64,000 bases of DNA from an uncultured Flavobacteriales bacterium. Lineage in GTDB: Bacteria; Bacteroidota; Bacteroidia; Flavobacteriales_G; Salibacteraceae. The position numbers and the translations under genes were made by a program. Every line of letters begins with the position of its first letter. Within the stretch, counting starts at the first letter, position 1. Positions 1-64,000 of the stretch are shown here, piece by piece. Under the pieces are notes generated by a model. It was not told the origin of the DNA. It worked only from the letters and a program-made list of their open reading frames with translations, and searched no databases. The DNA lies in assembly GCA_937121175.1 (NCBI GenBank), contig CAKZKD010000023.1:1-64000 (forward strand), in the 5' to 3' direction.

Positions 1-764
1 GGTGAACGCGGGTGCGCCAGCGCATACAGCTGCTTGGGCAGATAAGGTTACTGTTGGTAGTGGATTTACCGTTAGGGTTTGAGTGGCATTATCTGTACAT
101 CCATTTGCATCACTAAACGTGTAGGTTATGGTATGGGTGCCTACTCCTGCCGTTGTTGGGTTGAACTCGCCTGTGGTGGAGTTAACGCCTACTCCGGAAT
201 ACGTTCCGCCTGATGGACTCCCGCCTGTTAAATTGAATGGGGTAGCGTTGACACATACTGCGGCTTGGGCTGTTAGCGTAACTGTCGGAAGTGGATTTAC
301 CGTTATCGTCTGGCTGGCACTATCCGTACAACTGTTGGCATCGGTGTGGGTGTACGTTATTGTATGTGTGCCTGCTCCTGCCGTGATTGGATTAAAATTA
401 GTTCCTATCACCCCTGTTCCGGTGTAATTACCGGGTGCCGGGCTACCTGTGCTTAGTGCAACCAACCCGTTGTCGATACACACATCCGTAAATGTTCCTA
501 ATGTTACATTGGGTTGTGGGTGTACCGTTAGGTTTTGGGTGGCGCTGTTCTCACAGCCATTGCCATCGGTAAACGTGTAGGTTATCGTATGGGTGCCTGC
601 TCCGGCGGTTGCTGGATTAAACTCGCCTGTGGTGGAGTTCACTCCTACTCCTGAGTAAGTTCCTCCGATTGGACTGCCACCTGATAAGGTGAACGCGGGT
701 GCGCCAGCGCATACAGCTGCTTGGGCAGATAAGGTTACTGTTGGTAGTGGATTTACCGTTAGGG
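1..764 (-). repeat. Near-identical tandem repeats inside the secreted repeat protein
   Basis: Bases 1-77 and 688-764 are an exact direct repeat, offset by 687 bases. Weaker copies lie between them: the segment reading NP-P-VTL in the protein recurs with its DNA anchor at about 62, 293, 518 and 749. The spacings are 231, 225 and 231 bases, all multiples of three (77, 75 and 77 codons). The array is coding and stays in frame. The repeat probably continues beyond base 1. Confidence 0.85.
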
Positions 765-3312
765 GTTGAGTGGCGGTATCAGAACCGCAAATGTTACTCA
801 AAACATATCCAATAGTGTAGGTTCCTACTCCAACTACAGATGGGTTGAAACTAGTTGAGACTACTCCATTAACCAAATAAGTACCACCGGATGGTGCACC
901 TCCACTCAAAGCAAAACTTCCTTCGTTTGCGCATCTGGCGGTGAAAGATGATAAAGTAGCGACTGGAACAGAGTCAACTTGAATAATCCTACTAGCGGTG
1001 TCTGCACAAGTTCCATTTCCAACCCGATAATTAACGGTTTTTGAGCCAGTACCTAATAAAGGATAAAAATTAGATCCAATTACGGCATCACCAAAAAAGC
1101 TACCTCCTCCAGGAGTTCCGTAAGGCGTTAAACTAATTTGAAAAGTCGTATTGCACTGACTAGGGATGCTTGATAGACTTGCAGTTGGCGATGCCAGAAC
1201 GGTCATGGTTTGAAATGCAGTATCACTACAACTGAACGAGGTAAAAACATAACCAATTTGATACGTTCCAGGAGTGACAAGACTCGGGTTAAACATGTTT
1301 GAGGAAACTCCTGGTCCAATGTAGGTTCCACCAGCAGGGTTTCCACCAGACAAAGAAAAAGCGGCTTCATTCTGACATGCATTATTTTTCACTAACGTAA
1401 AAAATGCAGCTTGTCCTCCAACGCCAATATTTCGGTTCGTCGAATCTTTACATCCGTTAGTATCTGTATAGACATAGTTTATATTGAATGAACCAATTCC
1501 TGAAGTAGCAGGGCTAAAAACTGAATCGTTTATCATACCAAACCCTTTATAAATTCCGCCTGAGGGAACTCCATTGGTTAATTTAAAGTTCGCTCCACCT
1601 GCGCAAGTGGGAGGAAAATTGTTCAGCGATGGAGTTGTTGGTTGATTTATTGTTATTCTAATGGAGCCAGATGTATCCAAACATCCTTCATCATTAACAG
1701 CTAAACTATAATCGTCTGTAACATATGCCTTGTAAGTTGAGTCAATAGCCTGAAATAATCCAAAACCACTCCGCAACCAACGATATTCTAAGTTTGGCAA
1801 ATTATTCGACCAAAGCTTCACCGAATCTCCTTGACAGGCCGTAGAATCAAGACCAGTATAAATTTCAGCTTTTGTGGCTTCACTACAATCTGCAATTTTT
1901 ACCACGTAGGCATCTCTTTGACCGCCACCTGCATTTATACTCCATGCTTTATCACCAAAAACTAAAGGTGGGTCTGCCACACCAGTTGAATAAATATTCT
2001 TGTTGGTATCAAGCGCAATCCCATTGGACTGATTATTAAAGAAAGTTCCTGTAGTGGTTCCTGTAATAGTCCATGTAAAATCGCCAGATGAATCAACTAA
2101 AGAAATAAATATCGCTCTAAAATTACCATTTCCATTTATAGTATCGTTACCAAACTTTGTCCCACTTCCACCAAATCTACCGCTTATTCCTACATTTCCT
2201 TTATCATCCACTTCGGTCCCGTAACAGAAGTCCTGAGTCACATAAGTACCGTCAAATCCTCCAAATGCTTTTCCCCAAACATAACTTCCCGAAGTATCAA
2301 GTCGAACAAGAAAAGCATCAGAATTATTATTTACTCCAGGGTTTGTATTCAAAGATGAACTACCTACTGTCATTTGAGACCAGAATCGACCCGACAAATA
2401 GAGATGGTTGAATTTATCTATTGCAATTCCATAAGCTTCATCAAAATTGGTTCCCCCAATTTTTTTTGCCCATTTAAAATTTCCTGCAGTATCAATTTTT
2501 GTCAAATAAATATCCCTTGAACCACTAGAAGTCAATGAAACCCCTCCAATAGTTACTGTTGCATTAAAATTTCCAGAAATATAGGAATTACCCATTTGGT
2601 CAACGGTAACTCTTGTCCCAAAAGTATTAGTGGTGCCACTCAAATTCTTTACCCATTTAAATGTACCATCTTTCAAATATTTTGCTACAAATGACCCAAA
2701 TATGAATGTTCCTCCAGTAGTAAGTGAAACTGAACCAAATTTAGCTGACCCTCTATAACTACCTGCCACAATAATTTCCCCTTGGTCATTCACATCAACC
2801 TGAGGGTTATAAAAATTGTTCCAAGGTGAGAAAAAGGTATTTCCAATTTCAGCGGTTTTCACCCATTCAAGTGTACCTGCCGTATCAAGCCTAGCCACTA
2901 CCAAATTAGCTCCACCTGAAGGAGGTGTAGGTAATGTTTGAGTGCCTAAGGTAACAAGTGGCCCCCTGTATGTTCCAACGACAAGTATACTTGTATCGCC
3001 TAACATTTTGATTCCGCTGAAGGCGTCAACATTAGTTCCCCCAAAACTGAAAACCCATTTCCGACGACCTCTTACATCATGCTTCACTATGTATCCATCG
3101 TAGGAGGCGTTAATGGAAATGGTATCAGTACCCCATCTTGCATGCATGGGGGAAACAAAACCCACGGAATAATTATTTCCATTTTGGTCAACAGCAATAC
3201 CTAACCCCCCATCAAATCCAGTTCCTCCACCAGTTTCCAACCAATCTACTTGCTGCGCAAAAGATGAAGAGCAAAGAAACATAGACAGTGCAAATACTAG
3301 CTTTTTAAACAT
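1..3312 (-). CDS. Secreted beta-propeller/Ig-like repeat protein, C-terminus outside window
   Basis: An open frame of 1104 codons begins with ATG at 3312-3310 and is still open at base 1, so the C-terminus is missing. It starts with a signal peptide (MFKKLVFALSMFLCSSSFAQ). About 450 residues follow that resemble SBBP-type beta-propeller repeats, with recurring GGTNFDEAYGIAID-like and KIDTAGNFKWAK-like segments. After the cysteine-containing stretch around KIADCSEATKAE, the rest is a chain of Ig/PKD-like repeats of about 75-77 residues, each with a pattern such as NPLPTVTLSAQAAVC, GGTYSGVGV and GTHTITYTFTD. The last units in the window are nearly identical. Such proteins in Bacteroidota usually end in a type IX secretion sorting domain, which here would lie outside the window. 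A surface or secreted role is inferred from this; no ligand or enzyme activity can be read. Confidence 0.9.
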   Translation of the reverse strand, partial: MFKKLVFALSMFLCSSSFAQQVDWLETGGGTGFDGGLGIAVDQNGNNYSVGFVSPMHARWGTDTISINASYDGYIVKHDVRGRRKWVFSFGGTNVDAFSGIKMLGDTSILVVGTYRGPLVTLGTQTLPTPPSGGANLVVARLDTAGTLEWVKTAEIGNTFFSPWNNFYNPQVDVNDQGEIIVAGSYRGSAKFGSVSLTTGGTFIFGSFVAKYLKDGTFKWVKNLSGTTNTFGTRVTVDQMGNSYISGNFNATVTIGGVSLTSSGSRDIYLTKIDTAGNFKWAKKIGGTNFDEAYGIAIDKFNHLYLSGRFWSQMTVGSSSLNTNPGVNNNSDAFLVRLDTSGSYVWGKAFGGFDGTYVTQDFCYGTEVDDKGNVGISGRFGGSGTKFGNDTINGNGNFRAIFISLVDSSGDFTWTITGTTTGTFFNNQSNGIALDTNKNIYSTGVADPPLVFGDKAWSINAGGGQRDAYVVKIADCSEATKAEIYTGLDSTACQGDSVKLWSNNLPNLEYRWLRSGFGLFQAIDSTYKAYVTDDYSLAVNDEGCLDTSGSIRITINQPTTPSLNNFPPTCAGGANFKLTNGVPSGGIYKGFGMINDSVFSPATSGIGSFNINYVYTDTNGCKDSTNRNIGVGGQAAFFTLVKNNACQNEAAFSLSGGNPAGGTYIGPGVSSNMFNPSLVTPGTYQIGYVFTSFSCSDTAFQTMTVLASPTASLSSIPSQCNTTFQISLTPYGTPGGGSFFGDAVIGSNFYPLLGTGSKTVNYRVGNGTCADTASRIIQVDSVPVATLSSFTARCANEGSFALSGGAPSGGTYLVNGVVSTSFNPSVVGVGTYTIGYVLSNICGSDTATQPLTVNPLPTVTLSAQAAVCAGAPAFTLSGGSPIGGTYSGVGVNSTTGEFNPATAGAGTHTITYTFTDGNGCENSATQNLTVHPQPNVTLGTFTDVCIDNGLVALSTGSPAPGNYTGTGVIGTNFNPITAGAGTHTITYTHTDANSCTDSASQTITVNPLPTVTLTAQAAVCVNATPFNLTGGSPSGGTYSGVGVNSTTGEFNPTTAGVGTHTITYTFSDANGCTDNATQTLTVNPLPTVTLSAQAAVCAGAPAFT

Positions 3313-3412
3313 ATACAGTCATTAAGTGACGAAGTTATTGATTAAATGAATCTGAAAAATTAGATTCGTCAATTGAAAAGACAAGTTAGTACAACAAAAA
3401 GTTTGGTAAGGA

Positions 3413-3420
3413 TAGTTTTG
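3413..3420 (+). promoter_or_regulatory. Bacteroidota -7 box (TAGTTTTG) upstream of galE
   Basis: The box matches the Bacteroidota primary-sigma -7 consensus TAnnTTTG and ends 31 bases before the galE ATG. A TTTG lies at 3402-3405 but is too close to serve as the -33 element, so the call rests on the -7 box. Confidence 0.5.
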
Positions 3421-3451
3421 TGGTCTTACTCCTTTAAGTAATTTCGTTGTA

Positions 3452-4480
3452 ATGAAAGTCATCGTTACTGGAGGTGGAGGATATATTGGTTCTCACACCA
3501 TTTTAAACATTTTAAAAGAGACCACCTGGGAAGTATATTCGATAGACTCGCACATCAATTCTACTCCGGAAACATTTGATAGAATAGAAAAAATAAGTGG
3601 TAAACGAATCACTAATTATAACGTAGATGTTTCGGACTTTAAAGCTTTAAAGAGTTGTATTAGTCAAATACCAAATGTCAATGGAATTATCCATTTTGCT
3701 GCTTTAAAAGCTGTTGGAGAATCGGTAGAACAACCTTTGCTCTATTACCGGAATAATATCCAAGGGCTTCTAAATATTCTGGAGTGTTGTAAAGATTTAA
3801 AAATTAACAATCTAATTTTCTCGTCCTCTTGTTCTATATACGGAAACGTAGCAAATCTTCCGGTTGATGAAAGTACTCCGTTAGCCAAAACAGAAAGTCC
3901 TTATGCGGCCACTAAGGCAATGGGCGAAGCTATTCTTTCTGACGTTCAAAAATCACAAAAAATGAGCATAACAGCATTGAGATATTTCAATCCAGTTGGT
4001 GCCCATGAAAGTGGCTTAATAGGAGAAAATCCAATTAATAAACCGAATAATTTATTTCCTGTAATCACTCAAACAGCAGTTGGAAAAATGGACAAAATGA
4101 GTGTTTTTGGAGTTGATTACAATACCAGGGATGGTTCCTGTGTGCGCGATTACATTCATGTATCAGATATTGCTAAGGCCCATATTTTAGCCTTAGAAAA
4201 ATCGGTGGAACGTAAAAACTTTAACAATGTCCAATTTTACAATCTAGGCTCAGGAAATGGGGTAAGTGTTCTGGAGGCTCTCAATACGTTTGAAAAAATT
4301 AGTGGACTATCCTTGAATTATGAATTGGACGAACGTCGCGTAGGTGATGTTGAAGCAATTTATAGTAACTCCGCTAAAGCCAAAAAAGAGCTGGGTTGGA
4401 TACCAAAACACGATTTGGAAGAGATGATGAGTTCTTCATGGAAATGGCAACAACAACTTGAAAAAGAAAAAAATGCATAA
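3452..4480 (+). CDS. galE: UDP-glucose 4-epimerase
   Basis: This 342-residue short-chain dehydrogenase/reductase-type epimerase interconverts UDP-glucose and UDP-galactose in the cytoplasm. The N-terminal Rossmann motif TGGGGYIGSH binds NAD. The catalytic Ser lies in SSSCSIYG and the Tyr-Lys pair in SPYAATK, and the GalE-typical RYFNPVGAHESGLIGE and DGSCVRDYIHV segments are present. Length is normal for GalE. It overlaps the next epimerase gene by 8 bases, so the two are probably co-transcribed to supply sugar nucleotides for surface glycans. Substrate specificity beyond GalE similarity (for example UDP-GlcNAc) cannot be settled from sequence. Confidence 0.92.
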   Translation: MKVIVTGGGGYIGSHTILNILKETTWEVYSIDSHINSTPETFDRIEKISGKRITNYNVDVSDFKALKSCISQIPNVNGIIHFAALKAVGESVEQPLLYYRNNIQGLLNILECCKDLKINNLIFSSSCSIYGNVANLPVDESTPLAKTESPYAATKAMGEAILSDVQKSQKMSITALRYFNPVGAHESGLIGENPINKPNNLFPVITQTAVGKMDKMSVFGVDYNTRDGSCVRDYIHVSDIAKAHILALEKSVERKNFNNVQFYNLGSGNGVSVLEALNTFEKISGLSLNYELDERRVGDVEAIYSNSAKAKKELGWIPKHDLEEMMSSSWKWQQQLEKEKNA

Positions 4481-5396
4481 CCGAAAAATACTGATTACTG
4501 GCGGTGCCGGTTTCATCCCCGGGTCATTAGCTGCTAAGCTGGCAGAAGACGAATCTAATTACGTTGTTCTTGTTGACAATTTCTTGACCGGTAAAAAGAA
4601 AAACATTCCGAACAAATCGAATGTAAAGTTTATCAAGTGTGATGCTAATGATTATTTAGAGATTGCTCCTGTAATGACTAGTCACCAATTTGATTATGTT
4701 TTTCATTATGCAGCTGTTGTAGGTGTAAAACGAACCTTAGCCAACCCAGCCATGGTGTTAGAGGATTTGGTAGGGATAAAAAACATTTTAAGCCTTTGCA
4801 AAAATACCGGAGTTAAACGAGTATTCTTTTCTTCAAGTAGTGAGGTTTATGGAGAACCTGTAGAATTACCTCAACACGAAGAAACCACCCCTTTAAACAG
4901 TCGTTTGCCATACGCAATTGTAAAAAACGCAGGTGAAGCCTACTGTAAGGCATTCAAGCAAGAATACGGATTGGACTATACAATATTCAGGTTCTTCAAC
5001 ACATATGGACCACTGCAAAGTACCGACTTTGTAATGTCAAAATTTATGCGAGCTGCCTTGCGAAACGACCCCATTACTATTTACGGAAACGGTAGTCAAA
5101 CCAGAACATTTTGCTATATCGATGACAACATAGAAATTACGTCTCGTTGTATGTACGAGGATCTATTTGTGAATGAGGTTATAAACGTTGGCAACGATAA
5201 AATCATTACTATTCACGAATTGGCAAAAACGGTAATCAAACAAACCAAATCTAAATCTAAAATTGAATTTCTGCCTCCGCTTGGGGAAGGTGATATGACT
5301 CGCCGTCAACCTGACATTGCTAAAATGAAGCAAATATTAAATCGCGATTTATTAGATTTAAACGAAGGTATTTCTCTGCTCTTAGAGAGGCAATAA
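4473..5396 (+). CDS. NAD-dependent sugar-nucleotide epimerase/dehydratase
   Basis: An extended short-chain dehydrogenase of the UDP-glucuronate decarboxylase/UDP-sugar epimerase type. I take the ATG at 4473 (MHNRKILITGG) instead of an upstream TTG at 4458; it overlaps the galE stop by 8 bases. Catalytic residues are visible as FFSSSSEVYGEP (Ser) and LPYAIVKNAGE (Tyr, Lys), followed by RFFNTYGP and GNGSQTRTFCYIDD, which place it with nucleotide-sugar enzymes. The nucleotide motif reads TGGAGFIPGSLA, so the third glycine of GxxGxxG is Pro with Gly next to it. The exact product is not determinable. The gene ends 3 bases before the stop of the convergent rlmH. Confidence 0.85.
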   Translation: MHNRKILITGGAGFIPGSLAAKLAEDESNYVVLVDNFLTGKKKNIPNKSNVKFIKCDANDYLEIAPVMTSHQFDYVFHYAAVVGVKRTLANPAMVLEDLVGIKNILSLCKNTGVKRVFFSSSSEVYGEPVELPQHEETTPLNSRLPYAIVKNAGEAYCKAFKQEYGLDYTIFRFFNTYGPLQSTDFVMSKFMRAALRNDPITIYGNGSQTRTFCYIDDNIEITSRCMYEDLFVNEVINVGNDKIITIHELAKTVIKQTKSKSKIEFLPPLGEGDMTRRQPDIAKMKQILNRDLLDLNEGISLLLERQ

Positions 5397-5399
5397 ACC

Positions 5400-5870
5400 C
5401 TAATGGTGATAAGGTAAATTATGCTTTATGCTATAGGCACGATAAATTTGCTCAGCGATAATTAGTCGCACCATTTGGTGATTAAATGTGAGTTTAGAAA
5501 GACTTAACTTTTCATTAGACCGTCGGTAAACTTCATCGGAAAACCCATAGGCTCCACCAACAACAAACGTGATTGAGGAACACCCCGCTAATGACTTTTT
5601 TTCGAACCAATTATTTAATTCCGGACTAGAAAATTGTTTGCCTTTATCATCAAACAAAACAACCATTTCGTTGGGTTGGATTTTTTTTAAAATTAACTCC
5701 CCTTCCTTTTGTTTTAACTCGAATTCGCTTGTTTTTCCTCGTGATGAGACATCTGGAATTTCTTCAATTTTGAAAGAAATAAACCGTTTCAGTCTTTTTT
5801 CATACTCCGCAATTCCTTCAAGAATATAGTTGCTTGACGTTTTTCCAATTACAATTACTCTGACTTTCAT
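5400..5870 (-). CDS. rlmH: 23S rRNA (pseudouridine1915-N3)-methyltransferase
   Basis: A SPOUT-family methyltransferase of 156 residues that methylates pseudouridine 1915 in helix 69 of 23S rRNA on the assembled ribosome. I start at the ATG at 5870 (MKVRVIVIGK), which gives the usual RlmH length; an upstream TTG at 5909 would overlap the promoter. The knot region shows FVVGGAYGFSDEVY (SAM binding) and the conserved C-terminus LTFNHQMVRLIIAEQIYRAY...NLPYHH. It is divergent from nadC, and a -7 box sits only 10 bases before its ATG. Confidence 0.95.
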   Translation of the reverse strand: MKVRVIVIGKTSSNYILEGIAEYEKRLKRFISFKIEEIPDVSSRGKTSEFELKQKEGELILKKIQPNEMVVLFDDKGKQFSSPELNNWFEKKSLAGCSSITFVVGGAYGFSDEVYRRSNEKLSLSKLTFNHQMVRLIIAEQIYRAYSIKHNLPYHH

Positions 5871-5880
5871 AATCTGCGCA

Positions 5881-5888
5881 CAAAAGTA
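5881..5888 (-). promoter_or_regulatory. -7 box (TACTTTTG on minus) for rlmH
   Basis: Plus-strand CAAAAGTA reads TACTTTTG on the minus strand, a full TAnnTTTG match. Only 10 bases separate it from the rlmH ATG, so the leader would be very short. It lies nearly back to back with the nadC box at 5894. Confidence 0.6.
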
Positions 5889-5893
5889 TAGAA

Positions 5894-5901
5894 TACCTTT
5901 G
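5894..5901 (+). promoter_or_regulatory. -7 box (TACCTTTG) for nadC
   Basis: A full TAnnTTTG match 22 bases before the nadC ATG. With the opposed box at 5881-5888 it forms a compact divergent promoter. Confidence 0.6.
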
Positions 5902-5923
5902 TGCAGCAATAATTTGGAGTAAG

Positions 5924-6763
5924 ATGGAACAATTAATTAGAGAGCATATTAGAAAAGCTATTTCGGAAGATATTGGCAGTGGAGACCACAGTGCTCTTGC
6001 ATCTATTCCTAGGAATTCGAAAAACAAAGCGCAACTTTTAATTAAGGAAAATGGCGTTTTAAGCGGTTGTACAATTGCCAAAATGGTTTTTCAAGAAACT
6101 GACGCTTCGTTAATCTTCAACCCTATTTTAAATGATGGAACCTCAATTAATATTGGTGACATTGCATTTACAGTGGAAGGAAGTGCACAAAGTATTTTAA
6201 GAGGAGAGCGCCTGGCATTAAACTATATGCAACGTATGAGTGGAATTGCGACTAAAACATCCATTTACGTTGATGCAATTGCTGGAACTAAGGCTAAAAT
6301 CTTAGATACCAGAAAAACCACACCTACCCTGCGAGTTTTCGAAAAAGAAGCTGTTGTACATGGTGGTGGTCATAACCACCGATTTGGGCTGTATGATATG
6401 ATAATGCTAAAAGACAATCACATTGATTATGCAGGTGGTATCAACGAGGCCATGAATGCTACGAAGGATTACTTGGAGCGCAATAAATTGAATTTAGGGG
6501 TTGAAGTTGAGGCTCGCGACCTGAATGAAGTGGAACAAATTCTTACTAACGGAAACGCCACCCGAATCATGTTTGATAATTTCAATTATCGTAACACAAA
6601 AACAGGGGTTGAACTAGTTGCAGGAAAAATGGAAACAGAATCGTCTGGTGGAATTACACTTAAAACGATTAGAGGTTATGCCGAATGCGGAGTGGATTTT
6701 ATCTCCGTTGGAGCGCTTACCCACCAAATAGAGTCTTTGGATATGAGTTTGAAGGCTTATTGA
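5924..6763 (+). CDS. nadC: Nicotinate-nucleotide pyrophosphorylase (quinolinate phosphoribosyltransferase)
   Basis: NadC converts quinolinate and PRPP to nicotinate mononucleotide, CO2 and pyrophosphate in de novo NAD synthesis. The protein has 279 residues, the normal length. Signature segments are RGERLALNYMQRMSGIAT, LDTRKTTPTLRVFEKEAV, HGGGHNHRFGLYDMIMLKDNH (substrate-binding basic residues) and the barrel end VDFISVGALTH. It is transcribed away from rlmH. No nadA or nadB is present in the window. Confidence 0.95.
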   Translation: MEQLIREHIRKAISEDIGSGDHSALASIPRNSKNKAQLLIKENGVLSGCTIAKMVFQETDASLIFNPILNDGTSINIGDIAFTVEGSAQSILRGERLALNYMQRMSGIATKTSIYVDAIAGTKAKILDTRKTTPTLRVFEKEAVVHGGGHNHRFGLYDMIMLKDNHIDYAGGINEAMNATKDYLERNKLNLGVEVEARDLNEVEQILTNGNATRIMFDNFNYRNTKTGVELVAGKMETESSGGITLKTIRGYAECGVDFISVGALTHQIESLDMSLKAY

Positions 6764-6829
6764 TGAAAACAACAATAAATTCTTTCGAATCCCACTTGTG
6801 AAATTTGAGTATTTAAGCAGGTGACAAAA

Positions 6830-7792
6830 TCAAGTATTTTTAAAACTTGACTTTAGCCAATCAAAGGAATTTTGAATACCTTTTTCTACGGTTACTTTTG
6901 GCTGATAGCTTATTAACTCTTTAGCTTTTTCAATGCTTGCGCAAGTTATTTCCACATCTCCAGCTTGCATTGGCAATTGCTTAACTAACGCCTTTTTACC
7001 AACAACTTTTTCTACAATTTTGATTAACTCATCTAACTGTACTGGAATGTTATTTCCAAGATTCATTACCTCAAAAGTATTGTCCGTTTTTGATACGTAG
7101 TGCATTGAGTCAATAACACCTTTTACAATGTCATCAATATAGGTGTAATCTCGTGCTGAGGTACCATTACCAAACATGTGTATGGCTTCACCATTAAAAA
7201 TTTTGGTTATAAACTTATGGATTGCTAAATCTGGACGTTGCCTTGGGCCAAAAACAGTAAAAAAACGCAAATTGACAATATCAATATTGTATAAATGGTG
7301 ATACGTATAATTCATCATTTCGCATGACCTTTTCGAGAATGCGTATGGACTGATTGGTTTATCAAGTGGCTCGTTTTCTTGAAAAGGAATGTTCTTACAA
7401 TTTCCGTAAACTGAACTTGACGAAGCAAAAACCAACTTATTTAATTCCCTGTTTTTTAAAAGTTCGAGTATGTTATTTGTACCCTTAAAATTTGCATCAA
7501 TATATGCTTCAGGGTTTTCAATAGAAGGCCGCACACCAGCTTTAGCAGCCAAGTGAATAACCATGTCGAACATTGGCAAATTAGACAGCGATTTTTTATC
7601 GGTTACAATGTCTAATTCGAAAAAGGAAAAGTTGTTATTTGAATTGCAAACTCGAAGGTTATTTTCTTTAATCCCCTTATCGTAAAACGGGTCGAAATTG
7701 TCAATACCGATTACGGTGTGTCCTTCAGTCAATAATCGTTCTCCGACATGTGACCCAATAAAACCCGCAGCTCCGGTAAGTAGAATTCTCAT
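6830..7792 (-). CDS. UDP-glucuronate 4-epimerase-like NAD-dependent epimerase
   Basis: A 320-residue extended short-chain dehydrogenase. The motifs are TGAAGFIGSHV (NAD binding), IHLAAKAGVRPSIENP, FASSSSVYGNCKNIPF (catalytic Ser), SPYAFSKRSCE (Tyr-Lys) and LRFFTVFGPRQRPDLAIHKF. The AAKAGVRPS and FGPRQRPD segments are typical of the CapI/LpsL UDP-glucuronate 4-epimerase branch, which makes UDP-galacturonate for surface polysaccharide. It stands alone on the minus strand next to the long intergenic region, and I see no TAnnTTTG box before its ATG. UDP-glucose/N-acetylglucosamine specificity is an alternative. Confidence 0.85.
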   Translation of the reverse strand: MRILLTGAAGFIGSHVGERLLTEGHTVIGIDNFDPFYDKGIKENNLRVCNSNNNFSFFELDIVTDKKSLSNLPMFDMVIHLAAKAGVRPSIENPEAYIDANFKGTNNILELLKNRELNKLVFASSSSVYGNCKNIPFQENEPLDKPISPYAFSKRSCEMMNYTYHHLYNIDIVNLRFFTVFGPRQRPDLAIHKFITKIFNGEAIHMFGNGTSARDYTYIDDIVKGVIDSMHYVSKTDNTFEVMNLGNNIPVQLDELIKIVEKVVGKKALVKQLPMQAGDVEITCASIEKAKELISYQPKVTVEKGIQNSFDWLKSSFKNT

Positions 7793-8494
7793 AATATATT
7801 TCGTTTCTGAAGTTTGCGAAGATAATTATTACCTCAGTGATTGAGACGGTCATTCTACCTTCATCTTTCCCCGAAATCCTTCATCAATACAATTGAATTT
7901 TAAGCCTAAAACCAGTCGATTTAAGTATATGTCTGAAATAGTAAAACAAACTTTGCCTCGAAAAAATTGTGGAATTAGATTTTGGACCAAATTACCATTA
8001 TCCAATGTTGCTATCTTTTTCTGTTGGATGCATTACCATTGCTGTTCAACATTCTTGCGCTTGGCTATGAAAATGGTTTAGGTTCATTTACTAAGAGTTG
8101 ACTAATAATCACTACAACTAAAAAAGTATGTCCGATTCTAGCGAGTAGTATTTCAATTAAAAAACTATTAATTCATACCTTCAAAACGCTAATTGTTTGT
8201 TCTTTTGCAAGGCTTACAGAAAATTAACATGTTGGAGAGTATGCTGCAAACAACTTATTTTGATTTGATGCAAACATTTTTTTTAATTCAAAAAGAATAC
8301 ACTGTCACCGCAGATAATGCTTAGCTCAATTAATTGCTGCAATGGCTAACACTTTTTTACATTTCCTCATCAAAAAACAATAAATAAAGTAAAACAGAGA
8401 AATAAAGCGCAAAGCATTAAGTTTTTACATTCTTACTTAACTTCTCCACTAGCGCCTATAATTTTCTTTAATTTGATTTTAAACAAAATTTATC
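7793..8494. other. 702-base intergenic region without a convincing gene
   Basis: AT-rich sequence between two divergent genes. No frame shows a recognisable protein. Around 7975-8098 a short frame ends DALPLLFNILALGYENGLG, which looks protein-like but is preceded in frame by a stop and has no start, so it could be a decayed gene tail. I find no tRNA, terminator or full TAnnTTTG box before 8495; the nearest is TTAATTTG at 8468-8475, with one mismatch. Confidence 0.5.
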
Positions 8495-9940
8495 ATGAAT
8501 AACGACATCGAAAACACTTCAATTCCGAAGAATGAGATAAATATCCATTCGCTTTCAAATGAAGATGACGTAGGAAATGTTTTCGAATGGAATGGACGAA
8601 TTTTTCGGGGTATTAGAAAAAAATATGTTGATGACATTCGTAATCTCATTGATTCAGGTTTACTTGACGAGTTAAAGAAAAACAACTTGTTCCCTAAAAC
8701 TACCATCACCGATTTAGAACTGAACGGTTATGAAATGGTGTTGGAGCATGAAAAAATCCCACTAACTAGTTACGTTTACGAATGGTCGTTCACTATGTTA
8801 AAGGACGCGGCAATTAATGCAATACGCGTAAACATCATAGCAGACAAATTTGGCTATCAGACTAAAGATTGCCATCCCTACAATTTTATTTTCTCAAACA
8901 ACAATCCTGTTTATATAGATTTAGGAAGTTTTTTTTTAAAGCCAAAAACAAAGAATTGGCTCCCACTATCTGAATTTATGCAATTTTATTTCTATCCATT
9001 AAAACTTTGGAAAAATGGAAATGAGGCAATGATTCGTTCATTCTTCTCGCATTGTCTGCGTGGCGGGTTCTGGCATAGCATTTACTACCGTCTATCTTCA
9101 CCATTTTCTCACTTTTTATCTACTAATACTATAGACAAACTTGCCAACGGTATTTATAAATACAGGTCATTATCTTTTGTAGATAGTGCTGATATCGAGA
9201 AAAAAGCACCTTGGAATCTGGGCTCAACTGTTACTAAACTTCGAGACGCTGGAATGTTACCTTTTCTTACAGTAAACCTCCATCGCTTAGAGAAAAAAGT
9301 TTCCAGGATTCAACAACGAAAGCAAGAATCTACGTGGTCTAATTATCACGATCAATATCAATTGGAAAGTCAGGAATTGAAATCCTCTTCCCGATTTAAC
9401 AGAATCGTTGAAATTATAAACGAACTTAAAATAACTTCGGTGTTTGAACTAGCTGGTAATCAAGGAGTAATGAGCAGGCTTTTAATTCAGCAAACTGATG
9501 TTAGTCGTGTAATTTGTACAGATTACGATGCTAATGCTGTAGATCAATTGTACAAAATGTGTAAGCAAGAAAAGTTAAACATAACCCCACTTGTTTACAA
9601 TGTAAAAATACCAGTAGATGAAACTCCATTGCCTCCTCTCGAAGATAGAATAGACACGCCGGAATGCTCGATGGGTCTTGCCTTATTGCACCACTTAATT
9701 TTAACCCAAGGTATGCCTTTGAGTAAAATATTTAATCGGTTCAAAGTTTTTACCTCTAAATACGTTTTCATTGAATTTATGCCTTTGGGTTTGTGGAGCA
9801 AACAATCACCCAATCCACATATACCAGATTGGTATAATGTAGATTGGTTCAGAGAAGAATTTTGTAAAAACTTTGAGCTTGTTATTGAAGAACAACTTGA
9901 AACTAACCGAATCTTGTTCGTTGGAAAACTAACTGATTAA
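8495..9940 (+). CDS. Kinase-like domain fused to class I SAM methyltransferase
   Basis: A 481-residue two-part cytoplasmic protein. Residues about 30-190 look like a small-molecule kinase (aminoglycoside-phosphotransferase/LPS-kinase fold). KDCHPYNFIF at 124-133 gives a catalytic-loop Asp125 and metal-binding Asn130, and YIDLGSF at 140-146 supplies the second Asp (142). Residues about 300-460 are a Rossmann methyltransferase, with motif I FELAGNQG at 317-324, an acidic TDYDANAVD at 342-350 and LALLHHLI later. The Gly-rich loop is weaker than in typical enzymes. It lies 9 bases before a flippase gene, which suggests modification of a glycan or its lipid-linked precursor. Both activities are inferred. 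A family member may carry only one active half. Confidence 0.7.
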   Translation: MNNDIENTSIPKNEINIHSLSNEDDVGNVFEWNGRIFRGIRKKYVDDIRNLIDSGLLDELKKNNLFPKTTITDLELNGYEMVLEHEKIPLTSYVYEWSFTMLKDAAINAIRVNIIADKFGYQTKDCHPYNFIFSNNNPVYIDLGSFFLKPKTKNWLPLSEFMQFYFYPLKLWKNGNEAMIRSFFSHCLRGGFWHSIYYRLSSPFSHFLSTNTIDKLANGIYKYRSLSFVDSADIEKKAPWNLGSTVTKLRDAGMLPFLTVNLHRLEKKVSRIQQRKQESTWSNYHDQYQLESQELKSSSRFNRIVEIINELKITSVFELAGNQGVMSRLLIQQTDVSRVICTDYDANAVDQLYKMCKQEKLNITPLVYNVKIPVDETPLPPLEDRIDTPECSMGLALLHHLILTQGMPLSKIFNRFKVFTSKYVFIEFMPLGLWSKQSPNPHIPDWYNVDWFREEFCKNFELVIEEQLETNRILFVGKLTD

Positions 9941-9949
9941 GAAAACCTA

Positions 9950-11446
9950 GTGGGTATAATAGCAAGGCAAGGTTCAAAATCCTCCCTACTGCATGTTGGT
10001 GGGGTTTTCGTTGCAGCAATCAGTACACTATATATTTACCCGAAATTTACTGAAGTTTATGGATTCTCGCAGTTCCTTCTCACTTCGGCCTTGTTACTAT
10101 TTCCTTTTATGGGACTTGGTAGCAGTGGAGCTTTAATTAAGTTTTTTCCAAAATTTAGAACAGAAGATAACGCAAATCACGGGTTACTGCTGTATGCCCT
10201 AACACCATTTCTGTTTATTTTTCTGTTTAGTGGAATAATCTTCGGAGTTTGGGGCGAACCCATTATTGGGTATCTCAAACAGGAATGGCCTAGCAGTTAT
10301 ACTCACCTTTACGATTACTACTTAATTATTTTAATACTTGCTGCAACCCTGGTTATTGTTTACAATCTATATTACTACATTTCTAATTACGGTAGGATTG
10401 TAGTTCCAAACCTTTTCGTTCAATTCGGATATAAAGTTTTCTTACCCCTACTAATTATTGCAACTGCTCAAAATTATTCTTTGCAATCAATTGGTGTTTT
10501 GATTATTTGCTTTTATGTAATGGTAATAGCCTCGCTGTTACTATACATGAAAAAGCTTGGAATATTTAATTTAACGCTACCTGACAGGCGTTTCATCACC
10601 CGCAGTATTGGCAAAGAAGTAAGAAAGTATTCTTTATTTTCCTCTCTAAATCATCTCGGAAGCTTAATCGTTTTTAGGATTGACGGATTTATGATTTCAA
10701 TAATTTTAGGTTTTACAGCGAACGGAATTTATTCAATTATGCTGTTTATCAGTGGAATAATTGACATTCCAGCAAAATCTATTAACACCATTAGTTCTCC
10801 CTTAATTTCTCAACACTGGAAGAACAATGAGCTCGAAAAAATCAATACAATTTACCAAAAAAGTGCCACTACAATTACAATAGCATCCGTGGCGATTGTA
10901 ATAATGATTTGGTTCGGAATTGATTTTGTCGCTTCCATTTCGGCGGATCCCGAAAAATTCTTTATTGGCAAAACAGCTCTTGTCTTTTTAATGGTTTGTC
11001 GTTTAATAGATGGCATTACGAGTATTAATGATCAAATTATCGTGTTCTCAGATAAATATAAATACAACTTGGTTTTCATCGTTTTTCTTGGCGTCATCAA
11101 CATTGTTCTCAATTTGGTATTTATTTCTTCGTGGGGTTTAACTGGAGCTGCTTTTGCAACCTGCGTTTCAATATTGTTCTACAATGTTATCAAACTAGTT
11201 TTTATCTACTGGCAATTCAAAATGATACCATTTTCCAAAAACCTTTTATTCGTACTCATTTTGGGAGCCTGCGCGTTTTCCACCCTTTACCTATTAACCG
11301 CATATTTAAATTCTTTCTATTTATTTGTTATCGCTGGTTTAGTCATTGTTTGCATTTATATTCCTCTCATTTTTGTTTGCAAAATATCGGAAGAATTTAA
11401 TAAATTGATATTAACTTATTTAAAACTATTCCGACCTTCATCATAG
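9950..11446 (+). CDS. Wzx-type polysaccharide flippase
   Basis: A 498-residue polytopic membrane protein of the MOP (MviN/Wzx) superfamily, which flips undecaprenyl-linked oligosaccharides across the inner membrane. I take the GTG at 9950: the N-terminus GIIARQGSKSSLLHVGGVFV followed by LYIYPKFTEVYGF is characteristic of the family. At least twelve hydrophobic segments alternate with short loops. It starts 9 bases after the kinase-like/methyltransferase gene, so the two are probably one operon. The particular glycan is unknown. Confidence 0.88.
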   Translation: MGIIARQGSKSSLLHVGGVFVAAISTLYIYPKFTEVYGFSQFLLTSALLLFPFMGLGSSGALIKFFPKFRTEDNANHGLLLYALTPFLFIFLFSGIIFGVWGEPIIGYLKQEWPSSYTHLYDYYLIILILAATLVIVYNLYYYISNYGRIVVPNLFVQFGYKVFLPLLIIATAQNYSLQSIGVLIICFYVMVIASLLLYMKKLGIFNLTLPDRRFITRSIGKEVRKYSLFSSLNHLGSLIVFRIDGFMISIILGFTANGIYSIMLFISGIIDIPAKSINTISSPLISQHWKNNELEKINTIYQKSATTITIASVAIVIMIWFGIDFVASISADPEKFFIGKTALVFLMVCRLIDGITSINDQIIVFSDKYKYNLVFIVFLGVINIVLNLVFISSWGLTGAAFATCVSILFYNVIKLVFIYWQFKMIPFSKNLLFVLILGACAFSTLYLLTAYLNSFYLFVIAGLVIVCIYIPLIFVCKISEEFNKLILTYLKLFRPSS

Positions 11447-11559
11447 CAATATTTTTTTACGTAAAATATTAAAATACAATGATTTACCTAAAAAAAAGAC
11501 GTACTAAAATTGCTCCTAAAAAATACCAAATTTTAGAATTTAAAATATTGACATTTGGC

Positions 11560-11567
11560 TAGCTTTG
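11560..11567 (+). promoter_or_regulatory. -7 box (TAGCTTTG) before the YfhO-family gene
   Basis: A full TAnnTTTG match 19 bases before the ATG at 11587. A TTGACA/TATAAT pair overlaps the same stretch but has a 20-base spacer and is probably fortuitous. Confidence 0.5.
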
Positions 11568-11586
11568 TTAGCATATAATATTCAAT

Positions 11587-14079
11587 ATGAAGTTCCCGTC
11601 CTATTCCGCTCATGTTTTCGCTGTATTAATTTTCATTGCTTTAATGGCAGCTTACTTTTCTCCTGCAATTCAGGGAAAAAAACTTACTCAACATGATGTT
11701 GTTCAGGCTAACGCCATGGCTAAAGAAGTGATAGATTATCATGAAAAAACTGGCGATTACGCCTTATGGACTGGCCGTATGTTCAGTGGAATGCCGGTAA
11801 TTCAAATTTGGTTAGGTACAAAGACAAATATTATAAAACATGTTTGGCATGGGTTCATGGGTTTATTTCCAGCCCCTATAGACGTTGCATTGCTCTATCT
11901 ATTCGGATTCTACATGTTTCTAGTAATTATTGGGTTTAGCCCAACTTACGCCGCCCTAGGTTCTATTGCGTATGCCTTCTCCAGTTACAACTTTATTATT
12001 ATCGAGGCAGGTCATTTAGCCAAGGTAATGGCCCTTGGTTTTGCACCTCCTATACTTGCCGGTATTTATTTAATATTCAAAGAAAAATACTTCAAGGGTT
12101 TTCTAATCACCAGTATAGCTGTTGGGTTCGAAATAATGTCGAATCACATACAAATAACCTACTATTTATTTTTTGTAATAGTGGCTTGGGGAATATTTGA
12201 ATTTATTAAAGCAATAAAAGAAAGAACTCTTCCTAAATTCACAAAGGCAATAGCCATAATGGCTTTAGCAGGAATTACAGGTTTATTGCCCAATACAACT
12301 CCCCTAATCACCACAAAAGACTATGTAGAAGAAACCATGCGTGGTGCTCAAGATTTATCTTCCAAAAAAATTGAAGGCAACGGCTTAGATAAACAATACG
12401 CCACCAATTGGAGCTACGGTAAATTGGAGACAATGACATTGCTCTTCCCTAATTTTATGGGTGGTGCCTCCGGCGGAAGCTTAGACAAAAACTCGAACAC
12501 TTATGACGTATTAATTGCTAAAGGTTTAGGTAAGAAACAGGCCGAAGGTTTTCTTAAAAGTTTACCACTTTATTGGGGACCCCAGCAGTTTATCAGCGGG
12601 CCTATATACTATGGGGCTATAATTATATTATTGGCATTAATCGGCCTTTTTATATCAAAAGACCGAACAAAGTGGTGGCTACTTGGCGCCACAATTTTTT
12701 GCATCCTTATTTCTTGGGGACGTAATCTAGAATGGTTTTACAGTATTTTCTTTGACTACCTGCCATTATTTAACAAGTTTCGTTCGCCATCGATGATTTT
12801 AGCTGTGGCCAATATTCCAGTTATTTGGCTTGCCATGCTCGGGCTGAAGGCAATTTTTAATACGGATAAAAAAGAGTTTAAAAAAGTTTTAAAGGTTGGG
12901 GGCGGTGTTGCCGGTTTTGCACTCGTTATTGCATTGTTAGGCTCTAGTCTATTTGACTTTGAATCGCAATATGAAAATGGCGGAGTATCTAGCGACGATA
13001 GATTTGAACAACGAATGTCACAAATGACGAAAAGCGATGCCTTTGCCGCCGATTTAATGAATGGAATTAGAGAAGACCGTGCCTCTATTCTTTCTAACGA
13101 TGCATGGAGAACTCTTGGCTTAATAGCTATTGCCATGGGCTTAATTTACTTGTTTGTAATAGGTAAAATCAAAAAAAATCACTTAGGTATCGCACTCTCA
13201 TTATTTATACTTGCCGATTTGTGGATGGTAGATAAAAGGTATTTGAATAATAGTGACTTTAAGAAGCAAAAAAACATGTCGAAGAATTTTAGACTCAGTC
13301 CGGCGGAATCTAAAATGTTACAGGACACTGACCCACATTACCGAGCATTAAATACTACCGTAAACATATTTAATGACGCTTCACCTGCTTACTTCTACAA
13401 TACGATAGGTGGATACAATGCGGCGAAACTGAAACGTTACCAAGATTTAATAGAAAACAGAATAAGCCCAGAAATTAGCAGGCTTAATGAGGGGTTTGAA
13501 GGCTTACATACGTTGAACATGCTCAACATGAAATACGTCATTTTTGGTGCAAGTGAAAATGAAGTAGTGCTTAACCCTTCTGCCATGGGTAATGCCTGGT
13601 TTATCAACAACATAGCCGAGGTTGAAAATGCCGATGAAGAAATTGCAAAGCTCAATTCAATAGACCCAAGGAAAACTGCCGTGGTTGACAAAAAATTCAA
13701 TGAATTCTACGAAGGCTTTAAGTTTAATTCGGAATCAAATGGAACGATAAAACTGACATCGTACGAACCTGAGGAATTGACATATGAGTTTAATTCGAAC
13801 AAAGACGAAATGGTTGTTTTTTCCGAAGTATTTTATCATGGAAACAAAGACTGGATTTCTACAATTGACGGCGAAGTAGTTCCTCACTTTAGAGTCAATT
13901 ACATTCTAAGAGGGATGGTAGTTCCTGAAGGGAAACATGAAATTGTGTTTACTTTCAAACCACCAGTTTACTACCTTGGAGAAAATATTGCGCTAGCAGG
14001 CTCAGGGTTAATTGTAATTTTACTTGGATTCTATGGTTTTAGAACCTTAAAACGAAAGGAAAAAGTCGAAGGAGAATAG
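11587..14079 (+). CDS. YfhO-family multi-pass membrane protein
   Basis: An 830-residue integral membrane protein. The first hydrophobic segment (about residues 8-26) is followed by the extracytoplasmic stretch QGKKLTQHDVVQANAMAKEV, then about a dozen further membrane helices. A soluble C-terminal beta-rich region (about 570-800) precedes a last helix and a basic tail. The order matches the YfhO family, membrane proteins with a GT-C-like plan that in some Gram-positives are linked to glycosylation of teichoic acids. In Bacteroidota the substrate is unknown. Its neighbours, a flippase upstream and glycosyltransferases opposite, support a role in glycan transfer. It ends 8 bases before the stop of the convergent GT4 gene. 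Confidence 0.82.
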   Translation: MKFPSYSAHVFAVLIFIALMAAYFSPAIQGKKLTQHDVVQANAMAKEVIDYHEKTGDYALWTGRMFSGMPVIQIWLGTKTNIIKHVWHGFMGLFPAPIDVALLYLFGFYMFLVIIGFSPTYAALGSIAYAFSSYNFIIIEAGHLAKVMALGFAPPILAGIYLIFKEKYFKGFLITSIAVGFEIMSNHIQITYYLFFVIVAWGIFEFIKAIKERTLPKFTKAIAIMALAGITGLLPNTTPLITTKDYVEETMRGAQDLSSKKIEGNGLDKQYATNWSYGKLETMTLLFPNFMGGASGGSLDKNSNTYDVLIAKGLGKKQAEGFLKSLPLYWGPQQFISGPIYYGAIIILLALIGLFISKDRTKWWLLGATIFCILISWGRNLEWFYSIFFDYLPLFNKFRSPSMILAVANIPVIWLAMLGLKAIFNTDKKEFKKVLKVGGGVAGFALVIALLGSSLFDFESQYENGGVSSDDRFEQRMSQMTKSDAFAADLMNGIREDRASILSNDAWRTLGLIAIAMGLIYLFVIGKIKKNHLGIALSLFILADLWMVDKRYLNNSDFKKQKNMSKNFRLSPAESKMLQDTDPHYRALNTTVNIFNDASPAYFYNTIGGYNAAKLKRYQDLIENRISPEISRLNEGFEGLHTLNMLNMKYVIFGASENEVVLNPSAMGNAWFINNIAEVENADEEIAKLNSIDPRKTAVVDKKFNEFYEGFKFNSESNGTIKLTSYEPEELTYEFNSNKDEMVVFSEVFYHGNKDWISTIDGEVVPHFRVNYILRGMVVPEGKHEIVFTFKPPVYYLGENIALAGSGLIVILLGFYGFRTLKRKEKVEGE

Positions 14080-14087
14080 TTGCTAAG

Positions 14088-15362
14088 CTACATTTTGTTT
14101 AATGCGTCAGCATAACTTTTAAGATAACGCTGGGCCACAATTTCATAGGTGTATTCGCTTAGTGCTTTTTCTCTACATTTTTCACTCATTCGATGGTAGT
14201 CACTATCTGTCATTTCTACCGCTTCACGAATTGCACCTTGCAGGCCCTTTGTATCTTTAAAGTCAACTAAAAAGCCATTACTTCTATCCGAAATCATCTC
14301 CGGAATTCCTCCAACTTTAAATCCAATGGACGGAATTCCGCAAGCTAAGGCTTCCATTATTGTATTGGGTAAATTCTCCTCAAGCGAAGGGGTAACGTAA
14401 AAATCCGATGCATTGTAGGCAGAGATAATAGTTTCATCGGATCGAATTAGACCAAGGTTATGAACGGGCACGCCTAAATCAGTAAGCTGGTTATCCGATG
14501 ACTCACCCATAACGAGTAAATCTATTTTATTAAACGTTTCTGGATTATTGTTTTTTAGCAAGCCCAACGCATCTTTTAGGAAGGAGAACCCTTTATATTC
14601 ATTCTTTAGACTCATTGCCGAGAACAAAAGTAAAAACCGGTTTTTTGGTAGATTGAGTATTTCACGTGCTTCTACCTTACCCGTTGGTTTAAAGACATTA
14701 GTATCTATAGGATTTGGAATAGCCATACCTCGATTTGAAAACAATGAACTTTCATTGCATCGGTGCATTAACCACCTACTGCATGCTACTGGAAATATTG
14801 GTGAATTCGTCAATAAAGCATTTTTCTTATTCCACAGCTTCCGAGAAATATCATTTGGCTTTGGATATTTGAGAAAATTGCAATTTCCACATTTCCTCAA
14901 ATAATTATCGCAGTTTCTGGCATGGTGGCAACCTCCTGTAAACAACCACATGTCATGCATAGTCCAAACAAGAGGTTTTTTTAATTTGCCTAATTGGTGA
15001 ATATTCTTTAAAGAAAGAAATCCTGCATTGACCCAATGTAAATGAATTACATCAGCCCATTTTACAAATTCATGATTACTAATATCGGTCCCAAAATTTG
15101 CCAATGAAAACTGAAATCGTACACTTTTGTCTCTTTCATGAAGTAAAAATGTCAACTTTTCAGCGACAAAATTTATCCCATGAGCATTCAATAAACTATT
15201 TCCTGCAAGTACTTCAAAAGAATCATCATCACTTTCCGGGTTCCCTCGATGCATTAATACCCTTACCTCAACATGGTCAATGGTCTTAAGGGCACTTACC
15301 AACCGCAATGCAGCGACTGCCGCACCACCAATAGTCAGTGTGTTGACGATTAATACTTTCAA
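14088..15362 (-). CDS. GT4-family glycosyltransferase
   Basis: A 424-residue GT-B glycosyltransferase. The N-terminal half opens with KVLIVNTLTIGGAAVAALRL and contains WTMHDMWLFTGGCHHARNC...CGNC, the cysteine-bearing segment seen in a GT4 subgroup of capsule and colanic-acid type enzymes. The C-terminal nucleotide-sugar site is SLEENLPNTIMEALACGIPSIG with the E-x7-E spacing. The only plausible start is TTG at 15362, 4 bases after the methyltransferase stop. It is the last gene of the carB-led minus-strand run. Donor and acceptor are unknown. Confidence 0.88.
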   Translation of the reverse strand: MKVLIVNTLTIGGAAVAALRLVSALKTIDHVEVRVLMHRGNPESDDDSFEVLAGNSLLNAHGINFVAEKLTFLLHERDKSVRFQFSLANFGTDISNHEFVKWADVIHLHWVNAGFLSLKNIHQLGKLKKPLVWTMHDMWLFTGGCHHARNCDNYLRKCGNCNFLKYPKPNDISRKLWNKKNALLTNSPIFPVACSRWLMHRCNESSLFSNRGMAIPNPIDTNVFKPTGKVEAREILNLPKNRFLLLFSAMSLKNEYKGFSFLKDALGLLKNNNPETFNKIDLLVMGESSDNQLTDLGVPVHNLGLIRSDETIISAYNASDFYVTPSLEENLPNTIMEALACGIPSIGFKVGGIPEMISDRSNGFLVDFKDTKGLQGAIREAVEMTDSDYHRMSEKCREKALSEYTYEIVAQRYLKSYADALNKM

Positions 15363-15366
15363 AAAT

Positions 15367-16113
15367 CTATTTTGTAGCTACTAATACAGTGTACGGCGAC
15401 ATTAATTTAGTCTCCATTCTAAAAACCTTCGAAAACACCTTACCTACAGCCCAAACCGTTTTGAACATAAACTTAAACAAACCAGAATGAGAGGAGTAAT
15501 TCTCTAACCAAATTGAAAATCCACCGTAGTATTCAGAACTTTTGACATTCAGCCCAATTTCATTCGTGAGACTTTCAAGATGATTTTTGTCCATACACTC
15601 TAAGTAATGTTTATCAAAATTCTCTTTATCGAAGTTCTTATTCATCCAACCATTTATTCCTAAAAAATTAGGAACGATAATCAGAAGTGTTCCGTTTTCG
15701 TTTAGATATTTAGCGTGTAGTTCAAGCTGCTCTTTGGTGTCTCTAAAGTGTTCAATGAAGCCAATAGAAAAAACCAAATCGTACTTTTCTTTTGGGTCAT
15801 AATTAAAAAAATCGGTTTCTATTAGGTTAATACTATCGTTAGCTATACCATTAAACTCAATAAGTTCAGCGATCTTTTCCTTATGAATAATATAATCTAA
15901 CAAGGTAGATTTAACGTCGTATTTTAAATTTAAATACAACGTTTGATACCCTGGAAATCCACCGATTTCGATAGCTGATTTCACCTTGTATTTATTCATC
16001 ACCTCTTTAAAAAGAGGTGTAAAGTAGTTTTTCAAATCAATTTTGGTGATTAGGCCTGTTTTACTTTCCCAGTAATTCAACCAAAATTCTCTATCCGTTA
16101 AGTTATTATCCAT
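15367..16113 (-). CDS. Class I SAM-dependent methyltransferase
   Basis: A 248-residue protein with a Rossmann methyltransferase core: SAIEIGGFPGYQTLYL (motif I, about residues 44-59), IETDFFNYDP and YDLVFSIGFIEHFRDTKEQL, the last typical of Methyltransf_11/12 enzymes. It has no membrane segment at the N-terminus and a weakly hydrophobic C-terminus. Lying between GT2 and GT4 genes, it probably methylates a sugar or a lipid-linked glycan. The substrate cannot be read from sequence. Confidence 0.85.
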   Translation of the reverse strand: MDNNLTDREFWLNYWESKTGLITKIDLKNYFTPLFKEVMNKYKVKSAIEIGGFPGYQTLYLNLKYDVKSTLLDYIIHKEKIAELIEFNGIANDSINLIETDFFNYDPKEKYDLVFSIGFIEHFRDTKEQLELHAKYLNENGTLLIIVPNFLGINGWMNKNFDKENFDKHYLECMDKNHLESLTNEIGLNVKSSEYYGGFSIWLENYSSHSGLFKFMFKTVWAVGKVFSKVFRMETKLMSPYTVLVATK

Positions 16114-16139
16114 TTATTCTGTTGTTTCAAAAATCAAAT

Positions 16140-16898
16140 CTAATCCATCCTGCGATTTTTCGCATAAAAGAGGACTCCTCGAAGTATTATCTTTGCATGA
16201 CTCCAAACCGTCCAAGCAACACCATAATGGGTCAACATAATTCTAAATCGTTCTTTCAATGCCTTTTTCTGCTGTTGTTTAGAAACTCCTCCGTACAAAA
16301 AATTAGCGACAGGTAATTCTAAATTACAAAAACTGGAACTGCATTTTATTCCGGCAACCATCCATTCGTAATCTGCACTAATTCTATAGCGTAAATCATA
16401 GGGTTGGGACAGCGTTCTTTTCATAAAAAATGCTTGATGACTTATGGCTTGCCCCATGCTAAATGCGGCTAGAGAAAGTACCTTTGGTAAAGGCCTAGAG
16501 GTAAACGATGAACGCAATCCCATCTCATTTCTGGCGTTATCGACAAACATGGTATCACCATAAATTATGTCAGTCTCAATATTTTCTCGAAAAATTTTAT
16601 CTACCGCTGGTTTTCTGATTTCATCTCCAGCATTGATGAAAATAACATACTCTCCAGAGGCAGCTTTTAGCCCTTTGTTCATGGCATCGTAAATGCCTTT
16701 GTCGGGTTCCGAAATAACCACGTCGGCTAATGAGCCGGTAGATTTAATAATTTCCAATGAATCGTCAGTTGAGGTCCCGTCTATTACAACCCATTCCACG
16801 GATTCAGATTTGACAGCCTCAACCGAAGAAATAGTAATGGGTAAAAGCGGTGCACTATTATAAACAACGGTAATAATGCTGATTTTGGGTATAGTCAT
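16140..16898 (-). CDS. GT2-family glycosyltransferase
   Basis: A 252-residue GT-A enzyme resembling WcaA-type transferases. It begins PKISIITVVYNSAPLL and continues WVVIDGTSTDDSLEII, GIYDAMNKGLKAASGEYVIFINAGDE (the nucleotide-sugar/metal region, with NAGDE in place of the common NADD) and SHQAFFMKR. It is preceded by DUF4834 with a 2-base gap and followed by a methyltransferase 26 bases on. It probably adds one sugar in surface glycan assembly. Confidence 0.88.
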   Translation of the reverse strand: MTIPKISIITVVYNSAPLLPITISSVEAVKSESVEWVVIDGTSTDDSLEIIKSTGSLADVVISEPDKGIYDAMNKGLKAASGEYVIFINAGDEIRKPAVDKIFRENIETDIIYGDTMFVDNARNEMGLRSSFTSRPLPKVLSLAAFSMGQAISHQAFFMKRTLSQPYDLRYRISADYEWMVAGIKCSSSFCNLELPVANFLYGGVSKQQQKKALKERFRIMLTHYGVAWTVWSHAKIILRGVLFYAKNRRMD

Positions 16899-16900
16899 AT

Positions 16901-17191
16901 CTAATCCTTGACTTCTTCAAAATCTACATACTCGCCACCTTCTGGTTCAATTTTTTTCTTTTTTTCTTTAGGAGCAGATTTTACAAAAACGTCTCCTTGC
17001 TGCTGAAATCCCGAATCTCGATTCTGATTTGCTTGGTTTTTCATTTGGTCCGCCATTTTATTCTGAACTCGCTTAAAAAACATTCTCATTGCCCAAGGAA
17101 GCAATACCTTCATAAGTATTCTAACGCCAAAATAAATTAGTCCAATGATGAGAAGCGTTCGTATTAGTCCCACAAATTCTGCGTGTTCCAA
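16901..17191 (-). CDS. DUF4834-family small membrane protein
   Basis: A 96-residue protein with one N-terminal membrane helix (about residues 8-33), a basic-amphipathic stretch rich in Gln and Asn, and the acidic tail GGEYVDFEEVKD that marks the Bacteroidota DUF4834 family. The function is unknown. No ATG fits: the frame follows the carB stop directly, and I take TTG at 17191, 3 bases after that stop. Confidence 0.8.
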   Translation of the reverse strand: MEHAEFVGLIRTLLIIGLIYFGVRILMKVLLPWAMRMFFKRVQNKMADQMKNQANQNRDSGFQQQGDVFVKSAPKEKKKKIEPEGGEYVDFEEVKD

Positions 17192-17194
17192 GGT

Positions 17195-20014
17195 TTATTT
17201 ACTTAAATATAAGTTTCGCTCAGAAAATATTTTTCTAAAGTAACTGTCTCTCAAATCTGGAATAAAACGAATGGCTTCACCCGTAGATTTCATTTCTGGA
17301 CCTAGTTCTTTATTTACATTCGGAAACTTATCGAAACTAAATACTGGAATTTTAATCGCATAACCATCTTTTGTTGGATTAAAATTGAAATCTTTAACTT
17401 TCTTATCGCCCAACATTACCTTGGTAGCATAGTTCACGTATGGTTCTTTATAAGCTTTTGCAATAAACGGAACCGTTCTACTTGCGCGTGGATTCGCCTC
17501 AATTACATAAACTAAATCATCTTTTATCGCAAACTGAATATTAATAAGACCAACAGTATTTAATGCAACAGCTAGAGTATTCGTAATGTCTTCAATCTGA
17601 GCTAAAACTAAATCGCCCAAATTATACGGAGGTAACACTGCGTAAGAGTCACCAGAATGAATACCAGCCGGCTCAATATGTTGCATTACGCCTAAAATGT
17701 GTACATCCTTTCCATCGCAAATTGCATCTGCTTCTGCCTCTATAGCACCATCCAAAAAGTGGTCTAATAAAATTTGATTGTTAGGCATATCTCGTAAAAT
17801 ATCAACTACGTGATGCTCTAAATCATCATCGTTTATAACGATTTTCATTTTTTGCCCGCCCAAAACATAACTCGGACGAACCAACAACGGGTAGCCTAAT
17901 TCGGAAGCTAATTGCAAGGCTTGCTCCGCTGATTCAACGACACCGAACTTTGGGTAGGGAATATTCTTTTCTGCCAATAATTTCGAGAATCGGCCTCTGT
18001 CTTCCGCTAAATCCAGTGCATCAGAAGAAGTTCCCATAATTTTAATTCCATAACGAGTCAACTTTTCTGCCAATTTCAATGCAGTCTGACCGCCGAGTTG
18101 CACAATAACACCTTCTGGCTTTTCATGAAGAATAATATCGTAGATGTGTTCCCAAAAAACCGGTTCGAAATACAATTTGTCCGCAGTATCAAAATCGGTT
18201 GAAACTGTTTCTGGATTACAGTTTATCATTACGGTTTCGTAACCCGCTTCTTTAGCTGCTAAAACACCATGCACGCAACTGTAGTCAAATTCAATTCCCT
18301 GTCCAATTCTATTTGGACCAGAACCTAAAACAACAATTTTCTTTTTGTCAGATACCTGAGACTCATTTTCTTGCTCAAAAGTTGAGTAGTAAAACGGGGT
18401 TTTAGCTGGAAATTCAGCTGCACAGGTATCTACAAGTTTGTACACCCGATTAATACCCGACTCCGTTCTTTTTGTGAATACTTCACTTTCTAAACATTTC
18501 ACCAAATAGGCAATTTGCCTGTCTGCATAGCCCATCTGTTTTGCCTGAAACAACATTGAGCTTGGCAAAGATTCCAGAGAATGTTTTTCGATTTCATTCT
18601 CTAATAGAATCATTTCTTCAATCTGCTTCAAGAACCAGAAATCAATCTTCGTGCGTTCATGAATGGTCTTAAAAGGAATACCCATTTTAATGGCATCATA
18701 AATATGGAATAATCTATTCCAGCTTGGATGTTTTAGAGAATGAAGAATTTCATCCTGATTAGTAATGCTCTTTCCATCAGCACCCAACCCATTTCTTCCA
18801 ATCTCTAAGGATTGACAAGCTTTTTGAAGCGCTTCTTGAAAGCTACGACCAATGCCCATTACCTCACCAACGGATTTCATCTGAAGACCGAGTTCTCTAT
18901 CTGCCCCTTTAAATTTATTGAAATTCCAACGTGGAATTTTTACGATTACATAATCTAATGTAGGCTCAAAATACGCTGAAGTAGATTTGGTGATTTGATT
19001 ATCCAATTCGTCCAATGTGTAACCTATTGCCAACTTAGCCGCAATTTTTGCAATTGGATAACCAGTAGCCTTAGAAGCCAATGCTGACGAACGTGAAACT
19101 CTTGGGTTAATTTCAATGGCGATAATGTCTTCGTTTTCATCAGGACTTACAGAAAACTGAACATTACAACCTCCAGCAAAATCACCGATTGCACGCATCA
19201 TTTTAATGGCCATGTCTCGCATTTTCTGATACGTTTTATCGGATAGCGTAAGAGCTGGTGCAACAGTAATACTGTCTCCAGTATGAATTCCCATTGGGTC
19301 AAAGTTCTCGATTGAGCAAATGATAATTACGTTATCGTTTTTGTCTCTAAGCAGCTCCAACTCAAATTCTTTCCAGCCTAGCAAGGCCTTATCAATCATC
19401 ACCTCATGAATTGGAGATTTGTGCAATCCAGAATTCAATAAGTTTTCAAACTTATCGGCATCCCACACAAATGATGCTCCTGAGCCTCCTAAAGTGAATG
19501 ACGGTCTGATACACAATGGAAATCCAAACTCTTGCGCTACTTCTTTTCCTTCAAGGAAAGACTTTGCAATTTTTTGTGGTGCCATTGGAATCCCAATTTC
19601 ATCCATGAGCACTCTAAACTTTTGTCGATCTTCAGTTATGTTTATGGCGTCAATATCTACTCCAACAATGTTCACATTGTTCTCTTCCCAGATGCCCATT
19701 TCGTCGCACTCAATAGCCAAGTTCAGTGCGGTCTGACCGCCCATAGTTGGCAACACCGTATCGATATCAGGGTGTTGCTCCAAAATAAACTGAATACTCT
19801 CTGGATCCAAAGATCTCAGATAAATGTTATCCGCGGTAACGGGATCGGTCATGATGGTTGCTGGGTTTGAATTAATAAGCGTTACCGTTATTCCCTCTTC
19901 TCTCAAGGACCTTGAGGCCTGTGATCCTGAATAATCAAATTCGCAGGCTTGGCCAATTACAATTGGACCACTTCCGATAATTAGAATATGCTTAATGCTT
20001 GTATCTCTAGGCAT
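17195..20014 (-). CDS. carB: Carbamoyl-phosphate synthase large subunit (no allosteric domain)
   Basis: CarB makes carbamoyl phosphate from glutamine-derived ammonia, bicarbonate and two ATP, for pyrimidine and arginine synthesis. The 939 residues contain two homologous ATP-grasp halves. The first starts IKHILIIGSGPIVIGQACEFDYSG, with MGGQTALNLA and EINPRVSRSSALASKATGYP. The second starts KKIVVLGSGPNRIGQGIEFDYS, with QLGGQTALKLA and EANPRASRTVPFIAKA. The protein stops at RKIFSERNLYLSK, so the roughly 130-residue MGS-like allosteric domain of the 1070-residue enterobacterial enzyme is missing; flavobacterial CarB is commonly this short. carA is not in the window. It heads the minus-strand run ending in GT4. 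Confidence 0.96.
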   Translation of the reverse strand: MPRDTSIKHILIIGSGPIVIGQACEFDYSGSQASRSLREEGITVTLINSNPATIMTDPVTADNIYLRSLDPESIQFILEQHPDIDTVLPTMGGQTALNLAIECDEMGIWEENNVNIVGVDIDAINITEDRQKFRVLMDEIGIPMAPQKIAKSFLEGKEVAQEFGFPLCIRPSFTLGGSGASFVWDADKFENLLNSGLHKSPIHEVMIDKALLGWKEFELELLRDKNDNVIIICSIENFDPMGIHTGDSITVAPALTLSDKTYQKMRDMAIKMMRAIGDFAGGCNVQFSVSPDENEDIIAIEINPRVSRSSALASKATGYPIAKIAAKLAIGYTLDELDNQITKSTSAYFEPTLDYVIVKIPRWNFNKFKGADRELGLQMKSVGEVMGIGRSFQEALQKACQSLEIGRNGLGADGKSITNQDEILHSLKHPSWNRLFHIYDAIKMGIPFKTIHERTKIDFWFLKQIEEMILLENEIEKHSLESLPSSMLFQAKQMGYADRQIAYLVKCLESEVFTKRTESGINRVYKLVDTCAAEFPAKTPFYYSTFEQENESQVSDKKKIVVLGSGPNRIGQGIEFDYSCVHGVLAAKEAGYETVMINCNPETVSTDFDTADKLYFEPVFWEHIYDIILHEKPEGVIVQLGGQTALKLAEKLTRYGIKIMGTSSDALDLAEDRGRFSKLLAEKNIPYPKFGVVESAEQALQLASELGYPLLVRPSYVLGGQKMKIVINDDDLEHHVVDILRDMPNNQILLDHFLDGAIEAEADAICDGKDVHILGVMQHIEPAGIHSGDSYAVLPPYNLGDLVLAQIEDITNTLAVALNTVGLINIQFAIKDDLVYVIEANPRASRTVPFIAKAYKEPYVNYATKVMLGDKKVKDFNFNPTKDGYAIKIPVFSFDKFPNVNKELGPEMKSTGEAIRFIPDLRDSYFRKIFSERNLYLSK

Positions 20015-20189
20015 AGGACTTTACTTGAAAATTGTTGTGAGAAAATAACTGTGGAAATGAAGGTAAAAGCGATGTTAAGCCCCTTTGAGGCTCTAGGAAT
20101 ATTGCTAACGTTGACGCTACTAAAATCACCTTAATTTTAGGCTTCGAAATTAAAGTAAAGCTTTCATTTTAATTGGTGCTCTGTCTCAT

Positions 20190-20197
20190 TAGTTTTG
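20190..20197 (+). promoter_or_regulatory. -7 box (TAGTTTTG) before the alpha/beta hydrolase
   Basis: A full TAnnTTTG match ending 7 bases before the GTG start, with a TTTT at the -33 position (20167-20170) after a 19-base spacer. The spacing implies a leaderless or nearly leaderless message. Confidence 0.6.
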
Positions 20198-20204
20198 AAC
20201 GTCT

Positions 20205-21023
20205 GTGGATAACTATCAACACCTAAAAATAAAATCCTTAAATCTATCTTACCTCACTAGTGGTGAAGGTAAAACTGGACTGGTGTGTTTTCATGGTTTT
20301 GGCAGAAATGCAACTGATTTTATTGGGTTAAACCTACCTGATGACGTAAAGGTAATTTCAATTAACCTTCCGTTTCATGGAGCTACCGATTTTGAAAAAA
20401 ATGACCACCAAAAAACCTTAACTAAAACTATGCTTTTGGACGCGCTAAAAGTGTTAGTAAAAAAAGAGGCAGTGTCTAATTTTTTTATGTGTGGTTACAG
20501 CCTTGGAGGTAAAGCGGTTCTTTCCTTACTCGAAAATCATGAATTGCCAATTTTAGGAGTCATTCTCTTTGCACCCGACGGTTTTAAGGCAAATCCGTGG
20601 TATCGTTTTGCAAGCCAAACCAAGCTAGGTGAAGCTTTAAACAGAAGTAATATTAAGAATCCGTGGGTATTCAAAGCCTTTTTAAAAACTAGTCGCCGAC
20701 TGGGTTTAGCCTCTAAAAGGCAATTATCATTTGCATCAGAACAAATGAATTCGGAGAAGAAGCGTGCTTTGGTGTATAACATCTGGCGGGCTCATCGGAA
20801 ATTGCAGCCAAATTTATCACTGGTGGAACAGACTCTAGTTAAGACGAATATTGAATTGGAAATTTGTGTAGGGAAATACGATAAAATTATACCGAGGAAA
20901 CCTATTCAGAACTGGTCTGATAAAACAAGCAAGGCAAGTCTTGAAATATTGAGGTGTGGACATGTAATTGGACAAAATATAATTGAGACAAAACTGACTA
21001 ACCTTATTCAACAACAGTCGTAG
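20205..21023 (+). CDS. Alpha/beta hydrolase
   Basis: A 272-residue alpha/beta-hydrolase-fold protein. The oxyanion-loop motif FHGFGRNATDF and the nucleophile elbow GYSLGGKA (Ser as nucleophile) are clear, and RCGHVIGQN near the C-terminus supplies the probable catalytic His. It has no signal peptide, so it is cytoplasmic. The start is GTG at 20205, placed just behind a -7 box. Its last 20 bases overlap the 3' end of the convergent UMF1 transporter gene. The substrate (ester, lactone or peptide) is unknown. Confidence 0.8.
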   Translation: MDNYQHLKIKSLNLSYLTSGEGKTGLVCFHGFGRNATDFIGLNLPDDVKVISINLPFHGATDFEKNDHQKTLTKTMLLDALKVLVKKEAVSNFFMCGYSLGGKAVLSLLENHELPILGVILFAPDGFKANPWYRFASQTKLGEALNRSNIKNPWVFKAFLKTSRRLGLASKRQLSFASEQMNSEKKRALVYNIWRAHRKLQPNLSLVEQTLVKTNIELEICVGKYDKIIPRKPIQNWSDKTSKASLEILRCGHVIGQNIIETKLTNLIQQQS

Positions 21024-22314
21024 GCTTCGACCAATCGTGTTTCGGAACAAAATAAAGCAGAATCAAACCAACAACGAAGAATGCTCCCAAAGCAAAAATT
21101 GAATTTCTTAGTGAACCTGTTAAACCTTCGATAATACCATAAGAGAAGGTGCCAATTACAATTCCTAATTTTTCGAGTACGTCGTAAAAACTGAAATAAG
21201 AAGCGTGATCCTCGGTTTCTGGCAACACCTTAGAATAGGTACTTCGAGATAGGGCCTGAACGCCACCCATTACAAAACCTACAATAGCAGCTGTGATATA
21301 AAAGTCGATTGGCGTAACAATGAAATAAGCCCAAATACAAGTTAGGAACCACATTGAAACAGCGCCTTTTAGCACGATGATATTTCCAAATATTTTGGAT
21401 AATCTACTGAAAACTCCAGCGCCAATAATTGCAATAAACTGAATGATAAGCACAGAAACTATTAAACCAGTTTTTCCTGCTGCATCATCACCCCAATCCA
21501 CTTCTTTGGCCGCAAATAACACAGCCATAAGCAATACGGTTTGCACACCCATGCTGTACACGAAAAACGCCAATAAATACCTTTTAATCAGCTTAATGTG
21601 TTTGAGTTCATCCCAGACCTTTTTTAATTCCTGAATTCCTTTCCAAAAGCTTACTTTTTCTGCATTGTTGTGATAAGTGAAGCTTGGCAACTTTGCTAGA
21701 GTGTATTGCGCGAAACCTATCCACCAAAACATCACCAAGACGAAAGACCACCTTGCATTCATTCCGCCAACCATAATGAGAACCAATACTATTATTAGAA
21801 GAATAGCACTCCCAATATATCCCAGCGAAAAACCTCTGGCGCTTAATTTATCGTGGTCTTGTGGTTCTGCTATTTCTGGCAAATAGGCATTATAAAATAC
21901 CAAACTTCCCCAGAAACCAATGCTGGCCATAAAAACTGAAATCATACTAAGCTCCAGATGCTCGATATTAAAAAAATAAAGAGACCCGCATGACAATGCG
22001 CCAACGTAGCAGAATAGCTTTAAAAAAAACTTCTTATTACCCCAGTAATCCGCGAGCCCAGATAGCATTGGAGAAAGAAAAGAAACCACTAAAAAGGAGG
22101 CGGAAATCACATAAGAATACAGTTCAGAATTAGAGAACAAATACCCAAAAAATTCTACTTTTTCATTTAAGGTTCCGTCTCCATTTTCCGTTGTAGTTAC
22201 GGCTTGATAAAACGTTGGAAAAATAGCTGTAGTTATTACCAAGGGGTAAACTGAATTAGCCCAATCGTAGAAGGCCCAAGCCCACTGTAATTTTTTATCG
22301 TTTTTGTCTATCAA
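21004..22314 (-). CDS. UMF1-family MFS transporter
   Basis: A 436-residue major-facilitator protein with about 12 membrane segments. The N-terminal WAWAFYDWANSVYPLVI and the later PEIAEPQDHDKLSARGFSLGYIGS match the UMF1 (Atg22-like) group, whose substrates in bacteria are unknown; amino-acid efflux is the usual guess by analogy with Atg22. The only start that fits is TTG at 22314, inside the end of the OmpA-type gene (20-base overlap), so translation is probably coupled. Its 3' end overlaps the convergent hydrolase. Confidence 0.85.
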   Translation of the reverse strand: MIDKNDKKLQWAWAFYDWANSVYPLVITTAIFPTFYQAVTTTENGDGTLNEKVEFFGYLFSNSELYSYVISASFLVVSFLSPMLSGLADYWGNKKFFLKLFCYVGALSCGSLYFFNIEHLELSMISVFMASIGFWGSLVFYNAYLPEIAEPQDHDKLSARGFSLGYIGSAILLIIVLVLIMVGGMNARWSFVLVMFWWIGFAQYTLAKLPSFTYHNNAEKVSFWKGIQELKKVWDELKHIKLIKRYLLAFFVYSMGVQTVLLMAVLFAAKEVDWGDDAAGKTGLIVSVLIIQFIAIIGAGVFSRLSKIFGNIIVLKGAVSMWFLTCIWAYFIVTPIDFYITAAIVGFVMGGVQALSRSTYSKVLPETEDHASYFSFYDVLEKLGIVIGTFSYGIIEGLTGSLRNSIFALGAFFVVGLILLYFVPKHDWSKPTTVVE

Positions 22315-23359
22315 ATCCTATTATTTGAATTTTAGTATTTCGGTTTTGGCTTTTTCCTGTTTCGTCCAAATTACTTGCAACGGGCTTATCTTCCCCATTG
22401 TTTGAAATAATGATTTCTCCATCCAAAACGCTGCCCAAGATAGATAAAATATAATCTGAGCGTTTCTTTGATAAAATTTCATTGTATCCCCCGGGAGCAT
22501 CCGCGTCAGTATTTGAACTGACCGTTGCAGATATTACCTGATATTTTCTAAGCCCAATTTTCCATTGTACTAATCGTTTAAATTCCAACTCAGTCAATTC
22601 AAATTCATCCGAATCGAAGTAAAAAACATTTTCTAATCGCACCGTATCCCTACTTGGTGCATCTGACACGGTATTTTCGATTCTGGCCAAATCTTCACAC
22701 GTTTGATTACCCTCTAACTGCACCACTGACACGTCATCCAACAAATAATACGAATTCCAACCTGATCCGGGACGTTCGTAGTACTCGTTGATACTTTTTA
22801 CGTGGCGATCAGGTTCAATGAAATTACCTATCAATAAAAAGCGTTCTGAGCCTTCTGACTTTATTTCTTCTTCTACTTTTACCCAACCAAGTTCTGGTAC
22901 GATTGGTTCAGAGTAATTAGAAACTATCTGCGGTTTCTCATAAATAGGAGCCCACATTTCTAAATAAGTCTTTTTTGTAGTCAATAAAGCGCCAATTTGG
23001 TCAATGTACATATACGAATCCGCTGCTCTGATATGAAACGATACGCAATAATTGGCATTCTTTATCAGCGAATCTTTTAACTCTACTCCAATGTATTCGA
23101 TTGCATCGGCGTATCCTCCAAATAAAATTAATCCTGCATAACCACGACCAGTGTTCGGTTTACCATTCAAAAAATCACAATCTGTTCTAAAATATTCTGG
23201 TGTACCCGTATTTCCAGCGTACCACTTTTTGGTTTTTTTCAATTGGCGAAGTCCGGTTGGGCATTCATAAAAAAGCTCAAAACCCGGATTTGGAACCAGG
23301 TTTTGAGCTAATACATTCGCTGGCAATAGCCAAACGATAAATACTATGAGTCTTGACAA
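22295..23359 (-). CDS. OmpA-family outer-membrane protein (paralogue 2)
   Basis: A 354-residue secreted protein: signal peptide (LIVFIVWLLPANVLAQ), a jelly-roll-like N-terminal region that opens NLVPNPGFELFYECP, and a C-terminal OmpA-like domain from about VFYFDSDEFELTE to GKSQNRNTKIQIIGF. The OmpA part is divergent, and the peptidoglycan-binding residues are less clear than in its neighbour. It follows paralogue 1 in the same reading frame with a single TAA between them, and TTG at 23359 is the first possible start. It probably ties the outer membrane to peptidoglycan. Confidence 0.78.
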   Translation of the reverse strand: MSRLIVFIVWLLPANVLAQNLVPNPGFELFYECPTGLRQLKKTKKWYAGNTGTPEYFRTDCDFLNGKPNTGRGYAGLILFGGYADAIEYIGVELKDSLIKNANYCVSFHIRAADSYMYIDQIGALLTTKKTYLEMWAPIYEKPQIVSNYSEPIVPELGWVKVEEEIKSEGSERFLLIGNFIEPDRHVKSINEYYERPGSGWNSYYLLDDVSVVQLEGNQTCEDLARIENTVSDAPSRDTVRLENVFYFDSDEFELTELEFKRLVQWKIGLRKYQVISATVSSNTDADAPGGYNEILSKKRSDYILSILGSVLDGEIIISNNGEDKPVASNLDETGKSQNRNTKIQIIGFDRQKR

Positions 23360-24493
23360 TTACTGAACAGTAATTTCTACCCTTCTGTTTTCTGCGTTTG
23401 CTTGCGCATCAAGTCCATCAACCTTAGGGTTATTGTATGCATCACCGCTATGGTTAATTCGATTTGCGTCGATTCCTTTCTCAGTTGTTAAGTAGGTGTA
23501 AAGAGCCTTAGCTCTGTCGTTAGATACGGATTCTAATTCAGTTTGGGCACTGTGCCCAACTAAGTTTATTTTTATCCCTGGGTTTTTCTCCATGATTTCA
23601 GCAATTCTTCCAGCCGCTTCTTTTTCTTGATCTCCAAGGATCGACAAATTCTTTTTGAAGTGAATTACCACGTGTTCAATTCTTTCTTCTGGAGTTCCTT
23701 CGATATCTGTACTTACATTTTTTGTGTAAACTACATCCAATTCAGGGCCTGTTTCAGGCTCTACCTGGCAATCACATGGAGTTTCTAAGTGACCCAAAGC
23801 TATAACAGAAACTGCATCAACAAAGTAATATGCGTCTCTTGTTTGAGGGATTTTAAACTCACGTGGTCTTCTCATTTTCTTCAATTTCACAGCTGTTTGA
23901 GGTGCAAAATTCCCAATAGTTACATAGCGTTCGGTTCCATCAGCAGTAAATGGCTGACAAACAGGAACCCAATCAAACATATCTTCAACAATAATATTAC
24001 CACTGTGGGTTAATTGTGGTGTAATATCATAAGCCTCAAGGTCTTTTGCCTTAACTGCTTTAGAACCAACAAACATTCCGATATTATCAATTGCGTATTT
24101 AGAAATATCACTCAGTTGAACGTGCATTTTCAAACAGTATCTTTTCCCTTCAACTAACTTCTTTGGGAGTTTCGTTTGTAAATATGTTCTGGGCTTAGCC
24201 TCACGCTCTGAATACGCTAAAAAGCCAGCGTAATGTTCGCCTTCTTTAGTCTCCGCTCGTCCTCGAACATTAAGCGGAATTGCAACTTCATCTTTTTTTG
24301 CACCAGCCTCATACAAATCAGCCGGAGGCGTACCTTCTGGTGAATACCATGTTGTAGCCAAATCAATACTTCCTGGAGCCTTTACCTTTTTTTCTACGTT
24401 ATCAAAATTCGGATTCAAAACCTTATTTACCTGAGCATTCATACCCATTCCTGTAATCATTGCCATAACAATGGCCATCATAGATTTTTTCAT
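23360..24493 (-). CDS. OmpA-family outer-membrane protein (paralogue 1)
   Basis: A 377-residue protein: signal peptide MKKSMMAIVMAMITGMGMNAQ, an N-terminal domain opening KVLNPNFDN, a cysteine pair (PCDCQ, about residue 245) and a C-terminal OmpA domain. The OmpA domain shows IHFKKNLSILGDQEKE, INLVGHSAQTELESVSNDRAKAL and NAENRRVEITVQ, the normal peptidoglycan-binding layout. The plan is the same as paralogue 2, which suggests tandem duplication. It lies 4 bases downstream of hemE in one run. Confidence 0.85.
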   Translation of the reverse strand: MKKSMMAIVMAMITGMGMNAQVNKVLNPNFDNVEKKVKAPGSIDLATTWYSPEGTPPADLYEAGAKKDEVAIPLNVRGRAETKEGEHYAGFLAYSEREAKPRTYLQTKLPKKLVEGKRYCLKMHVQLSDISKYAIDNIGMFVGSKAVKAKDLEAYDITPQLTHSGNIIVEDMFDWVPVCQPFTADGTERYVTIGNFAPQTAVKLKKMRRPREFKIPQTRDAYYFVDAVSVIALGHLETPCDCQVEPETGPELDVVYTKNVSTDIEGTPEERIEHVVIHFKKNLSILGDQEKEAAGRIAEIMEKNPGIKINLVGHSAQTELESVSNDRAKALYTYLTTEKGIDANRINHSGDAYNNPKVDGLDAQANAENRRVEITVQ

Positions 24494-24497
24494 AATT

Positions 24498-25526
24498 CTA
24501 AAATTTATAATCTTTAATAGTATTAATAAATAGCTTCACTTTTTCTGGATTGGTATCCGGGTAAACTCCATGTCCAAGATTGGCTATGTGTCTTTCTTTA
24601 CCAAAATTCTCCAACATTTCTATAGTCCCTTTTACCAATTCGTCTTCAGAAGCATATAACAAACAAGGATCTAAATTCCCTTGAAGTGTTTTTTCACCTC
24701 CAACCAAATTCCTTGCCATTGCAGGCGTAGTATGCCAATCCAGACCAATTGTATTACAATTAATTTCACCTATTTCCTTCAAGGCAAACCATGCACCCTT
24801 AGCAAATACTGTAATCGGAACTTCTGAAATTGCATCGCAAATTTTATTGATGTACCGTAGTCCAAATTCTAGGTACTGATGCTTTGGTAATATTCCTGCC
24901 CAACTATCAAATAACTGAATAACGTCGGCACCAGCTTCTATTTGAGCTTTCAAATAAGCAATTGTGCTATCCGCAATTTTATCAAGTAATTCGTGCGCTC
25001 CTTTAGGTTCAGTGTATAAAAATTTCCTAGCCTCAGAAAAGGTTTTAGAACCTTTGCCCTCAACCATGTAGGATAAGATTGTCCAAGGAGCACCAGCAAA
25101 ACCAATTAATGGAACTCTTCCGTTAAGTTCTTTTTTAGTTATTGCAATTGCGTCAGTAACATACTTTAAATCATCTCCTGGGTCAGCAATTTTCATTTTC
25201 GCAACATCTGAAACTTCAGAAATCGTATTATCGAATATAGGCCCAACCCCTTTTTCCATCCGATACGGAAGCCCCATTGCATCCGGAATAACTAAAATAT
25301 CAGAAAAAATAATGGCAGCGTCAACACCTAATAAATCAACGGGTTGAATAGTAACCTCAGCAGCTAACTCAGGGGTTTCGACCAACTCTTTAAAGCCTGA
25401 AAGCGATGCACGAACGGCTCTATATTCTGGTAAAATTCTACCCGCTTGCCTCATTAGCCAAACAGGTGTGCGTTCAACAGATTGCCCTGTTGCTGCACGT
25501 ATCAATAAGTCATTGTGGATTTTCAC
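24498..25526 (-). CDS. hemE: Uroporphyrinogen decarboxylase
   Basis: HemE removes four carboxyl groups from uroporphyrinogen III to give coproporphyrinogen III in haem synthesis. The signature [18 protein letters not shown] is near the N-terminus, with [28 protein letters not shown] and [13 protein letters not shown] further on. I prefer GTG at 25526 (start [14 protein letters not shown]), which fits the family N-terminus; an upstream GTG at 25544 would add six residues. It is followed by the OmpA pair. Haem supply is relevant to the cytochrome c maturation genes elsewhere in the window. Confidence 0.93.
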
Positions 25527-25615
25527 GGTGCAATAATAATACACCAGCTAGTAGAAACCTAAGAAAGCCTACGGAAGTATCTATGGATTTTTTGTTACCG
25601 TTTAATAAACGGGCA

Positions 25616-25744
25616 CTAAGACGCTTGGGAAGCTGTCTTAACTGGCTGTTGGCTATACGCAGGACATCTCTCATGACTTTTGCATGATGAAAAAACAACT
25701 CCTAAAACCATAACTGCCGCTGCTAAAATTGCAATCTTTTTCAT
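25616..25744 (-). CDS. Small 42-residue lipoprotein
   Basis: A short minus-strand frame begins with ATG at 25744 and ends at TAG 25618-25616. It encodes MKKIAILAAAVMVLGVVFSS followed by a lipobox Cys at residue 21, then KSHERCPAYSQQPVKTASQAS. The basic start, hydrophobic core and Cys make a lipoprotein signal, and the mature peptide is only 22 residues with one further Cys in a CPAYS motif. A TAnnTTTG box lies 24 bases upstream. Function is unknown. It sits about 90 bases ahead of hemE and could share its transcript. Confidence 0.75.
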   Translation of the reverse strand: MKKIAILAAAVMVLGVVFSSCKSHERCPAYSQQPVKTASQAS

Positions 25745-25768
25745 ATCATTACATCTATAAATGCTTTG

Positions 25769-25776
25769 CAAATGTA
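25769..25776 (-). promoter_or_regulatory. -7 box (TACATTTG on minus) for the small lipoprotein
   Basis: Plus-strand CAAATGTA is a full match on the minus strand, 24 bases before the ATG at 25744. This promoter supports the small gene being real and may also serve hemE. Confidence 0.55.
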
Positions 25777-25836
25777 TCTATTAATACATTGGTGCACTTA
25801 TTATTAAAACATAAAAATACTAACATCGGACTATTA

Positions 25837-27141
25837 ATGAGCAATAATTCAAACCTTCAACTGATTCTGATTATTTTCTTGATACTGTGTTTCGGCTCTT
25901 GCAAAAAAGAATCGAAAGAAGCTGACATCCCAATGATTACGTGGATTTCACCATCAATCAATGACACATTTATGGTTGGAGATGAATTCATCATCAATAC
26001 AATTGCATCAAGTAATGAATCCATTGTTTCAATAACGCCATCTCTAAAAAATACTACTACGGGCAAATCACAAAGTTTCGAAACTCTTAAACCAAATGAA
26101 AGGTTTGCACGAGTTGATCAACTCGTGCAAATTGATTCCAGCTTTCATGGTGGTGAGTATATTATTGAAATTGAGGTTCAAACCAGCATTAATACCAATC
26201 ATTATAAGAGGAGAATCTATATTAATTCAATCACGAAAATGCAATCTTCAATTATGGCTGTTAGCAGCTCAACTTATGGTCGTTTCACTGTTACGAAATA
26301 CGACAATTCAATTCAGATTAGTGAATCTAATAAGGTATTCAATTATGAATATGACCATGGTTTAGGATGGAATAATGCACTTTATTTTGCAACAAGAGGA
26401 AATGGAGGGTTCATAAAAATTGACAATAAATTAAATGCGGAAGTTTTGACGGTTAACGATTATAATGTTGTCGACTTCGTTCAATACATAGGAGTAGGAA
26501 AAAATACAATATACATTTCTACAACTGAGCCTACGAGTGAGATTTTTGGATATAACTCTTCAAACAGCAGGTCATTTACTGCGGGGCTTCAATTGGATCG
26601 TTCGGTTAGTATTACTGAAATTGGAACGTTTCTATTCAGTATTGAAAAGGCTAACAACGATAACGAATACTCAATTTTAAGCTACAATACAAGAACTGGA
26701 GGCTACATTTCTACTCAAATTGCTACTAATTTACAATCCATTCCATACACGTTTTCTTTCAATGATGAAAATCAGTTTTATTTTGCACATAAAATTGGAA
26801 ACAAGGTGCAAATCGAACGGTATGCCAAAAACCAAAATGACATTTCTATTATAACTAAACTAAATGGTGAACTTCAAGTCCAAAAACCTGTTGAGATTGA
26901 TGATAATTCAGTAATCCTTATTTTCAAAAACAAGCTTGTTGAATTTACAAAAAACCATATTGCATCCACACTAAACTATTCGTTCTCAAACCTGAAAGGG
27001 GTTCGTTATCAAAAGAGCAGCAGTACATTGGTACTATTTTCTGATTCAGAAATTAAACTAGTGGCTTATCCTAGCATGATAGAGATAGCCAGTAAAACTA
27101 ATTTAAGTGGAATTCGCGATGTGCAGTTTATTACCGACTAA
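25837..27141 (+). CDS. Lipoprotein of unknown function
   Basis: I start at ATG 25837 because it gives a clean lipoprotein signal, [23 protein letters not shown], with the lipid-bearing Cys at about residue 22. The frame extends upstream to 25729 but without signal character. The 434-residue product has an Ig-like region ([16 protein letters not shown], about 35-120) followed by a repetitive beta-strand region that could be a propeller. No catalytic motif is visible. Its last 4 bases overlap the end of the convergent accA. Confidence 0.75.
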
Positions 27142-28094
27142 TCGGTAACAACACCCATATTGCTAAACTTTTCTATTCTCTTTTGAATTCTTTCTTCTGT
27201 TTCCAATGAAGATAATTCCTTCAAATTAGCCTTGATTGCTTTCTTAACACTAGCAAAAGCTTTTTCCCTATCAGAATGTGCTCCGCCAACAGGTTCTGGA
27301 ATAATGCCATCAATAAGACCGTTATCTAGCATATTTTCAGCAGTTAGTTTAAGGGCATCCGCAGCAGTTTCTTTATGATCCCAATTTCTCCAAAGAATGG
27401 CCGAACAGTTTTCGGGTGAAATAACAGAATACCAAGAATTTTCGAGCATTAATACTTTATCTCCAACCCCAATTCCTAAAGCACCACCAGAAGCACCTTC
27501 TCCAATGACTATACATACCACTGGAACTGTAAGCTGAGCCATTTCAATAAGGTTTCTTGCAATTGCTTCTCCTTGCCCTCTTTCCTCTGCTTCTAATCCC
27601 GGATATGCACCTGGAGTATCTATTAGAGTGACAATTGGTTTGTTGAATTTTTCAGCCAGCTTCATTAATCTTAGTGCCTTTCTGTATCCTTCAGGATTTG
27701 GCATTCCAAAATTTCTGAATTGTCTCATTTTGGTGTTTTCGCCTTTTTGCTGACCGATAAACATGACTGATTGACCATCTAACATTCCAAAACCACCTAT
27801 CATGGCTTTATCATCCTTAACATTTCTATCTCCGTGTAGCTCAATAAAAGTTTCGTCAGTCAAGGCCCGAATGTATGCGAGTGTGTATGGTCTCTCTGGG
27901 TGACGCGAAGTTTGAACACGCTGCCAAGGAGTTAATTCCTTGTAGATTTCTTTTCTAGTTTTTTCAATTTTTGATTCTAAATCGGCAATGGTATCTTTTA
28001 CATCAACCTTGCCTTTAGCTTCAATTTGTTGCGCTTTTTCAAGCTGTTCAAATAGGTCTGCTATTGGCTCTTCGAAATCTAAAAATACAGGCAT
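27138..28094 (-). CDS. accA: Acetyl-CoA carboxylase carboxyltransferase subunit alpha
   Basis: AccA, with AccD, transfers the carboxyl group from biotin carrier protein to acetyl-CoA to make malonyl-CoA, the first step of fatty-acid synthesis. The 318 residues are normal. They include the N-terminal helix with [30 protein letters not shown]-like and [10 protein letters not shown] segments, [20 protein letters not shown], and the [13 protein letters not shown] crotonase-fold oxyanion loop. A -7 box lies upstream. It is transcribed alone, divergent from ispE. Confidence 0.96.
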
Positions 28095-28114
28095 ATTCTA
28101 ATTATTTTGAAGGG

Positions 28115-28122
28115 CAAAATTA
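28115..28122 (-). promoter_or_regulatory. -7 box (TAATTTTG on minus) for accA
   Basis: Plus-strand CAAAATTA reads as a full TAnnTTTG match on the minus strand, 20 bases before the accA ATG. Confidence 0.55.
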
Positions 28123-28153
28123 GCATAATACCACTAAGAGCATGTAATCTAAT

Positions 28154-28161
28154 TATGTTTG
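28154..28161 (+). promoter_or_regulatory. -7 box (TATGTTTG) for ispE, leaderless spacing
   Basis: A full TAnnTTTG match ending only 6 bases before the ATG at 28168. Transcription would start at or within a few bases of the start codon, leaving no room for a ribosome-binding site. This also favours ATG 28168 over the TTG immediately before it. Confidence 0.55.
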
Positions 28162-28167
28162 TGATTG

Positions 28168-28977
28168 ATGATTTGTTTCCCGAATTGCAAAATAAATATT
28201 GGCCTCAACATTCTGTCTAAACGACCTGATGGGTTTCATGCCATTCAAAGCGTATTCTATCCTGTAGCGCTGTACGATGCGTTAGAAATTACTCCTACAC
28301 CGAAAACAGATATTAAAATTCACGGAAATGCAGTTCAAGGAAAACTATCGGACAATCTGATTTTTAAAGCATGGGATTTGTTAAACCAGTCATACAACAT
28401 TGAGCCTATTGAGTTTAACTTACTTAAAAAAATACCTTCTGGCGGCGGACTTGGTGGAGGTTCGGCAGACGGTTCCTTCGCACTGAAACTACTCAATGAT
28501 TATTTTAGGCTTGAAATTTCTACTGAACAGTTGGAGGAATTTGCCGCTAGGCTAGGAAGCGATTGTCCTTTTTTTATCAGAAACAAACCAGCAATAGTTA
28601 CCGGGAGAGGCGAATTCATCGAACCAATTCAACTGGATCTGTCAGGAAAGTACTTAGCGTTGGTAAACCCAAAAATTCATATTTCTACACAAGAAGCCTT
28701 TCAACTAATAGAACCAAAATTCCGGGAATCGATTTCTGAAAATATATTATCTGAAGCACCAATCTCTGAATGGAATAATTTTTTGACCAATGATTTTCAA
28801 GAGCCTGTTTTAAAGAAATATCCCGTTATTTCAACCATAAAAAAAGAGCTTGAAAACCTTGGGGCGCAATACACCTCGTTATCAGGAACTGGAAGCACGT
28901 TCTACGGCATTTTTCATGAGAAACCAACACTAGATTCTCTTTCCAACGATTACGATAAATGGCTGGTTGATCTGTAG
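28168..28977 (+). CDS. ispE: 4-diphosphocytidyl-2-C-methyl-D-erythritol kinase
   Basis: A GHMP kinase of the non-mevalonate (MEP) isoprenoid pathway that phosphorylates CDP-methylerythritol. The 269 residues show the substrate end FPNCKINIGLNILSKRPDGFH, the ATP loop PSGGGLGGGSADGSFAL and the C-terminal LSGTGSTFYG. The start is ATG 28168. The stop codon (28975-28977) directly abuts the stop of the convergent LptF/G gene with no base between. Confidence 0.94.
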   Translation: MICFPNCKINIGLNILSKRPDGFHAIQSVFYPVALYDALEITPTPKTDIKIHGNAVQGKLSDNLIFKAWDLLNQSYNIEPIEFNLLKKIPSGGGLGGGSADGSFALKLLNDYFRLEISTEQLEEFAARLGSDCPFFIRNKPAIVTGRGEFIEPIQLDLSGKYLALVNPKIHISTQEAFQLIEPKFRESISENILSEAPISEWNNFLTNDFQEPVLKKYPVISTIKKELENLGAQYTSLSGTGSTFYGIFHEKPTLDSLSNDYDKWLVDL

Positions 28978-30057
28978 TTACTTTGGTGCAGTTCGATAGA
29001 TATAAATCGATAAAATGGCGTAAATAATATTAGGAATCCAACATGCATAAAATGGCGAAAGTCCTGCGTTTGTAGCATACACAGAAGCAACCTTGATAGC
29101 AAAAATATAGGTAACGGCTATGAATAACCCTAAGGCTAAGTGAGCCCCAATTCCTCCCCTCACCTTTCTGCTAGACATACAAACACCAATAAAAACCATA
29201 ATGAAAGTTGCAAAAGGCACTGAAGTTCGCTGATGTTTTTCAATGTAGTGGTGCGTTATATTTTCCGAGCCACTTAAAATTTCTTTTTCAATGTAATCAT
29301 TCAGTTCTGGTGTGCTCATCATTTGGGTGGTGTATTCTAGCCTCTGCTCAAATTCGGTTGGATGAACGTTGATTACAGTATCCATTAACCGTCCCCGCTC
29401 CATGGTTTCAACGTCTCCAATAATATTTCTTTTGATGTAGTTATGTACATTCCAAGCTTCTTTGGTAGAATCCCACTGTGCGTAATCTGCACTCAGCTTA
29501 AAGGTAAGTTCCCGACCTTCATAATGCTCCAAAGTGAACTTATATCCGATATCACTCATAGCATTATACTTCTCGAAGTAAATGAAGTCGTTTTCGCCAA
29601 TTTGTTTATGGATATTATTATCGTAATTCCTGAAGCTCATTTTAAAATAATCTTCCTCAAATTTTATCCTAACCTTATTCGCATTTGGTATCAAATAGTG
29701 ATTGAGCAGCAATGACATACTTGCTAAAAATATTGAAGCCCACAAGTAAGGCAATAGCATTCTTTTGAAAGAAACACCACTACTCAGAATGGCAACAATT
29801 TCAGTTCTACTTGCCATTTTTGAAGTAAAAAATATAACCGAAATAAAAATGAGAAGAGGGCTAAAAAGATTACCATAAAACAAAATAAAATTGAAGTAAT
29901 AATCCACTATTAAGCCTACGAACGGCGCACCACGCTCGGTAAAATCATCCATCTTTTCACTATAATCGAAAATGCAGGCAATGAGCATTATGATTCCAAG
30001 AATGAAGAAAAATGTAAAAAGAAATTTCTTAATTATATAAACATCAATAATCTTCAC
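28978..30057 (-). CDS. LptF/LptG-family permease
   Basis: A 359-residue inner-membrane permease of the YjgP/YjgQ family, which with LptB and LptC extracts lipopolysaccharide from the inner membrane. It has three N-terminal membrane helices from IIDVYIIKKFLFTFFFILGIIML, a periplasmic jelly-roll region of about 190 residues and three C-terminal helices. The start is GTG at 30057, 5 bases after tgt. The tgt-lptF/G order is common in Bacteroidota. Whether it is the F or the G copy cannot be decided here. Confidence 0.88.
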   Translation of the reverse strand: MKIIDVYIIKKFLFTFFFILGIIMLIACIFDYSEKMDDFTERGAPFVGLIVDYYFNFILFYGNLFSPLLIFISVIFFTSKMASRTEIVAILSSGVSFKRMLLPYLWASIFLASMSLLLNHYLIPNANKVRIKFEEDYFKMSFRNYDNNIHKQIGENDFIYFEKYNAMSDIGYKFTLEHYEGRELTFKLSADYAQWDSTKEAWNVHNYIKRNIIGDVETMERGRLMDTVINVHPTEFEQRLEYTTQMMSTPELNDYIEKEILSGSENITHHYIEKHQRTSVPFATFIMVFIGVCMSSRKVRGGIGAHLALGLFIAVTYIFAIKVASVYATNAGLSPFYACWIPNIIYAILSIYIYRTAPK

Positions 30058-30062
30058 CTCTA

Positions 30063-31193
30063 CTATAGCTTTCGAGTGATATTAGGCATCATTTTGTCTT
30101 TCCATTCAGAAAATGTACCTGCCTCAATTTGGTTTCTAGCCTCGCCTACCAACCACAAATAGAATCCTAGGTTATGAATCGAAGAAATTTGCGCGCCAAG
30201 CATTTCTCTGGAGGTAACCAGATGTCGCAAGTAGGCCTTAGAATAATACTGATCAACGTAGGTAGTCCCATTTTCATCTATCGGTGAAAAATCTTTCTCC
30301 CACTTCTTATTCTTGATATTGATAATACCTTCGGAGGTAAATAGCTGTCCGTTTCTTGCATTTCGAGTAGGAAGCACACAATCAAACATATCTACACCAA
30401 GAGCAATACACTCCAATAAATTGGCTGGCGTACCTACACCCATTAAATATCGGGGTTTGTCGGTAGGTAAAATATCACAGACCAACTCGGTCATAGCATA
30501 TAACTCTTCGTGTGGCTCACCCACGGAGAGCCCGCCAATTGCATTTCCAAAAGCATTTTTATTGGCAATATATTCTGCAGATTGTTTTCTCAAATCCTTA
30601 TAAACGCTTCCTTGGACAATAGGGAAAAGTGCTTGGTTATGTCCGTATTTGGGTTCGGTTGAATTCATTTGCTCAATACATCTATCCAGCCACCTATGCG
30701 TCATGTGCATTGAGTTCTTGGCATATTCGTACTCGCACGGGTAAGGAGTGCACTCATCGAAGGCCATAATTATATCTGCGCCTATAGATCGTTGGATATC
30801 TATTGCTCTTTCTGGAGAAAACACGTGCTTAGAACCGTCAATGTGCGAGGCGAATTTCACACCTTCTTCGGTGATTTTTCGCGTTCCAGAAAGCGAATAC
30901 ACTTGATAGCCACCACTATCTGTCAACATTGGTTTTTGCCAATTAATAAACTTGTGTAATCCACCAACTTCTTCCAAAGTTTCAATACCCGGTCGAAGAA
31001 ATAAATGGTAGGTATTGCCCAAAATAATTTGAGCTGTAATGTCATCGACCAACTCTCTGTGATGAACTGCTTTTACAGAACCTGCCGTTCCTACTGGCAT
31101 AAAAATCGGTGTTTTTATTTCGCCATGGTCTGTATTCAATACTCCAGATCTTGCTTTGGTTTTTGAATCTGTTGCAGATAATTTAAAGTCCAT
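30063..31193 (-). CDS. tgt: Queuine/preQ1 tRNA-guanine transglycosylase
   Basis: Tgt exchanges guanine 34 of GUN-anticodon tRNAs (His, Asn, Asp, Tyr) for preQ1 in queuosine synthesis. The 376-residue barrel keeps the general acid Asp92 (TDSGG), GGLSVGEP and the nucleophile Asp271 in MFDCVLPTRNARNG. The C-terminal zinc site is altered: the stretch FSPIDENGTTYVDQYYSKAYLRH (302-324) has Gly309, Thr311 and Asp314 where other bacteria have three Cys, and only His340 (SSIHNL) remains. The enzyme probably folds without zinc; this may be usual in the phylum. It shares a run with lptF/G. Confidence 0.94.
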   Translation of the reverse strand: MDFKLSATDSKTKARSGVLNTDHGEIKTPIFMPVGTAGSVKAVHHRELVDDITAQIILGNTYHLFLRPGIETLEEVGGLHKFINWQKPMLTDSGGYQVYSLSGTRKITEEGVKFASHIDGSKHVFSPERAIDIQRSIGADIIMAFDECTPYPCEYEYAKNSMHMTHRWLDRCIEQMNSTEPKYGHNQALFPIVQGSVYKDLRKQSAEYIANKNAFGNAIGGLSVGEPHEELYAMTELVCDILPTDKPRYLMGVGTPANLLECIALGVDMFDCVLPTRNARNGQLFTSEGIINIKNKKWEKDFSPIDENGTTYVDQYYSKAYLRHLVTSREMLGAQISSIHNLGFYLWLVGEARNQIEAGTFSEWKDKMMPNITRKL

Positions 31194-31210
31194 AAATTGA
31201 GTTAAGAGTG

Positions 31211-31218
31211 CAAAGATA
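31211..31218 (-). promoter_or_regulatory. -7 box (TATCTTTG on minus) for tgt
   Basis: Plus-strand CAAAGATA, a full match on the minus strand, 17 bases before the tgt ATG. Confidence 0.55.
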
Positions 31219-31290
31219 CATTTGCTTTGCTTGTTTAAAAGTTAATAAGCATTTTCTGTGATCATTAAGCATTTTTAAAACCTTTGCGCC

Positions 31291-32409
31291 ATGCAGGAAA
31301 TACTCGGTTCTCCGTATTTTATTCCGTTGGTGGTTTTAACAACTCTAAAATTGCTGATTGTTCTCATAGTGCAGTTGCGAATGAGTATTCTTAAACCAAT
31401 CCCATCCAAATTCACAAATTCGATTTCGATAATCGTCTGTGCCAGAAATGAATCGGATAATCTAAGGGAATTATTGCCTCTCTTATTTTCTCAAGAGTAC
31501 CCCAAATTTGAAGTAATTGTTGTGAACGACAGGTCATCTGATGATACCACAGACATATTACGGGCGTTTGAACGTAAATACGAGAACCTGATTGTTACTT
31601 CCATCATTGAGAATGAAAAATTTAATTTCAATAAAAAATTTGCGCTAACCATGGGAATAAAAGCAGCTTCAAATGACCACGTGTTGCTTACCGATGCGGA
31701 CTGCCGACCAATATCCAATAAGTGGATTAGAACAATGGTTGCGCCTTTCTGTGATTCAAAAAGTATTTCTGTTGGATATGGGGCTTACAAAAAAACTACT
31801 GGCCTGTTAAACAAAATAATACGGGCTGAAACCTTTCTCATTGCTCAGCAATATTTCGGAATCGGAAAACTTGGAAATCCGTATATGGGGGTAGGTAGAA
31901 ATTTGGCTTATAACACTGTGTTATTCTACAAAAACAAAGGTTTTTCGAACCACCAACACATGGCGAGCGGCGATGATGATTTATTTATGGCTGAAATAGC
32001 GAACAGACAAAATACCGACTTTGTTTTTAGCGAGGAAAGTTATACCGAATCTGAACCAGAAAAAACGTGGAAAGCTTACCTAGAACAGAAACGCAGACAC
32101 TTAACAACGGCGGTACGCTATAAATTTAAAACTAAAGCCATCTTGGCGCTGATTGCTCTTATTAATTATTCGTTTATAATGTTTAGTTTTTTATGCCTGC
32201 TTATTCCTAAAATCCAGTTCGCAGCATTAGCCGCAATTATACTGGTATTTATTACTTCAATTCTAGTCTCGTTTAAAGCACTAAAAATCTCTAAATCATA
32301 CGACTTAATTCCATGGTTATTTATTACTGACGTATTTATTTTGTTTCTTTACCCCTTCGCCTTACTTTATAACTATTTGCAGAGCGGAAGCTTATGGAAG
32401 AATTATTAA
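31291..32409 (+). CDS. Membrane GT2-family glycosyltransferase
   Basis: A 372-residue enzyme with an N-terminal membrane segment (about 8-28), a GT-A domain and about three C-terminal helices (about 275-365), the plan of processive membrane GT2 enzymes. Motifs are SIIVCARNESDNLRELLP, VVNDRSSDDT, the DxD-type TDADCR, SGDDDLFM and a QKRRH replacing the usual QxxRW. It overlaps the sigma-factor gene by 16 bases. A near -7 box (AACCTTTG, one mismatch) ends only 4 bases before the ATG. Substrate unknown. Confidence 0.85.
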   Translation: MQEILGSPYFIPLVVLTTLKLLIVLIVQLRMSILKPIPSKFTNSISIIVCARNESDNLRELLPLLFSQEYPKFEVIVVNDRSSDDTTDILRAFERKYENLIVTSIIENEKFNFNKKFALTMGIKAASNDHVLLTDADCRPISNKWIRTMVAPFCDSKSISVGYGAYKKTTGLLNKIIRAETFLIAQQYFGIGKLGNPYMGVGRNLAYNTVLFYKNKGFSNHQHMASGDDDLFMAEIANRQNTDFVFSEESYTESEPEKTWKAYLEQKRRHLTTAVRYKFKTKAILALIALINYSFIMFSFLCLLIPKIQFAALAAIILVFITSILVSFKALKISKSYDLIPWLFITDVFILFLYPFALLYNYLQSGSLWKNY

Positions 32410-33005
32410 ACAGCAATTTATCGGACAAAGCCAAATACGACTATACTCTGGTCAGAAGGGCTGTTGACGAAAAAGATGAGCGTGCATACGCTGAAATTCT
32501 TTCACGTTATCGCGAACCCATTTACTATATGTTGCTTAAAATGATTAAGAGCGAAGTAGATGCCGAAGATTTGACAATTGAGGCGTTCGGAAAAGCATTT
32601 AAAAAATTAAATCAATACGAACCGAATTATGCATTTAGTACATGGTTGTATAAAATTGCAACCAATAATTGCATTGATTTTATTCGAAAGAAAAAAATGA
32701 AAACTTTTTCTATTGATGCTCAAAATGAAGGGGAAGAAAATAGCAGCAAATTTGAACCTGTTTCAAACACGTTAACTCCAGAAGAAAAGACCATTAAAGA
32801 CCAGAAAATAAAGGTAATGCATCAGGTTGTTGACCAACTAAAGCCTAGATATAAGTCATTGATTCAATTGAGGTATTTCAAAGAGTTTTCGTACCAAGAA
32901 ATATCAGATCAGTTGGATTTGCCCTTAGGTACAGTAAAAGCACAATTGTTTAGAGCTAAAGAGTTACTTTATGAAATTCTGAAGGACAGAAAACATAATA
33001 TTTAA
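32394..33005 (+). CDS. ECF-type sigma-70 family sigma factor
   Basis: A 203-residue sigma factor with regions 2 and 4 only. Region 2 runs from about LSRYREPIYYMLLKMI through DAEDLTIEAFGKAF to STWLYKIATNNCIDFIRKKK. Region 4 is the helix-turn-helix RYFKEFSYQEISDQLDLPLGTVKAQLFRAKELL. The linker of about 40 residues is acidic and polar. No anti-sigma factor gene is adjacent, so it may be a constitutive or general growth-linked ECF factor. The gene starts inside the GT2 gene and ends 5 bases before rsmG. Confidence 0.9.
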   Translation: MEELLNSNLSDKAKYDYTLVRRAVDEKDERAYAEILSRYREPIYYMLLKMIKSEVDAEDLTIEAFGKAFKKLNQYEPNYAFSTWLYKIATNNCIDFIRKKKMKTFSIDAQNEGEENSSKFEPVSNTLTPEEKTIKDQKIKVMHQVVDQLKPRYKSLIQLRYFKEFSYQEISDQLDLPLGTVKAQLFRAKELLYEILKDRKHNI

Positions 33006-33010
33006 GCTGA

Positions 33011-33661
33011 ATGTCCATCGCATTGATTGAAAAATATTTCCCGAAGATTAACAGTACTCAAAAAGAACAGTTTGAACAGTTAGTGCCCTTATACGCAGAT
33101 TGGAACAGTAAGATAAACGTCGTTTCCAGAAAAGACATTGACTCTTTAATGGAGAAACATGTGTTGCACAGTTTGGCCATTTCGTTATTTTTTGATTTAA
33201 ATAAGGGACAGAAAATTTTGGACATTGGCACAGGAGGAGGATTTCCTGGAGTGCCGCTTGCAATTCTAAATCCGAAATCTAACTTCACCCTTATAGATTC
33301 TATTGGCAAGAAAATAAAGGTGGTAAATGGAGTTTGCGAAAGTCTGAAACTTAAAAATTGCAAAGGAATCCATGAAAACGCGAAAAACCATCGCTCAGAA
33401 TACGATACTGTAGTAAGTCGAGCAGTTACCGCATTCGATAGTTTTGTAGATTACACAAAGCCGTTACTGAAACCTAACAAGACATCTGAAATCCTTTACC
33501 TCAAAGGCGGAGATTTATCTTTAGAGCTATCAAATGTGGTGAATAAGGTGAAGATTTACGATCTAAAAACTAAAATTGATACTGAGTTTTTCGAAACAAA
33601 AAAAATTGTTCAGTATCGCCCTTTTTCGCAGCTAAAAAAGGATTCTAAAAAAATTAAATAA
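33011..33661 (+). CDS. rsmG: 16S rRNA (guanine527-N7)-methyltransferase
   Basis: RsmG (GidB) makes m7G527 in 16S rRNA; loss gives low-level streptomycin resistance in other bacteria. The 216 residues include the N-terminal YADWNSKINVVSRKDIDSLMEKHVLHSL and the SAM motif ILDIGTGGGFPGVPLAI, both characteristic. It follows the sigma-factor gene by 5 bases and precedes rpmH, which has its own -7 box. Confidence 0.94.
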   Translation: MSIALIEKYFPKINSTQKEQFEQLVPLYADWNSKINVVSRKDIDSLMEKHVLHSLAISLFFDLNKGQKILDIGTGGGFPGVPLAILNPKSNFTLIDSIGKKIKVVNGVCESLKLKNCKGIHENAKNHRSEYDTVVSRAVTAFDSFVDYTKPLLKPNKTSEILYLKGGDLSLELSNVVNKVKIYDLKTKIDTEFFETKKIVQYRPFSQLKKDSKKIK

Positions 33662-33698
33662 ATTGCTCAAAAACTTCAATCCAACCACAAAATAATTT

Positions 33699-33706
33699 TA
33701 CTTTTG
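33699..33706 (+). promoter_or_regulatory. -7 box (TACTTTTG) for rpmH
   Basis: A full TAnnTTTG match 33 bases before the rpmH ATG; the gap carries a normal-length leader. Confidence 0.6.
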
Positions 33707-33739
33707 CAGCTCGTTTTTCGAAACAAATAATTTATACAC

Positions 33740-33895
33740 ATGAAAAGAACGTTTCAACCGTCGAATAAGAAGAGAAAGAATAAGCACGGCTTTAGAGAAA
33801 GAATGGCTACTAAAGGTGGTAGAAAAGTGCTTGCAAGTCGTAGAGCTAAGGGAAGAAAAAGACTTACAGTTTCTGACGAATTACCAAAGAAATAA
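33740..33895 (+). CDS. rpmH: 50S ribosomal protein L34
   Basis: A 51-residue basic protein, starting [20 protein letters not shown] and continuing [20 protein letters not shown], which is the invariant L34 signature; the C-terminal tail [11 protein letters not shown] is the Bacteroidota type. It is a structural protein of the large ribosomal subunit. It has its own promoter box and is closed by a strong terminator. Confidence 0.97.
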
Positions 33896-33921
33896 TTGGG
33901 GAAACTCATTAATGATATTAG

Positions 33922-33948
33922 AAAGGGCGGTTTATCCGCCCTTTTTTT
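33922..33948 (+). terminator. Rho-independent terminator after rpmH
   Basis: Nine-base-pair stem AAAGGGCGG / CCGCCCTTT with loop TTTAT, the right arm running into a T7 tract (33942-33948). It lies 26 bases after the rpmH stop. Confidence 0.92.
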
Positions 33949-33960
33949 GTGCCTAGAATA

Positions 33961-33968
33961 TAAATTTG
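33961..33968 (+). promoter_or_regulatory. -7 box (TAAATTTG) for lhgO
   Basis: A full TAnnTTTG match 17 bases before the ATG at 33986, directly after the rpmH terminator. Confidence 0.5.
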
Positions 33969-33985
33969 CATCTTAAACTTTGAAT

Positions 33986-35197
33986 ATGACTTACGATTTT
34001 TGTGTTGTTGGTGGTGGAATTGTTGGATTAGCAACTGCCTACAAATTACAATTACGGTTTCCTGCATACACCATTCTTGTTCTTGACAAAGAAGACCATT
34101 TTGCTGCCCACCAAACCGGAAACAACTCAGGAGTTATTCACTCAGGAATTTATTACAAACCAGGGTCGTATAAGGCAAAAAACTGTGTGGATGGTAGAAG
34201 AGAGTTAGTTGCATTTGCAAAAGAACATGGAATTGACCATGATATCTGTGGAAAGGTAATCGTGGCAACGGATGAGAGTGAATTTCCATTTCTAGAGCAG
34301 ATTTATGAGAATGGTATAAAAAACGGTGTTGAAGAAATTGAAAAAATCGGCCCAGAACGCATTAAGGAAATAGAACCGCATTGTAAAGGAATAAAAGGCA
34401 TTAGAGTAGGCTGTACTGGAATCATAGACTTTAGAGGTACAACCGATAAATTAGCAGAGCTTTTAGTAGCGGCAAATCCTAACTCGAAAGCTTTGACCAA
34501 TCATGAAGTCATTGAAATTAAAAAGAAAAATGAAATCAGCTCTGTTGTCACCAATCAAGGGACATTCGAAAGTAAACGAATGATTTTTTGTGCTGGACTA
34601 CAAGCTGACCGAATGGCTAAAAAAGATGGAGTAAACCTAAAAGAAAAGGTAGTTGGTTTTAGAGGCGATTATTACGAATTAACTGAACAAGGAAAGCATA
34701 AGGTCAAGCACCTCATATATCCTGTTCCTAATCCAGAATTTCCATTCTTAGGAGTGCACTTTACACGAATGACCAACGGAGAAATTGAATGTGGCCCTAA
34801 TGCAGTATTTACTTTTAAAAGAGAGGGTTACGGCAAAACCGATTTTAGCTGGAAAGACACAATTGATGCGCTTTCCTATGGCGGCACTTGGAAGTTGTTC
34901 TTTAAAAACATGTCGTTTGGCATTAATGAATACCGTAGAGCATTTAGTAAAAAGCTATTCCTTAAAACACTTCAACGGCTAATACCATCCTTAACTATGG
35001 ATGACCTAAAACCTGGAAGAGCTGGCGTGCGTGCGATGTTATTATCGACAGATGGTGACACGAAAGATGATTTTAGAATTGAATACAAAGACAACAGTAT
35101 TCATGTTTTGAATGCGCCTAGCCCTGCCGCAACAGCATGTTTAGCAATTGGTAATGAGGTAGTAAATATGGCCGTAAAACGATTCGATTTAAAGTAA
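33986..35197 (+). CDS. lhgO: L-2-hydroxyglutarate oxidase
   Basis: An FAD-dependent oxidase/dehydrogenase (DAO fold) that oxidises L-2-hydroxyglutarate to 2-oxoglutarate, passing electrons to oxygen or the quinone pool. The 403 residues begin with the dinucleotide motif YDFCVVGGGIVGLATAYKLQ. Then come HQTGNNSGVIHSGIYYKPGS, the LhgO/L2HGDH signature, and NAPSPAATACLAIGNEV near the C-terminus. I use ATG 33986 instead of the TTG six bases earlier. The gene ends 6 bases before the stop of the convergent protease gene. Confidence 0.9.
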   Translation: MTYDFCVVGGGIVGLATAYKLQLRFPAYTILVLDKEDHFAAHQTGNNSGVIHSGIYYKPGSYKAKNCVDGRRELVAFAKEHGIDHDICGKVIVATDESEFPFLEQIYENGIKNGVEEIEKIGPERIKEIEPHCKGIKGIRVGCTGIIDFRGTTDKLAELLVAANPNSKALTNHEVIEIKKKNEISSVVTNQGTFESKRMIFCAGLQADRMAKKDGVNLKEKVVGFRGDYYELTEQGKHKVKHLIYPVPNPEFPFLGVHFTRMTNGEIECGPNAVFTFKREGYGKTDFSWKDTIDALSYGGTWKLFFKNMSFGINEYRRAFSKKLFLKTLQRLIPSLTMDDLKPGRAGVRAMLLSTDGDTKDDFRIEYKDNSIHVLNAPSPAATACLAIGNEVVNMAVKRFDLK

Positions 35198-35203
35198 CAA
35201 GAC

Positions 35204-36127
35204 TTACTTGAACTGCTTTAGATTTGAACTTAATGCTGTTTGACCAGCGTAATCCTCCGGAGGGGTTTTTATCAAAAAATGCGCTTTACCGTTTGGGTTT
35301 ATCATATTCGTATCAATTGGACCATACTTCAACAAATGGTGCATAAGTTTAATTTGACATTCTGTTGCCTGCTTGCCTCCATTATTTGATTTCATAAAGT
35401 TTTTACAGTCCTCTGGTGGGCAAGGTTTAGTTCCTTCACAAGAAGTACAAGGGCCGTATTTTCTTTCATAATGCCCAAGCCCCAAACCATGACCAACTTC
35501 ATGCATAATATGTTCACCTACACCCCAAATGTCAAACACTTTGGTATAAACCTGATACATTCCTTCAAAGTATAGCACATTATTCTGAAACCCAAATCCA
35601 TCCCTACAACCGGGTTGCATACAAATATTTCTACCTCCATAAGCCCTTGGTACAACTCCGGACAAGAGCAAATGCACACAGTGTTTTTTTTCAAATTCAG
35701 TTAAAGAATCGTTTTCAAGGACATACTCCCTGTACAAGTCCTTGTGGCTATACGCACCATTTACTGTTGCACTAGCTCCGTTAGCAGAATTATAAAATTT
35801 AATATCTATCAAACGCATTCGAATTTTGGCATCCTTAATATGTTTTCCAACTAATGGAACTGGCTTCTCTACATTCGACAGAAAATCATTCCCTCTCTTG
35901 ATTTGAGATTTCAACCACTCTATGTCGGGTAATGTGTCCTTAAAATTTCCGTTACCTAGAGTATCTCTGAACGAATGAAAAATTACATTGATATATTTAA
36001 CATCTTCCTTTTCAAGGTCAATTTCCTGAAAGGAATAGGGAATTTGAGTTGTTGATTCTATTGGTGGTTGCATTATACATGAACTGGTGAGTGCACAACA
36101 CCCAAATAGGAAAACTAAAAATTTCAT
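35204..36127 (-). CDS. Metzincin-type zinc metalloprotease lipoprotein
   Basis: A 307-residue outer-membrane or periplasmic lipoprotein: signal MKFLVFLFGCCALTSSC with the lipidated Cys probably at residue 17. The zinc site is HEVGHGLGLGH at 209-219 (HExxHxxGxxH, three His ligands and Glu210 as base), and FMKSN at about 244-248 is the likely Met-turn. Cysteine-rich segments before and after the active site (CMQPGC, CTSCEGTKPCPPEDC) suggest disulphides, as in pappalysin-like proteases. The exact family and substrate are not determinable. An adhesin or matrix protein target is only a guess. Confidence 0.8.
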   Translation of the reverse strand: MKFLVFLFGCCALTSSCIMQPPIESTTQIPYSFQEIDLEKEDVKYINVIFHSFRDTLGNGNFKDTLPDIEWLKSQIKRGNDFLSNVEKPVPLVGKHIKDAKIRMRLIDIKFYNSANGASATVNGAYSHKDLYREYVLENDSLTEFEKKHCVHLLLSGVVPRAYGGRNICMQPGCRDGFGFQNNVLYFEGMYQVYTKVFDIWGVGEHIMHEVGHGLGLGHYERKYGPCTSCEGTKPCPPEDCKNFMKSNNGGKQATECQIKLMHHLLKYGPIDTNMINPNGKAHFLIKTPPEDYAGQTALSSNLKQFK

Positions 36128-36185
36128 TGGGTAAAGGTAATACGCAATGAATTAATTGACGGAATTTATACAAAGGATATACCCA

Positions 36186-36728
36186 CTACTCTACAATCTT
36201 GTACTTGGAGCGCAAATCTTCCCAGTCCCAAATAAAATGCTCAACAATATCGTCTAATCTTTTTAGGAACAATGGGTTCGGCGATTTCATTTTCTGAAAA
36301 TAGGCATCTTGATATTGATTGAGCTCGTATTTATAAAAGACCGCCTTACTCATCGCATAATGAATGTTTTTAGAAGGCATGTTTATTCTATTCATAAAAC
36401 TCTGGTAGGAAGCAACTAATTGTTTCAGTTTCTCTTTATCAATATTCAAGGAAGAGGCCAACTTATTGTACACTGCCTCCATCAATCGCACATCTTGGTA
36501 ATTATTAAACAACTTTGGCACAAATGCCATGTTGCCTGCAATTACGATTAACAAAAACTTATCTGCAGAATTTGATGAAATGTTGGGGGACGTTTCAAAT
36601 TCAGGGTCTTCATTAATGAGCTCTGCTACTTCGGGGAACCCACTATCAACAAGTTGTAAAATTCCAGCAGCAAAGCATTCGGCCAGTTTCTCTTCTGAAA
36701 TTTTTTTCTTTGTTAAAAACGATAACAT
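36186..36728 (-). CDS. Conserved hypothetical protein, 180 residues
   Basis: I do not recognise a family. The protein is soluble, helical and rather acidic at the N-terminus (EEKLAECFAAGILQLVDSG), without signal peptide, membrane segment or cysteine cluster. A central hydrophobic patch (DKFLLIVIAGNMAFVPKLF) precedes helical, charged repeats. A -7 box 25 bases upstream and a start at a good ATG support expression. The next gene on the same strand is the metalloprotease, 58 bases on. Confidence 0.65.
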   Translation of the reverse strand: MLSFLTKKKISEEKLAECFAAGILQLVDSGFPEVAELINEDPEFETSPNISSNSADKFLLIVIAGNMAFVPKLFNNYQDVRLMEAVYNKLASSLNIDKEKLKQLVASYQSFMNRINMPSKNIHYAMSKAVFYKYELNQYQDAYFQKMKSPNPLFLKRLDDIVEHFIWDWEDLRSKYKIVE

Positions 36729-36939
36729 CTGTATTCTTCCCTTTGGGTTTGAACAAAGCTATATTTTATGAAGGAGGGCTTTTTTAGGGCCTGATTTTCA
36801 GTTGTTAACAAAGTTATTAACGAAATTCAAAAATTGTTGATAACCCTAAAAATGCGGTAAAACCCTAGCTTTCAACCCGTTAATTCACTAGCGCAGTGCA
36901 TTAACATCCTGTAAATTAGCTATTAACGAATCTTTACTT
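36729..36939. other. Intergenic region with a cluster of TTAAC/GTTAA motifs
   Basis: 211 bases between two minus-strand genes. The outer part carries the promoter of the 180-residue gene. From 36804 to 36930 there are repeated GTTAAC, TTATTAACG, GTTGATAACC, CGTTAA, CATTAAC and TATTAACG elements, and TGTTGATAA at 36835-36843 is one base from a DnaA box. No gene and no terminator stem were found. Confidence 0.5.
36754..36761 (-). promoter_or_regulatory. -7 box (TAGCTTTG on minus) for the 180-residue gene
   Basis: Plus-strand CAAAGCTA is a full match on the minus strand, 25 bases before the ATG at 36728. Confidence 0.55.
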
Positions 36940-37656
36940 CTAGCAACTCATCGCTACAAGGCGATCGTTTTTTAGTACCGGAATCACATTAGTGTAATCC
37001 GTTTGGAGGCAAAACTGAATGTCTTTTTCTAAACTTAATTTCCCTAATCTTCTTCGGTGAGAAGAATCTTTCAGGAAGCTATTCAAGTCTCCGTTAGAGG
37101 ATTGGTATAAATGCTTCGCAGTTACAGCAGAGTCTGATAAATCTGCATCAAAATTATTTTGCAACAGCTGGTGAACAACCGCACCAGCAAATAAAGAATC
37201 TTCCATATTGTATCGCCCCTTCCAACCAGCACATAGCAACAAAACATCTCTATTTTGAATTAGGAGATAATTACTTATTGCAGCTAAATTTAAAAACGAA
37301 CCAACAATAACTTGATGCGCCGAGCGTGATACTTCTATTGCTCTGGTGCCATTCGTTGTAGTTATTACGGTGGTTTCACCTGTCAATTTTTCACTCATAT
37401 AATGAAATGGAGAATTCCCTAATTGAAAACCTTCTACTACCTCACCTTTGCGTTCTGCTGCAACTATATGGCCCTTGTTTTTATAGTCAAGAGCTTCTTC
37501 CACGCTTTCAACTGGAATCATTGCTTCGATTCCATGGTGGAAAGCTGTACATATAGCGGATGTAGCCCTGAACACATCGATTACAACCACAATAGCCTCC
37601 TTATTCTCATAGAATTTATAGAGATCTGGCGAATACGCAACTTCTAATTTAGGCAT
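36940..37656 (-). CDS. comB: ComB-family 2-phosphosulfolactate phosphatase
   Basis: A 238-residue protein with the ComB signature: VVVIDVFRATSAICTAF near the N-terminus, AERKGEVVEGFQLGNSP, and TTTNGTRAI (phosphate/Mg site). In archaea ComB hydrolyses 2-phosphosulfolactate in coenzyme M synthesis; in bacteria the same fold produces sulfolactate or is of unknown role. No coenzyme M or sulfolactate genes are adjacent. It follows gcvT with a 3-base gap, so the two are probably one operon. Confidence 0.85.
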   Translation of the reverse strand: MPKLEVAYSPDLYKFYENKEAIVVVIDVFRATSAICTAFHHGIEAMIPVESVEEALDYKNKGHIVAAERKGEVVEGFQLGNSPFHYMSEKLTGETTVITTTNGTRAIEVSRSAHQVIVGSFLNLAAISNYLLIQNRDVLLLCAGWKGRYNMEDSLFAGAVVHQLLQNNFDADLSDSAVTAKHLYQSSNGDLNSFLKDSSHRRRLGKLSLEKDIQFCLQTDYTNVIPVLKNDRLVAMSC

Positions 37657-37659
37657 GAA

Positions 37660-38745
37660 CTAGGCTTTGTAAAATGGCAACTTAACAACTTGTGCTTTTA
37701 GCGATTTGTTTCTCACTTGAATAAATACTTCATTGCCCGATTTATTCATCGGTCGTTTGATGTATCCCATACCAATGGCTTTTTTTAAGGATGGCGACAT
37801 GGTACCAGAAGTAACCACACCAATTTCATTTCCTTCAGCATCAACAATTGAATATCCGTGACGCGGAATGCCTCTGTCTATCATTTCAAAAGCAGCTAGT
37901 CTTCTAGTAAGTCCTTCTTCCTTTTGATTGGCTAAAAAACCTTTGTCAATAAAATCACCTTTGTCCAATTTGGTAATCCAGCCAAGCCCAGCCTCTAGCG
38001 GTGAAGTCGTATCATCAATATCGTTTCCGTACAAACAAAAACCCATTTCTAAACGCAAGGTATCTCTAGCAGCTAAACCAATCGGCTCAATGTTTTGAAT
38101 TGCTCCAGCCGCAAAAACTGCATCCCAGATTTCATTTGCATCTCCATTCGGAAAATAAATCTCAAAACCACCAGCTCCGGTATATCCAGTTGCAGAAACT
38201 ATTACATTATCAATTCCAGCAAATTTGCCAATTTGAAATGTGTAATACTCCATTTCAGATAGTTTTATATCCGTTAATCCTTGAAGAGCATCTACTGCTT
38301 TTGGGCCCTGAACAGCTAACAATGAAATGTCATCACTTTTATTCTCCAGAGTCGCATCAAATGTATTTTGACTGCTGATCCAATTCCAATCTTTTTCGAT
38401 GTTGGAAGCATTAACTACCAACAAAAACTCTTCAGAATTAATTCGATATACCAATAAATCATCAACAATTCCGCCTTTTCCATTGGGCAAACAGGAGTAC
38501 TGAACTTTTCCGTCGAAAAGCTTAGAAACATCATTGGTGGTTACTTTCTGAATAAGCGCTTCTGCTTCACTACCTCGCACGTAAAATTCTCCCATGTGAG
38601 ACACATCAAAAACGCCTACTTCGTTTCTTACATGAACGTGTTCTTGATTTACACCAGCATATTGTACAGGCATGTTATACCCTGCAAATGGAACCATTTT
38701 GGCTCCTAATTTAATATGTTTTTCCGTCAGCGCTGTATTCTTCAT
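37660..38745 (-). CDS. gcvT: Aminomethyltransferase (glycine cleavage T-protein)
   Basis: GcvT transfers the methylene group from lipoyl-bound aminomethyl to tetrahydrofolate in the glycine cleavage system. The 361 residues open [21 protein letters not shown] prefer ATG 38745 over a TTG three codons earlier. Conserved pieces are [28 protein letters not shown], the folate site [15 protein letters not shown] and the C-terminal barrel [17 protein letters not shown]. The other glycine cleavage genes are not in the window. Confidence 0.95.
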
Positions 38746-38778
38746 AACTCCCAAAAATTTGTCTTAAAATAATGGCCG

Positions 38779-38786
38779 CAAAGTTA
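38779..38786 (-). promoter_or_regulatory. -7 box (TAACTTTG on minus) for gcvT-comB
   Basis: Plus-strand CAAAGTTA, a full match on the minus strand 33 bases before the gcvT ATG. Confidence 0.55.
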
Positions 38787-38822
38787 ATCATCTGCACATA
38801 CGTTGGTATTCTTCAATTCTTG

Positions 38823-38830
38823 TAATTTTG
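38823..38830 (+). promoter_or_regulatory. -7 box (TAATTTTG) for the 4,6-dehydratase gene
   Basis: A full TAnnTTTG match 15 bases before ATG 38846, with a GTTG at 38802-38805 near the -33 position. It contains the TTG that a longer frame would use as a start, which argues for the ATG. Confidence 0.55.
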
Positions 38831-38845
38831 GCTCAAAGCACTTCC

Positions 38846-40714
38846 ATGTTTATATTTAAGACGGAAAATACTCCTAGGTGGATAATCTTCGCGATTGACC
38901 TTGGTATTTGCATTTTTTCCATTTTACTTGCCTACTTGCTTCGTTTCAATTTTCAGATTCCACCTTCCTATATTGAAACCTTTGTGTATGTGTTCCCTTT
39001 TTTACTTTCCTTAAGAATTGCCAGCTTTTTTATATTCAGAACGTACAGTGGTATTATCCGATACACTTCAAGTATCGATACCCAACGGATTTTTGTTGTT
39101 GTAACGGCTGTCAGTATTCTTGCCGCTGTCCTAAACGGAATTTCTTACTACTTTATCAATCAAAAATTTATAATCCCATTTTCGGTGGTTATCATCGAAT
39201 ATTTGAGTACAACCTTTTTAATGATAGGCTTCAGAATTACCGTAAAGTTGATCTATTTCGAATTTAAAAATGCATCGAAAAACAAAAAACGAATTGTAAT
39301 TTATGGAGCTTCAGACGAGGGAATTGTAACCAAACGAACCTTAGAAAGAGACGAAGACCACAAGTACAAAGTGGTTGCTTTTATTGCAGACAAAAACAGC
39401 AAAATCGGAAAGAAAATAGAAGGCGTAACCATTCACCCAATTGAGCGATTAGAGTACCTGATTGAAAACGAAGAAATTGACGAAGTAGTCATTGCTGTCA
39501 ACAATTTAGCAAAAACCAGAAAACAAGAAATTGTAGAACGTGCCCTACCTAAAAATGTCAAGGTATTGCACGTTCCGCCAGTTAAAAACTGGATTAATGA
39601 TGAGCTAAGTTCTAATCAAATTCAAGAAGTAAAAATTGAGGATTTATTGGGTCGAGAACCAATTCACTTAGATTCGATTAACATAAAAGGTCAGTTGAGC
39701 GAAAAGCGGGTTTTAATAACTGGTGCTGCAGGTTCAATAGGCTCTGAAATTGTTAGACAAGTTGCCAGTTTTTTTCCCTCCAAGATTATCTTGCTCGATC
39801 AAGCAGAATCACCACTTTACGAAATTGAAATTGAGATTATTGAGCAATTTGGAAACAACCTCTGCGAAATTGTTGTAGCCGATGTTGCCAATGCAAACCG
39901 AATGGATAATGTGTTCAGAACATTCAAACCGGATGTAGTTTATCACTGCGCCGCATACAAGCACGTTCCTATTATGGAGCACAATCCTTCAGAAGCAGTA
40001 TTGACCAACATTCTCGGCACAAAAATTATGGTGGATTTATCGCACCAGTACAATGTAGATTCTTTTGTGATGGTATCCACAGACAAAGCCGTCAATCCAA
40101 CAAACGTTATGGGAGCATCCAAGCGTGTTGCTGAGATTTATGCGCAGAGTAAAAACAAGATTTCTAAAACAAAATTCATCACAACTCGATTCGGAAATGT
40201 CTTGGGAAGCAACGGCTCTGTGATTCCGCTTTTTAAGAAACAAATTGCAAACGGAGGTCCTGTCTGTGTTACTCATCCAGAAATTACTAGGTATTTTATG
40301 ACCATTCCAGAGGCATGCCAACTGGTTTTGGAGGCTGGTGCAATGGGAACTGGTGGCGAAATATTCATTTTTAATATGGGAGCGCCGGTCAAAATCATTG
40401 ACTTAGCTAAGAAAATGATTAAGCTTTCTGGCTTTAAAGTAGGGCGCGATATTGATATAAAAATAACTGGACTTCGCTCTGGTGAAAAGTTGTACGAAGA
40501 GTTACTGAACAACGCTGAGAACACCGTTCCAACTCACCACCCAGAAATTATGGTGGGTAAAGTTCGCGATTACGATCTTGAAGACATTGAAGAGCCAATT
40601 CGAGAATTAACTACTAACCCAAGTGAGCAGGACAACTTTAAGCTCGTTGCTTCAATCAAAAAATTAGTTCCTGAATTTGTAAGTCAAAATTCGGTTTACA
40701 GCCAATTAGATTAA
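38846..40714 (+). CDS. Membrane NDP-sugar 4,6-dehydratase (PglF/WbpM/CapD type)
   Basis: A 622-residue enzyme with four N-terminal membrane helices (to about residue 125). Next is a CoA-binding-like Rossmann domain (KRIVIYGASDEG), then the catalytic short-chain dehydrogenase domain with GAAGSIGSEIVRQ. The catalytic TDK triad is in STDKAVNPTNVMGASKR, with Met at the usual Tyr position, as in the UDP-GlcNAc 4,6-dehydratase branch. It makes the 4-keto-6-deoxy intermediate for amino-deoxy sugars in surface glycans, at the inner face of the inner membrane. The aminotransferase that would follow is not next to it. Confidence 0.9.
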   Translation: MFIFKTENTPRWIIFAIDLGICIFSILLAYLLRFNFQIPPSYIETFVYVFPFLLSLRIASFFIFRTYSGIIRYTSSIDTQRIFVVVTAVSILAAVLNGISYYFINQKFIIPFSVVIIEYLSTTFLMIGFRITVKLIYFEFKNASKNKKRIVIYGASDEGIVTKRTLERDEDHKYKVVAFIADKNSKIGKKIEGVTIHPIERLEYLIENEEIDEVVIAVNNLAKTRKQEIVERALPKNVKVLHVPPVKNWINDELSSNQIQEVKIEDLLGREPIHLDSINIKGQLSEKRVLITGAAGSIGSEIVRQVASFFPSKIILLDQAESPLYEIEIEIIEQFGNNLCEIVVADVANANRMDNVFRTFKPDVVYHCAAYKHVPIMEHNPSEAVLTNILGTKIMVDLSHQYNVDSFVMVSTDKAVNPTNVMGASKRVAEIYAQSKNKISKTKFITTRFGNVLGSNGSVIPLFKKQIANGGPVCVTHPEITRYFMTIPEACQLVLEAGAMGTGGEIFIFNMGAPVKIIDLAKKMIKLSGFKVGRDIDIKITGLRSGEKLYEELLNNAENTVPTHHPEIMVGKVRDYDLEDIEEPIRELTTNPSEQDNFKLVASIKKLVPEFVSQNSVYSQLD

Positions 40715-40743
40715 GTTGGCAACTTAAGATTAAATTTTACAAT

Positions 40744-41502
40744 ATGCCAATTCGCCAATCAATTACTCTAATTCTAACCTCGATCTTGTTAAGTCTTTGC
40801 TTTGTTTCTACAAAAGCTCAAGAAGACACAACTAATTTGGATTCCCTTCAGATTTGGAACGCTAGCAAGAAGTACATCTACGATGCTTTTTACATAGATT
40901 CAATTGGAGACACCATTACCAAAGAGCAAATCATTATTCAACCTATCCGAAAAATGCACAAGTACAAGATTGCAGAAGACCAAATCGTATTAAAATACAT
41001 CTACAATTATTCCGAAGCTGACTCTGCGCGCTTAGCTCCAAATCCAGTGAATGGCAATGAGTGGACGCAACAAAACGGATCCATGAAATGGCTTAAAACT
41101 GTACGGGAGGGAGCTATTGAAACTAATGGATCAGTTTGGTTGCATCCTTTTAGAATGAATCAATATGTATTAACTGAAATAGCTCCATTCCCAGGAGTTC
41201 GATTTCCTCTGCACATAAACAAAAAATGGGATATGACTTTAACCGTTTTTAGAGGCTGGGGCATCTTCAAAGGCAAGCACAAACAAACCATGATTGTTAC
41301 TGACAAAAAGGATTACACATTACAAATAGGACAAATGAATAATTGCTGGGTAATATTTGGATTGAGCACGCACAAAAATCTAGGAACAAGCCAAGTAGAA
41401 TATATTTATCATGAACAATATGGCTTTCTTTCGATGCAATACAAATTTTACAATGGTCAGCGCATTACGTTTATTCTTAGTGAGTTAATTACTGATAGTT
41501 GA
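40744..41502 (+). CDS. Secreted hypothetical protein
   Basis: A 252-residue protein with signal peptide (QSITLILTSILLSLCFVSTKAQ). The mature part is beta-rich, with no Cys pair or catalytic motif that I recognise. Its pieces are IIIQPIRKMHKYKIAEDQIV, a central SMKWLKTVREGAIETNGSVW and a C-terminal EYIYHEQYGFLSMQYKFYNG. It may be a periplasmic single-domain beta-sandwich. It follows the dehydratase by 29 bases and may be co-transcribed. Confidence 0.68.
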   Translation: MPIRQSITLILTSILLSLCFVSTKAQEDTTNLDSLQIWNASKKYIYDAFYIDSIGDTITKEQIIIQPIRKMHKYKIAEDQIVLKYIYNYSEADSARLAPNPVNGNEWTQQNGSMKWLKTVREGAIETNGSVWLHPFRMNQYVLTEIAPFPGVRFPLHINKKWDMTLTVFRGWGIFKGKHKQTMIVTDKKDYTLQIGQMNNCWVIFGLSTHKNLGTSQVEYIYHEQYGFLSMQYKFYNGQRITFILSELITDS

Positions 41503-41550
41503 TATTACAAGGCTAATCGATTAAAATTATGGAAGCCATACTTGTAGAAA

Positions 41551-42135
41551 TCAACCGTGCACCTGCTCAGAGTTTCCAAACTCAGCAATTACAGAAGCTT
41601 CGTACTCTAAAAAATCACTCCAGACTTTTTCAACATCCAAAACTCCTTCCCCATACTTTCTCGCAAATTTCAGAAACATAGTATAGTGTTCGGCCTCGCT
41701 CTTCATGAGTGCAAAGTAAAATTTACTGAGGTCTTCGTCCTTTATATTTTCTGCTAGTACTTTAAATCGCTCACAGCTCCGTGCCTCAATCATTCCGGCA
41801 AATAATAACCGATAAACCAAAGCCTTTTTACGATCTAATCCTTTGGGAATAAACTTCATCAGTAAATTAACATAGGCGTCCTTTCTTTCCCAACCCAGTT
41901 CACAATCGCGTTCTTTTAGCTTTTTTATCACCATCTGAAAGTGAGCCATCTCTTCGCGGGCAAGATCAGCCATTGCCTCAACCAAGTCTAAATACTCAGG
42001 ATAATTTACAATTAGACTTATAGCAGTAGAAGCAGCTTTTTGCTCACAAAACGCATGATCAGTCAAAATCTCTTGAATGTTTTTTTCTGCAATGTTGACC
42101 CAACGTGGATCGGTAGGTAATTTTAGCTTCAGCAT
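41551..42135 (-). CDS. miaE: tRNA-(2-methylthio-N6-isopentenyl adenosine37) hydroxylase
   Basis: MiaE hydroxylates the isopentenyl group of ms2i6A37 in tRNAs reading UNN codons, using a ferritin-like di-iron site. The 194 residues carry LAREEMAHF, IEARSCERF and MKSEAEHYTMF, which give the Glu and His ligands, and the C-terminal four-helix arrangement. Length is normal. A -7 box is placed 17 bases before the ATG. Confidence 0.9.
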   Translation of the reverse strand: MLKLKLPTDPRWVNIAEKNIQEILTDHAFCEQKAASTAISLIVNYPEYLDLVEAMADLAREEMAHFQMVIKKLKERDCELGWERKDAYVNLLMKFIPKGLDRKKALVYRLLFAGMIEARSCERFKVLAENIKDEDLSKFYFALMKSEAEHYTMFLKFARKYGEGVLDVEKVWSDFLEYEASVIAEFGNSEQVHG

Positions 42136-42152
42136 AATATTCTAATAGGTCA

Positions 42153-42160
42153 CAAAATTA
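42153..42160 (-). promoter_or_regulatory. -7 box (TAATTTTG on minus) for miaE
   Basis: Plus-strand CAAAATTA, a full match on the minus strand 17 bases before the miaE ATG. Confidence 0.55.
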
Positions 42161-42178
42161 GGTAACACTCGTCAAAGA

Positions 42179-42958
42179 ATGGCTTTATTTGCTGCTGTGA
42201 TAAAAGTAATTGCACATAGAGGAGCATCGGCTTACGCACCAGAAAACACCATGGCTGCTTTTAAACTTGCAATCGAACAAAAAGCCGATATAATTGAGTT
42301 GGATGTCCGCCCTAGTCTCGACCAAAAGGTGGTAGTATTCCACGACGCTAAACTAAACCGAACAACACCCAGGAGAGGTTTTGTAAAAAGTAAATCGCTA
42401 TACGTTCTTCAAAATATTAATGCGGGAAGTTGGTTTGGCAAAAGAGAATACGCTTCGGAATTAATTCCTGATTTCAGCGAGGTGTTAGAACTAACAAAAG
42501 ACAAATGTGAATTGCTCGTAGAAATTAAAAGTGAAGGACGGGTGGTTCGGCTCAATTTCTTAAGAAATTTAATGAACGCTATTAACTTGGCCAGCGCTAA
42601 ATCTCGTGTAATCATTCAATCGTTTGATACTCGTATCCTTAACCTGCTTCAAAAGCACTACCCGGGCTACCGTTACCAAAAGCTAATTATAGTAAAAATT
42701 CCTGGATTCAAAATTCAATTAGATAAGCGCGTGATGGTTGAAAATATTCTACGTAGAAAGCACTATGAATCCATTAATGTGGATCACCGCTTTATTACCA
42801 AAATTTTTATCGATAAAATCCATAGAAACAACAAACAAGTTTTCTGCTGGACGGTGAACGATCCGCAGCGCATGAAAAATCTTATTGAATTGGGTGTTAA
42901 TGGAATAATAACAAACCATCCAGACTTATTGCATATGGTTATCAAGGAGCTGAACTAA
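42179..42958 (+). CDS. Glycerophosphodiester phosphodiesterase
   Basis: A GDPD/UgpQ-family TIM-barrel enzyme of 259 residues that releases glycerol 3-phosphate from glycerophosphodiesters. Catalytic segments are VIAHRGASAYAPENTMAAF (His), IIELDVRPSLDQKVVVFHD (Glu, Asp, His) and ELLVEIKSE, and the barrel ends VFCWTVNDPQRMKNLIELGVNGIITNHPDL. There is no clear signal peptide, so it is cytoplasmic, although the short MALFAAVIK start could be mis-set. Confidence 0.88.
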   Translation: MALFAAVIKVIAHRGASAYAPENTMAAFKLAIEQKADIIELDVRPSLDQKVVVFHDAKLNRTTPRRGFVKSKSLYVLQNINAGSWFGKREYASELIPDFSEVLELTKDKCELLVEIKSEGRVVRLNFLRNLMNAINLASAKSRVIIQSFDTRILNLLQKHYPGYRYQKLIIVKIPGFKIQLDKRVMVENILRRKHYESINVDHRFITKIFIDKIHRNNKQVFCWTVNDPQRMKNLIELGVNGIITNHPDLLHMVIKELN

Positions 42959-42972
42959 TAAAAAATTAAGAA

Positions 42973-42980
42973 TAGTTTTG
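42973..42980 (+). promoter_or_regulatory. -7 box (TAGTTTTG) for the Skp/OmpH gene
   Basis: A full TAnnTTTG match 29 bases before the ATG at 43010. Confidence 0.55.
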
Positions 42981-43009
42981 CAGCCCAATTTTCACAAAAT
43001 TAAAATCGA

Positions 43010-43627
43010 ATGAAAAACATACTACTTGGTTGGAACATTGTACTTACTGCGCTAGTTATCTACCTTTTTACTCAATCTTCTGGGCCTACAGAAGAATTAA
43101 CTGGAATATCGGATTCAACTGTCGTCGAAGAACCGACTAAAGCGCCAATGGAAGGCGACGTATATTTTGTGAATACCGATAGTTTGTTTGGTGCTTTTGA
43201 GATGTCGAATGTTTTGCAAGAAGAATTGGTTGCCGAACAAATGCGCATGAAGAAAAAATACGACGGCAGGTTGAGCCAACTTGAAGCAGAATACAATGAC
43301 TTACGAGAACGCGCTCCTTACATGACCCAGACACAAGGCGAAGCTGCTCAGCAGAAGCTTATGGTGAAGCAACAAGAATTGGTAAAAATGGAGGAAGACC
43401 TAACCAATAAGTTGGCTAAAAAAGAACAAGATATGGTTCGAAAAATTAAAGATGCACTTACCATGTACCTTAAAGAATACCAAGAAGAAAAAGGCTATCA
43501 ATTTGTTCTTGGAAAAAGTGAAATTAGTGGCGTATTGTACGCTTCAGATGAATTTGATTTGACACAAGATGTTTTGGAAGGACTCAATAAAAAATACGAA
43601 GAAGCAAACAAAGTGGAAGAAAAATGA
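43010..43627 (+). CDS. OmpH/Skp-family periplasmic chaperone
   Basis: A 205-residue protein with an N-terminal hydrophobic signal or anchor (ILLGWNIVLTALVIYLFT). It continues with EGDVYFVNTDSLFGAFE, the short beta strand of Skp proteins, then a long charged coiled coil (about 65-155) and YQFVLGKSEISGVLYASDEFDLT, the conserved C-terminal strand. Skp-like proteins carry unfolded outer-membrane proteins across the periplasm. The stop overlaps the DUF4924 start by 4 bases. Confidence 0.85.
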   Translation: MKNILLGWNIVLTALVIYLFTQSSGPTEELTGISDSTVVEEPTKAPMEGDVYFVNTDSLFGAFEMSNVLQEELVAEQMRMKKKYDGRLSQLEAEYNDLRERAPYMTQTQGEAAQQKLMVKQQELVKMEEDLTNKLAKKEQDMVRKIKDALTMYLKEYQEEKGYQFVLGKSEISGVLYASDEFDLTQDVLEGLNKKYEEANKVEEK

Positions 43628-44184
43628 TAGTTGCACTTCAAAAAAAGAAAGAGAATATTGTTGAGTACTTACTCTACATGTTTAACATTGAAGGAATGCT
43701 TCGAACCCTAAATTTCGACATGAACGAAATTGAGGCAGCACTGGTAAATCAATACGATGTTGACGAGGCGAAAAAAGAAGAAATAAGGACTTGGTACGCC
43801 AATCTAATAAAAGAAATGCGCGACTCTAATATCGTTGAAAAAGGACATTTAGAAGAATTGCATGAAATTATTACAGAACTCAACTTATTGCATAGCACCT
43901 TACTCAACATTTACCAAGATGAGCAATACAAAAAGCTCAATGTAAAAGCCAATGAGGCCATTATTGATTTAATGGATAAATCTGGAAAGAAAAACATTGG
44001 ACCAATCGAGGCGGCAATTAATGGTTTGTTTGGTTTACTAATGCTTCGTATGAGCAACAAAGAAATTAGTCCGGCAACTGAATCTGCATTTACCAATATC
44101 TCTGAATTACTTGCTTTGTTGGCTATCAAATTCAAAGACATGAAGGCAGGCAATTTGGGTATGCCACCGCATCAGAAGAACTAA
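43624..44184 (+). CDS. DUF4924-family protein
   Basis: A 186-residue helical cytoplasmic protein starting IVALQKKKENIVEYLLYMFNIEGMLR, the opening of the Bacteroidota DUF4924 family. It has no signal or membrane segment and no known catalytic motif. Its function is unknown. Overlap with the Skp/OmpH gene (ATGA) points to translational coupling. Confidence 0.8.
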   Translation: MIVALQKKKENIVEYLLYMFNIEGMLRTLNFDMNEIEAALVNQYDVDEAKKEEIRTWYANLIKEMRDSNIVEKGHLEELHEIITELNLLHSTLLNIYQDEQYKKLNVKANEAIIDLMDKSGKKNIGPIEAAINGLFGLLMLRMSNKEISPATESAFTNISELLALLAIKFKDMKAGNLGMPPHQKN

Positions 44185-44267
44185 AAATAGTTCAGTCCCA
44201 AGAACTAGCATTCTTTTCATTGTTTTTTGGCCAAGGCTTCTCGACCTCATTTATTCTAGTCAATAAA

Positions 44268-44297
44268 AAAAGGAGAACCTTTTCAGACTCTCCTTTT
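44268..44297 (-). terminator. Terminator downstream of tRNA-His (bidirectional)
   Basis: Nine-base-pair stem AAAAGGAGA / TCTCCTTTT with a 12-base loop. Read on the minus strand it ends in a T7 run, 13 bases after the tRNA-His end. Read on the plus strand it would follow DUF4924 with a shorter T run. Confidence 0.75.
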
Positions 44298-44310
44298 CAA
44301 TTTAACTTTG

Positions 44311-44384
44311 GGTGGAAGATCGGTCTCGAACCGACGACCCTCGGTACCACAAACCGATGCTCTAACCAACTGAGCTACAACCAC
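44311..44384 (-). tRNA. tRNA-His (GTG)
   Basis: The minus strand folds into a cloverleaf with D stem GCTC/GAGC, anticodon stem TCGGT/ACCGA around loop TTGTGGT (anticodon GTG) and T arm GTCGG-TTCGAGA-CCGAT. An extra G at 44385 faces discriminator C, the G-1 hallmark of tRNA-His. CCA is not encoded. In the acceptor stem, GTGGTTG pairs with CTTCCAC, leaving two adjacent U-U mispairs at 5-68 and 6-67. The window also encodes tgt, which would modify G34 of this tRNA. Confidence 0.9.
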
Positions 44385-44398
44385 CATTTTAAGGGCGG

Positions 44399-44406
44399 CA
44401 AATGTA
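44399..44406 (-). promoter_or_regulatory. -7 box (TACATTTG on minus) for tRNA-His
   Basis: Plus-strand CAAATGTA, a full match on the minus strand 13-14 bases before the tRNA 5' end. Confidence 0.6.
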
Positions 44407-44458
44407 AATAAATTCTTTTGGGATTATCAAATTGAATCGACAATAAAAACCAAATACT

Positions 44459-44466
44459 TAGGTTTG
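44459..44466 (+). promoter_or_regulatory. -7 box (TAGGTTTG) for GT4-flippase-asnB
   Basis: A full TAnnTTTG match 19 bases before the GT4 ATG; it would drive the three overlapping genes that follow. Confidence 0.55.
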
Positions 44467-44485
44467 TGCCATATCGTCTCTGTGC

Positions 44486-45616
44486 ATGAGTAAAAGTTTA
44501 AAAATCCTGGCATTAGCCAGTTGGTATCCAAATGAAAAAGACCCTCAACAGGGAATTTTCATTAAACACCAACTTGAAGCTATAGGTAATCAGCACAAAG
44601 TTGACCTCCACACATTGCATGAATCTAAAATCCATTCGGAAACACGCATGCATAAAATAGAAGGTTTCACGCATTTTGAACATTTTTACTCAACACCAAA
44701 TGGCGTCTTCAAACAATTGAATTGGTATCGAAGATGGCTGAGTATTATAAACACGTTACAGAAAGGGGAATACGACCTATTGCATGTACATGTAGCCTAT
44801 CCTATTGGAATTATAGCCCTAAAAGTTCAAAATAAATTAGACATTCCATTATTGGTAAGTGAACATTGGTCTGGATACAATAACAGCATAGAATATTCCG
44901 GCCCTCTCAGAAAATTAATTACCGCTAAGCTAATGAACACAGCTTCCGAAATCATTGTTCAATCAGAGTTTTTAAAAACTATTATGACCCAAAATAGGCT
45001 ATTGGGTTCGTATAACGTAATTCCAAACATCGTTCATTTTACCGAATCTCTTGATAGTAAGAACCATCTCAATTCTGACAAAATTTTTATGAACATTGCG
45101 GACCATGTCGATTCAGATAAGAATATCTCAGGACTTCTTAAATCCTTTGCCAAAGCCAGTGAATCGAATAAAAACATTCATCTATTACAAATTGGTAATG
45201 GTCCTGATGAGGAGCGTTTAAAAAAACTAGCCACCGATCTTAATCTCAATGATCGGATAACATGGTTGGGTAGGTTGTCAAACGAAAAGGTGTTAATTCA
45301 GATCCACAAATGCGATTACGGGATAATAAATAGTAATCAAGAGACTTTTTCCGTAGTTACATTTGAATTCTTGGCCAGTAAAAAACCTATAATTATTACC
45401 GATTGTGGTGGCCCTATCGAATATCTACATAAAGGATTTGGAATTAAAACAGCCGTTGGAAATGAAGAAAAACTAAGTGAGGCTATTTTGGAAATGGCTG
45501 AACAAAAAGAAAACTTCGAAATGGATGATTTAGCCCAACAAGTACGTCAGCAATTTTCGGCAAAATCATTTATCGAAAAAATAAATATTGTGTACCAAAA
45601 CGCTTTGAGTCAATGA
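44486..45616 (+). CDS. GT4-family glycosyltransferase
   Basis: A 376-residue GT-B enzyme. It opens LKILALASWYPNEKDPQQGIFIKHQ, typical of capsule/exopolysaccharide GT4 transferases, with HVHVAYPIGIIAL and EHWSGYNNS in the acceptor half. The C-terminal donor half has QIGNGPDEERLKKLA and the ETFSVVTFEFLASKKPIIITDCGGP site. Its TGA overlaps the flippase ATG (ATGA). Sugar specificity unknown. Confidence 0.88.
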   Translation: MSKSLKILALASWYPNEKDPQQGIFIKHQLEAIGNQHKVDLHTLHESKIHSETRMHKIEGFTHFEHFYSTPNGVFKQLNWYRRWLSIINTLQKGEYDLLHVHVAYPIGIIALKVQNKLDIPLLVSEHWSGYNNSIEYSGPLRKLITAKLMNTASEIIVQSEFLKTIMTQNRLLGSYNVIPNIVHFTESLDSKNHLNSDKIFMNIADHVDSDKNISGLLKSFAKASESNKNIHLLQIGNGPDEERLKKLATDLNLNDRITWLGRLSNEKVLIQIHKCDYGIINSNQETFSVVTFEFLASKKPIIITDCGGPIEYLHKGFGIKTAVGNEEKLSEAILEMAEQKENFEMDDLAQQVRQQFSAKSFIEKINIVYQNALSQ

Positions 45617-46878
45617 TTTCTAAAATCATAGGAACAACTTTTTCACGTAGTTTAATCGCTGTTTTCGGATTGCTAATATTAATTCTGAACACTCGATATC
45701 TAGGCGCAGAAAAACTTGGGCAATTGGCAATTTACATTATTATTATTTCCGCTATTGTTCAAGTATCTGAATTTGTCGGTGGGCCTTCTTTGGTGTTTTT
45801 ACAAACTAAGTATTCTATCCGTCATTTACTTATCGCATCGTATGGGTGGTCGATTCTAGTTTCGCTAGTTTCTTGTGTTTTTCTTTATTTGACTGCAGGT
45901 TTCAACAATAGTCAATCCTGGATTATTTCAGCAATTATTTTTTTACAATCATTGAATCATGTCCATCTTCATTTATTAGTAGGAAAAGAACACATTAAAG
46001 GATATAATCTTTCATCACTTATGCTGTCTTTGGTCATTGTTTGTGGAATCGCCTATTCATACATCAGTTTGGAAAAAGCAGACGTTATCGACTATCTAAA
46101 AATCTACTTCTTCGCGTTAAGCCTTTCCTTGATTATAAGTTCATGGTTTGTTCTCAGAATTCCTTCATCAATTACCACAACTTATAGCCTGAAATTAATG
46201 TTGAAGGAAATTTTAAATTACGGTGCAATTATTCAAATAACCAATCTTCTTCAATTTGGAGTGTACCGATTAAACTATTTAATTTTAGAAGGCTTTACTT
46301 CAACGGCTAATTTAGGAATCTATTCAGTGGGTAATCAGCTAAGTGAAAAAGCACTTGTTCCCGGCAATGCAATTAGCCTAGTTCAATATTCCAGTATTGC
46401 AAACACACCCGACAAAAACAAATCAATTCCATTGACTTTTAAGATGATTATCCTAAGTGGAGGCATTACACTTTTTACAATTTTACTCTTGTTGGTTACA
46501 CCTAGTCAATGGTTTTCATTTATTTTGGGAACCGAATTCAAGCCAATTAGCGGGCTGTTCATGTATTTAGCTCCAGGAGTTTTTGCCTTGTCCATTTCAG
46601 TTATTTATAGTCATTACTTTGCTGGTTTAGGACTGTACCGAAACAATTTAATTTCAAGCGGATTAGGACTTATATTGACCATCGTACTAAGTTATTTACT
46701 TATACCAAAACACGGAATGAAGGGTGCAGCATTAGCTTCGTCATTTGTTTTTATTGGTCAAACAATAATTCAAATCTATTTCTTTAAGAACGAGACTAAA
46801 TTGAGCTGGCGTGGAATACTCAAAGGTCACAAGAATGCTATAAGTTATTACTTTACCAAACTTTTTAGAAGAAAATAA
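45613..46878 (+). CDS. Polysaccharide flippase (Wzx/MviN superfamily)
   Basis: A 421-residue protein with about 12 membrane segments, beginning SKIIGTTFSRSLIAVFGLLILILNTRYLGAE, the usual flippase N-terminus. It is shorter than the other flippase in this window. It overlaps GT4 by 4 bases and asnB by one base. It probably exports the lipid-linked product of this three-gene unit. Confidence 0.82.
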   Translation: MISKIIGTTFSRSLIAVFGLLILILNTRYLGAEKLGQLAIYIIIISAIVQVSEFVGGPSLVFLQTKYSIRHLLIASYGWSILVSLVSCVFLYLTAGFNNSQSWIISAIIFLQSLNHVHLHLLVGKEHIKGYNLSSLMLSLVIVCGIAYSYISLEKADVIDYLKIYFFALSLSLIISSWFVLRIPSSITTTYSLKLMLKEILNYGAIIQITNLLQFGVYRLNYLILEGFTSTANLGIYSVGNQLSEKALVPGNAISLVQYSSIANTPDKNKSIPLTFKMIILSGGITLFTILLLLVTPSQWFSFILGTEFKPISGLFMYLAPGVFALSISVIYSHYFAGLGLYRNNLISSGLGLILTIVLSYLLIPKHGMKGAALASSFVFIGQTIIQIYFFKNETKLSWRGILKGHKNAISYYFTKLFRRK

Positions 46879-48749
46879 TGTGCGGTATTAGTGGTATAGT
46901 ACTCAATGGTGAAATTCCATTCAAGGAAATCGAACATGAGGTTCACCAGATGAATGAACTGCAGAAGCATCGAGGACCAGACAATGAAGGCATTTTAGTT
47001 TTTAATTCTGAAGGTGAAGTAGTTTCTCAGAATGAAGCAGTTGGACGAGTGGGATTTGGCCATCGTCGGCTTTCAATTATCGATCTTTCTCCAGAAGCAA
47101 ACCAACCCATGTTTGATGAATCAAAAAGTCATAGCATCATTTTTAATGGAGAAATATTCAACTACATTGAAATTAGAAATGAACTCTTAGCTGCAGGAAT
47201 TTCTTTTCAAACACAATCAGACACTGAAGTTATGCTGAAAGGCTACCTTCATTGGGGGACATCCTTTTATGAGAAAATTGAAGGAATGTGGGCATTTGCT
47301 ATGTACGACATTGCAAAAAATACAATCGTCCTAAGTCGCGACCGCACTGGCGTTAAACCTCTATTTTATACCCACGATAAGAAAGGTTTTCGTTTTGCAT
47401 CAGAAATTAAGGCTTTGCTTCCGTTCACATCCAACGATGTACATCTTGAATCGCTCCAAAAGTTCATCTCCAAAAATCAATTTCAATTTGGTACGGATAC
47501 TTTCTTTTCTGAAATTCAAGAATTAAAACCAGGTTACGAACTACGTGTAAACCCTAAAACGCTCCAAACCACAATTTCAGCTTACTTTAATCCCTACGAT
47601 GTACTGGTGGATGAAAAAACATTTTCAAAATCTACCGATGAATTAAGCGAGGAGTTGCACGAAATTTTAACCAAAGTAATCCTACAACATTCAAGGTCAG
47701 ATGTTCCAGTGGGAAGTTGTCTAAGTGGTGGCCTAGATAGTTCCACGATAGTTGGATTGCTTAGGACCTTAGATCCTACAATTTCGATTCCAGTGTTTTC
47801 TGCTATTTTTAAGGAGAATGAAATTGATGAATCCGAATTGATTTCGGCATCAGTCCAAAAACACAACTTGGCTTTTAATCCAATAGAACCTACATCGGAG
47901 GAATTCCTAAAGACCCTGGAGAAAGTTGCTTACGCTCAAGAATTTCCGCTTATTTCTACCAGCACCTTTGCGCAGTACAAGGTGATGGAACGAGCTAGCC
48001 AGCTTGGAACGAAAGTATTAATCAACGGACAAGGAGCTGATGAGCTGTTGGGGGGATATTTCAAATATGGATTATTCCAACAGAAGCAGAATTTGTACAA
48101 ATTTCAGTTTTTGAAAGCCCAAAAAGGACCAGCAAATCTGAAACTTCAATTCAAATCGATGGCCAAAGACACTTTATCAAAGTTTGATGTTTTGGACTCA
48201 TTTTTCAAAAAAGACTTACAGTTCCTAAATTTGGAATTGAGACGAGGAAAGGAGGACAATTCGCAACCACTAGGCAACCTCAACGAATATTTATTGCATG
48301 ACTATTACAACGGCTTTCTAGCTGGACTACTTCGCGCGGAAGACCGAAACAGTATGAATTTTTCGATTGAATCAAGAGTTCCATTTGCTAGTAGTCACAA
48401 ATTGGCTCAATGGGCATTTGGACTTCCTTCCAAACACAAGTTCAATCAAAAAATTAATAAACCACTTTTGAGAAACATGCTGACTAAATACGATATTATC
48501 CCAAAATCAATTTTAGCTAAAGAAAATAAACTTGGATTTAGCACTCCAATGAATCAATGGTTGTATAACAACCATGAAGAATTAATTCAATACATTGATT
48601 ACATCCCAATTGAATTTTGCGATACTAAAAAACTAAAATCAAGCCTTCATTCGCAAATGATAAATAACAACAGTTTTATTGAAGAAAAACCATCAACTTT
48701 TAAATGGATTTCCTTAGGTATTTGGTTTAAAGTTTTCAAAAACCGCTAA
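46878..48749 (+). CDS. asnB: Glutamine-dependent asparagine synthase-type amidotransferase
   Basis: A 623-residue enzyme with an N-terminal class II glutaminase domain, catalytic Cys2 in MCGISGIVL, RGPDNEG, FGHRRLSIID and FNGEIFNY. A C-terminal AMP-forming synthase domain follows, with PP-loop SCLSGGLDSSTIVG. The length fits AsnB. Because it is translationally coupled to a GT4 and a flippase, it may instead amidate a sugar acid, as AsnB-like proteins in O-antigen loci do. Both remain possible. Confidence 0.85.
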   Translation: MCGISGIVLNGEIPFKEIEHEVHQMNELQKHRGPDNEGILVFNSEGEVVSQNEAVGRVGFGHRRLSIIDLSPEANQPMFDESKSHSIIFNGEIFNYIEIRNELLAAGISFQTQSDTEVMLKGYLHWGTSFYEKIEGMWAFAMYDIAKNTIVLSRDRTGVKPLFYTHDKKGFRFASEIKALLPFTSNDVHLESLQKFISKNQFQFGTDTFFSEIQELKPGYELRVNPKTLQTTISAYFNPYDVLVDEKTFSKSTDELSEELHEILTKVILQHSRSDVPVGSCLSGGLDSSTIVGLLRTLDPTISIPVFSAIFKENEIDESELISASVQKHNLAFNPIEPTSEEFLKTLEKVAYAQEFPLISTSTFAQYKVMERASQLGTKVLINGQGADELLGGYFKYGLFQQKQNLYKFQFLKAQKGPANLKLQFKSMAKDTLSKFDVLDSFFKKDLQFLNLELRRGKEDNSQPLGNLNEYLLHDYYNGFLAGLLRAEDRNSMNFSIESRVPFASSHKLAQWAFGLPSKHKFNQKINKPLLRNMLTKYDIIPKSILAKENKLGFSTPMNQWLYNNHEELIQYIDYIPIEFCDTKKLKSSLHSQMINNNSFIEEKPSTFKWISLGIWFKVFKNR

Positions 48750-48808
48750 ATCAAACCAACCACTTATTAATTCCAGTTGTCTAAGTTGGAAAGTCAAGGT
48801 GCTTTGGT

Positions 48809-48816
48809 TAACTTTG
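48809..48816 (+). promoter_or_regulatory. -7 box (TAACTTTG) for the type IX-secreted protein
   Basis: A full TAnnTTTG match 50 bases before the ATG, with GTTG at 48785-48788 near the -33 position. Confidence 0.55.
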
Positions 48817-48866
48817 ACGGATTTTAAAATTTTCAGATAATTAATTATTAAAATAAATCACAGACT

Positions 48867-51800
48867 ATGAAAAAACGTTTAAGTCTAATTTCATGTATGT
48901 TCATCGCAGGGATAGGGGCAAATGCTCAAGTCTCGGAGGACGCAGCGAAAGACATTGCCTTTCCGGCATCTGTCGAAAAAACACTCCATGCCGATAAATA
49001 TGGAAGTATAAACACAAATCAAAACTCCTCGGTTTTATCGCCAAGTAAATTTGGCTCAAGAGCAAGTGCGTCCTCTAATGGAATCGTAATTGGAACTACC
49101 AAGTATGATTTAATGACAAACTCCTCTATCGACAATCGGTTCATCAGCAATCCAGATGGCACATTTTCTGCGGCATTTACGTTTGACAATGGAGCTGGAC
49201 CAGCCTATTTAACTAGAGGTACAGGTTATTTATATAATAATGGTAGTTCTTGGACAGTAAAAAATCCAACTGCAAGAATAGAGTCAGAACGTAATGGTTG
49301 GCCTTCAATTTTATACACCGGAAATGGTGACGAAATTGTTATTTCTCACTCTACAGACAGTGACCAATTGCTACTCAGTAAGCGTAGCTCTAAAGGTGCT
49401 GGTGCTTGGACGGAAATTAAAGATCCAACAGGTGCTCAAGTCGCTCCAAAAGTTGGTACCGGATATCTGATATGGCCAAGAGCCGTTGTAGGTGGACCTA
49501 ATAACAACACAATTCACTTGGTTGCTTTGACAGAACCTGTGCCTGTTCCGGGTGGAGCTGGTACTTTCCAAGGTGTTCCTGTTGAAGGTATGGATGGTGC
49601 ATTAGTGTATAGCCGTTCTGATGATGGCGGAAACACTTGGACCGTAAAAAACAAAATTATTAAAGGTATTGATGCTAGTGCTTATACTGGTATCAATGGT
49701 GATTCATACGCAATTACAGCCAAAGGAAATACGGTAGCAATTGCAGTATTTGAACGTTTTGGTGATGTTCGCGTAGTAAAATCCAATGATAATGGTAGAT
49801 CATGGAGTACTCACATTCCTTTGGACTATGAGAACGATGCTTTCACTTTAGGTGATTTTGCAATTCTTGATACTCCAACAACCTGCGATCAAAGTGGAGA
49901 TATTTTAATTGATAACAATGGAATGGTACATGTATTCTTCGGAACTTGGAGATGGAATGATGACGATCCAACAGATGGGCAATACAGTACTTTTCAATTA
50001 GCAAATGGTTTAGCTTATTGGAAAGAATCTTATGGTGATAACGGTTACCAACGTCTAATTGACAGAATTGACAGAAATGGCAATGGAGCTTTTGATTACA
50101 CAGGAGTTCCACAAAGCGGTTTTGATGCACTTACTGACTACGCGTCTAAGTCATTGACATCATTCCCTTCTGTAGGAATGAACACTGCTGGAGATATTTT
50201 CTTAAAATTCACTTTCTTAATGGAAGACGAAACCATTACTACAGGAAAACCTTACAACCTTAACAATAAGCATTTCAGACACGAATGGGTAACTCGTTCA
50301 AACGACGGTGGTTGCACTTGGTCTAACCCAGTTGATATTACGGACGCTGGTGCAGGAATTGAAGAGTGCGTTTACGGAGTAATTCCAAAGCACATTGACA
50401 GCAAGTTTCGAATGATTTACATGGAAGACGGAATTCCAGGTACATCAGTTGCTGGAGAAGAACATGCTGAAACTACCAATGAAATTGTATATATGGAAAT
50501 GGCGACCTCTGCAATATCTGGAGCAAAAGACATCTGCCTAACTGCAGTTTCTGGTTCAAGAGAAATTTGTGGTGGAGACACTGTGGAACTTAATGCTAGC
50601 GGAAGTTGCGGAAGTGCATATACTTGGAAAAATCAGGCTGGAACTACAATCGGAACTAGTGCAGTTGTTTCTGTTACTGCTCCCGGAACTTACACGTGTG
50701 ACATCATGACCCCATGTGGGCTTCAACAAGAAACAGTTGAAATGGTGACTCCGCAAAACGGTAATGGTCCAAAAATCGCTGTAACATCTTCAGTAGCTGA
50801 ATTATGTGCAAGTGGTTCTCAGGCAACTCTTAAAGTTACTAGTAATACTTTAGGTACTAATGGTTCTATTGTTTGGGACAGAGGTATTCCAAGTGCGATC
50901 GACACTTTCGTGATTACTTCTCCAGGTAATTATACAATTGAAGTTTCAAATTGCGGTGGAACTACAAGAGATACTATCACTATCGACACTGTGAGTGCTG
51001 TGAATACAGCTGTTCTTGGTAAAACTGCTATTTGCCCAGGTGAGCAATCAACTTTATCGGTTGCTGAAAACCCTGATGGTACATATACATGGAAGGATGG
51101 AAGCGGTGCTACTATTTCTTCTACAAGAACGGTTAATGTTAACGCTACAGGAACCTACACTGTAGATGTAACTGCCTGCAATGGATCTTTGACAGGAACA
51201 AATTCCATTTCTATTGTTGCAGAACCTGCTCCTACGGCAGCAATTTCGGTTGTTGGTGGAGGTGCTCCAGAAGCATGTATTGACCCGGATGGTTCAATTG
51301 ATCTGCAAGTGGCGGCTCAAATTGGCGCAACATTTAAATGGAGCAATAATGAAACTGGACGAGCTATTAGTCTTTCCACTGCAACCGTCGGTACACAGCC
51401 AGTTGAAGTAACTTCATACAACTCTTGTGGTGATTCTGTTTCAGCTAATATTAGTGTTGAAATATTCCCATTACCTGCTGCTCCAAGTATTACTGAAAGT
51501 AATGCTGTTTTAACTGCTAATCAGACAGCAGGTGTTGAGTGGTTCGTTAGAGATAGAAATGGAAGATACACTACTACAAACCAAACAGGAGCTGTATTCA
51601 CTATTAAGCCTGAAGATTACAGAAGAGGTGATAAATTTGCTGCAAGGGTTACTGACCCAACTACAGGATGTACATCTGATTACACAGTGTATGAAGAATA
51701 TACTGTTAATGTGTTCAACTTGAATGAAGTTGGAGAAAGTATATCCATCTTCCCTAATCCAAATTCTGGTGAATTCTCAATAAACTTCGAAGCTTTTACT

Positions 51801-51983
51801 GGTAAAAAATCAGTTGAGTTAAGTATCAACAATAACGTTGGTCAAGTAGTTTATGAAAGCAAAGTTGATTTTTCTGGAAGTCATTCAGAGCCAGTGAGTC
51901 TTAAAGGTCTTGACAAAGGCGTTTACTTCTTGAATGTTTCTGATGGTTCGGAGCAATCAACACACAGAATTGTGGTTCAATAG
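48867..51983 (+). CDS. Type IX-secreted protein with BNR-like propeller and sorting domain
   Basis: A 1038-residue secreted protein: signal peptide MKKRLSLISCMFIAGIGANAQ. An N-terminal region to about residue 565 has Asp-box-like repeats such as SRSDDGGNTWTVKNK, SNDNGRSWSTH and SNDGGCTWSNP, which suggest a sialidase-type beta-propeller. Several Ig-like segments with Cys pairs follow (AVSGSREICGGDTVELNASG, AICPGEQSTLSV). The end is a type A sorting domain (SISIFPNPNSGEFSINFEA to THRIVVQ). The product is thus exported by the type IX system and released or anchored at the cell surface. No sialidase catalytic residues could be assigned. It is monocistronic, with its own promoter and terminator. 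Confidence 0.88.
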   Translation: MKKRLSLISCMFIAGIGANAQVSEDAAKDIAFPASVEKTLHADKYGSINTNQNSSVLSPSKFGSRASASSNGIVIGTTKYDLMTNSSIDNRFISNPDGTFSAAFTFDNGAGPAYLTRGTGYLYNNGSSWTVKNPTARIESERNGWPSILYTGNGDEIVISHSTDSDQLLLSKRSSKGAGAWTEIKDPTGAQVAPKVGTGYLIWPRAVVGGPNNNTIHLVALTEPVPVPGGAGTFQGVPVEGMDGALVYSRSDDGGNTWTVKNKIIKGIDASAYTGINGDSYAITAKGNTVAIAVFERFGDVRVVKSNDNGRSWSTHIPLDYENDAFTLGDFAILDTPTTCDQSGDILIDNNGMVHVFFGTWRWNDDDPTDGQYSTFQLANGLAYWKESYGDNGYQRLIDRIDRNGNGAFDYTGVPQSGFDALTDYASKSLTSFPSVGMNTAGDIFLKFTFLMEDETITTGKPYNLNNKHFRHEWVTRSNDGGCTWSNPVDITDAGAGIEECVYGVIPKHIDSKFRMIYMEDGIPGTSVAGEEHAETTNEIVYMEMATSAISGAKDICLTAVSGSREICGGDTVELNASGSCGSAYTWKNQAGTTIGTSAVVSVTAPGTYTCDIMTPCGLQQETVEMVTPQNGNGPKIAVTSSVAELCASGSQATLKVTSNTLGTNGSIVWDRGIPSAIDTFVITSPGNYTIEVSNCGGTTRDTITIDTVSAVNTAVLGKTAICPGEQSTLSVAENPDGTYTWKDGSGATISSTRTVNVNATGTYTVDVTACNGSLTGTNSISIVAEPAPTAAISVVGGGAPEACIDPDGSIDLQVAAQIGATFKWSNNETGRAISLSTATVGTQPVEVTSYNSCGDSVSANISVEIFPLPAAPSITESNAVLTANQTAGVEWFVRDRNGRYTTTNQTGAVFTIKPEDYRRGDKFAARVTDPTTGCTSDYTVYEEYTVNVFNLNEVGESISIFPNPNSGEFSINFEAFTGKKSVELSINNNVGQVVYESKVDFSGSHSEPVSLKGLDKGVYFLNVSDGSEQSTHRIVVQ

Positions 51984-52003
51984 AATAATTAATATCTGAG
52001 ATT

Positions 52004-52034
52004 AAAAAAAGCCCCTTAATTGGGGCTTTTTTTT
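52004..52034 (+). terminator. Strong rho-independent terminator
   Basis: Twelve-base-pair stem AAAAAAAGCCCC / GGGGCTTTTTTT with loop TTAATT, running into a T8 tract. It lies 20 bases after the stop of the type IX-secreted protein. The A/T symmetry lets it work on both strands, so it also insulates bshB1. Confidence 0.92.
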
Positions 52035-52076
52035 GCTTTAATCTTTAGGATTCAAATTGTGAATGGCCTTTGTTTG

Positions 52077-52778
52077 TTATTTAAGGCTGAAGATATCGTT
52101 AACTCCAACTGGTCTTTCGGTTGTAAATCCTTCGCCAAATTCCGCACCAATCATTCTCCCAAACTCTCTTGCTCTTGATTCCAAGAACTGGATAAACTCT
52201 TTAGAACTGATCGGCGAATTTGGCTCATCTGACTCTGGGTTATAGAATTGGCTTGAATACGCCAAGATAGATTTCATCTTTTGATCCCAGTGCTCGGAAA
52301 TATCAACCACAAAGTCAGGGTTGATATTTCTATCTTGGATGTAATGGTAAACTGAATTGGGTCGCCACGGCTCTTGATTGGTATCTATTCGTACTAATCC
52401 AGATAAAAAGCATGCGCGTGAAACCAGCTCTGAGCCTCTTCCGTGATCAGGATGCCTATCTTGAATAGCGTTTGCAAAAACTACATTAGGCTGATACTTG
52501 CGAATTGCCTCAACAACTTTTAAAAGCTGTGCTTCTTCAACTTCAAAAAAACCATCTTTCAATTTTAAGTTTTCTCTACAATCCAGTTTCATCATCTCTG
52601 CGGCATTCGTCGCTTCTTGTAATCTTAGTGCCGCACTTCCTCTTGTTCCCAGCTCTCCTTGAGTCAAATCGACTATTCCAGTTTTATACCCCGCTTTTTT
52701 GTGCTTTATTAATGTTCCTGATGCAGCCAATTCAACATCATCAGGGTGGGCGCCTATGGCTAGAATATCTATTTTCAT
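52077..52778 (-). CDS. bshB1: Bacillithiol biosynthesis deacetylase BshB1
   Basis: A LmbE-family zinc deacetylase that removes the acetyl group from GlcNAc-malate in bacillithiol synthesis. I use ATG 52778 (MKIDILAIGAHPDDVELAASG); an upstream TTG lengthens the protein without sense. Zinc ligands are in AHPDDVE and DRHPDHGRGSEL, and ELGTRGSAALRLQEA is the BshB1 signature. Length (233) is normal. It is divergent from ccmB. Low-molecular-weight thiols matter for thiol redox state, but no direct link to the neighbouring cytochrome genes is shown. Confidence 0.93.
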   Translation of the reverse strand: MKIDILAIGAHPDDVELAASGTLIKHKKAGYKTGIVDLTQGELGTRGSAALRLQEATNAAEMMKLDCRENLKLKDGFFEVEEAQLLKVVEAIRKYQPNVVFANAIQDRHPDHGRGSELVSRACFLSGLVRIDTNQEPWRPNSVYHYIQDRNINPDFVVDISEHWDQKMKSILAYSSQFYNPESDEPNSPISSKEFIQFLESRAREFGRMIGAEFGEGFTTERPVGVNDIFSLK

Positions 52779-52841
52779 ACTGAAGTACGTTTCTACGATT
52801 AACTTTGCAAAAGTGATGAAATATTTATTATCGTAAGCAAA

Positions 52842-53501
52842 GTGCAATATTCAAGAATCAAATCATTGGTCTCAAAGGAATTACTGCTGGATTGGAAAGC
52901 TAAAAACAGTCTAGCCGGAATTCTGATTTATGTTGCAAGTACCGTATTTGTTTGTTACCTCTCTTTTCAACACATTGTTGAACCCAAAACCTTTAACGCC
53001 TTGTTATGGATTATCATTTTGTTTACAACTGTAAATAGTATTACCAAAAATTTCGCTCAAGAATCTGATAATCGGTTGTTGTATTTATACACGCTGGCCA
53101 ATCCGAAAGAAATTATCCTTAGTAAGATGATTTACAACACTATTCTTTTATTGATTCTTTCACTAATCACCTATGGGGCATATACTCTTCTACTTGGCAA
53201 CCCAATTCAAAATCAATTGGGTTTTCTCGCTACCTTGGTTATTGGCGCAATTGGTTTATCGGTTACTTTAACACTAATGGCGGCTATTGCTTCCAAATCT
53301 TCCAACAGCTCTACCCTCATGGCCATTTTAAGTTTCCCTGTTATTCTTCCATTTTTAATAACGCTAATAGCCCTTTCATTGAATTTTGTGGAAGGCACGA
53401 ACCCAGGTCAAAATTTCAACTATTTTATGTCTTTAGGAGGTATTATTGTAATAGGCATCACAATGGCTTACCTTTTATTTCCATACCTTTGGCGCGACTA
53501 A
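52842..53501 (+). CDS. ccmB: Haem exporter protein CcmB
   Basis: A 219-residue membrane protein with six hydrophobic segments, the permease that pairs with the CcmA ATPase in cytochrome c maturation system I. The N-terminal SRIKSLVSKELLLDWKAKNSLAGILIYVASTVF and FAQESDNRLLYLYTLANPKEIILSK are family-like. The start is GTG 52842. No ccmA is present in the window. It opens the ccmB-C-D-E-F run, with 15 bases to ccmC. Confidence 0.9.
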   Translation: MQYSRIKSLVSKELLLDWKAKNSLAGILIYVASTVFVCYLSFQHIVEPKTFNALLWIIILFTTVNSITKNFAQESDNRLLYLYTLANPKEIILSKMIYNTILLLILSLITYGAYTLLLGNPIQNQLGFLATLVIGAIGLSVTLTLMAAIASKSSNSSTLMAILSFPVILPFLITLIALSLNFVEGTNPGQNFNYFMSLGGIIVIGITMAYLLFPYLWRD

Positions 53502-53516
53502 AAAATAGGTCAAAAA

Positions 53517-54179
53517 ATGGCTAAAAATTGGTGGAAAATAGCTGGGATTTTACTGGTTGCCTACAGCATTGTAGGTGGTTTTTTGATTCCCGTTCCAGAG
53601 ATGCCGATTCTGAACGAAACCATTCGAAACACTTACTTCCATATCCCGATGTGGTTTGCAATGATGGCCTTGCTTACCTACTCGCTTTTTAATTCAATTA
53701 AATTTTTGTCTGGGTTCGATTTGAGTCTGGACAATAAAGCAGACCAAAGTGTACAAGTATCGCTTTTTCTAGGTGCTTTGGGTTTACTTACAGGAATGCT
53801 TTGGGCGCAATTTACGTGGGGTAGTTTTTGGACAAACGACGTAAAGCTGAATGGAACTGCAATCTCCTTATTAACCTACTTTGCCTATGTGATTCTACGT
53901 GGTTCAATAGAAGATGAAAACAGAAAAGCTAAAGTTGCAGCGGTGTACAACATTTTTGCTTGGGTAATGATGATTGTATTTATTATGGTCATTCCTAGAA
54001 TGACGGATAGCTTGCACCCAGGAAACGGTGGAAATCCGGCTTTTGGGAGCTACGATATGGACAATACAATGCGTGCAGTTTTTTATCCTGCAGTAGTTGG
54101 TTGGATACTTATAGGGGCTTGGATTACAAACCTTAAAATTAGAATCAAGAATATTGAGAATAAACAGAATTATGCCTAG
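53517..54179 (+). CDS. ccmC: Haem-handling membrane protein CcmC
   Basis: CcmC presents haem to CcmE in the periplasm. The 220 residues have six membrane helices and the tryptophan-rich haem site as WAQFTWGSFWTNDVKLNG, somewhat different from the WGTWWVWD of proteobacteria. The two expected external His are candidates in YFHIPMWF and SLHPGNGG. It overlaps ccmD by 8 bases. Confidence 0.9.
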   Translation: MAKNWWKIAGILLVAYSIVGGFLIPVPEMPILNETIRNTYFHIPMWFAMMALLTYSLFNSIKFLSGFDLSLDNKADQSVQVSLFLGALGLLTGMLWAQFTWGSFWTNDVKLNGTAISLLTYFAYVILRGSIEDENRKAKVAAVYNIFAWVMMIVFIMVIPRMTDSLHPGNGGNPAFGSYDMDNTMRAVFYPAVVGWILIGAWITNLKIRIKNIENKQNYA

Positions 54180-54384
54180 AATTTACAAAGCTCTTATGTC
54201 CGCCCTGTTTCTATTTTGGGCTAATCTTATTTCCGCACAATCGGTTGAAATGGCGGATGGATTAAGGTCTGATGGAAAAATTTACGTGGTAGTTTTAGTT
54301 TTGTTAATCATTTTCATCGGTGTAGTTGTTTACTTATTTAGTATCGACAAAAAAGTTTCAAAACTAGAGGAGAAAGTTAAGTAA
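54172..54384 (+). CDS. ccmD: CcmD-family small membrane protein
   Basis: A 70-residue protein starting MPRIYKALMSALF, with a signal-like first hydrophobic stretch. SVEMADGLRSDGKIYVVVLVLLIIFIGVVVYLFSIDKKV follows, a single C-terminal membrane helix and charged tail. In other organisms CcmD stabilises CcmC and releases haem-loaded CcmE. Position between ccmC and ccmE, each overlapping, supports the call. I chose ATG 54172 over the upstream alternative because it overlaps the ccmC stop. Confidence 0.82.
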   Translation: MPRIYKALMSALFLFWANLISAQSVEMADGLRSDGKIYVVVLVLLIIFIGVVVYLFSIDKKVSKLEEKVK

Positions 54385-54809
54385 TGAAGAAAACACACAT
54401 CATCGGAATCATCATTATTGCACTTTCTATTGGTGTAATATTTAGTTCGATTAGTGATTCTAGCACCTATTCAAACTTCTCTGAAGCTTCAAAAAATGAA
54501 AATGCCGAATTTCACATAGTAGGATACTTGAACAAAGACAAACCTCAGGTTTACGAGCCCGAAAAAAACCCTGATCTATTTCAATTTTTCATGTACGACA
54601 AAGACAGTGTAGAACGAAAAGTGATATTGCACAAGGCTAAGCCACAAGACTTTGAAAAATCGGAGCAGATTGTAATTATCGGTTCCGCCGAAAACGGAGA
54701 GTTTCACGCCAACCAAATATTAATGAAATGCCCTTCAAAATACAATAATGGTTCTCCCGAGTTTCAGACACCTGAACAAATGGAACAAGAACGTAGCGAG
54801 CATTCATGA
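54384..54809 (+). CDS. ccmE: Haem chaperone CcmE, CxxxY type
   Basis: CcmE carries haem from CcmC to CcmF. The 141-residue protein has an N-terminal membrane anchor (THIIGIIIIALSIGVIF) and an OB-fold domain (FHIVGYLNKDK, FFMYDKDS, EQIVIIGSAENGEFHANQILMKC). In the typical protein a His four residues before a Tyr binds haem covalently. Here the equivalent stretch is C116-P-S-K-Y120, so the reactive residue is Cys. This CxxxY form is known from Desulfovibrio and some archaea, usually without CcmH/CcmG. The ATGs on both sides overlap their neighbours by one to four bases. Confidence 0.9.
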   Translation: MKKTHIIGIIIIALSIGVIFSSISDSSTYSNFSEASKNENAEFHIVGYLNKDKPQVYEPEKNPDLFQFFMYDKDSVERKVILHKAKPQDFEKSEQIVIIGSAENGEFHANQILMKCPSKYNNGSPEFQTPEQMEQERSEHS

Positions 54810-57214
54810 CATACAATGGTGAGCACCTTTTTATAGGTCAGTTAGGAAATTTCTTTGTAATCAGTAGCTTTTGCTTAGCTCTTCTTGCAATGGTGTCATA
54901 TTACTTTGCATCAAAAGAGGAAAATCCCAGCTGGAAAAAGCTAGCAACGCTTTCATTCTTTGGTCATACCGCTAGTGTAGTCGGTATTGTATCCGTACTA
55001 TTTTACATGCTGCTCAATCAATTCTTTGAGTACCATTACGTTTGGCAACATTCAAGTAAAGCACTACCATTACGGTATATCTTTTCTTGTTTTTGGGAAG
55101 GTCAAGAAGGTAGTTTCCTCCTCTGGTCGTTTTGGCATACGATACTGGGTTCACTCATTATATGGAGAAACGGGAAGTTCACATCCAGTGTAATGACGGT
55201 TTTCTCCTCGGTGCAAGTATTCTTATCCAGTATGCTGTTAGGCGTGTATATTCTCGAATATAAAATAGGTTCCAACCCATTCACGGTATTACTGCGAGAC
55301 CACCCCGATTTTAGTTCACTTCCGTTATTCCAAAATGCTGACTATTTGTTGCATTTAGATGGTCGAGGGTTGAATCCTTTACTTCAAAATTATTGGATGA
55401 CTATTCATCCTCCTACTCTATTCTTAGGTTTTGCTTCTACTCTAGTTCCATTTGCTTTTGCATTAGCTGGCCTTTGGAAAAAACAATACAACGAATGGAT
55501 AAAGCCCGCTTTACCTTGGACCATTTTTAGTGTAATGATTTTAGGCACGGGCATTCTAATGGGAGGCGCTTGGGCTTATGAAGCACTTAGTTTTGGTGGT
55601 TTTTGGGCATGGGACCCTGTTGAAAATGCGTCGCTTGTACCGTGGATAACCATGGTCGGAGGTCTTCACTTAATGGTCATTCAGGACAAAAAAGGTGGTG
55701 TTTCCTTCTCGATGTTTGGATTGATTTTAATTTCTTTCCTACTAATTCTTTACTCCACTTTCTTAACTAGAAGTGGAATTTTAGGAGATTCTTCGGTACA
55801 CGCTTTTACCGACTTAGGAATGTCAGGACAGTTACTGCTTTACTTGCTTTCCTATGTTTTGATTGCAATTGTTGTATTGGCTATCAATTACAAATCATTG
55901 CCTAGAAACAAAAAAGAAGAAGACTTATGGACCAGAGAATTTTGGATGTTTACAGGTTCATTGGTACTGTTCATTTCCTCATTCCAAATATTGATAAGTA
56001 CCTCTATACCAGTTATTAATAAGATTTTTGGTAGCAGCCTAGCTCCGCCTTCAGATGCCATTTCGCACTATAACAGTTGGCAAATACCATTTGCTATTCT
56101 GGTGTTGCTATTCATGAGTTTTAGTCAATTTTTGAAATACAAAAAAGCCGGTTTTCAACCTTTTTTCAAAGCAATATTTCGTTCGTTAATAGGCTCTTTG
56201 GTAGTAGCTTTTGCTGTTGGTTTATTGCTTAAAATGAAAAATCCGTTCGAGCTTTTCTTATTGTTTACTGGAGTTTTCGCAGTACTTGGAAATCTTGATT
56301 ATTGGCTTTCGATTCTTAAAGGAAAAATAAGGCATGCAGGAGCTTCCGTATCTCACATTGGTTTTGGAATTATGATGGTTGGCGCATTAATCTCTATGAG
56401 CCAGCAAACTAATATCAGCAACAATACTTCTGGCTTTGATGTTGAGCAACTGGGTGAAGACTTTGAGAATAAGGAAAACATTCTCCTAATGGAAAATGAC
56501 ACCTTACCAATGGATAACTACTACGTAAGTTACCGAGGAAAAGAACAAGAAGGTGTAAACGTTTATTTTCTAGTTGAGTATTTAAAGCGCCTACCGGATG
56601 GAAGTTTTGAGTCTGCTTTTACACTAAAACCAAGAGTGCAAACCAACCCAAGAATGGGCAACGTTGCTGAACCTGACACCAGACACTTTCTAGAAAAAGA
56701 CATATATACCCATGTTACTTGGGCTATTTTAGAAGAAGATGAAAAAGAGGATGAATACGGAGAACCAGAGTTGAAAAATGTACAAGTTGGTGATACCTTG
56801 TATTTGAAACAAAGTATTGTAATTCTGGATAGTGTTAGACGAGTTATGCCTACTGATATTGATAAGATTGAACTTAACCCGACTGATATTGTGGTTGAAG
56901 CAAAATTGTCTGCCTGGGATTTCAATACTAAAATGCATACCCTCAGACCTCTATTCATAGTAAAAGATACATCGGAAATATACGGGCTACCAGCCGGAAA
57001 TGAAGACATTGGCTTAAGAGTATCGTTCAATAACATCAATCCAAAAGATGGTTCGGTTGAATTAACTTTTCTTCAAAAGAACGTGCAGCGTGACTTCATA
57101 GTTATGCAGGCCATTGTATTTCCTTTTATCAACTTACTTTGGTTAGGTTGCGTCATTATGATAATAGGGACAATAATTGCCATTTATTCGCGAGTTAAAT
57201 ACGGCAAAGCGTGA
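54806..57214 (+). CDS. ccmF: Cytochrome c haem lyase CcmF
   Basis: CcmF attaches haem to apocytochrome c in the periplasm. The 802 residues have many helices, the CcsA/CcmF-type core GLNPLLQNYWMTIHPPTLFLGF (188-209) and the WWD haem domain SFGGFWAWDPVENASLVPW (262-280). A large periplasmic domain follows (about 550-765), before a final helix. It is longer than the roughly 650-residue proteobacterial form. It overlaps ccmE and the DUF2520 gene, so the run continues. Confidence 0.94.
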   Translation: MTYNGEHLFIGQLGNFFVISSFCLALLAMVSYYFASKEENPSWKKLATLSFFGHTASVVGIVSVLFYMLLNQFFEYHYVWQHSSKALPLRYIFSCFWEGQEGSFLLWSFWHTILGSLIIWRNGKFTSSVMTVFSSVQVFLSSMLLGVYILEYKIGSNPFTVLLRDHPDFSSLPLFQNADYLLHLDGRGLNPLLQNYWMTIHPPTLFLGFASTLVPFAFALAGLWKKQYNEWIKPALPWTIFSVMILGTGILMGGAWAYEALSFGGFWAWDPVENASLVPWITMVGGLHLMVIQDKKGGVSFSMFGLILISFLLILYSTFLTRSGILGDSSVHAFTDLGMSGQLLLYLLSYVLIAIVVLAINYKSLPRNKKEEDLWTREFWMFTGSLVLFISSFQILISTSIPVINKIFGSSLAPPSDAISHYNSWQIPFAILVLLFMSFSQFLKYKKAGFQPFFKAIFRSLIGSLVVAFAVGLLLKMKNPFELFLLFTGVFAVLGNLDYWLSILKGKIRHAGASVSHIGFGIMMVGALISMSQQTNISNNTSGFDVEQLGEDFENKENILLMENDTLPMDNYYVSYRGKEQEGVNVYFLVEYLKRLPDGSFESAFTLKPRVQTNPRMGNVAEPDTRHFLEKDIYTHVTWAILEEDEKEDEYGEPELKNVQVGDTLYLKQSIVILDSVRRVMPTDIDKIELNPTDIVVEAKLSAWDFNTKMHTLRPLFIVKDTSEIYGLPAGNEDIGLRVSFNNINPKDGSVELTFLQKNVQRDFIVMQAIVFPFINLLWLGCVIMIIGTIIAIYSRVKYGKA

Positions 57215-57981
57215 CCAAAACTCCAACTATACTCGTGGTTGGAACAGGAAATGTAGCTTGGCATTTATGCAATGCGTTCAAGGATTCTAACTGTAAAATC
57301 AAGGGTATTGTTGGACGAAATACATCAGAATTAGATTCATTTTCGAGACAATTTAATATTGAAAGTTTTGGGTTCCACGATTTCCCTAATTCTGAGGTCA
57401 TTCTAATTGCTGTAAGTGACGATAAAATAAATAAGGTTTCGGAAATTTTTAAAGCTTCAAACGCTTTGGTAGTGCATACTTCGGGGACGAAAAGCATTGC
57501 TGAACTTTGTGAAGAAATTAAAAATAAAGGTGTCTTCTATCCGTTTCAGACCTTTAGTAAAAACAAGCCCCTGAACTACAAAAGCACTCCCATTTTCATT
57601 GAAACCGAAAAACCAGAAAACACGAACTTCATGAAAACTTTGGCCGGCGAAATTTCTTCGAAGGTCCATGATTTAGATAGTACGAGCAGAAAGGAACTGC
57701 ATTTGGCTGGTGTGCTTTCCAATAATTTTGTAAATGCTTTAATTGGAGAAGCTACTTCATTGCTTACCAAAAACAATATTCCAACAGAAGTTATGTGGCC
57801 ATTGTTGGAAGAAACCATTGCTAAAGCAAAATCACTTGGGGCTAAAGACGCTCAAACTGGACCAGCAAAACGTGGTGACTCTAAAAGCATTGAAGCACAT
57901 CTTGAGTTACTTAAATCGAATGATCAACTTAAAAAGTTATACTCAATAATGAGTAATCTTATCCAAGAAAGACATTCTTAA
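57211..57981 (+). CDS. Rossmann-like/DUF2520 protein
   Basis: A 256-residue NAD(P)-binding protein: ILVVGTGNVAWHLCNAF at the N-terminus, and a second half with YPFQTFSKNKP and LAGVLSNNFVNALIGEA, the DUF2520 signature. It resembles pyrroline-carboxylate or beta-hydroxyacid-type reductases, but no substrate is known. The start is GTG 57211, overlapping the ccmF stop. In Bacteroidota it usually precedes the KdsC-like gene, as here. Confidence 0.8.
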   Translation: MTKTPTILVVGTGNVAWHLCNAFKDSNCKIKGIVGRNTSELDSFSRQFNIESFGFHDFPNSEVILIAVSDDKINKVSEIFKASNALVVHTSGTKSIAELCEEIKNKGVFYPFQTFSKNKPLNYKSTPIFIETEKPENTNFMKTLAGEISSKVHDLDSTSRKELHLAGVLSNNFVNALIGEATSLLTKNNIPTEVMWPLLEETIAKAKSLGAKDAQTGPAKRGDSKSIEAHLELLKSNDQLKKLYSIMSNLIQERHS

Positions 57982-58018
57982 CAAAGCACGATTTGATATT
58001 AATATATCTTCGCGAGTC

Positions 58019-58567
58019 ATGACTACTAGTTACCTAAATATTCTACCAGACATCAAAGCACTTTTTTTTGATGTTGATGGTGTACTAACCGATGGCTCTG
58101 TTCGGTTGATGCCTGATGGAAAAATGGTGAGAAGCATGCATTCTAAAGATGGTTATGCTTTGCACATTGCTTGTAAAATGGGTGTTCCAATTTCAATAAT
58201 TACTGGAGGAAACTCGCAAGAAGTCAAAGACCGACTGTTAAACTTAGGTGTTCAAGATGTTTACTTGCGTTGTTCTAATAAAATTGAAACTTTTGAAGAG
58301 CATTTGTTAGGACATGATTTAAAACCTGAGGAATGCATGTACATGGGCGATGATATTCCCGACTATGAAATAATGAGTAAAGTTGGGTTAGCATGTTGCC
58401 CAGCAGATGCCTCGCCTGAAATTAAATCTGTTTCGCAATATATTTCTCCACGTAACGGAGGTGAAGGTTGTGTTCGCGACATCATAGAACAGTATTTAAA
58501 AATTCACGACAATTGGTTTAAGCCCTCCGATTTGAATACACCTGACGCATCTAAATTTACTTGGTAA
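58019..58567 (+). CDS. kdsC: KdsC-like HAD phosphatase
   Basis: A 182-residue HAD phosphatase: FFDVDGVLTDGSVRL contains the two catalytic Asp (DxD). The KdsC-like middle SIITGGNSQEVKDRL and MGDDIPDYEIMSKVGLACCPADA follow. KdsC dephosphorylates KDO 8-phosphate in lipopolysaccharide core synthesis. No kdsA or kdsB is next to it, so specificity is inferred from family. Its stop overlaps the next ATG by one base. Confidence 0.85.
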   Translation: MTTSYLNILPDIKALFFDVDGVLTDGSVRLMPDGKMVRSMHSKDGYALHIACKMGVPISIITGGNSQEVKDRLLNLGVQDVYLRCSNKIETFEEHLLGHDLKPEECMYMGDDIPDYEIMSKVGLACCPADASPEIKSVSQYISPRNGGEGCVRDIIEQYLKIHDNWFKPSDLNTPDASKFTW

Positions 58568-59547
58568 TGCACCCGTCTGTAGCATACTTAAAAGCAATAC
58601 GAAGTCCTAATTTGTTCATTATAGCATTACTCATGTACGCTATGAGGTGGCTGGTCTTAAAGCCGTTATTGGCGTTGCATGAACTCAAGTTACAACTCTC
58701 TGAGTTAGATTTTTCGTTACTAGTGCTTTCCGTAGTTCTTGTTGCTGCAGCCGGAAACGTCATCAACGACTATTTTGATTTAAAAATTGATCGATACAAT
58801 AAACCGGATAAAATTTTAATCGGACGATACGTAAAACGTCGCGTAGCTATGGTATCTCACATGGTTCTTAATGCCTTAGCTATGGTTATTGCCATTTATG
58901 TTGCTTATAAAAGTGGAGTTATTGAGTTAGCGCTTATTCATGTTATCTGGATTGCCTCGTTGTGGTTTTATAGCACAGATTTCAAGCGGAAATTTTTCTG
59001 GGGGAACGTGATAATTGCATTTTGTACGGGACTTGTTCCATTTTCAATTGCTCTATTTGAAATTCCACCACTTGTAGCAAATAACCAGGATTTTTTGGCT
59101 GAGTACCCTCAAGCCTATCCCTTTTTCAAGCAAATGGTAATGTCCGTATTTTATTGGTGCCTAGGTTTTGGAATATTCGCCTTTTTAATGACCATGGCTC
59201 GGGAAATGACTAAAGATATTATTGACAAAGATGGAGATGAAGCATACGGTTGTCGTACGTTACCAGTTGTGTTAGGTATAAAAAAAACATCGTTAATTAT
59301 CAATGGAATATATGTTGGAATTTTGGTTGGAATTTTTACAATTCAGCAAATTTTCTTAGACGATAAATACAGCCTCGCATTTTTCGCATTCGTATTCACT
59401 CCAATTACACTTTGGACAATGTATTTGGTTCAGAAAGGAACTCACAAATCTCAATTTGCTTTTCCTTCATTGCTGAATAAATTGGCTTCTGTTGTCGGTA
59501 TTTTATATACAGGAATTGTTTACCTCATGCTTTCAGGTAAAATTTAA
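58567..59547 (+). CDS. UbiA-family prenyltransferase (geranylgeranylglycerol-phosphate type)
   Basis: A 326-residue membrane prenyltransferase with about eight helices. Both Asp-rich motifs are visible: NVINDYFDLKIDRYNKP and DIIDKDGDEAYGCRTLPV. The nearest functional annotation for such Bacteroidota proteins is digeranylgeranylglyceryl-phosphate synthase, an ether-lipid enzyme best known from archaea. What it makes in bacteria is not settled, and menaquinone or haem side-chain transfer are alternatives. I use ATG 58567, overlapping the kdsC stop. Confidence 0.82.
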   Translation: MHPSVAYLKAIRSPNLFIIALLMYAMRWLVLKPLLALHELKLQLSELDFSLLVLSVVLVAAAGNVINDYFDLKIDRYNKPDKILIGRYVKRRVAMVSHMVLNALAMVIAIYVAYKSGVIELALIHVIWIASLWFYSTDFKRKFFWGNVIIAFCTGLVPFSIALFEIPPLVANNQDFLAEYPQAYPFFKQMVMSVFYWCLGFGIFAFLMTMAREMTKDIIDKDGDEAYGCRTLPVVLGIKKTSLIINGIYVGILVGIFTIQQIFLDDKYSLAFFAFVFTPITLWTMYLVQKGTHKSQFAFPSLLNKLASVVGILYTGIVYLMLSGKI

Positions 59548-60113
59548 TGCACTACAGAATAGTACTCGCTAGTCAATCGCCAAGACGTAGAATGCTCTTG
59601 GAAGATTTGGGTATTAACTTCACAGTAAGAACTAAAGATATTGAAGAGGATTTTCCTAGTAATCTATTGCCAACAGAAGTTGCGGAATTCTTAGCTAAAA
59701 AGAAATCTACGGCCTATAAAACAACGATTGCAGCAGATGAACTTATTATTACAGCAGACACACTCGTTGCACTAGAGAATGAAATATTAAACAAACCAGA
59801 ATCATCTGAACATGCAACTCAAATGTTGCAAAAATTAAGCGGGAAAACCCACCAAGTTATTACTGGGGTCGCTTTGCTAAGCACCTCAAAAAGTGAAGTG
59901 TTTTCTGTTATCTCCAAGGTCACTTTTGCAAAACTTTCGGCTGATGAAATAGAAAAGTATGTTTCCAGTAAATCGCCAATGGACAAGGCGGGTTCATACG
60001 GAATTCAAGATTGGATTGGAAAAATAGCCGTTACTAAAATTGAAGGGAGTTACGAAAATATTGTTGGGCTGCCAACCCAGGAATTGTACAGACGCTTAAA
60101 GCCTTTTTTATAA
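59547..60113 (+). CDS. maf: Maf-family nucleoside triphosphate pyrophosphatase
   Basis: A 188-residue house-cleaning pyrophosphatase that hydrolyses modified or m7G-type nucleoside triphosphates. ASQSPRRRMLLEDLGINF, the EDFPSNLLPTEVAEFLAKKK helix, TADTLVALENEILNKPE and MDKAGSYGIQDWIG are the Maf signatures. It overlaps the prenyltransferase stop by one base and closes the run. Confidence 0.93.
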   Translation: MHYRIVLASQSPRRRMLLEDLGINFTVRTKDIEEDFPSNLLPTEVAEFLAKKKSTAYKTTIAADELIITADTLVALENEILNKPESSEHATQMLQKLSGKTHQVITGVALLSTSKSEVFSVISKVTFAKLSADEIEKYVSSKSPMDKAGSYGIQDWIGKIAVTKIEGSYENIVGLPTQELYRRLKPFL

Positions 60114-60136
60114 CGGTATCATTTTTGGTTTGCAGC

Positions 60137-60158
60137 GACTAAACAAAAAACTTTAGTC
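60137..60158 (+). promoter_or_regulatory. Hairpin directly before the DUF4139 gene start
   Basis: GACTAAA and TTTAGTC form a perfect 7-base-pair stem with an 8-base loop, and the right arm ends one base before ATG 60159. It would sequester the site where a ribosome binds. A near -7 box (TTGGTTTG, one mismatch) lies at 60125-60132. Confidence 0.35.
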
Positions 60159-61766
60159 ATGAAAATCACTTGCACTCTCCTACTTTCTTGTTATTCAGTT
60201 CTACTTTTTGGCAACGAAATTTCTCCAAAATCTTCTATTAAACATGTGACTGTATTTCAGAAAGCAGCTCAAATAGAACGTAACCTTAAAGCCACGATTC
60301 CGTCCGGAAAGCACCAAATAATTATTTCTAATCTATCTACTCAGGTTGACCAAAACTCCATTCAATTGAGTGGTGACAAGACATTAAGTATTCTTTCAAT
60401 TCACTTTCAGCGCAATTTTCTTAAAAACGAACAGCCGAACACAAAAACTATCTTTTTGCAAGACTCTTTAACCTTAATGCGCGATAAATTGACCGATGTT
60501 ACCAACCAACAGTGGCTATTACGAGAAGAAAAGGATTTGATAATGAAAAACAAAACCCTATCTCAAACTGGAACCAACAACACCACTGAAGAACTCATGA
60601 AAAGAGCAACCTATTATCGCACTCGATTGGGAGAAATATTAAAAGACGAGAAAAAACAGACCAAAAAGCAACAAGAAATTCAAGGAGTTGTGAATCGACT
60701 ACAAGCTCAATTGAACCAAAATAAAAATGGCAGGGGTAAATCGGTTGGAGAAATTGTAGTTGAAGTACAATCGAAATCCAATCAAACCGTGAACTTCAAT
60801 CTTACCTACAATATTAATAACGCCGGTTGGTACCCCATTTACAACCTAAGAAGCAAGAGCATAAAAGAACCATTAGATTTAGAATACAACGCTAAAGTGT
60901 ATCAAAATTCGGGCATCGATTGGAAAAATGTGGTCATCTCTTTATCTACATCAAACCCTCAGGCAAATATTCAAAAACCGCACTTAACTCCGTGGAGATT
61001 AGCTTTTAGAACCGCAAACCAGTACAACAAAAATTACCGAGGAAAAAACTCAAACCGAACGGAAAGTTATGCTGGAAAAGTGCAAATGGACGAAGATGCG
61101 ATGACTGTTGACGCCGAATACAACACTTTCACTCCACCCCCTGTGCAAATCACTCAATACCAAACTGCTGTATCCTTTGATTTAAAAACGAAATACACCA
61201 TTCCGAGCGACAATAAGCAACATGGAGTTACAGTGGCCAATTACACGCTACCAGCCCAATACACTTATTACGCTGCTCCCAAAATGAAGAAAAAAGCATT
61301 TCTATTGGCCCAAACGTCCGATTGGCATCAATACAATCTAATTCCGGGTAGAAGTAACTTCTTTTTCCAGAATAGATACGTAGGTAATTCCATGTTAAAT
61401 TTATCAGGTATGCAAGACACATTGGACCTTTCACTTGGTATTGATGAGAACATCTTAATTCAACGAAATCGAGTTAAAGATTTCTGTAAAGTTTATGCAA
61501 TTGGTTCTGACAAAAAAGAAGAAATAGGCATAGAAATTTCAATTACGAACAACAAAAACGTTCCTATTGAAATCGTTATTGAAGACCAAATTCCTGTGTC
61601 AACCAACAATCAAATCATGGTTGAATTATTAAATGCGAAGAAAGCTGAACATGAAGTATCCACCGGAAAATTAAAATGGACTATTAAATTAAAACCTGGT
61701 GAAAGTAAGCAACTCAATTTTTCTTACTCCATTAAGTTTCCGAAGGGTCAAAAAATTAATCTGTAA
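60159..61766 (+). CDS. DUF4139/mucoidy-inhibitor A-like secreted protein
   Basis: A 535-residue protein with signal peptide (LLLSCYSVLLFGNE). An N-terminal DUF4140-like strand region (IKHVTVFQKAAQIERNLKATIPSG) is followed by a coiled coil at about 110-190. The C-terminal DUF4139 region contains VNFNLTYNINNAGWYPIYNLRS and ENILIQRNRVKDF. The family is often labelled mucoidy inhibitor A. Its molecular role is unknown. It is probably periplasmic or outer-membrane associated. Confidence 0.85.
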   Translation: MKITCTLLLSCYSVLLFGNEISPKSSIKHVTVFQKAAQIERNLKATIPSGKHQIIISNLSTQVDQNSIQLSGDKTLSILSIHFQRNFLKNEQPNTKTIFLQDSLTLMRDKLTDVTNQQWLLREEKDLIMKNKTLSQTGTNNTTEELMKRATYYRTRLGEILKDEKKQTKKQQEIQGVVNRLQAQLNQNKNGRGKSVGEIVVEVQSKSNQTVNFNLTYNINNAGWYPIYNLRSKSIKEPLDLEYNAKVYQNSGIDWKNVVISLSTSNPQANIQKPHLTPWRLAFRTANQYNKNYRGKNSNRTESYAGKVQMDEDAMTVDAEYNTFTPPPVQITQYQTAVSFDLKTKYTIPSDNKQHGVTVANYTLPAQYTYYAAPKMKKKAFLLAQTSDWHQYNLIPGRSNFFFQNRYVGNSMLNLSGMQDTLDLSLGIDENILIQRNRVKDFCKVYAIGSDKKEEIGIEISITNNKNVPIEIVIEDQIPVSTNNQIMVELLNAKKAEHEVSTGKLKWTIKLKPGESKQLNFSYSIKFPKGQKINL

Positions 61767-61820
61767 GCGAATAAATCTATCATTTTTGAGACTAGTGGGG
61801 AATAGAATTAAAATCTAAGT

Positions 61821-61858
61821 AATGCCGTCATTCATGCATAAGCCCGAATGGCGGCATT
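61821..61858. other. 13-base-pair inverted repeat without a T tract
   Basis: AATGCCGTCATTC and GAATGGCGGCATT pair with one G-T wobble around a 12-base loop. It lies 54 bases after the DUF4139 stop. No T run follows, so it is not a standard terminator. It may be an attenuated terminator, an RNA-stability element or a protein-binding palindrome. Confidence 0.6.
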
Positions 61859-61942
61859 TATGCCCACAATATTCTCGAACACAACCAATAAATTTGAATT
61901 AGTATCGTATTTTGTTCCATTATTTGAAGTGCTTATACGGTA

Positions 61943-63586
61943 ATGAAAATCTCAAAATTTTGGCAATTAATCATTCCAATACTCTCTGTGGTATTTGTAA
62001 TTGCGGTGCTAATTATTGGAAACGATGTTAGAGTAAAACTCAGAAAAGTTGAAGCCTCCGCAAATGTTATTGGACGTTTTACACAAATGAGAAGTGACTT
62101 AAATGTGTTTTCAAACGACATTACTACTTACCGAAAAATTCCGATTGATTATTACCAAGACTTTTTGAATTCTGAGTCGATAAGCTTAATCTTAGATTTT
62201 AAAGTAGTGTCGTCTTTAAAAGGATTTTTTGGTGAGTTTAGGGCACACACACAACCCGTTAAAGTATATCGTACTACTCAATTATTAGATAAAGAAATAT
62301 CGGAAATCCGAATTGAACTATCTTCACTTTCACAGGACCTTAAAATAAGGTGGATTCAAGTATTTATTTTAGGCCTTTTAGGTTGCATTTTCGCAATTAG
62401 TAGCTCATTACTGTATATCTTATTTGAAAATAAAACAAGAAAATTACAGCTAGCCGAGGAAGAGAAATCCAAGGCGTTGGTTAAGGCCGAAAAAGGACAA
62501 TTAGTCAAAAAAGAGTTTTTAAATATCATTTCACATGAAATAAAAACCTACTTAAATGCTATTACGGGGCTTACCAATATTATCATGTATCAAAACAAAG
62601 ATGACCATCTAAAAGAGAACTTAGAAATGCTTCGGCTATCCAATCTCGGATTAATTTCTTTTGTTGACAATTCTATTGATTTAGGGAATCTAGAGTCAGG
62701 AGAAATAACCTTATCAAAACAAACTATAAACCTAGAAAATTATCTGAATGGAGTCAATCAATCCTTCATTACATCCGCAGAGGAAAATAACGTTGAATTG
62801 TCTCTTCAAATTAACGGAACATTGCCACATGAAGTTCTTGGAGACCCGTACCGACTCAATCAAATTTTATTTAATCTCATTAAAAATGCAATCAAATTTG
62901 GCAGTAATGGCAAGGTTACCATATCAATTAAAGTTCTGAACTCAACCCAAAATGAAGTTCAACTTCGTTTCTCTATAATTGATACTGGAAACGGTATAAA
63001 ACCGGAAGAGACCAAAAGAATATTTAAAGATTTTACTCAAGCCAACTCGAGCATAAGTAAAAAATATGGCGGTAGCGGTATTGGTCTTTCCATCATAAAG
63101 GAACTCCTAACCTTAATGGGCAGTAAAATTCAGCTAAAAAGCGAGCCAAACAAGGGCAGCATATTTTATTTCGAACTCAAGATGGAAGTTACCACTTGGA
63201 AAGCAGAAGATCGCTCCTCTTCCGTGCAACCCGATATTTTAATAGTAGATGACAATAAAATAAATCGATTGATTCTAAACCGATATCTCGAGGAACTAAA
63301 CCTTGTGGTAGATGAGGCAACTTCTGGACAAGAAGCAATTGAGATGTGCGAAAGAAACAATTACTCCATTGTATTTATGGACTTGCAAATGCCTATAATG
63401 GATGGAATAGAAACTAGCGAAAGAATAAAAGCAAATGACCCTACCAACAAAATTTCAATCTTTGCGGTTTCTGCAAACTCTAAAGAGGTGATGGAAGAAA
63501 AATGTGCCAATGTAAACTTTGCAGGATTCATTCCAAAGCCAATTGACAGAGAACTACTTATTAAAATCGTAAACGATTTCTGCTAA
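61943..63586 (+). CDS. Hybrid sensor histidine kinase/response regulator
   Basis: A 547-residue protein: first helix (about 8-28), a periplasmic sensor region of about 100 residues with no known fold, and a second helix (about 137-160). HisKA comes next with the phosphorylatable His in NIISHEIKTYLNAITG, then HATPase (FNLIKNAIKFGSNGK, IDTGNGIKPEE, GGSGIGLSIIKEL), and a receiver domain from ILIVDDNKINR with Asp in VFMDLQMPIMDG and Lys in PKPIDREL. The H box has Tyr where a Pro is nearly universal (HEIRTPLN). No separate response regulator is adjacent. Its end overlaps the convergent symporter gene by 4 bases. Confidence 0.9.
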   Translation: MKISKFWQLIIPILSVVFVIAVLIIGNDVRVKLRKVEASANVIGRFTQMRSDLNVFSNDITTYRKIPIDYYQDFLNSESISLILDFKVVSSLKGFFGEFRAHTQPVKVYRTTQLLDKEISEIRIELSSLSQDLKIRWIQVFILGLLGCIFAISSSLLYILFENKTRKLQLAEEEKSKALVKAEKGQLVKKEFLNIISHEIKTYLNAITGLTNIIMYQNKDDHLKENLEMLRLSNLGLISFVDNSIDLGNLESGEITLSKQTINLENYLNGVNQSFITSAEENNVELSLQINGTLPHEVLGDPYRLNQILFNLIKNAIKFGSNGKVTISIKVLNSTQNEVQLRFSIIDTGNGIKPEETKRIFKDFTQANSSISKKYGGSGIGLSIIKELLTLMGSKIQLKSEPNKGSIFYFELKMEVTTWKAEDRSSSVQPDILIVDDNKINRLILNRYLEELNLVVDEATSGQEAIEMCERNNYSIVFMDLQMPIMDGIETSERIKANDPTNKISIFAVSANSKEVMEEKCANVNFAGFIPKPIDRELLIKIVNDFC

Positions 63587-64000
63587 ACTATTTTACGAAC
63601 ATATTTCGAGAAGAAATATCCCCCAATACTTCCAACAGCAAGCCAAATTACTAACGATTTCCATTCCGCGAAAATCAAATAACCCATTGAAAATAGCAGC
63701 GAATAAGTTGTGATTAATGCGAAGAACCATGTTAACATCATTGCTCTGAAATACCCTTTTTCTTCAATCTTTTCAGCGTATTTACTCCACCATCCACCTG
63801 GCCTTACCCGCTGGTAAAAATCATGTAATAACTGATTGGGTTCAGGCTTTGTAATAAAAGTAACCATCAGCCAAACAGTAGTCGTAAATGCTATTGTAGC
63901 CAAAAAATTATACGGATATTCGAGTTCCAATACATAGTTGAATACGTAATAGCCTATCAATGGAGCAAGACTAGCAGAAATTTCTGACCATGCATTTATA
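63583..64000 (-). CDS. Sodium:solute symporter, C-terminal part only
   Basis: The minus-strand frame is open to the right edge: upstream of the internal TTG at 63960 the codons continue without stop as NAWSEISASLAPLIG. Only about 139 residues of the C-terminus are seen: NAWSEISA, membrane helix NYVLELEYPYNFLATIAFTTTVWLMV, VTFITKPEP, LHDFYQRVRPGGWWSKYAEK, and two further helices. The order matches the end of the SSS family in Bacteroidota. The N-terminal part lies outside the window. The solute is unknown. Confidence 0.78.
   Translation of the reverse strand, partial: INAWSEISASLAPLIGYYVFNYVLELEYPYNFLATIAFTTTVWLMVTFITKPEPNQLLHDFYQRVRPGGWWSKYAEKIEEKGYFRAMMLTWFFALITTYSLLFSMGYLIFAEWKSLVIWLAVGSIGGYFFSKYVRKIV

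Follow-up and report, generated by a model that had tools for sequence, protein, structure and literature searches.

A Flavobacteriales kinase-methyltransferase fusion from a divergent clade of the NoeA/Lani_1194 family, with changed gene neighbors and a possible role in marking a surface glycan

INTRODUCTION

WbdD of Escherichia coli O9a, a methyltransferase-kinase that acts as a chain terminator, phosphorylates the terminal mannose of its glycan and then methylates the phosphate; its D351 is essential for the kinase, N356 and D369 are metal ligands, and H132, H133, R203 and Y16 are essential for phosphate methylation (PMC3482155). Two further systems, set here against our protein by their published descriptions, come close to it in part. 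ORF6 of Klebsiella pneumoniae O7 likewise terminates with a methyl phosphate and has a sequence distinct from that of WbdD, but unlike the protein described below it places the methyltransferase before the kinase and carries extra CBM, coiled-coil and glycosyltransferase modules (PMC11231755). The Lcin_0519 family also combines a kinase with a methyltransferase and has O-antigen ABC exporter genes among its neighbors, although it is different from WbdD and its domains are oriented otherwise than in Lani_1194 (PMC9758233).

The closest described proteins are Lani_1194 of Legionella anisa and its homologue NoeA, which form a kinase-methyltransferase family in which both domains were reported for 94% of about two thousand kinase-domain homologues and Arg stands for the catalytic Lys (PMC9758233). 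The gene for NoeB/Lani_1195, with a predicted alkaline-phosphatase fold, was a neighbor in 38% of 816 neighborhoods, and Lani_1194 was called functionally uncharacterized (PMC9758233). In symbionts of Medicago, noeA is a gene for the host range of nodulation (Ardourel 1995, cited in both PMC4053727 and PMC9758233). Within the open-access literature on noeA, noeB and nodL, no title announced a biochemical study of NoeA, and we found no activity or substrate reported for the family in open-access sources. As the architecture is already published (PMC9758233), the kinase-methyltransferase fusion itself is not new.

RESULTS

A two-domain gene upstream of a flippase-like gene. The window, i.e., the whole stretch of DNA analyzed, comprises 64,000 nucleotides from an uncultured Flavobacteriales bacterium and contains the following features (positions within the window).

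8495..9940, + strand: kinase-methyltransferase fusion gene, here P0001; 481 aa, ATG start, exact open reading frame (ORF); divergent clade of the NoeA/Lani_1194 family
8534..9319, + strand: kinase-like domain, residues 14-275 (core 14-190; 191-258 of low confidence in the model); AlphaFold model, matched to protein kinases by VIA
8867..8920, + strand: codons from D125 through N130 to D142, with the catalytic loop and the metal-binding stretch; invariant D/N/D; subthreshold alignment with WbdD D351/N356/D369
9323..9937, + strand: SAM-dependent methyltransferase domain of class I, spanning residues 277-481; VIA Z scores reach 17.6, and WbdD is the top PDB match for the family profile
9689..9694, + strand: H399-H400, paired with WbdD H132/H133
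9908..9910, + strand: R472, paired with WbdD R203
9950..11446, + strand: 498-aa membrane protein resembling a flippase; widespread among related genomes and no conserved partner of P0001
11587..14079, + strand: YfhO-like membrane protein, 830 aa (context); PF09586, E value of 1.3e-7, 30.8 bits against a cutoff of 28.5

The initial annotation, made from the letters and ORFs alone, had described a 481-residue protein at 8495-9940 with a kinase-like D125, N130 and D142 and a methyltransferase motif FELAGNQG, and had placed it 9 bases ahead of a flippase gene. Frame and motifs are indeed there (FELAGNQG corresponds to F317-G324), and the next gene starts with GTG at 9950, 9 bases after P0001 and on the same strand. 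Database searches with the single sequence returned little: no Pfam or NCBIfam model reached its cutoff, PHROG gave no match at an E value of ≤0.1 and the PDB sequences none at ≤10. Subthreshold Pfam hits fell in each half, DUF4135 at residues 122-149 (E value of 0.041) in the kinase and Methyltransf_25 at 316-370 (E value of 0.14) in the methyltransferase. Without a Pfam, NCBIfam, PHROG or PDB match, routine annotation would therefore tell little about this protein. A promoter and terminator scan was uninformative, with 16 promoter-like and 8 terminator-like sites where 23.4 and 4.7, respectively, were expected.

Predicted folds. Modeled as a whole from a 21-row alignment, P0001 gave a pLDDT of 78.4 and a pTM of 0.81, with residues 191-258 uncertain, and the PDB matches listed were nearly all SAM-dependent methyltransferases, with VIA Z scores up to 17.6 over 187 residues. 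The class I methyltransferase proposed for the C-terminal half is thus borne out as a predicted fold in residues 277-481. The kinase part modeled alone with AlphaFold (residues 14-275; pLDDT of 78.9, pTM of 0.76) was matched by protein kinases in all of the 50 best VIA hits listed (Z of 10.0 to 11.3, rmsd of 3.5 to 5.7, 182 to 210 residues aligned). Among the 50 best Foldseek matches listed, 49 were kinases by name and one was a chain of a pre-40S ribosomal particle. A protein-kinase-like fold is accordingly predicted for the N-terminal half, as the first reading of the sequence had supposed. That reading had also pointed toward aminoglycoside phosphotransferases (APH) and lipopolysaccharide (LPS) kinases, and here the fold search led to protein-kinase-like folds in general: Pfam gave no APH or LPS-kinase match at an E value of ≤1, and the sole small-molecule kinase among the 50 Foldseek matches listed was the amicoumacin kinase AmiN, at ranks 4 and 15. 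WbdD was absent among the 50 best matches listed in each PDB structural comparison, which excludes nothing.

Searches for phage or viral relatives by sequence found none in phages, viral contigs or PHROG, and a phage or viral origin of P0001 was rejected on that ground. As a separate observation on the models, a predicted giant-virus protein in BFVD (A0A481Z196, 409 aa, from Mimivirus LCMiAC01) resembles P0001 over the greater part of its model (E value of 2.9e-20, TM score of 0.60 by query length), so that the same two-domain architecture seems to occur, at the level of predicted structures, in a giant virus.

Family membership and conserved residues. P0001 is a member of the known but little-studied NoeA/Lani_1194 family. 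Homology extends over most of the length at 19 to 38% identity (the NoeA sequence was compared, Lani_1194 by description), and Sinorhizobium meliloti NoeA, among 39 matching records in a plasmid collection, is a homologue at 21.5% identity, its gene lying between nodL and noeB. The domain order, the approximate length, the D/N/D residues, R38 and the invariant His pair and Arg of the methyltransferase are shared with the family. P0001 differs in being only 19 to 28% identical to proteins outside its own clade, and in carrying Ala rather than Gly at SAM-loop position 320, as in 8 of the 40 alignment rows.

The set used to assess conservation comprised 39 distinct proteins in 40 rows, with P0001 entered once more as L064, and was restricted to ORFs of ≥250 aa with an E value of ≤1e-30 to the family profile. 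D125, N130, D142, S145, W155, W281, Y284, N322, H399, H400 and R472 are invariant in all 39, although R472 of L049 is unsafe because that ORF is cut. Invariance of the three kinase residues among homologues, which the initial annotation had offered as a test of its kinase assignment, is hence complete. The motifs are beyond chance, their columns being invariant in 39/39 distinct family proteins and both halves being modeled with the expected folds. R38 of P0001 replaces the usual catalytic Lys (Arg in 38/40 rows, Met in L050, a gap in one row).

Comparison with WbdD. When the family profile (alignment A4) was run against 177,635 PDB sequences, four WbdD sequences came first (E values of 2.3e-6 to 4.8e-6; next 2.2e-4), and a subthreshold stretch of the same search aligned DDVRPWN...LIDFGS of WbdD with the kinase motif. 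By hhalign, the methyltransferase part matched WbdD of E. coli HS with a probability of 96.6%, pairing H399, H400, E427 and R472 with WbdD H132, H133, E160 and R203. The invariant Y284 is set opposite WbdD D28, not Y16, with a spacing to the His pair of 115 versus 116. As a control, the family profile was compared with 13 further methyltransferases, 10 of which had been chosen because they resemble WbdD; L052 scored 3.5e-11 against 4.1e-11 for WbdD, L061 showed H, H, E and R, L059 H, H and R, and the His pair, taken by itself, occurred in four. As judged from these sequences, the resemblance of the methyltransferase to WbdD is not exclusive. A significant profile match between the kinase domains was sought and not found: the match probabilities were 3.7% (kinase slice) and 1.9 to 2.0% (full-length WbdD), not significant, compared with ≤0.9% for the best other ORF among 52 and ≤1.2% for the best of 40 shuffles.

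Like WbdD, P0001 unites kinase and class I methyltransferase domains within a single chain. In WbdD, however, the methyltransferase is N terminal and the kinase C terminal, the reverse of P0001, which ends with its methyltransferase at residue 481, without a coiled-coil ruler or polymerase-recruiting tail. P0001 as WbdD proper was rejected for its domain order and missing coiled coil. Because of the methyltransferase controls, the weak kinase match and the reversed order, the chemical analogy with WbdD is suggestive, not proven. A search for full-length WbdD-like proteins in 198 genomes of the phylum gave one-domain matches only among those listed.

A deep clade with changed partners. Scanning contigs with P0001 and a Flavobacterium relative yielded six further loci of the P0001 type, from Bacteroidales (L045), Flavobacterium (L046 and L047), Arcobacter (L048), a Rhizobium-labeled metagenome-assembled genome (MAG; L049) and Sulfurimonas (L050). 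The 39-protein tree splits P0001 and these relatives, seven rows in all with L010 in place of L047, from the other 32 proteins on a long branch with support of 100/100. A P0001 match occurs in 4 of 60 related genomes, its own included; the remaining 34 genomes of family-level group f1 have none, and across the phylum 14 of 395 genomes match, again with its own. Among 249 genomes of the genus of G279, a genome whose contig (L029) has the gene layout of L047 and is taken to be the same, 18 matched at an E value of ≤1e-20, and 2 were of the P0001 type (about 1e-194, versus 1.7e-54 and weaker).

Neighbors were scored with profiles built in this analysis and with Pfam. For the rest of the family, 19 of the 32 tree proteins were examined (13 loci with short flanks, L084-L096, were left out), and a sulfatase-fold neighbor was found in 17 of the 19, the exceptions being L040 and L044. 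It was adjacent by profile in 14 of these (4 of the 14 had built the profile, and L034 was weak at 3e-6) and detected by Pfam Sulfatase in 3 (L006, L032 and L033). One locus has sulfatase-fold genes on either side of the kinase-methyltransferase gene (L036:7197-11645). No such neighbor was seen in any of the six other P0001-type loci (by profile, with flanks by Pfam, L047 by profile only), and none resembling NoeB/Lani_1195 among the 10 window genes scanned, which also sets P0001 apart from NoeA and Lani_1194.

Instead, in three of the six other clade members (L045, L046 and L047), the gene directly upstream encodes Wzt, the ATPase of an ABC glycan exporter, recalling the order wzm-wzt-wbdD in E. 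coli HS. The gap after wzt is 21 bases in L045 and 5 bases in L046 and L047; the latter two are near-copies, and hence the adjacency counts as two of five independent cases. Wzt_C was detected by Pfam in L045 and L046, as the sole match in each genome, and by profile in L047. The Arcobacter gene lies among glycosyltransferase and methyltransferase genes, and that of L049 between a mechanosensitive channel gene and a hexapeptide acyltransferase-like gene. In the Sulfurimonas locus (L050:3969-10176), the P0001-type gene shares 8 bases with the end of a gene for a Maf flagellin glycosyltransferase that has flagellin alongside, an arrangement hinting at a modified flagellin glycan. The frame of L049 (L049:3151-4572) is broken or frameshifted, and the label of its MAG, Rhizobium sp. 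Q54, may be wrong for this clade, with contamination possible.

A deep clade lacking the sulfatase-fold partner is what looks new here. In the passages and title lists consulted from the open-access literature, in which the name Lani_1194 came up in a single paper, we found no description of a P0001-type clade with changed partners.

The flippase and the export route. The product of 9950-11446 is likely a Wzx flippase. In the window protein itself, Pfam recognized no family at an E value of ≤1, and no NCBIfam or PHROG model matched at the thresholds used; of two homologues scanned with Pfam, L079 passed the Polysacc_synt cutoff (E value of 1.7e-8) and L072 had no match. The link between the two genes on which the initial annotation had built did not hold up as a conserved one. 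This flippase family is missing from all 26 homologue locus records (25 distinct, 5.4 to 20 kb each; an unrelated flippase would escape), and 51 of 60 related genomes, counting its own, carry a homologue (partial in some cases), versus 4 of 60 for P0001. In a genome of the same genus, G003, P0001 is missing and the homologue adjoins nadC, which is on the opposite strand; galE and the epimerase gene precede it there as they do in the window. The flippase was rejected as a conserved partner on these three grounds, and adjacency to it alone says little about P0001.

Concerning export in this genome, Wzt_C has no match, a further difference from WbdD. ABC2_membrane has two matches, in frames of about 1,000 aa, a size at which they do not look Wzm-like. 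ABC export was rejected here on these results, and together with nine Wzy_C matches elsewhere in the genome they make a Wzx/Wzy-type route likely. The window also holds a second glycan cluster (38828-48749), with a CapD-like Polysacc_synt_2 protein, a glycosyltransferase, an asparagine synthase-like gene and a second flippase-like gene at 45613-46878 (Polysacc_synt subthreshold).

DISCUSSION

The reading we favor, to which we give about even credence, is that P0001 is a bifunctional enzyme that, by analogy with WbdD, phosphorylates a lipid-linked surface glycan and then methylates the phosphate before later export. From the folds, residues and neighborhoods described above, we infer the two reactions and the order in which they occur, as well as the substrate and the way it is exported, as follows. 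The N-terminal protein-kinase-like domain would use the gamma-phosphate of ATP to phosphorylate a hydroxyl of the lipid-linked glycan on the cytoplasmic side, with D125, N130 and D142 as putative metal and phosphoryl-transfer residues and R38 in place of Lys. The C-terminal class I methyltransferase, through H399, H400, E427 and R472, would methylate that phosphate to a methyl phosphate. The glycan might then be exported by a Wzm/Wzt ABC transporter in some clade members and by a Wzx-type flippase, perhaps the adjacent one, in this genome. The first suggestion from the sequence, that a glycan or its carrier is phosphorylated and then methylated, stands as the best-supported guess, with WbdD as its chemical precedent, while the part of that suggestion that leaned on the flippase is unsupported.

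The pairing with the flippase may indeed be accidental, P0001 having come to lie upstream of a lineage-wide flippase and using another exporter or none, a reading compatible with the favored one and one that we consider evenly balanced against a real pairing. The shared strand and 9-base gap speak for a real pairing, as does the lack of Wzt_C in the genome, which makes a flippase-type route likely; the very different frequencies of the two genes (own genome counted in both), the G003 arrangement, the absence of the family from the 26 homologue records and the nine Wzy_C matches elsewhere speak for an accident.

Other readings concern the chemistry itself. In glycan loci, the majority of class I methyltransferases modify hydroxyls, and both domains could be active but independent, the kinase at one site and the methyltransferase on a sugar hydroxyl, so that no methyl phosphate is formed. 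The family profile matches L052 as well as it matches WbdD, and WbdD of E. coli O8 methylates a sugar hydroxyl without phosphorylation (PMC3482155), but H399, H400 and R472, invariant in 39/39 proteins, align with the WbdD residues around the phosphate, and we regard independent domains as unlikely. A NoeA-like action, directed at a small glycolipid or signal that is secreted (similar to a Nod factor, or a phospholipid) rather than at a polysaccharide, and normally partnered by a membrane enzyme of the sulfatase/alkaline-phosphatase fold, would suit the homology with NoeA, the position of its gene between nodL and noeB and the sulfatase-fold neighbors in 17 of the 19 other-family loci. Such neighbors are, however, lacking in the six other P0001-type loci and the 10 window genes scanned, and L045 to L048 and L050 lie in glycosyltransferase or exporter clusters; we consider this reading improbable. 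Finally, atypical kinase folds with other chemistry exist (SelO), and the N-terminal domain might be kinase folded and yet no phosphotransferase, either a pseudokinase scaffold or an AMP-transferring enzyme. The Arg at the usual Lys position (Met in L050) would fit, as would the lack of an identifiable ion-pair glutamate in the NoeA/Lani_1194 family according to its published description (PMC9758233). The invariance of all three metal and catalytic residues in 39/39 proteins goes against it, and we hold a non-phosphotransferase to be likewise improbable.

Taking phosphorylation followed by phosphate methylation as the preferred reading, a wider proposal can be made for the clade, tentatively and in the awareness that it is more probably wrong than right. 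Its members in Bacteroidota, Campylobacterota and the one Rhizobium-labeled MAG could be reversed-order analogues of WbdD that mark glycans with methyl phosphate, the sulfatase-fold partner having been swapped for exporters, namely, Wzt_C ABC transporters reading the mark in some lineages and a flippase route without Wzt in the organism of the window. We know of no reader for a methyl-phosphate mark on a flippase route.

For the family described in PMC9758233, the alignment with WbdD yields a concrete and testable prediction, a methyl phosphate on a glycan. The Wzt-linked members would be the easiest place to test it, because there the expected product would sit on an exported polysaccharide.
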